Shown here in pieces: positions 1 to 20,380 of a DNA stretch of 20,380 nt. The notes beneath the pieces were generated by a model. The model searched no databases. It had not been told where the DNA came from and saw only the letters and a list, made by a program, of their open reading frames with translations. Source of the stretch: a virus; IMG/VR virus record IMGVR_UViG_3300006793_000384, positions 1 to 20,380 of that record; one strand, written 5' to 3'. Both the position numbers and the translations under genes were made by a program. The stretch's first letter is position 1. Each line of letters opens with the position of its first letter.

Positions 1-1
1 C

Positions 2-532
2 GCACCTAAACTTCTTAGGTATCTCATAAAGGAAAATCACTGGTCACCTTTTGAGATGGTTCATATGACACTTGAAATTAAAACAACTAGAGATATCGCT
101 AGGCAGATATTAAGGCATCGCTCGTTTTCATTCCAAGAGTTTTCTCAAAGGTATGCTGAGGCAACAGTGTTTATTACTGACCGAGAGTGTCGTACACAAG
201 ATACGAAGAACCGACAGAACTCTAATACGACAGACGATAGGTCGTTGAAGGAATGGTGGAGTATGGAACAAAAAGAAATCGCAAAGAATGCTGAACAATC
301 TTATCGTGATGCACTTGGAAGAGGTGTCGCAAAAGAACAGGCAAGAGCATTGCTACCTGAAGGACTTACCGAATCAACTCTGTATATGTCTGGTACTTTA
401 AGGTCTTGGATACATTATTGTGAACTGAGAAGAGGTCATGGGACTCAGAAGGAACATATGGAGGTCGCCGAAAGGTGTTGGAATATAATTGGTGTTCATT
501 TCCCTGACGTGGTTAAAGCATTATGCGAGTAG
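2..532 (+). CDS. thyX: Flavin-dependent thymidylate synthase ThyX (5' end outside window)
   Basis: ThyX methylates dUMP to dTMP using methylene-tetrahydrofolate, NAD(P)H and FAD, supplying thymidine for phage DNA synthesis. The frame is open from base 2, before the first Met at 56. The upstream residues include HWSPFEM, which matches the conserved ThyX N-terminal H-x-x-F-E segment, so the true start lies outside the window. The ThyX signature RHRx7S is present (RHRSFSFQEFS, bases 113-145), followed by QRY. The C-terminal part LRSWIHYCELR...TQKEH fits the family's Arg-rich substrate-binding helix. About 176 residues are visible against the usual 210-250. The stop overlaps the next start by 10 nt, implying translational coupling. 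Identification is confident; only the N-terminus is missing. Confidence 0.93.
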   Translation, partial: APKLLRYLIKENHWSPFEMVHMTLEIKTTRDIARQILRHRSFSFQEFSQRYAEATVFITDRECRTQDTKNRQNSNTTDDRSLKEWWSMEQKEIAKNAEQSYRDALGRGVAKEQARALLPEGLTESTLYMSGTLRSWIHYCELRRGHGTQKEHMEVAERCWNIIGVHFPDVVKALCE

Positions 533-927
533 GATTTACGGCATCGTCTTTTGACTTATTACACGCAGGGCATATCTCTATGCTACAAGAAGCAAAGAGT
601 CAATGCGACTATCTTATCTGTGGGTTACAGACTGACCCTACGATTGACAGACCTGAGAAAAACAAACCCATTCAAAATGTAAGTGAAAGGCATATCCAAC
701 TTGACGCTGTTAAGTATGTTGATGAGATAATACCCTATACTACAGAAGAAGAACTCTGTCAATTAATTGCTCTTATTCATCCTGATGTTAGAATTATAGG
801 TGAGGAGTATGAACCTAAAGACTTTACTGCCAAAGAGTATTGTATCGAACAAGGCATTGAAATATATTATAATAAAAGAAGGCATGGTTATTCTTCATCT
901 TTTTTAAGAAAACGTCTTGACTTATAG
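523..927 (+). CDS. Small HxGH cytidylyltransferase (TagD/RfaE C-terminal type)
   Basis: This 134-residue protein has the single-domain layout of glycerol-3-phosphate cytidylyltransferase and the nucleotidyl-transfer domain of HldE/RfaE. The catalytic motif is H14-A-G-H17 after a GFTASSFDLL strand. DYLICGLQTD (about 29-38) matches the second strand, KYVDEIIPY (about 64-72) the third, and the C-terminal SSSFLRKRL stands where the family carries its SxTxLxxR triphosphate-binding motif. Such enzymes join a sugar- or polyol-phosphate to CMP or AMP. The true substrate cannot be read from sequence. The start codon lies inside the thyX 3' end. A KdsB-like CMP-sugar synthetase lies about 12 kb downstream, so the phage may modify a surface glycan; that link is inference. 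Confidence 0.82.
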   Translation: MRVGFTASSFDLLHAGHISMLQEAKSQCDYLICGLQTDPTIDRPEKNKPIQNVSERHIQLDAVKYVDEIIPYTTEEELCQLIALIHPDVRIIGEEYEPKDFTAKEYCIEQGIEIYYNKRRHGYSSSFLRKRLDL

Positions 928-945
928 GTTTGTTTAGTATATAAT
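917..945 (+). promoter_or_regulatory. Sigma70-like promoter
   Basis: TTGACT at 917-922 and TATAAT at 940-945 are separated by exactly 17 nt. The -35 box sits in the last codons of the preceding gene. Transcription would begin near 952 and read into the gene at 973. It belongs to the seven-member promoter family of this window. Confidence 0.75.
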
Positions 946-972
946 AGGGTTATATTATGAAAGGTTTATATT

Positions 973-1407
973 ATGAAAATTGAAATGAATAAAAGTTACT
1001 CGGTTTCTCCAAGGTGGAAAAAGTCTTGGATAGATAACGAATTTTTCAGAAACGATAAAGGCGTTATAGTTGAATTATCAACACTTTGGAGAAGTGGTTC
1101 ATGCGTCATTACCCCTTTAAATGAAGATGAAGTTGAAATGCTCACTGACGCTATTAATAATACAGATGGCGATGAGTTTTATCCACAGGAATTTGAAGAA
1201 TATGAATTTGTTGAAACTTGGGACGGTATCTCAGAGGATTTAATCTTTGGTGGAGAAAGCATCTCTGAAGATGAGCAGACACGTTTAATAGAAGGTTGGG
1301 ATGAAGACCGATATAGTTTCTTAGAAGAAAAAGAAGGTTTCTATATTGATGATAGTGAGTGTATTCTTATAGGTGAACTTGTTATCACAGAAGAGGGGGA
1401 TGTATGA
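973..1407 (+). CDS. Strongly acidic protein of unknown function
   Basis: I do not recognise this 144-residue protein. It is extremely acidic: I count about 39 Asp/Glu against about 11 Lys/Arg, mostly after residue 50. No signal peptide or membrane segment is visible. It is the first gene behind the promoter at 917-945, so it is probably made early in infection. The start at 973 is preceded by AAAGG 8 nt upstream; the ATG at 957 is out of frame. Its stop overlaps the next start by 4 nt (ATGA), so the two are probably co-translated. Small acidic early phage proteins sometimes mimic DNA to block nucleases or polymerase, but nothing here proves that. Confidence 0.72.
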   Translation: MKIEMNKSYSVSPRWKKSWIDNEFFRNDKGVIVELSTLWRSGSCVITPLNEDEVEMLTDAINNTDGDEFYPQEFEEYEFVETWDGISEDLIFGGESISEDEQTRLIEGWDEDRYSFLEEKEGFYIDDSECILIGELVITEEGDV

Positions 1408-1697
1408 GAGAAGGTAATCCAAAATACAAATACAGTGAGGACTTGAACCTTGCTGACTTATGGAACTATGTAGATGATACATATGATCAACATTATTCTA
1501 AAAACAAGTTTCAGGCAACTGAGTTTATTATCGACGGAGGTCATGGAGATGGTTTCTGTATCGGTAATATTATGAAGTATGCCCAACGCTATGGTAACAA
1601 GAATGGTTACAATCGTGATGACATAATGAAGGTACTTCACTATGCGTTAATACAACTACATGTTCATGACCACTATGGGAGAGAAGAAGATGAATAG
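1404..1697 (+). CDS. DUF3310-family phage protein
   Basis: The 97-residue product matches my memory of the DUF3310 pattern common in phages: an HY near residue 30, a short spacer ending in FI, then FCIGNIMKYAQRYGNK (about 51-66) and a following helix DDIMKVLHYAL. The family's biochemical function is not established; it is sometimes labelled nucleotide-kinase-like. The gene overlaps its upstream neighbour by 4 nt and its downstream neighbour by 8 nt, so it is part of a tight early operon led by the promoter at 917-945. Confidence 0.75.
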   Translation: MREGNPKYKYSEDLNLADLWNYVDDTYDQHYSKNKFQATEFIIDGGHGDGFCIGNIMKYAQRYGNKNGYNRDDIMKVLHYALIQLHVHDHYGREEDE

Positions 1698-1884
1698 AAA
1701 ATTAAGAAGAACAACTGATGCCGCAATGAGAGGTGTATCTGTCATAGATAAAGAACTCGATATGTGGGCACAGAAATATTCAAGCGGAGGAGGAGTTCCT
1801 CGTTCTGTAAAGTTGCGAGTTGCAAGACTTGTAGAGGCACGCAAGGTTGCGGTACAGATGGAAGAAGAGAAGACCGATGGATAG
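1690..1884 (+). CDS. Small basic protein, unknown
   Basis: This frame is open from a Met at 1660, but I prefer the ATG at 1690. It follows a GGGAGAGAAGA purine tract and overlaps the upstream stop by 8 nt, the spacing used throughout this operon. The 64-residue product starts MNRKLRRTTDAAMRGV, is rich in Arg/Lys and appears helical, ending in a charged EEEKTDG tail. No domain is recognisable. It overlaps the next mini-gene by 8 nt. The start choice is moderately certain. Confidence 0.6.
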   Translation: MNRKLRRTTDAAMRGVSVIDKELDMWAQKYSSGGGVPRSVKLRVARLVEARKVAVQMEEEKTDG

Positions 1885-1972
1885 TATCGTCATACCAATG
1901 ACTATCATATGGACTATTGCTTTTATGGCATTAATCTATATGGCAATACTATTGGGTGACAAAAATGAGTAG
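1877..1972 (+). CDS. Mini membrane protein 1 (31 aa)
   Basis: A 31-codon frame encodes MDSIVIPMTIIWTIAFMALI followed by YMAILLGDKNE: one hydrophobic helix with an acidic tail. It overlaps the upstream gene by 8 nt and the downstream one by 8 nt. It is the first of four consecutive tiny one-helix frames. Real translation is inferred from the unbroken chain of coupled starts and stops. No homologue is recognised. Confidence 0.5.
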   Translation: MDSIVIPMTIIWTIAFMALIYMAILLGDKNE

Positions 1973-2051
1973 TATCCCGATGGAGGTATGGGCATCATGT
2001 TATGTGTTTGTCTGTATTGCCCTCGCGATATTTTGGAAGGATGAACAGTAA
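1965..2051 (+). CDS. Mini membrane protein 2 (28 aa)
   Basis: A 28-codon frame encodes a single hydrophobic segment (VWASCYVFVCIALAIFW) ending in KDEQ. It starts inside the upstream mini-gene, and its TAA overlaps the next ATG by one base (TAATG). A weak purine stretch lies before the start. The C-terminal WKDE(Q) resembles the WKDD end of the next mini-gene, hinting at duplication or a shared role. Confidence 0.48.
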   Translation: MSSIPMEVWASCYVFVCIALAIFWKDEQ

Positions 2052-2146
2052 TGTTAGATTGGATATCAACCCTTGGAACACCTACTCTAGTGAGTGCGTG
2101 GATAGGTGGAGCATTACTCATAGCAATTATGTGGAAGGATGATTAA
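2051..2146 (+). CDS. Mini membrane protein 3 (31 aa)
   Basis: This 31-codon frame starts at the TAATG junction with the upstream gene and encodes a hydrophobic helix (about residues 12-27) ending in MWKDD, similar to the WKDEQ end of the previous mini-protein. The stop is one base from the next ATG (TAATATG). Function unknown; a small membrane peptide of an early operon. Confidence 0.48.
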   Translation: MLDWISTLGTPTLVSAWIGGALLIAIMWKDD

Positions 2147-2147
2147 T

Positions 2148-2219
2148 ATGTTAGGATATATTTTTATAGCGGCAGTAGTTACGGCAGTACTCGTAAACTA
2201 TGTAGAAAACTTTATTTAA
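2148..2219 (+). CDS. Mini membrane protein 4 (23 aa)
   Basis: This is the smallest of the chain: 23 codons, MLGYIFIAAVVTAVLVNYVE then NFI, almost entirely one transmembrane helix. The start is one base after the upstream stop. The TAA leads into an A-rich tract and the promoter at 2237. Supported only by context and composition. Confidence 0.42.
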   Translation: MLGYIFIAAVVTAVLVNYVENFI

Positions 2220-2236
2220 AAAAGTAAAAAAAGTAC

Positions 2237-2265
2237 TTGACTTTTTAGTTTGCATCAGGTATAGT
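2237..2265 (+). promoter_or_regulatory. Sigma70-like promoter before the HNH gene
   Basis: TTGACT (2237-2242), 17 nt spacer, TATAGT (2260-2265). The -35 is followed by TTTTAGTTT and the -10 is preceded by CAGG, as at 2959 and 12088. An A-rich tract upstream could act as an UP element. Confidence 0.72.
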
Positions 2266-2299
2266 GATAATATAACTTGATATGAAAAGGAAGTTAGTT

Positions 2300-2923
2300 A
2301 TGGGAAGAATTATTAAAGATGATGTAATTTATTATACTGGTACAGGTGATTTAAGTGATACTCTATTTGAAGCGCCAACATGTAGTTGTTGTAATAAGCG
2401 AAGCGCAAAGTATAATGGAACTTTTTGTGCAAATAAACCATATTTTCGAAAAGTAGGTAAAGATACAGAATTGTACACCGATAAGATAGGTGAACCTATA
2501 TGCGATAAATGTTTTAAAAAAGATAATCGTAAACTAGGTAAAGGTTGGGCATGGGGAACGCGTGCCAGTTCGAATGGTCGCATAACTCGTGAATATTTGA
2601 TGCACCGTAAAGATTATTGTGAAAATATAGATGGTCGTCTTGGGTTTACATGTACAACAACATTTCCTGACGATGTTGAAGTTAGAGAACAAATGCTTGA
2701 TGTTGACCACGTGGATGAAGATAGCACAAACAATAATCCTGAAAATCTACAGACACTTTGTGCTTGCTGTCATCGCGCCAAGACGAATTATGAACGAGAC
2801 TTTCAAAGTCCAAAGAAAGCAAAAATTCTGAAAAATATGCGCAAGGTTGCGAAAAAAATTATAATAAAAGAAAAGAAAAAAACTGAAGCGTTAGCGTTTA
2901 GAAATATAAAACTTGCAGCTTAA
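2300..2923 (+). CDS. HNH endonuclease with zinc-binding cysteine pairs
   Basis: The HNH core is near the middle-to-end of the protein: VDHVDED supplies the first His (about H137), N-P-E-N-L-Q-T-L-C the central Asn (about N149), and C-x-x-C-H-R-x-K-T the last His (about H158). Upstream cysteine pairs (CSCC near residue 28, CDKC near 72) suggest one or more zinc ribbons. Such enzymes cut DNA as homing, packaging or host-degrading nucleases; a free-standing gene behind its own promoter fits a homing or accessory role. I chose ATG 2300 over the in-frame ATG 2282 because AAAAGGAAG lies 6 nt before 2300, while nothing resembling a ribosome site precedes 2282. The last 40 residues are Lys-rich and probably contact DNA. 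Confidence 0.85.
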   Translation: MGRIIKDDVIYYTGTGDLSDTLFEAPTCSCCNKRSAKYNGTFCANKPYFRKVGKDTELYTDKIGEPICDKCFKKDNRKLGKGWAWGTRASSNGRITREYLMHRKDYCENIDGRLGFTCTTTFPDDVEVREQMLDVDHVDEDSTNNNPENLQTLCACCHRAKTNYERDFQSPKKAKILKNMRKVAKKIIIKEKKKTEALAFRNIKLAA

Positions 2924-2937
2924 CAAATAAAAAAGTT

Positions 2938-2956
2938 ACTTATTTTTAAAATAAGT
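2938..2956 (+). repeat. Inverted repeat ACTTATTTT/AAAATAAGT
   Basis: A perfect 9-bp inverted repeat with a one-base centre lies 2 nt before the -35 box at 2959. Its exact reverse complement occurs at 11006-11024, again directly before a promoter, and a degraded copy at 12068-12086. It could be a weak terminator for the upstream gene or a regulator-binding site. Confidence 0.7.
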
Positions 2957-2958
2957 GC

Positions 2959-2987
2959 TTGACTTTTTGGTTTTTATCAGGTATAGT
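2959..2987 (+). promoter_or_regulatory. Sigma70-like promoter
   Basis: TTGACT (2959-2964), 17 nt spacer, TATAGT (2982-2987), with the same spacer style (TTTTGGTTTTTATCAGG) as the promoter at 12088. It would drive the small-gene operon starting at 3022. Confidence 0.75.
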
Positions 2988-3021
2988 AAAGTATAGTTAA
3001 TAATAAATGAAAGGAAATATT

Positions 3022-3279
3022 ATGACAAAATTAGATTATGAATTTGAAGGTTTTGCTTCTGGAGTCGATGGCGATGAAATTCGCGCTGATATTTATTTTA
3101 CTGCGACAGTAGTAAACGGAAATGCAGTTGTTGATGCTGAGTCCATTACGGTTTGGGCAGAAGGTATATCTTGCTGTTCTGAAACAGTTACTGAAATGCA
3201 GTGTCCACAAGATATGATGGAACAATGTAATCAGTACTTAGAATCTTTAGGTAATGAAGAAATATACTCATACGCATAG
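3022..3279 (+). CDS. Hypothetical protein (85 aa)
   Basis: An in-frame ATG at 3007 exists, but it lies inside the recurring leader ATGAAAGGAAATATTATG, whose AAAGGAAA is the ribosome site for ATG 3022. The 85-residue acidic product contains alternating hydrophobic stretches (DIYFTATVV, AESITVWAEG) suggesting beta structure, and two adjacent cysteines (SCCSE). No family is recognised. It is the first gene of the operon behind the promoter at 2959. Confidence 0.62.
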   Translation: MTKLDYEFEGFASGVDGDEIRADIYFTATVVNGNAVVDAESITVWAEGISCCSETVTEMQCPQDMMEQCNQYLESLGNEEIYSYA

Positions 3280-3291
3280 AAAGGAAATATT

Positions 3292-3444
3292 ATGTTTATA
3301 GTTAGATGTGCAGATACCCACCGAATGGTATGGGGATTTTTTGAAGAAATCAAAACAGAAGCAGAAGCAATACTTCGTGGACAACAGTTCGTGGATTGTG
3401 GTTTCATCAATAGATTTGTAATAGAGAGGATAGAAAATGACTAA
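3292..3444 (+). CDS. Hypothetical protein (50 aa)
   Basis: A 50-codon frame preceded by the recurring leader AAAGGAAATATT-ATG. The product begins MFIVRCADTHRMVWGFFEE, is mixed alpha/beta in character and has no membrane segment. It overlaps the next gene by 8 nt. The strong ribosome site and the overlap make it a likely real gene despite its size. No homologue is recognised. Confidence 0.58.
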   Translation: MFIVRCADTHRMVWGFFEEIKTEAEAILRGQQFVDCGFINRFVIERIEND

Positions 3445-3808
3445 AGAAATACTTTGTCGTCAATTAAGAAAAGACGAACTCGATAAAATACACGGAACCT
3501 GTAGGATAGGTGAAATCCGAGCAACTCGAAAACAGTTGGCAAAGATACTTGGTAAACCTCGTAAGACTAAGGTGCGTCCTCATATAACAAAAACTTTGTT
3601 CGAATGGGACTTGGCAGTCAAGACCAAAAGTGGTAAAGAGTTCATCGCGACTATACATGATTGGAAGTCGTGGGAGAATGGTATCAAACCAGAGAACATT
3701 ACTGAGTGGACGCTTGGAGGTAATCGTAAAAGTGCCAAGAGAACTGCAGATTTATTGGAAGAAGTTCTTTCTGAAGACTCTAGGATTATTGTTTGGAGGA
3801 ACGCATGA
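3437..3808 (+). CDS. Hypothetical protein (123 aa), basic
   Basis: The 123-residue basic product has a helical N-terminal half with RATRKQLAKILGKPRKTK (about 28-45), then beta-like segments (LFEWDLAVKT, FIATIHDWKSW) and EWTLGGN near 90. A tryptophan- and aspartate-containing strand of this kind is frequent in small phage proteins, but I cannot name the family. No signal peptide or membrane helix. It overlaps its neighbours by 8 nt upstream and 4 nt downstream. Confidence 0.62.
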   Translation: MTKEILCRQLRKDELDKIHGTCRIGEIRATRKQLAKILGKPRKTKVRPHITKTLFEWDLAVKTKSGKEFIATIHDWKSWENGIKPENITEWTLGGNRKSAKRTADLLEEVLSEDSRIIVWRNA

Positions 3809-3954
3809 TTAGATTATTAGTTGGATTTTTTCTGATGGCAGGAGGAATAGGTGGTATCGAAGAAAACACCGATATGTTCCCCAGTATCTGTTTTGCTATT
3901 GCTGGGAGTTTATTGATGCTCTCTGCGGACTTCGAAAAACTTTCGAAAGATTAA
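3805..3954 (+). CDS. Small two-helix membrane protein (49 aa)
   Basis: The frame starts in an ATGA overlap with the upstream stop and encodes two hydrophobic segments (LLVGFFLMAGGIGG and ICFAIAGSLLMLSA) split by a short acidic loop EENTDM. The charged tail DFEKLSKD would face the cytoplasm. Unknown function. It ends 10 nt before the next gene, sharing the AAAGGAAATATT leader. Confidence 0.52.
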   Translation: MIRLLVGFFLMAGGIGGIEENTDMFPSICFAIAGSLLMLSADFEKLSKD

Positions 3955-3964
3955 AGGAAATATT

Positions 3965-4192
3965 ATGTTTGATAAAAATGGTGATTGTATTTCAGGTTTC
4001 GCGATTATGAAGTGTCCTGTTGTAAATGGGTTTCCTCATCCAGATAAAGAATCTACCTTGGTTGCAACCCACGAGTGTTTGGGTAATGCTGAGGAACATA
4101 GAATGTTTTTGAATGAGATAGCAGAAACCGAGGAGACTACCTTTGTAATAAAGGAAACCTTTGGTGCAGGAATGTCAACGGATTTTATTTAA
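3965..4192 (+). CDS. Hypothetical protein (75 aa)
   Basis: ATG 3965 has the recurring AAAGGAAATATT leader just before it. The product has no recognisable domain; it carries two His-containing turns (FPHPDKEST, ATHECLG) and three cysteines, which could be metal-related but do not form a classic motif. Last gene of the operon beginning at 3022; its stop is followed by an A-rich tract and a new promoter. Confidence 0.55.
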   Translation: MFDKNGDCISGFAIMKCPVVNGFPHPDKESTLVATHECLGNAEEHRMFLNEIAETEETTFVIKETFGAGMSTDFI

Positions 4193-4200
4193 AAAAGTTC

Positions 4201-4229
4201 TTGACTTTTTAGTTTAAATAGTTTATAGT
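4201..4229 (+). promoter_or_regulatory. Sigma70-like promoter
   Basis: TTGACT (4201-4206), 17 nt spacer, TATAGT (4224-4229), preceded by TTTATTTAAAAAAGT, a stretch also found before the promoter at 2237. Leads into the two genes at 4253 and 4456. Confidence 0.72.
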
Positions 4230-4252
4230 AATAATATAGGAAAGGAAATATT

Positions 4253-4456
4253 ATGTATTCAAGAAGAAGAGAAATAGACGAGATGAGGGATTGTCCTCTT
4301 GAGTCAACTATGTTGGCAACTGAGAACTACAACCTAGTCCGTCCGGAGTTTTATGCGTTAGTAGAAAAAACTTTTGGAAACAATATCGTCTACAAAAACT
4401 ACGCCATCGCTGAGTATAATCTTATACAGAAAGATATTGATGGGGTAGGTTACTAA
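4253..4456 (+). CDS. Hypothetical protein (67 aa)
   Basis: The gene starts behind the leader GGAAAGGAAATATT. Its 67-residue product begins with a basic MYSRRRE stretch and has an aromatic-rich second half (Tyr/Asn). No family is recognised. Its TAA shares a base with the next ATG (TAATG), so translation of the pair is coupled. Confidence 0.55.
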   Translation: MYSRRREIDEMRDCPLESTMLATENYNLVRPEFYALVEKTFGNNIVYKNYAIAEYNLIQKDIDGVGY

Positions 4457-4764
4457 TGCAACTGTTACATGGTTCAATGACTCACAACATACATGGTCGA
4501 AAACGCTCGACCAACGCATGGAAGAAGGCAAAACCTTACCAACCAAAGGTTAAACTAGAGGATACATATTCCCTTGGCGATGAGGGTAAAAAACATCGTG
4601 AGGCATATCCTTCTCTAAGTGAAATGGGCATGGACTATGTAACACCAGAAGATAAGTCATATAAGTTGAAGGAATCAAAAAACTATACTGTGGCAATCGG
4701 ATATAACAAAGGTACATACCAAGTTATTCCACAAGACGAAATAAAAAGTATTGGTAGAAAATAA
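4456..4764 (+). CDS. Hypothetical protein (102 aa)
   Basis: A basic 102-residue protein beginning MQLLHGSMTHNIHGRKRS, with Lys- and Tyr-rich regions and an apparent beta-rich C-terminus (YTVAIGYNKGTYQVIP). Basic N-terminus and lack of hydrophobic segments suggest a soluble, possibly nucleic-acid-binding protein; no domain is recognised. It is translationally coupled to the gene at 4253 and ends 6 nt before the late promoter of the tmRNA. Confidence 0.55.
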   Translation: MQLLHGSMTHNIHGRKRSTNAWKKAKPYQPKVKLEDTYSLGDEGKKHREAYPSLSEMGMDYVTPEDKSYKLKESKNYTVAIGYNKGTYQVIPQDEIKSIGRK

Positions 4765-4770
4765 GAAAGG

Positions 4771-4778
4771 TATAAATA
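4771..4778 (+). promoter_or_regulatory. T4-type late promoter of the tmRNA
   Basis: TATAAATA is the exact late-promoter box of T4-like phages. Taking it as -13 to -6, as in T4, transcription starts at 4784, two bases before the 5' hairpin of the tmRNA acceptor piece. That position match supports both calls. Confidence 0.75.
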
Positions 4779-4783
4779 AGAAT

Positions 4784-4847
4784 ATAGTTTGTTAATCCAA
4801 ACTGAAAACTAGGCAGGACGGGGGTGCGAATCCCCCCGCCTCCACCA
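4784..4847 (+). ncRNA. ssrA: tmRNA acceptor piece (permuted, two-piece ssrA)
   Basis: The 3' end of a tRNA-like domain is present: GGAC, a T-arm with stem GGGGG (4820-4824), 7-nt loop TGCGAAT (4825-4831) and stem CCCCC (4832-4836), acceptor strand CGCCTCC (4837-4843), A, then an encoded CCA (4845-4847). The matching acceptor strand GGGGGCG is not upstream but 141 nt downstream (4989-4995), and pairs in all seven positions, including the G3-U70 wobble recognised by alanyl-tRNA synthetase. This order (CCA end first, coding piece second) is the circularly permuted tmRNA known from alphaproteobacteria and a few other lineages. A 6-bp hairpin (4786-4791 with 4798-4803) begins at the predicted start of transcription. 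CTA and CAG at 4809-4816 can form part of helix P2 with the coding piece. Confidence 0.88.
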
Positions 4848-4988
4848 TAAGAACTGATGAGACCCACGGAGGGATGCATACCTCTTCGCAATGAGGGCAA
4901 TAGGTGATACTATCTGACCCCATTTGACCAGACGCGCAATCGAAAGTCTCTAAACCAATGTCGGTGCATTTGGGTCAGTCTTTTTGAT
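4848..4988 (+). other. tmRNA intervening segment, possibly structured
   Basis: This 141-nt stretch between CCA and the 5' end of the coding piece must be removed to give mature two-piece tmRNA. No gene fits in it. It can form long-range pairs, for example CTGACCC (4914-4920) with GGGTCAG (4972-4978), directly followed by TCTTTTT, and GAGAC (4859-4863) with GTCTC (4946-4950). The first pair plus the T-run resembles a terminator with a large loop. Confidence 0.6.
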
Positions 4989-5160
4989 GGGGGCGAATAG
5001 TATCGACTGATAGGAATAAGTGAGAGTAGAACTATCGTATGACCACGACATAGGTCAATTTAACTAACTGCAAATGATAACTCATTCGCACATGAAAACT
5101 TTGCCCTAGCGGCATAGTGTTTCGGGGTTCGGAGACACCTAGCAACAGAAGTCTCCACTT
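4989..5160 (+). ncRNA. ssrA: tmRNA coding piece (permuted, two-piece ssrA)
   Basis: The piece starts with acceptor strand GGGGGCG (4989-4995) and the D-loop region AATAGTATCGAC, which matches the tmRNA consensus ending in TCGAC. A TGACC/GGTCA helix (5040-5044 with 5053-5057) lies where pseudoknot PK1 is expected, just before the resume codon at 5070. The tag frame ends at 5117. Downstream helices are possible between 5117-5123 and 5132-5138, or between 5131-5136 and 5151-5156. The exact 3' end is not visible; 5160 is an estimate. Function: rescue of stalled ribosomes by trans-translation, using host SmpB and alanyl-tRNA synthetase. Confidence 0.87.
5070..5117 (+). other. tmRNA proteolysis tag reading frame
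   Basis: From the GCA resume codon the frame reads ANDNSFAHENFALAA then TAG. The ANDN start and ALAA end are those of alphaproteobacterial tags, and the terminal LAA is the ClpXP degradation signal. The preceding TAACTAACT resembles the usual region upstream of the resume codon. Confidence 0.87.
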
Positions 5161-5177
5161 ATTAATATGGAGAAGTT

Positions 5178-5489
5178 ATGAAAGAATTTATATACAATAG
5201 TTGGAACGCAATCTTTGACCACAAGTCAAATCCCCTGAGAAACATACCTGATATAGGTGTACGCCATATGGTGCTACAGGTTCTTGCTTGGATGTGGTGT
5301 ATTGTGTTCGCAGTAATCATAGGAAGTTTTATTGCCGGAGTGTATAGTATGATATTACATATGTTGACACTTGCCGCGATTACAGTTACAGTCGGAACCT
5401 TTGAGACCGCAAAAAGAAAACCAGAAGTGTTTCGTAGACCTTCTTCAAGTGCTACCTCTTCACGCGGATATGGTGGAGAACACGAATAA
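5178..5489 (+). CDS. Membrane protein with two helices (103 aa)
   Basis: ATG 5178 follows GGAGAAG at good spacing. A soluble N-terminal segment of about 33 residues precedes a hydrophobic stretch (about 33-72) that can form two membrane helices, followed by a basic, Ser/Gly-rich cytoplasmic tail. No family name comes to mind. The gene lies between the tmRNA and a strong terminator, so it may be read from the tmRNA late promoter. A holin-like role is possible from size and topology but unproven. Confidence 0.65.
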   Translation: MKEFIYNSWNAIFDHKSNPLRNIPDIGVRHMVLQVLAWMWCIVFAVIIGSFIAGVYSMILHMLTLAAITVTVGTFETAKRKPEVFRRPSSSATSSRGYGGEHE

Positions 5490-5513
5490 GGGTTGGTCGC
5501 CTAATAGACTCGT

Positions 5514-5535
5514 GAGGTGACATGGTTAGCACCTC
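5514..5535 (+). repeat. Hairpin downstream of the membrane gene
   Basis: GAGGTG (5514-5519) and CACCTC (5530-5535) form a 6-bp stem with a 10-nt loop, followed by TTTCCTTTC. It may be a weak terminator or an RNA stability element just before the stronger terminator at 5551. Confidence 0.45.
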
Positions 5536-5550
5536 TTTCCTTTCAAACTA

Positions 5551-5579
5551 GGGGCATCTTAATCGGTGTCCCTTTTTTT
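5551..5579 (+). terminator. Rho-independent terminator
   Basis: An 8-bp stem GGGGCATC/GGTGTCCC (two G-T wobbles) with loop TTAATC spans 5551-5572 and is followed by seven T (5573-5579). It separates the tmRNA transcription unit from the curli-type late operon that begins 22 nt further on. Confidence 0.9.
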
Positions 5580-5600
5580 GTATTTGTAGATATTAATGAG

Positions 5601-5608
5601 TATAAATA
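5601..5608 (+). promoter_or_regulatory. T4-type late promoter of the curli/cyclase operon
   Basis: An exact TATAAATA lies 22 nt after a terminator and in front of seven co-directional genes with no later promoter until 11026. With T4 spacing (-13 to -6) the first transcribed base is 5614, which is the A of an ATG, so the first gene would be leaderless. Confidence 0.68.
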
Positions 5609-5613
5609 GCGGT

Positions 5614-5895
5614 ATGGACGCAGCGTTTACATTAATAAAAGAACTCGGTTTCCCTGTCGCAATGGCAATGATAGGTGGGTTCTTTATGTTTCTTACACTA
5701 AAATATATTATGGAAGGTGTTATTGGACAGGTAAAAACCCTACATAGTATTACAGGTGCATTAGATAATCGTGTAAAGACTATGAACCACGATATGATAA
5801 GGATTGATACAACGCTATGTGTCATACTTGGATTGAGACCAGACCTTGACAGGATATCAAGGGCAGACGGAAAGAACGACGCAAGAAGAGATTGA
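5614..5895 (+). CDS. Membrane-anchored coiled-coil protein A (holin/BhlA-like?)
   Basis: The 93-residue product has one N-terminal membrane helix (about 14-36) and a charged helical tail. It aligns from its first residue with the next gene (MDAAFTLIKELGFP against MDEIVNAVKDFGFP), so the two are paralogues, and this is the main reason for choosing ATG 5614 over the in-frame ATG 5596. The late promoter overlaps the region between the two ATGs, which also favours 5614. A single short helix plus a coiled-coil tail resembles BhlA/UviB-type small holin-like proteins, but that is a weak, shape-based comparison. First gene of the curli-type late operon; the stop is 2 nt before the next ATG. Confidence 0.7.
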   Translation: MDAAFTLIKELGFPVAMAMIGGFFMFLTLKYIMEGVIGQVKTLHSITGALDNRVKTMNHDMIRIDTTLCVILGLRPDLDRISRADGKNDARRD

Positions 5896-5897
5896 TA

Positions 5898-6143
5898 ATG
5901 GATGAGATAGTAAACGCGGTAAAGGACTTTGGGTTTCCCATAGTTGCCGCAGTTGGAATGTTATATATGATTTACTTTGTATGGAAAACTATTACAGAGG
6001 AGATTGAAGCAAAGTTAGGTGACGCACATGTTACTTTAATTGGACTTATTGATAGAATAAGAATGTTAGACAACGATATTATAAGACTACAACAGAAGTT
6101 AGATACTGCTATAGAGATGAAGAGGAAAGATAACGATGAATAG
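5898..6143 (+). CDS. Membrane-anchored coiled-coil protein B (paralogue of A)
   Basis: A TTG at 5892 could extend this frame, but the ATG at 5898 aligns with the paralogue upstream and follows an AAGAAGAG purine tract. The 81-residue product has a membrane helix at about 14-35 and a long heptad-like tail (IGLIDRIRMLDNDIIRLQQK, about 48-67) that should form a coiled coil. Possible roles are a holin-like pore, a scaffold for the export channel, or an inner-membrane partner of the cyclase; the sequence does not decide. It overlaps csgF by 8 nt. Confidence 0.7.
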   Translation: MDEIVNAVKDFGFPIVAAVGMLYMIYFVWKTITEEIEAKLGDAHVTLIGLIDRIRMLDNDIIRLQQKLDTAIEMKRKDNDE

Positions 6144-6621
6144 AGATGATATACTAGATAGAATAAAATACTTCTTTGGAGGTTTGATTATTGCTTGGTT
6201 GTTGGTTGCGATACAGAGTACGAATGCCTGTGCCGCTCCTATAGACCATAAGTTCAAGTCACCTTCATTCAATGGACAGAATACATCAAGTCATTACCTA
6301 ACGATTGAGAACCAAGAACGAACTCGTAAGGATGCATTAGAACAAGAGTTAGAGGACGCATTAGAAGAAGCGGCAAGGGAAGCAGAGAATACTACCCTCG
6401 CAAGGTTTCTGAGAAATGTGGAGAGTAGGATTTATTCTACACTCTCAAGACAGTTAGTAGATAGCATGTTCGGAGAAAACCCATCAGATACAGGTGAGTT
6501 TTTTGTGGATGGTGCAGGGATTAGTTATGTCGTCGATGGCGATAAAGTGGAGTTAACAATTACAGATGAATTCGGGAATGTTACGGTCATTGTTATTCCT
6601 ATTGGGAATTTTGGTATCTAG
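6136..6621 (+). CDS. csgF: CsgF-type curli secretion accessory protein
   Basis: In bacteria CsgF is exported to the cell surface, inserts its N-terminus into the CsgG pore and couples secretion to amyloid nucleation. Here a signal anchor (about 13-34) ending in ACAA is followed by HKFKSPSFNGQN, matching the CsgF F-x-N/S-P-x-F-G/N-G start that plugs CsgG. A helical region FLRNVESRIYSTLSRQLV (about 90-107) matches the CsgF mid-helix, and the C-terminus (GEFFVDGAGISYVVDGDKVE and following DEFGNVTVIVIP) matches the family's beta-sheet. It is 161 residues against about 138 in E. coli; the extra part is an acidic Glu-rich helix. Its 3' end overlaps csgG by 56 nt. Confidence 0.87.
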   Translation: MNRDDILDRIKYFFGGLIIAWLLVAIQSTNACAAPIDHKFKSPSFNGQNTSSHYLTIENQERTRKDALEQELEDALEEAAREAENTTLARFLRNVESRIYSTLSRQLVDSMFGENPSDTGEFFVDGAGISYVVDGDKVELTITDEFGNVTVIVIPIGNFGI

Positions 6622-7387
6622 TTGTTCAAGTCTTGGTATTGAGGAAATCACTCTAAGACAAACAATAGAAGATGCCCAAGTCCAACGAGAGTTACTTTCA
6701 GAGCAACTCAAGAATGTTGGAGAACCGATTAGGAAACCTTCAGTTGCGATTTATTCGTTTACTGATAAGACAGGACAAAAGAGACAGACAAGTAGTGGTG
6801 GTACTTCATTTAGTTCTGCCGTTACACAAGCACCAGATACTTATCTGATACGCGCGTTGACTCGTGCGGGGAATGGTGAGTTTTTTAAGGTGGTTGACAG
6901 GACTCAACTTGAGTCGTTGACAAGAGAAAGACAACTCATAAGACAAACTAGAAGTTCTTATGAGGGGGAAGGTGCAAAGAAACTACCTGCTTTAACTTTT
7001 GCGGGTATGATTATTGCAGGAGGTATTGTGGGATATGACCACAGTATCGAATCAGGCGGTGATGGTGCGAGGTATCTCGGTATCGGTTCATCGCGTGAGT
7101 TTAGTCGTGACACGGTGACTATAAACATACGATTGATAAGTGTCGCGACAGGTGAAGTTTTACTTGATGTAATAACAAGTAAAACGATTTTGTCTACTGC
7201 CATTGGTGGTGACATATTTCGTTTTGTAGAGCAGGGTACTAGACTTGTTGAGGTTGAGTCTGGTGTTGCCCGCAACGAGAGTGTTTCGATTGCAACTCAA
7301 CGTGCTATTGAGACAGGGGTTTTAGAACTTATTATTCGGGGAAAAGATAAAAAGTACTGGACTTTAATAAAAGATATAAGAGGATAA
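6566..7387 (+). CDS. csgG: CsgG-type outer-membrane curli export lipoprotein
   Basis: CsgG forms a nonameric outer-membrane channel for unfolded curli subunits. The product has a lipoprotein signal (hydrophobic core, then V-S-S-C with the lipidated Cys at residue 20), and at 273 residues is close to E. coli CsgG (277). Matching segments are VAIYSFTDKTGQ, then FSSAV (E. coli FSTAV, keeping the constriction-loop Phe), ESLTRERQLIR, SGGDGARYLGIGSS, TVTINIRLISVATGEVL, TSKTIL and AIETGV. Start 6566 or 6578 both give a full signal peptide. The whole signal peptide is encoded inside the csgF 3' end in another frame. No CsgE or CsgC is present in the operon. Confidence 0.95.
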   Translation: MNSGMLRSLLFLLGILVSSCSSLGIEEITLRQTIEDAQVQRELLSEQLKNVGEPIRKPSVAIYSFTDKTGQKRQTSSGGTSFSSAVTQAPDTYLIRALTRAGNGEFFKVVDRTQLESLTRERQLIRQTRSSYEGEGAKKLPALTFAGMIIAGGIVGYDHSIESGGDGARYLGIGSSREFSRDTVTINIRLISVATGEVLLDVITSKTILSTAIGGDIFRFVEQGTRLVEVESGVARNESVSIATQRAIETGVLELIIRGKDKKYWTLIKDIRG

Positions 7388-7391
7388 TCTA

Positions 7392-8120
7392 ATGGCGATT
7401 TATAAGAATATCGTTTTTGTTATGATGTTTTTACTGCCTAGTTTTGCGTTCGCGCAGGACAATGAAATCTATATAGACCAATCTGGTGCGGGTGTCACAA
7501 TCGATATCACACAAGATGGTTCTGGTAACAAAGTGGGCGGTTCAGATACTGACTCAACTAAAATGCTAATAAGTGGTGATAATATTGCCCTTAGTATCGA
7601 TGCGGTTGGAAGTAGTAACGACGTGATTGGTAATATTGTTGGAGACAACAACAGTGTCGATTTAGATATTGTTGGTTCAACAAACGCATTCAATCTAAAC
7701 ATCGATGCTTCAGATGTATACGGTTCAACAGGAGGTTCATTTAATCTTGACCTGTCTGGTTCTGGTAATACAGTTGACCTTGATGTCGCAGGAAATGACC
7801 AAGCAAACAACGCAGACTTTGATTGGATACTTGATGGGGATTACAATACCCTTGATTTTGATATCGATGCGAATGACTACACAAGTACTATGGATGTCAT
7901 AGGTGACAACAATACTTTGACAGTAGATGTCGATGGGTATGATGGTCATAGTATGATTATAGATGGTTCGGGTAGTTATTGGGATGTCAGTATTGACCAA
8001 CAATCAACATTACAAACCGATAGTTTGGAGATAGATTTCAATGGTTCTGGAACAAGTACGACACCTGCTACGATTTGTATTAGTCAGTCTGATTCTGGTA
8101 CTGCCACAGGTTGCAACTAG
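7392..8120 (+). CDS. Secreted curlin-like acidic repeat protein (candidate amyloid)
   Basis: A signal peptide (about 1-21, ending SFAFAQ) precedes a protein built of short repeats. The first, IDQSGAGVTIDITQDGSGNK, has the curlin signature of Q-x-G-x-G-N spaced as in CsgA/CsgB. Later repeats follow G-(D/S)-x-N-x-(V/L)-x-(L/F)-D-(I/V) about every 20 residues, for example GDNNSVDLDIVG, GSGNTVDLDVAG, GDYNTLDFDID and GDNNTLTVDVDG. This fits a beta-solenoid amyloid. It is far more Asp-rich than CsgA and has very few basic residues. CISQSDSGTATGC near the end carries two Cys. Directly behind csgG, it is the obvious substrate of the pore. It overlaps the FecR-domain gene by 80 nt. Confidence 0.8.
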   Translation: MAIYKNIVFVMMFLLPSFAFAQDNEIYIDQSGAGVTIDITQDGSGNKVGGSDTDSTKMLISGDNIALSIDAVGSSNDVIGNIVGDNNSVDLDIVGSTNAFNLNIDASDVYGSTGGSFNLDLSGSGNTVDLDVAGNDQANNADFDWILDGDYNTLDFDIDANDYTSTMDVIGDNNTLTVDVDGYDGHSMIIDGSGSYWDVSIDQQSTLQTDSLEIDFNGSGTSTTPATICISQSDSGTATGCN

Positions 8121-9168
8121 TCTAGAAGATATAGGTGCTGTTGACCGAGCAGTCGGTTGGCGACAGGTAGTAAGAGAAACAAAAGAGTTAGAACCCAACA
8201 AGGGTTTTGACGTTATATCAAACGATGACCTTCGTACAGGTGACGGACGGATGCAAGTACGTTTCGTTGATGACAGTAAACTACGGATGACAGAACATAC
8301 TCGTATTGTCATTGATAATGTTGTGTTCGACAAAGACCCAAGTAAATCAGACCTTGCTATGACCTTTGCCCAAGGAACAGCAAGGTTTATTTCTGGTGGA
8401 CTTGGTAAGGTAGACAAAGAAAATATCAGACTCAAAACTCCGACTGCCACTATTGGTATTCGGGGTACAGACTTTACGGTTACTGTAGATGAGTTTGGTA
8501 AAAGTCTTATAGTATTACTTCCCGACATAAACGGAGTATCCTCTGGTGAGATTATTGTATCTACTCTGGCAGGAGAGGTGGTTCTGAATAAACCCTTCGA
8601 GAGTACAACGACTACTCTATTTGAATCACCACCTTCTAATCCTGCTATACTTGACCTATCCTTAGATATGTTAAACAACATTATGATCATAAACCCACCA
8701 AAAGAAGAACAGACCTATGATGACTTCATGGATACACTCAACGAAAAGAAGAACATAAATCCTCTTGATATTGACTTCCTTGATGAAGCACTATTAGATG
8801 AAGACGAACTTGACAGAGACTATCTGGAGTTCACGGAATTAGATGTAGACTTTCTAAATGTTGATTTCCTACAAGACCTTCTTGACGATTACTCAGATAT
8901 ACTAGATGACAAAGGTTTCCTTAGTGATGAACAAAAGGGTGGCGAGTTGAGGATTGAAGGAACCGAAGAGGGGTTTGATACTGCGACTCAGTTTAACACA
9001 ATCGTAGATGCTAAAGAAGTAAGACTACTCAGAAACGTAAATGATATCGTTGATATAAGTACTGATGTGGAACAGTCAACGAGAATAATATATGAGAGTG
9101 ACGGAATAGAGTTTGATGACATCGTAATAAATGGTGGTCAATCTACAACACTAACTATAAAGCAATAA
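8041..9168 (+). CDS. Secreted FecR-domain protein with acidic repeat region
   Basis: The N-terminus is a signal peptide (hydrophobic core FVLVSLILVLP, about 12-22), so start 8041, inside the curlin gene, is needed. A FecR-type domain follows: DLRTGDGRMQVRFVDDSKLR (about 64-83), then the hallmark TPTATIGIRGTDF (about 133-145). Such domains act in the periplasm, classically passing signals or binding surface polymers, and in bacteria they are often found beside CHASE2 cyclases. Residues about 241-290 are an Asp/Leu-rich repeat (x-D-x-D-F-L), which could bind calcium or stick to the acidic fibre. The last 60 residues look beta-rich. No transmembrane helix besides the signal. It ends 1 nt before the cyclase start. 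Confidence 0.83.
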   Translation: MVLEQVRHLLRFVLVSLILVLPQVATSLEDIGAVDRAVGWRQVVRETKELEPNKGFDVISNDDLRTGDGRMQVRFVDDSKLRMTEHTRIVIDNVVFDKDPSKSDLAMTFAQGTARFISGGLGKVDKENIRLKTPTATIGIRGTDFTVTVDEFGKSLIVLLPDINGVSSGEIIVSTLAGEVVLNKPFESTTTTLFESPPSNPAILDLSLDMLNNIMIINPPKEEQTYDDFMDTLNEKKNINPLDIDFLDEALLDEDELDRDYLEFTELDVDFLNVDFLQDLLDDYSDILDDKGFLSDEQKGGELRIEGTEEGFDTATQFNTIVDAKEVRLLRNVNDIVDISTDVEQSTRIIYESDGIEFDDIVINGGQSTTLTIKQ

Positions 9169-9169
9169 T

Positions 9170-11002
9170 ATGAAAAACTGGCACGTACTCGTAACACTGG
9201 GACTACTCTTACTAGTTAGAGTTGCTGACCCATTCATGTTAGAGAGTGCTAGGTTATCTTGGTTCGATGGATTACAGAGAGACCAAGAACCCACTAAGTC
9301 AGAACAGATTGTCCTCGTAGATATAGATGAACCTACACTGGAGAAACTAGGGCAATATCCGATACCAAGAAATATCCTCGCAGATTATATAGACGAAGCA
9401 CCAGAGGCATTAATAGGAATCAATATTTTACTAAGTGAGGAAGACAGGTTCGGAGGAGATGCGGCACTCGCCTCAGCACTATCTTGGAAAAACTCAGTAC
9501 TCGCTATAACTCCTTCAAGTAAAACAAATACAAAATACAGACCACCGACCATAGGTACAGCAACTTTTGGAGAGAAAGACGCGACTGATTTCTTGCCCGA
9601 ACTCAACGGAATGTTATTTGCGAGAGAAGAACTTCACGACGCATCGTTAGGGTATGGTACAATATCTTCATCACGAGATGTGGACGGAATACTACGACGA
9701 GCACCTCTACTTGAATACTTTGACAATAGAATATACCCCGCATTCGCATTAGATATTCTCAGAGTTGCGGCAGGAGATATCTCATACCAAATATCCACAG
9801 ATGATTATGGTATTCAGTTTGTTCGTATTCCTGCCTTCAAGAACATACCTACAGATATAAACGGAAATGTTCAGATAGCATTCTGGAATCAGTTTGAGAG
9901 ATATTCCTTTACAGATATAGACAAGATACCCGAAGGAAGTATCGCGATAGTTGGTGCTACCTTTGAGGGAAGTCCTGTTGTAACAACTCCTATCGGTAAT
10001 ATGTATCCGCACGATATTCAAGCAAACCTCATCAAGACTATGATAGATGGTGTTGTCATAACAAGACCCGATGAGTTCTTTATATACGAACTTCTATTTA
10101 CACTGATTGTATCCCTATTACTTCTCTTTGCTCTTATTAGATTACCAATAATCTGCTCCGGCGCAGGATTTATTGTGATATCTATTTTATCTGTGATGGG
10201 TGCTACGTCACTCTTCACTAAATCGTATCTATTGATTGACCCTGTGTTTCCGTTACTCGCATTACTACTTGTATTCTCACACGGAAGTTTTGTCCAGTTC
10301 TATACTCAGTTCAAATTGAAACAACAAATCAAAGCACAATTCGGAACATATCTTGACCCAAGACAAGTAGAACAACTTCAGAAAAATCCAGACCTATTGA
10401 AGTTAGGAGGAGAGAGACGCGAGATGTCTTATATGTTTACTGACATTATTGGGTTCACTCCTATATCAGAACACTATAAGAACAACGATGACCCCGAAGG
10501 ATTATGTGAACTCATAAATGAATACCTAGATGAAGTCACTCAAATCGTCTTGAATAATGGTGGTATGATTGACAAGTTCATGGGCGACTGCATAATGGCA
10601 GTATTCTCTGCACCTATTGTAATGGAGAACCACGCAGAGATGGCAGTCAAGTCTGCTATAGAGATAGAACAGAAGACCCTTGAACTCAAGAAGTTATATA
10701 AAGAACGAGGTCTACCCGATATAAATGTTGGGACAGGGGTGAATACTGGAACCGCAATCCTTGGTAACATGGGTAGTAGTACAAGGTTCGATTACTCTGT
10801 AATTGGTGATGCTGTCAATCTTGCGGCACGATTAGAAGCAACTGCGGGTCGTGGTGATTATAAAAAGTTCCCTACGATTATTAGTAGTTATACACAAGAA
10901 CTCTTACCTAAAGATATGAAGTCTATTAAGATAGGCGATATCAAAGTAAAAGGTAAAGAAGAACTCATAGAAATATTCTCCCCATATAAATTCCAAAAAT
11001 AA
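9170..11002 (+). CDS. CHASE2-domain class III adenylate/guanylate cyclase
   Basis: A 610-residue membrane receptor cyclase. Order: N-terminal helix (about 5-20), extracytoplasmic CHASE2 sensor (about 25-300), three membrane helices (about 303-322, 326-348, 352-371), cytoplasmic cyclase domain (about 415-600). All class III catalytic residues are visible: metal Asp425 in FTDIIGFT and Asp473 in DKFMGD, base-selecting Lys469 and Asp541 in FDYSVIGD, transition-state Asn550 and Arg554 in VNLAAR. The Lys/Asp pair indicates ATP, so cAMP is the likely product. It starts 1 nt after the FecR gene, so the two are probably one signalling unit. An intact receptor cyclase is very unusual for a phage. Last gene of the late operon. 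Confidence 0.94.
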   Translation: MKNWHVLVTLGLLLLVRVADPFMLESARLSWFDGLQRDQEPTKSEQIVLVDIDEPTLEKLGQYPIPRNILADYIDEAPEALIGINILLSEEDRFGGDAALASALSWKNSVLAITPSSKTNTKYRPPTIGTATFGEKDATDFLPELNGMLFAREELHDASLGYGTISSSRDVDGILRRAPLLEYFDNRIYPAFALDILRVAAGDISYQISTDDYGIQFVRIPAFKNIPTDINGNVQIAFWNQFERYSFTDIDKIPEGSIAIVGATFEGSPVVTTPIGNMYPHDIQANLIKTMIDGVVITRPDEFFIYELLFTLIVSLLLLFALIRLPIICSGAGFIVISILSVMGATSLFTKSYLLIDPVFPLLALLLVFSHGSFVQFYTQFKLKQQIKAQFGTYLDPRQVEQLQKNPDLLKLGGERREMSYMFTDIIGFTPISEHYKNNDDPEGLCELINEYLDEVTQIVLNNGGMIDKFMGDCIMAVFSAPIVMENHAEMAVKSAIEIEQKTLELKKLYKERGLPDINVGTGVNTGTAILGNMGSSTRFDYSVIGDAVNLAARLEATAGRGDYKKFPTIISSYTQELLPKDMKSIKIGDIKVKGKEELIEIFSPYKFQK

Positions 11003-11005
11003 TTT

Positions 11006-11024
11006 ACTTATTTTAAAAATAAGT
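11006..11024 (+). repeat. Inverted repeat before promoter (reverse of the one at 2938)
   Basis: ACTTATTTTAAAAATAAGT is the exact reverse complement of the repeat at 2938-2956 and lies one base before the -35 box at 11026. Placed between the cyclase stop and the next promoter, it may end the late operon or bind a regulator. Confidence 0.7.
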
Positions 11025-11025
11025 C

Positions 11026-11054
11026 TTGACTTTTTCTGCTCAATAGTATATACT
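11026..11054 (+). promoter_or_regulatory. Sigma70-like promoter
   Basis: TTGACT (11026-11031), 17 nt spacer, TATACT (11049-11054). It drives the DUF932 gene and restarts early-type transcription after the late curli operon. Confidence 0.75.
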
Positions 11055-11086
11055 ATAATTATAGTCAGAAAAGTAAAGGAAAAATT

Positions 11087-12049
11087 ATGGCACACGAACT
11101 AGAAATTATAAATGGTAAAGCACAAATCGCATATGCAGGAGATGTTCCTTGGCATGGCATGGGCACAAAGGTAGATTCAAATTTAACTCCCGCAGAGATA
11201 CAAATCGCTGCAGGTCTGGATTGGTCTGTTCAAAAAGAAACGATGACAACATCATCTGGTGTTGAAATCAAAGGAAAGAAAGCACTCGTTCGTTCGGGTG
11301 ACAACAAAGTCCTTGATGTAGTTGGCGACAACTGGAACCCTGTACAGAATGACGAAGCATTTGAGTTCTTCTCAGAGTTCGTTAACGCAGGTGATATGGA
11401 GATGCATACTGCGGGTTCACTAAAAGGTGGTAAGATGGTTTGGGCACTTGCTAAAGTGAAGGAATCATTTGACGTACTAAAGGGTGACCAAGTTGATTCA
11501 TATCTCTTGTTCTCAAATCCTCATATGTATGGTAAGTCAATCGACGTTAGGTTTACACCTATCCGAGTTGTATGTAACAATACATTATCTCTATCACTAG
11601 AGATGGCATCTAGGAATGCTGCTACCTTATCTCATCGTAAGGCATTTGACCCTAGCGAAGTAAAAGAAACTATGGGTCTTGCTCATGAGAAGTTTGCTAA
11701 GTTTAAAGAGACTGCTCAGTTCCTTGCTTCACGTCAGTTCACTGGCGAGTCTCTCATAAAGTATTACAATGAAGTGTTCCCAAGAACATATAAGGGTAAG
11801 AAAAATGTTGAGGTTAAGTCTGTTGAAGACCTAGCAGTAAATGCTAGAAAAGCATACGAACTTCTTGGTACTCAAGCAGGAGCGGAGTTCGGTAAAGGTT
11901 CTTGGTGGTCTGCGTTTAACAGCGTGACTTACTTTACTGACCATGAGATGGGTCGTAATGCAGATAGTCGTTTATCTTCCTCTTGGTTTGGTGCGAACCA
12001 AACTCGTAAGGTGAAAGCACTAGAGAAGGCAGTAGAGTTTGCGCTCTAG
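11087..12049 (+). CDS. DUF932 phage/plasmid-like protein
   Basis: The 320-residue product matches the DUF932 (phage/plasmid-like TIGR03299) family: PWHGMGTKV near residue 21, a LVRSGDN strand, LDVVGDNWNPVQNDEAFEFF (about 76-95), then VDSYLLFSNPH and FTPIRVVCNNTLSLSL (about 156-171). The family occurs in many phages and plasmids, usually among DNA-metabolism genes, but its activity is not established to my knowledge. The start has TAAAGGAAAAATT before it, the standard leader here. It is alone between two promoters, so it has its own transcript. Confidence 0.88.
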   Translation: MAHELEIINGKAQIAYAGDVPWHGMGTKVDSNLTPAEIQIAAGLDWSVQKETMTTSSGVEIKGKKALVRSGDNKVLDVVGDNWNPVQNDEAFEFFSEFVNAGDMEMHTAGSLKGGKMVWALAKVKESFDVLKGDQVDSYLLFSNPHMYGKSIDVRFTPIRVVCNNTLSLSLEMASRNAATLSHRKAFDPSEVKETMGLAHEKFAKFKETAQFLASRQFTGESLIKYYNEVFPRTYKGKKNVEVKSVEDLAVNARKAYELLGTQAGAEFGKGSWWSAFNSVTYFTDHEMGRNADSRLSSSWFGANQTRKVKALEKAVEFAL

Positions 12050-12087
12050 TGTCTTCAAAAAAACTTTACTTATTTTGAAAATAATGC

Positions 12088-12116
12088 TTGACTTTTTGGT
12101 TTTTTTCAGGTATAGT
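12088..12116 (+). promoter_or_regulatory. Sigma70-like promoter with degraded inverted repeat
   Basis: TTGACT (12088-12093), 17 nt spacer, TATAGT (12111-12116). Directly upstream, ACTTATTTTGAAAATAATG (12068-12086) is a damaged copy of the inverted repeat seen at 2938 and 11006. Drives the genes at 12152, 12722 and 13117. Confidence 0.75.
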
Positions 12117-12151
12117 AATAATATAAGATAAATTATGAAAGGAAAAAAATT

Positions 12152-12718
12152 ATGTCTTTTAATATGTTACCAGAAGTAGATTCAAGTGGTTTGAAGAACT
12201 TCCCTTGTTTCTCTGGTGAAGGTACTCACTTGATATTTGGAGTGGCAGGTGCCTTTGAAAAAAGTTCTAGAGAAATGTTCAGTAACATTTGGCGAGTGAT
12301 TCGTGACAATGAAATGATGAACCCTGCTTTCAGGCATCTTGGAGGTATGATTGATTCTGTAAATATAGTTTCAGTTGATACTCAAGCGATTATGAATGGT
12401 TGGGAAAGCAGTATCAAAGCAAATTGTAATGATATTACCTTTATTGGTGATGCGAACGGAGAGTTTACTCGTAAGATGGGTATGGGTTCAGTGTTTGCTG
12501 ATGGTACTACTAGAAGTTGGTTCTGGTGTGCTATGGTCAGTGATGGTTTCTTCGATGTCTGGACTCCTGCTAAAGGATTTCGTGATGGTGTTGAATTGAG
12601 TGAGTTAGAAAACTCTGACACTGTTTTCAATGCGTTCAGAAGTTTCCACAACGAAACTCGTAACTTCATCGATGAGTTGTTTGAAGAAGAAGAGTTGAAG
12701 TCGGTAGCAGGAAAGTAG
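12152..12718 (+). CDS. Peroxiredoxin-fold protein lacking the peroxidatic cysteine
   Basis: The order of motifs follows Prx5-type peroxiredoxins: FGVAGAFEKSSR (about 29-40) at the FGVPGAFTPxC position, VNIVSVDTQAIMNGW for the VxxxSVNDxFVxxxW strand, then ITFIGDANGEFTRKMGMG (about 95-112) for the LLADPTGAFGKxxG segment, and a strand before FFDVW. The catalytic Cys position is Ser39, and Thr/Pro before it are Glu/Lys, so normal peroxidase chemistry should be lost. Cys residues elsewhere (FPCFSG, KANCND, WFWCAM) could serve a different redox role. 188 residues against about 160 for the family. The resemblance is by eye and the fold call should be seen as probable, not certain. Confidence 0.66.
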   Translation: MSFNMLPEVDSSGLKNFPCFSGEGTHLIFGVAGAFEKSSREMFSNIWRVIRDNEMMNPAFRHLGGMIDSVNIVSVDTQAIMNGWESSIKANCNDITFIGDANGEFTRKMGMGSVFADGTTRSWFWCAMVSDGFFDVWTPAKGFRDGVELSELENSDTVFNAFRSFHNETRNFIDELFEEEELKSVAGK

Positions 12719-12721
12719 TAT

Positions 12722-13120
12722 ATGACACACGTAAACTATGATTGTCCCGAAAAGTTTGTTCCTTATATCAACGGTTGTCTTGATGTTCTGGGTCTATGGA
12801 AATATCCTGACCTAGAACTGACAGTCGTGATGGAACCTACTATTACAGGTGGGGCACATGGATACTGTTGGGGAGATACCGAAGAAGTAGAAGTTGAAAT
12901 CGCTACTGACAAAGTTGCGATGGACGAAGTATGCCTAACGATTGCCCACGAACTTATTCATGCGAAACAGTATGCGTCTGGTGTACTGGACGAAATGAAC
13001 TGGAAAGGTAAATGTTACAGAGATACTAAGTATACAGAGTTACCTTGGGAAGTAGAAGCATACAATAAAGAAGAAGAAGTGATGCGTAAAGCAATAGAGA
13101 TTATGAGAAGGAAAATATGA
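12722..13120 (+). CDS. HExxH zinc metalloprotease-like protein
   Basis: The 132-residue protein contains H76-E-L-I-H80 in a helix (LTIAHELIHAKQY), a classic gluzincin/SprT-like zinc site, and a downstream P-W-E110-x-E-A segment that probably gives the third ligand. It would be a small soluble peptidase or a zincin used in DNA-protein repair or host takeover; the target is unknown. The gene starts 3 nt after the upstream stop and overlaps the KdsB-like gene by 4 nt (ATGA), so it sits in one early operon behind the promoter at 12088. Confidence 0.75.
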   Translation: MTHVNYDCPEKFVPYINGCLDVLGLWKYPDLELTVVMEPTITGGAHGYCWGDTEEVEVEIATDKVAMDEVCLTIAHELIHAKQYASGVLDEMNWKGKCYRDTKYTELPWEVEAYNKEEEVMRKAIEIMRRKI

Positions 13121-13863
13121 TGCAGCAGAAAGTGATAGGACTTATACCCGCAAGATGGGAATCAAGTAGGTTTCCTGGAAAACCACTAGCAGAGATAGAT
13201 GGTATACCGATGATACAAAGAGTATATGAGCAATGCCTTATGTCAAAAAAACTCTATTCAGTAATAGTCGTTACGGATAATGTTGCTATTCATCAATATT
13301 GTAGAGATAACTTTATGGAAGTTGTTATGGTAGATGATGATGTTGAAACAGGTACAGATAGGATTGCTCTCGCAGTAAAGAATATGCACGGAGTTAGATA
13401 CTCAGATATCTTTATCAATATACAAGGTGACGAACCTCTTATCAATCCTGAAGCAATAGACAAGATGATTGATACCTTTGACCACGAGATTGGTGTATCG
13501 GTTGCGTACAGAGTAATGACAGACTATAGTAAAATGAATGATAGAAACGTGACCAAGGTTGTTATAAATGACAATGGTTATGCTATGTTTTTCTCAAGAC
13601 TTCCTGTATCGAAGTTACAGTCACTAGGTTTGTTTGCATTCAACGCAAGTACACTTCGTAACTTTGCTAGAAAAGATGACTCTCCTGACACTACCGAGAG
13701 TATTGAGATGAGAAGGTTCCTTGAACGAGGGCAACTTGTAAAGATGGTAGAGGTAGAAGATTATGGTTTGGCGGTTGATATACCAGAAGATATAGAAAAG
13801 GTTGAAGACTTTCTAAAATTCAAAAAAGAAATAAAAGAGAAAATGCTTGACTTACAAGAGTAA
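13117..13863 (+). CDS. kdsB: KdsB-like CMP-sugar synthetase, shortened
   Basis: KdsB activates KDO with CTP for lipopolysaccharide. Family motifs are clear: IPARWESSRFPGKPL (about 10-24), GTDRIALA (about 88-95), NIQGDEPLI (about 107-115), VTKVVINDNGYAMFFSRLP, GLFAF, and VDIPEDIEKVEDF near the end. Compared with E. coli KdsB the stretch between FSR and the GxYxF strand is about 20 residues shorter and the conserved R-H-x-G-I-Y is replaced by Q-S-L-G-L-F, a region that lines the sugar pocket. The sugar may therefore not be KDO. Phage copies are thought to alter host surface sugars. A promoter for the next gene lies within its 3' end. Confidence 0.85.
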   Translation: MMQQKVIGLIPARWESSRFPGKPLAEIDGIPMIQRVYEQCLMSKKLYSVIVVTDNVAIHQYCRDNFMEVVMVDDDVETGTDRIALAVKNMHGVRYSDIFINIQGDEPLINPEAIDKMIDTFDHEIGVSVAYRVMTDYSKMNDRNVTKVVINDNGYAMFFSRLPVSKLQSLGLFAFNASTLRNFARKDDSPDTTESIEMRRFLERGQLVKMVEVEDYGLAVDIPEDIEKVEDFLKFKKEIKEKMLDLQE

Positions 13864-13875
13864 GTATAGTATACT
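13847..13875 (+). promoter_or_regulatory. Sigma70-like promoter inside the kdsB 3' end
   Basis: TTGACT (13847-13852), 17 nt spacer, TATACT (13870-13875). The -35 lies in coding sequence. It drives the nuclease gene at 13904. Confidence 0.7.
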
Positions 13876-13903
13876 ATGATTAAATTAAATAGAAAGATAT
13901 AAT

Positions 13904-14581
13904 ATGTTTATACATGAAGACGTTGAACTCACAGAGATGAATGCCGTAACAACTGAGAAGGGACGTACATATCGTACACCTGAAGGAGTTGACTTACCTT
14001 CTATCACCACTGTACTTTCTATATTATCACGTGACTCTATCGCTAAGTGGCGTAAAAGAGTAGGAGAAAAAGAGGCGAACCGTATCTCTGGAAAAGCAGC
14101 AGGTCGTGGTACTCGCGTTCATGAGATTACCGAGAAGTATATTAATAATGAACCTGACTATAAGGAAGGGTACACTCCGGATATCATTCATTCGTTTAAT
14201 GTAATGAAACCTATACTCGATGGATTTATTGGTAAGGTCTATGCTCAAGAAGCACCTCTGTACTCTACTCATCTTGGAGTTGCGGGTAGGGTTGATTGCG
14301 TTGCTGAGTTTGATGGGGTAGTCTCTATTATTGACTTCAAGACTTCAATGAAACCTAAGAAAAGAGAATGGGTCAAGAACTACTTTATGCAAGAGGCAGC
14401 GTATGCTATCATGTGGGAAGAACGTACAGGTCAACCTATTACTCAACTCGTAACTATTATATCAGTAGACGGTAAAGACAAACCACAAATCTATGTGGAA
14501 CACCGAGATAACTGGATAAACACCCTAAGAGACACAATAAAAAAGTATAATGAGGAAAATTCCAGTTTCAAATTGTTATAA
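13904..14581 (+). CDS. PD-(D/E)XK exonuclease (RecB/MGME1-like)
   Basis: The 225-residue protein has the RecB-family nuclease layout: PSITTVLSILS (about 31-41) with following W, R-G-T-R-V-H-E (about 68-74), GRVD ending at Asp131, IIDFKTS with Asp144 and Lys146, and Q-E-A-A-Y-A (about 163-168). These form the metal site (His, Asp, Asp-x-Lys) plus the family Q-x-x-x-Y helix. The order and size resemble mitochondrial genome maintenance exonuclease 1 and its phage relatives, which trim single-stranded DNA ends. Probable role: recombination or host DNA breakdown. Own promoter at 13847; its stop overlaps the next late promoter. Confidence 0.86.
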   Translation: MFIHEDVELTEMNAVTTEKGRTYRTPEGVDLPSITTVLSILSRDSIAKWRKRVGEKEANRISGKAAGRGTRVHEITEKYINNEPDYKEGYTPDIIHSFNVMKPILDGFIGKVYAQEAPLYSTHLGVAGRVDCVAEFDGVVSIIDFKTSMKPKKREWVKNYFMQEAAYAIMWEERTGQPITQLVTIISVDGKDKPQIYVEHRDNWINTLRDTIKKYNEENSSFKLL

Positions 14582-14584
14582 ATA
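14577..14584 (+). promoter_or_regulatory. T4-type late promoter of the internal-protein operon
   Basis: TATAAATA overlaps the stop codon of the nuclease gene. With T4 spacing, transcription starts near 14590, giving a 33-nt leader before ATG 14623. The six genes that follow are tightly coupled and carry virion-type N-termini. Confidence 0.75.
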
Positions 14585-14622
14585 GATGTAAGAAATCTTT
14601 TTTATACATATGGGAAACTACA

Positions 14623-15966
14623 ATGAAATCGTTTAAATCTTTTTCTACCTTGACAGAAGCGACCAAGCTATGGTTAGGGTTTGACGATTTACCTGCAATA
14701 ATGCATCCCAATCTAAAACAATTCTTTAAAGATTTAAAATCTGTAGCGGATGCTGAATCAGTGTATATAGACGACAAGTATGATTTTCTAAAGACATCAA
14801 AACGTTTAACCATAAAGATTACAGATAAAAGAGCAATCCCTAAAATGGCAGTAGATAGAAAACTCGTTACATATGGGTTTTCTCCATCAGGAAACAAATA
14901 CCTTTCTTCTAACCTCGTTAATGTTTCTTTAACACCCTCCGGAGGTGTTCGTGGGTCAGGTAAGTTAGCAAGGAAGGGTGATAAAGTAACTATTCCCACT
15001 ACTTCTGAACAAGAACAAGGAACTATAGAATACTTTAAAGCAGCGTTCAGTAATAGTAATAAAGACATAAAAACTATATCTGATAAAGTTGGATATGATT
15101 TTAGTCCTGTTTGGATGCATAACTTTGAACAACAATATATCGCATTTACTGGAAGTATGGGAACTGATTTTAGTAAACATAAAATATATCTTGACTCAGA
15201 TAGTAAAAGTGACTCAAGCGTATTATTGCGTATCGCTAAAAGGTTAGGTCTTAAAGATAAGAAAGATAATTGGAATCCATCTGATATATGGATTATGTCT
15301 ATAGGTAAAGCGCAGATTATTTCACAAACAAAAAATATGTCAACGCTCGAAGAGTTTAATGCTTGGTTAGTAAAGAAATATCATTCGAAAGAAATTATCG
15401 GAGTTTCTCTAAAGAAAGTATCTCCAAACAAAAAAGGTATTTTTCAAACAGTATCGAACAGCAGTTTACCTGATGTTGACGTAAAAGTAAGTAGAGTATT
15501 ATTCGACCCCTTTCAAAAGAATTTTATATTAGAAACTGACGGAAATATAAAAGGATTTAATATAAGAGTTGGATATAAAGCAGCTACAGTATCTAGGGAC
15601 TCAGACATTAGAATATATCTTGAGGGCAGACAGAAAGGTTCTCAAGTTCAACTAGGTGCTGTATCTGCACTTCTATTCCCAGCGCTCGCTAAGAAGAATG
15701 GGTTTGATATTAAAACAAGTAAAAAGACTATTTTAGATAACCCAATGAAATATCTGAATAAAACTTTACCTATACTTTTAAGAAATCCCGTAGTGGTAGA
15801 TAAAATCTCTAAGTATCCTGATACAGAAATAGGATTAAAAGCAGGAGCTTTCCTTGCATTTTATTTAGAAATTTTCTTAGGAAGTGACCCAAGCATACTT
15901 AAAAGTTGTTATTACTCAAGTACAAAGGTAAGCGACTTCTCATCTATACATTGTAAGGTGTACTAA
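14623..15966 (+). CDS. Putative internal head protein with capsid-targeting-like leader (447 aa)
   Basis: The function of the main body is not recognised. The N-terminus MKSFKSFSTLTEA resembles the T4 capsid-targeting leader MKTYQEFIAEA, which sends proteins into the prohead and is cut after the Glu by the prohead protease (consensus L/I-x-E); here LTE would be the cleavage site. The remaining 430 residues are soluble and Lys/Ser-rich without membrane helices, with a mixed alpha/beta pattern. It is the first gene behind the late promoter at 14577, as expected for a virion component. Its TAA shares a base with the next ATG (TAATG). Confidence 0.72.
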   Translation: MKSFKSFSTLTEATKLWLGFDDLPAIMHPNLKQFFKDLKSVADAESVYIDDKYDFLKTSKRLTIKITDKRAIPKMAVDRKLVTYGFSPSGNKYLSSNLVNVSLTPSGGVRGSGKLARKGDKVTIPTTSEQEQGTIEYFKAAFSNSNKDIKTISDKVGYDFSPVWMHNFEQQYIAFTGSMGTDFSKHKIYLDSDSKSDSSVLLRIAKRLGLKDKKDNWNPSDIWIMSIGKAQIISQTKNMSTLEEFNAWLVKKYHSKEIIGVSLKKVSPNKKGIFQTVSNSSLPDVDVKVSRVLFDPFQKNFILETDGNIKGFNIRVGYKAATVSRDSDIRIYLEGRQKGSQVQLGAVSALLFPALAKKNGFDIKTSKKTILDNPMKYLNKTLPILLRNPVVVDKISKYPDTEIGLKAGAFLAFYLEIFLGSDPSILKSCYYSSTKVSDFSSIHCKVY

Positions 15967-17189
15967 TGGAAAAGTTTTCATCATTCATAACAGAGCAAAA
16001 GAATACTCACATGACTCATATCGAGGACAAAGTTCTCTATGGAGGAGTAAAGGGTACAAGAGAAGCAATCAATGCGTTGCGTGAACTAAGAGATATGCTC
16101 GCAGGAAAGACAGACGCTAAACTTTCTGTTAAATGGGATGGCGCTCCAGCAATCTTTTGTGGGGAAGACCCAAGTGACGGTAAGTTCTTTGTTGCGAAGA
16201 AAGGCATCTTTAATGTTAATCCTAAAGTCTATAAGACAGACGCAGATATTGATGCTGATACTTCAGGCGAACTCGCAAAGAAACTCAAAGAGGCATTGAA
16301 GTATCTACCTGACCTTGGCATAAAGGGCGTTATACAAGGAGATTTCTTGTTTTCTAAATCAGATGTTACTAAAAAAGAAACCATTGATGGAAAAGACTAT
16401 ACGACCTTTCATCCTAATACAATTATATATGCGGTTCCTTATGATCAAGCAAAGGAAGTAAGAGACGCACAGATAGGTATCGTATGGCATACAACCTATA
16501 CAGGAAAAGACTTTGCATCAATGAGAGCTTCGTATGGTGTTGATGTTTCTAAGTTTAAAAAGTCTAGTAAGGTATGGTCACAGGATGCAATGTTAACAAA
16601 CGTAGGTGATGCGACAATTAACGAAAAAGAAACCGAAGAAGTAAATACACTCTTATCAAAGTGTGGTGTATTATTCAATAAAATATCTGGCAATACTCTA
16701 AGAGAACTCGAAGGCAATGAAATTTTGTCAAGATTAATAGAAACATATAATAATACATATGTAAGAGAAGGTCAACTTCTACCCCCAAGCGCATCTCATG
16801 TGAACGGACTTATTAAATGGATAAGTAATAGGTACAAGAAAGAGATTGATAAAAGAAAAAGCGAGAAAGGTAAGAAGACCCAACAGGATAAACTAGACGT
16901 GATCATGAAGTTTTTCTCTACTACAAACAAAAAATCGTTAATTAATATGTTCGATTTACAAAAAAGTATTGTATTAGCGAAATTAAAACTTATAAATAAA
17001 CTTAATAGCATTGGTAAAACTAGTACGTTTGTGAAGACCAAAAAAGGTTATAAGGTCGCAGGAGCAGAAGGTTTTGTTGCTATTGATAAAGTAGGTGGTG
17101 ACGCGGTTAAGTTAGTTGACCGCATGGAATTTTCGTATAACAACTTTAGTCCAGATGTACTAAAGGGATGGGACAAACCAAGGAAGTAA
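15966..17189 (+). CDS. Ligase-like KxDG nucleotidyltransferase with capsid-targeting-like leader (DUF6267-like)
   Basis: The leader MEKFSSFITEQ fits the capsid-targeting pattern (cleavage after ITE). The body carries motifs of the ATP-dependent ligase/RNA-ligase superfamily: motif I K56-W-D-G59 in SVKWDGAPAIF, a strand FFVAKKGIF, motif III-like VIQGDFLF (Q124 to F129), motif IV-like E368-G-F-V371, and motif V-like AVKLV with Lys382. Lys56 would carry the AMP. I believe this corresponds to a T4-like phage family annotated DUF6267. The middle (about 220-340) is helical and Lys-rich. If packaged, the enzyme could act on nucleic acid as soon as the DNA enters. Activity is inferred from motifs only. 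Confidence 0.72.
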   Translation: MEKFSSFITEQKNTHMTHIEDKVLYGGVKGTREAINALRELRDMLAGKTDAKLSVKWDGAPAIFCGEDPSDGKFFVAKKGIFNVNPKVYKTDADIDADTSGELAKKLKEALKYLPDLGIKGVIQGDFLFSKSDVTKKETIDGKDYTTFHPNTIIYAVPYDQAKEVRDAQIGIVWHTTYTGKDFASMRASYGVDVSKFKKSSKVWSQDAMLTNVGDATINEKETEEVNTLLSKCGVLFNKISGNTLRELEGNEILSRLIETYNNTYVREGQLLPPSASHVNGLIKWISNRYKKEIDKRKSEKGKKTQQDKLDVIMKFFSTTNKKSLINMFDLQKSIVLAKLKLINKLNSIGKTSTFVKTKKGYKVAGAEGFVAIDKVGGDAVKLVDRMEFSYNNFSPDVLKGWDKPRK

Positions 17190-17191
17190 AA

Positions 17192-17593
17192 ATGAGTAAT
17201 AAAAAACCATTAGGATTTAACGCATTCACTGAGAGTGAAGACCCTGAAGTTGAGATGGAAGCACTCAACATACAACAACGTATGGCACGTAAACGTTCCA
17301 TGGCAAAAAATAAAGCCAAGATGGCATTAGGTCGCGCTCGCGCAGCTAGGAAAGTTGCGAGTATGGAAGTCCTTAAAAAACGTGCGGTTAAAGCGGCACG
17401 AACTAAAATCGCACTTAAAATGACCAAAGGCGTTCCTCTTAGTCAAGTTCCTATAAGTAAGAAGATAGAGATAGAGAAAAAACTTGAGAAGAAAAAGGGT
17501 AAGATTAATAAAGTAGCCAAAAAATTATTACCTGATATAAAGAAAAAAGAAGCTGCTAAGTTACAGAAAAACAAAAAAAAGAGCGATAAGTAA
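17192..17593 (+). CDS. Very basic putative internal head protein
   Basis: The frame could begin at 17168 inside the upstream gene, but ATG 17192 follows AAGGAAG and gives the leader MSNKKPLGFNAFTESE, again F-x-x-F-x-E. The 133-residue product is extremely basic: long Lys/Arg/Ala helices such as MARKRSMAKNKAKMALGRAR (about 31-50) and a Lys-rich tail. This composition resembles T4 internal proteins and other DNA-condensing head proteins. No catalytic domain. It lies between two putative packaged enzymes, 2 nt after the upstream stop. Confidence 0.72.
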   Translation: MSNKKPLGFNAFTESEDPEVEMEALNIQQRMARKRSMAKNKAKMALGRARAARKVASMEVLKKRAVKAARTKIALKMTKGVPLSQVPISKKIEIEKKLEKKKGKINKVAKKLLPDIKKKEAAKLQKNKKKSDK

Positions 17594-17599
17594 TATATA

Positions 17600-19069
17600 A
17601 TGATTAAGAATTTTAAAGATTTTCTTATTGAAGAAACCCGTGAGGTCTACTTCACCTTTGGAAGAATGAATCCCCCTACAATAGGTCATGGAAAAGTATT
17701 AGATACGATTGCGGGTAAAGCATCTGGTTCAGACTGGAAAGTTTATGTTTCTCAAACAACGGGACCCAAAGACCCATTATCATATTCAGACAAAATTAAA
17801 CACCTACGGAAAATGTTTCCAAAGTATGGTCGTAATATTATAGTAGATAAGAACGTGAAAAATGTTTTTGGTATAGCAGTAGCACTATACGACGCAGGAT
17901 ACAAACGCATCAATATGGTAGTTGGTGAAGACCGACTACGAGAGTTTGATGTACTACTTAAAAAATATAACGGTACGAAGGCACGTCATGGATTCTATAA
18001 TTTCGAGTCAATCAAAGTAGTATCTGCAGGTCGTAGAGACCCTGATTCCGAGGGCGTAGAAGGAATGTCTGCATCTAAACAACGTGCCAACGCAAAAGAT
18101 AATAACTATCAAGCATTCACTTTGGGTGTTCCAAAGAATATGAATGATAAAGATACACGTAAATTGTTCAATGACGTAAGGAAAGGATTAGGTCTTAAAG
18201 AACAAACAACATTTAAAAATCACATCGACCTTGGTAAGAAAGACGATACTCGTGAGGCATATGTCAACGGTACTCTATTTGAACTAGGCGATACAGTAGT
18301 AATAAAAGAGAGCGATGAGATAGGAGTCGTAACCGTATTAGGTGCGAACTATGTTATCGTTGAATGTGGCGAAAGGAAGTTACGAAAATGGTTAGACGCA
18401 GTTCAGTTAGTTGAACGACAAGACCCTGATATAAAGGATAAGAAGGGAACCCAACCTGCGGCATATTATGCGAAGGACGCGACAGGTAAGGATATGGCAA
18501 AGTCTACCAAATCGAAACGCGACGCCCACTTTAAGAAAGGACAGGCAATGGATGACGATAATCCAAATGCCTACAAACCTGCTCCGGGTGACAAATCAGC
18601 GAAGACGAAACCAAGTAAGTATACCAAAGAATATGAAAAGATGTTCGGAGAGAACGCAGGGGAAATAGGCACAGACAAACTAAAAAAGAAATACACAGAC
18701 GAAACACCACTAGAAGAACTTTTTGGAAGGCATATAGACCTATCGGGTCGTCCTTTCCTATCAAACTTTGATGGTGTTGTCAACGGAGATATTCACAGAA
18801 AGATTATTCGTAGGTGGGTAAAAGATGTTGCGAGAAAGAAGTTTGATGTTACTCAAGCACAAAAACATTTAACCGACCTCGTTAGACTCATAGGTGGTGA
18901 TATGAGTAGCGTTCAAAAAACACTATTTAAAATCTTTGATAGGAAAGGATTGCCTGCGCGTCTTGACTATCGTAAAACAAGAACATTTATGAAGTCAGAT
19001 GTAACAGTCAATAAAAAAGACCTAGCAAAGAGAATAACAGAAGCAAGAAGTAGAAGGTTGAAGAAATGA
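17600..19069 (+). CDS. Nucleotidyltransferase with capsid-targeting-like leader, multidomain (489 aa)
   Basis: After the leader MIKNFKDFLIEE (cleavage after LIE) comes an NMN adenylyltransferase/cytidylyltransferase-type domain: FGRMNPPTIGH (T27-x-G-H30 active site, about 20-30), NMVVGEDRLREFD (about 113-125), and MSASKQRANA (about 154-163) in place of the ISxTxxR motif. A small beta domain follows (LGDTVVIKES...EIGVVTVLG...VIVECG, about 228-260), which looks KOW/SH3-like. Then come a Lys-rich linker starting KGTQPAAYYAKD, of a kind I recall from other T4-like marine phage proteins, and a helical C-terminus. Substrate unknown; NAD or nucleotide-sugar chemistry on entry is plausible. Its last bases overlap the next gene by 4 nt. 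Confidence 0.8.
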   Translation: MIKNFKDFLIEETREVYFTFGRMNPPTIGHGKVLDTIAGKASGSDWKVYVSQTTGPKDPLSYSDKIKHLRKMFPKYGRNIIVDKNVKNVFGIAVALYDAGYKRINMVVGEDRLREFDVLLKKYNGTKARHGFYNFESIKVVSAGRRDPDSEGVEGMSASKQRANAKDNNYQAFTLGVPKNMNDKDTRKLFNDVRKGLGLKEQTTFKNHIDLGKKDDTREAYVNGTLFELGDTVVIKESDEIGVVTVLGANYVIVECGERKLRKWLDAVQLVERQDPDIKDKKGTQPAAYYAKDATGKDMAKSTKSKRDAHFKKGQAMDDDNPNAYKPAPGDKSAKTKPSKYTKEYEKMFGENAGEIGTDKLKKKYTDETPLEELFGRHIDLSGRPFLSNFDGVVNGDIHRKIIRRWVKDVARKKFDVTQAQKHLTDLVRLIGGDMSSVQKTLFKIFDRKGLPARLDYRKTRTFMKSDVTVNKKDLAKRITEARSRRLKK

Positions 19070-19302
19070 CATCTAGTTTCAAAGAATTTATTACCGAAGC
19101 AGACGAAGCACTCAAGAAAAAAAGTGAAAAGTCTGGAATATCTTATGGCGTTTTGAAGAAGGTTTATGATAGAGGAGTTGCCGCGTGGAGGACAGGACAT
19201 CGTCCAGGAACCAACCCTCAACAATGGGGATACGCAAGAGTAAATGCATTCATAGTCAAAAAGAAAAAGGGTGGTCTGAACCACGATAAGGATTTAGCGT
19301 AA
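19066..19302 (+). CDS. DUF5824-like protein with capsid-targeting-like leader
   Basis: The leader MTSSFKEFITEAD is nearly the T4 capsid-targeting leader (cleavage after ITE). The rest is a compact domain: SGISYGVLKKVYDRGVAAW, then GHRPGTNPQQWGYARVNAF and a final KGGLNHDKDL. This GHRPGT...QWGYARV pattern is one I associate with DUF5824, found in phages and large viruses, function unknown. At 78 residues it is little more than the domain plus leader. ATGA overlap upstream and TAATG overlap downstream. Confidence 0.76.
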   Translation: MTSSFKEFITEADEALKKKSEKSGISYGVLKKVYDRGVAAWRTGHRPGTNPQQWGYARVNAFIVKKKKGGLNHDKDLA

Positions 19303-20380
19303 TGAAAAAGTTCAAAGAAATAAGAAAAATAAAAGAAGATGTAAACGAAAGTCTCGGAAAGGCTGCAGCGATTGGGGGTGCTATTGGAGCACTAGCTGGA
19401 GCTTCTGGAAAAAATAAAACTCTTGGACAAAGAGTTGTAGGAGGACTTGCCGGAGCAGGACTTGGAGCTGCTGGTGGTGCTGCAATTAACAAAGGTATAG
19501 GTGCTATGGCAGCAAAAAAAGCAGCAGGTGCTGCTTCAGCAATAACGAAACCTATTTCATCACTTGCAGCAGATAAAGATGCAGATAAGAAAAAGAAACT
19601 ACTTCTTGGAAAAAATAAAGATGAACTGACACCTAAGCAAAAGTTGACATTTGACGTTTTAATGAAGAAGTTAGATGGCGGTAAAGAGCACATGAAGTTC
19701 AAACGCATGGCAAAGAACCCTGTTCAGGGTGACGACATGTTCCACGGATATGTCAAAGACCTTGCAAAGAAAACAATAAAAGAAAACGTCAAGATATCTT
19801 TCCATAGTAAGGGTGCGAAAACTAAGTGGATGAAGAAACAAGCAGTTGCTTCAAAGGAAATTATAAATCAAACACCTACAAGTGTTGAGTTACCTTCTAG
19901 ATGGAAAGACTTGTCAAAGAAAAAAGACCACGACGAAATCTTCTCAGTTGTAATGGAAGATGATAAGAAAAAAGACGATAAGAAGAAAGATAAAGTTAAA
20001 TTAAAGGACAGACTTGATAAAGTAACGAAACATGAGTTTACTCCTTTACAAAAGGCAGGTTTAGGGACTGCTCTTATTTCTCTTGGTGCTGGAACTACAG
20101 CACAAAATATTGTTAGCGCAAATGAATCCGCTTCTGTAGTTAAAATGGCAGCAAAACAAGCAACGGTCAAAAGTAGGAAACACAAAAACAAAAAGAACGA
20201 AATAAAAAGAAAAAACTCTATTGAAGAATTGGCTTTTATTCCAGTAGGTTTAGGTATGGTTGGCCGTTACGCAGCTACAAAGGGTGCTCAATTAGCGGCA
20301 ACTAGGGGTGGCGCTGCAGCTTTGAAATATGGTAATAAAGTGAAAAGCGGAGCAACTAAAGTGAAAAGCGGAGCAACTAA
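19302..20380 (+). CDS. Glycine-zipper putative internal protein (3' end outside window)
   Basis: The frame opens at the TAATG junction at 19302 and stays open to the window end (about 359 codons). The N-terminus MKKFKEIRKIKEDVNES is a looser version of the capsid-targeting leader (possible cleavage after IKE). Residues about 20-70 are Gly/Ala-rich with G-x-x-x-G spacing (GGAIGALAGASG, GGLAGAGLGAAGGAA), typical of glycine-zipper membrane segments; a second hydrophobic stretch lies near 250-265 and a third near 315-335. In between are Lys-rich soluble parts. It could be a membrane-active protein helping DNA cross the inner membrane; that is inference. The visible end carries a 7-residue tandem repeat. 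Confidence 0.7.
   Translation, partial: MKKFKEIRKIKEDVNESLGKAAAIGGAIGALAGASGKNKTLGQRVVGGLAGAGLGAAGGAAINKGIGAMAAKKAAGAASAITKPISSLAADKDADKKKKLLLGKNKDELTPKQKLTFDVLMKKLDGGKEHMKFKRMAKNPVQGDDMFHGYVKDLAKKTIKENVKISFHSKGAKTKWMKKQAVASKEIINQTPTSVELPSRWKDLSKKKDHDEIFSVVMEDDKKKDDKKKDKVKLKDRLDKVTKHEFTPLQKAGLGTALISLGAGTTAQNIVSANESASVVKMAAKQATVKSRKHKNKKNEIKRKNSIEELAFIPVGLGMVGRYAATKGAQLAATRGGAAALKYGNKVKSGATKVKSGAT
20337..20378 (+). repeat. 21-bp direct tandem repeat (two full units, runs to window edge)
   Basis: The unit AAAGTGAAAAGCGGAGCAAC plus T is repeated exactly at 20337-20357 and 20358-20378, in frame, coding for KVKSGAT twice. The following two bases (AA) match the start of a third unit, so the array may continue beyond the window. 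Confidence 0.85.

Follow-up and report, generated by a model that had tools for sequence, protein, structure and literature searches.

A phage operon that joins a curli-type export module to a putative FecR/CHASE2-cyclase envelope sensor

The viral sequence analyzed here, a 20,380-base IMG/VR record from a marine T4-like phage, referred to as the window, carries seven + strand genes that occupy positions 5614–11002, with all frames open. In order, they encode two small membrane proteins (TM1 and TM2), CsgF, CsgG, a curlin-like protein, a FecR-domain protein, and a CHASE2 adenylate cyclase. The anatomy of this set is firm: the open frames and the matches to Pfam and family profiles bear out that the same-strand arrangement of the original prediction is real, and the coordinates confirm that neighboring genes overlap, by up to 80 bases, or are separated by five bases or fewer (junctions 5895/5898 or 5892, 6143/6136, 6621/6566, 7387/7392, 8120/8041, and 9168/9170). 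The sequence comparisons also support the predicted combination, in which an export pore and a curlin-type substrate for it stand beside a secreted FecR-domain protein and a cyclase whose active site is intact. The chances are about even that the operon serves late export and that its FecR/CHASE2-cyclase pair senses the state of the fibre or of export.

The paper PMC9599517 is presumably that of Wittmers et al. from 2022, and is called so below. It describes a pelagiphage module in which CsgF, CsgG, CsgA/B, FecR, and adenylate cyclase occur together in phages from the Podoviridae and Myoviridae, and which is expressed in metatranscriptomes (PMC9599517). The same order is present in the GenBank records of the Pelagibacter phage HTVC008M and of phage Melnitz, and the complete set is thus not undescribed, as had been supposed. 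FecR is interpreted there as a regulator of iron and the cyclase as one of curli, of the Escherichia coli type (PMC9599517). A 2020 paper on pelagimyophages listed CsgF and CsgG along with a curli-associated protein, and CsgA/B was thought to be missing (PMC7029224). Melnitz was said in 2022 to be without CsgA/B (PMC9004378); however, its GenBank record (MZ577096) names two curlin-repeat proteins. Sibling capture, superinfection defence, uptake, and lysis timing are already in print as functions (PMC9004378, PMC7029224, PMC9599517), and the list of possible functions in the original prediction is speculative, with much of it already published. Relative to the papers that could be searched, the new elements are the curlin-like tail of the FecR protein, the distribution of cysteine pairs among the curlins, the clade with one curlin, the absence of any recognized cAMP receptor, and the correction of a kinase label.

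A T4-type late promoter motif, TATAAATA, was found by a motif scan at positions 5601–5608 (+) and is conserved at the start of the operon in relatives. Within the window alone, four copies were seen against 2.1 expected, which is not significant. When related sequences are counted separately, 27 of the 81 distinct upstream sequences have the motif near the first gene, whereas its density within the operons would predict about 2.3, and this conservation supports the proposed late promoter. From it, we infer late timing of the operon. The motif ends five bases 5′ of the start codon (ATG 5614), and likewise in several relatives; judged by the spacing in T4, the first message would be leaderless or nearly so. 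The upstream boundary of the operon may be marked by a terminator-like hairpin with a T run at 5550–5573 (+). The pattern scan detected three terminator-like sites against 3.1 expected from shuffles, which is chance level, and the hairpin is therefore argued from its placement. The candidate downstream boundary is a sigma-70-like promoter at 11026–11054 (+), a consensus match at 10 of 12 positions, ahead of the next gene, which encodes a DUF932 protein. The sigma-70 scan of positions 4700–11500 is uninformative on internal promoters, with 19 sites found and 19.7 in shuffles.

Profile matching and transmembrane prediction indicate that TM1 (5614–5895, +) has one transmembrane helix, at residues 11–29, followed by a predicted coiled or helical tail; alignment to the PHROG profile makes ATG 5614 a likelier start than position 5596. 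TM2 (5898–6143, +; possible TTG start at 5892) also has one transmembrane helix and is a paralogue of TM1, both belonging to PHROG 18771. It weakly matches the holin family PHROG 4898 (phrog_4898, E 1.2e-4). In the phage collection, TM1 homologues are confined to phages with this operon, which suggests that TM1 and TM2 are dedicated parts of it, perhaps stand-ins for the CsgE gate. The label "histidine kinase" given to this position by Wittmers et al. is rejected because the kinase domain is absent: neither HisKA nor HATPase was matched in the two proteins, which are 81–93 amino acids long with a single transmembrane helix, or in their homologues from HTVC008M and Melnitz.

CsgF, the curli assembly factor (6136–6621, +), has a signal peptide and matches PF10614 with an E-value of 1.5e-14 and a score of 54.8 bits, the cut-off being 25.8. 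Its N-terminal F-x-x-P-x-F-x-G segment aligns weakly (E 0.87) to CsgF of known structure. CsgG (6566–7387, +) is a lipoprotein predicted to form the outer-membrane pore for curli export. It matches PF03783 (2.7e-45) and solved CsgG (2e-39), and the lipobox cysteine 20 is invariant among 20 phage sequences. The gate protein CsgE was found in none of four phage genomes.

The gene at 7392–8120 (+) encodes a secreted repeat protein that resembles curlin and has a pair of cysteines near its C-terminus, as judged from its family profile and a structure model. Its own match to the Pfam curlin repeat is marginal (E 0.048) and below the cut-off; its identity as a curlin is argued from the family, since 23 of 32 homologues match PF07012, at best with 8.6e-6, and a search with the family profile reaches 8c50, a curlin-repeat protein of known structure (2e-7). 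The canonical QxGxxNxxxxxQ pattern is rare among these proteins. The AlphaFold model of the protein from the window is all-beta with good confidence (pLDDT 82.7, pTM 0.81), and a Foldseek comparison of it with the PDB gave no significant fold match. In almost all operons, one curlin carries two cysteines close to its C-terminus: the pair is present in 38 of 40 single curlins and, in phages with two curlins, in all 52 downstream but only 5 of 45 upstream proteins. The single curlin therefore bears the feature otherwise found on the second one. In a CsgG tree built by a quick method, the 52 single-curlin loci, including the window, form one clade (SH-aLRT 97) nested within the two-curlin phages, which is consistent with one loss.

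The FecR-domain protein (8041–9168, +) has an N-terminal signal peptide, and FecR is the only domain matched (PF04773, 7e-12). Approximately the last 45 residues form a curlin-like unit, a likeness that is based on motif counts and profile comparison. The pattern, exemplified by IFIQDGISNVIKVNGGSDSVITITQ from relative L033, resembles a curlin repeat. The motif hydrophobic-x-hydrophobic-x-Q ends 73 of 74 distinct FecR tails, 35 of 45 tails of downstream curlins, and 32 of 61 tails of upstream curlins, and is never found in the last 12 residues of CsgF, CsgG, the cyclase, or the TM proteins. The profile of the last 45 residues scores 27.4 against that of the second curlin; none of 40 column shuffles exceeds 13.7, and other proteins of the operon reach 9.7–15.9. 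The HHalign probability for the same pair is only 53%, only seven columns align to the profile of the first curlin, and Pfam Curlin_rpt gives no match to the tail even at an E-value of 5. The unit is evidence of moderate strength for docking of the FecR protein on the curlin or for export of the two together. The structure model of the FecR protein is poor (pLDDT 65.9), and residues 213–308 are too weakly modeled for use. Neither a cytoplasmic anti-sigma part nor an adjacent sigma factor gene was found for the FecR protein of the window. A Fec-type iron regulator is thus excluded by the signal peptide together with the absence of the anti-sigma N-terminus and of a neighboring FecI-type sigma gene.

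The last gene (9170–11002, +) encodes a CHASE2 sensor (PF05226, 2e-34, 119.7 bits) fused to a class III adenylate cyclase (PF00211 Guanylate_cyc, 5.8e-17), predicted to reside in the inner membrane. Transmembrane helices are placed at residues 6–24, 305–323, and 352–370, with the N-terminal CHASE2 domain between transmembrane helices. All catalytic residues are present: the two metal-binding aspartates D425 and D473, the purine-binding K469 and S543, and the transition-state N550 and R554. Of 136 phage homologues, 134 retain them all; in the two exceptions, Melnitz and L075, serine replaces the transition-state asparagine. Domains that bind cyclic nucleotides were found in only 4 of 99 SAR11-family genomes, some of them incomplete, and in none of five phage genomes. 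They are so scarce that cAMP would be without a recognized receptor in these bacterial and phage genomes, and its action through CRP is unsupported there. One of the few cyclase matches in SAR11-family genomes, G001, is itself a phage contig. CHASE2 genes are present in 67 of 142 alphaproteobacterial genomes. A FecR gene lies directly upstream of CHASE2 in 2 of 24 alphaproteobacterial loci and divergently in one, a count that is a lower bound because the loci are short (about 4 kb); no curli genes were found in the short flanks of 30 such loci. In Burkholderia, a published biofilm operon has the gene for a LysM-FecR protein ahead of that for a CHASE2 histidine kinase (PMC5192318). By analogy with these bacterial neighbors and the published operon, it is reasonable that the FecR protein may be the ligand of CHASE2.

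A megablast search with the entire window found no match among phage records, and protein searches were therefore needed. Relatives were collected by two IMG/VR searches, by CsgG and by the cyclase, and their loci were annotated with profiles. Among 36 CsgG-anchored loci with sufficient flanks, CsgF, curlin, and FecR are present in all and the cyclase in 35; among 28 cyclase-anchored loci, CsgG, CsgF, and FecR are present in 26 and curlin in 27. Pairwise dN/dS is approximately 0.03–0.3 in nearly all comparable pairs for all genes, curlin included, and the operon is thus under purifying selection. The contigs of relatives reach 144 kb, and the three longest ones tested (107.8, 144.2, and 144.4 kb) carry the T4 gp23 major capsid gene. 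The nearest long relative (L004, 107.8 kb, CsgG 98% identical) has a gp23 that is 69% identical to that of phage C48C1, the closest, 63% to that of Melnitz, and 60% to that of HTVC008M; C48C1 is absent among phages with CsgG or cyclase matches. The comparison of gene order that had been proposed as a check shows the same order in HTVC008M, Melnitz, and the IMG/VR loci, and the alternative of a bacterial chimera fails because of this synteny across phages and the gp23 genes on the large contigs tested. All phage CsgG proteins form one group relative to the nine bacterial sequences used in the tree. Among the 80 CsgG-nearest loci in genome assemblies, FecR or the cyclase adjoins CsgG only on contigs with the phage version, and never in clearly bacterial curli loci. 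Acquisition of the whole module from a bacterium is therefore rejected, and the combination is a phage assembly as far as this sample of 80 loci shows. Several of the phage-version contigs are misbinned into unrelated metagenome-assembled genomes.

According to the preferred explanation, the late operon would provide both a curli-type (type VIII) export machine and an envelope sensor to go with it. The outer-membrane pore would be formed by CsgG together with CsgF. The curlin-like beta-repeat protein, directed by its signal peptide, would cross the inner membrane by the Sec pathway and leave through the CsgG pore. The FecR protein, with its own signal peptide and curlin-like end, most likely binds the curlin as a tether, cap, or co-exported subunit. 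CHASE2, facing the periplasm, would read the FecR protein, and the cytoplasmic cyclase would produce cAMP according to ongoing export or fibre assembly. TM1 and TM2 would belong to this machine specifically, as its components in the inner membrane, possibly in place of the CsgE gate, which is missing. The observed part of this explanation comprises gene content, order, conservation, the intact active site, and the statistical resemblance between the FecR tail and curlin; from these, we infer the docking on curlin and the sensing. The explanation is supported by the co-occurrence of the genes, purifying selection, the FecR tail, the bacterial pairing of FecR with CHASE2, the intact cyclase, and the conserved late promoter. 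Against it stand the silence of Curlin_rpt on the FecR tail, the curlin model without a fold match, the poor FecR model, the scarcity of cyclic-nucleotide-binding domains, and infections by Melnitz, in which clumping was absent from cytograms and electron micrographs (PMC9004378). As a first guess, the benefit may be surface display that alters adhesion or superinfection. A more specific version, which we regard as rather unlikely, is a viral export checkpoint, in which FecR would dock on curlin in transit through CsgG and signal through the CHASE2-cyclase, with cAMP acting on an unrecognized target in hosts that have no known cAMP receptors.

It is unlikely that FecR and the cyclase are a general bacterial stress sensor that has been carried along and is functionally separate from the export genes. 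Such a sensor would fit the frequency of CHASE2 in alphaproteobacteria, where none of the 30 examined loci has curli genes in its short flanks and a few have FecR beside CHASE2; however, the resemblance of the FecR tail to curlin speaks against it, as does the adjacency of FecR and the cyclase to CsgG exclusively on phage-version contigs, which indicates that the linkage belongs to the phage and is maintained. The proposal that the operon times virion release, with CsgG, with or without CsgF, opening the outer membrane and TM1/TM2 acting like holins, has been put forward for Melnitz (PMC9004378) and agrees with the conserved late promoter and the weak holin match of TM2. It is nevertheless improbable, since it leaves unexplained the curlins, FecR, and cyclase, which are under purifying selection and co-occur almost constantly. 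Moreover, CsgG retains its lipobox and a full match to its family, and TM1 homologues accompany only this operon, unlike a general phage holin. Nutrient uptake, in which a CsgG pore without the CsgE gate would stay open and admit larger molecules for a starved host under regulation by FecR and the cyclase, has been suggested previously (PMC7029224, PMC9599517) and is in line with the absence of CsgE from the four phage genomes. We consider it very unlikely, because the conserved curlins would have no role in it and the FecR protein is not a Fec-type iron regulator.

In streamlined ocean bacteria, the phage module, which is large and strictly ordered, would supply an export system that the host lacks. 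The data suggest that the FecR protein and curlin are physically linked and that the cAMP signal has no recognized receptor, contrary to the published reading of FecR in terms of iron and of the cyclase as an E. coli-type regulator. The window has the genes and order of the type VIII secretion module of Wittmers et al., CsgF-CsgG-CsgA/B-FecR-(CsgA/B)-adenylate cyclase on one strand; however, its clade has one curlin instead of two, and the domain content of its upstream proteins is not that of histidine kinases. HTVC008M (KC465899, 6900–13807) has orthologues of all seven genes in the same order, with the main ones 35–55% identical, and differs in a second, larger curlin of 441 amino acids between FecR and the cyclase. 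Melnitz (MZ577096), a phage of Methylophilales/OM43, also shares the gene order and has a second curlin at that position, while its cyclase has the serine substitution and a C-terminal extension. Bacterial curli operons contain CsgG and CsgF homologous to those of the phages; they differ in CsgE, which was not found in the phages, and in FecR, the CHASE2-cyclase, and TM1/TM2, none of which neighbors CsgG in bacteria. The Burkholderia BiofilmReg operon (PMC5192318) differs in its histidine kinase receptor and response regulator, the LysM domain on its FecR protein, and the absence of curli genes, but like the window it places a secreted FecR-domain protein beside a CHASE2 receptor.

Five bases separate the late promoter motif from the start codon at the start of the operon (window 5601–5616), and the same distance is found at the operon start in the related contigs L004, L005, L011, L086, and L101. 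Provided that the T4 spacing applies, this five-base distance would predict leaderless late messages. The plus-strand coding sequences of CsgF and CsgG overlap by 56 bases (6566–6621), and those of curlin and FecR by 80 bases (8041–8120), where the same DNA encodes both the C-terminus of curlin and the signal peptide of FecR.

The operon starts approximately 450 bases downstream of a permuted, two-piece tmRNA gene of the alphaproteobacterial type, which encodes the tag ANDNSFAHENFALAA and lies at 4748–5159 (4755–5208 according to ARAGORN); its Rfam scores are 90.5 bits for RF01849 and 95.1 bits for RF04321. A tmRNA gene is also present in the near relatives L004, L005, L006, and L008, and in the phage Melnitz (PMC9004378); searches of L007, L010, L011, L085, L086, and L088 did not find one. 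Nine operon-bearing phage contigs (L164, L165, L166, L168, L169, L171, L173, L178, and L195) have been placed in MAG bins labeled Pelagibacter, Rhodobacteraceae, Flavobacteriales, Pirellulales, Sphingobacteriales, and Planctomycetaceae.

Elsewhere in the window, a cytidylyltransferase (13117–13863; PF02348, 3.7e-36), similar to CMP-KDO synthetase, is possibly a gene for cell-surface modification.

The FecR and cyclase frames are both split in L004 (5413–8369), as is the cyclase frame in L008 (10565–12383); these interruptions are likely sequencing or assembly errors. In L075, the genes for the small membrane proteins TM1 and TM2 (9809–10428) lie on the opposite strand, downstream of the operon rather than at its start. 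The L075 cyclase lacks the transition-state Asn, which is likewise missing from the cyclase of Melnitz.
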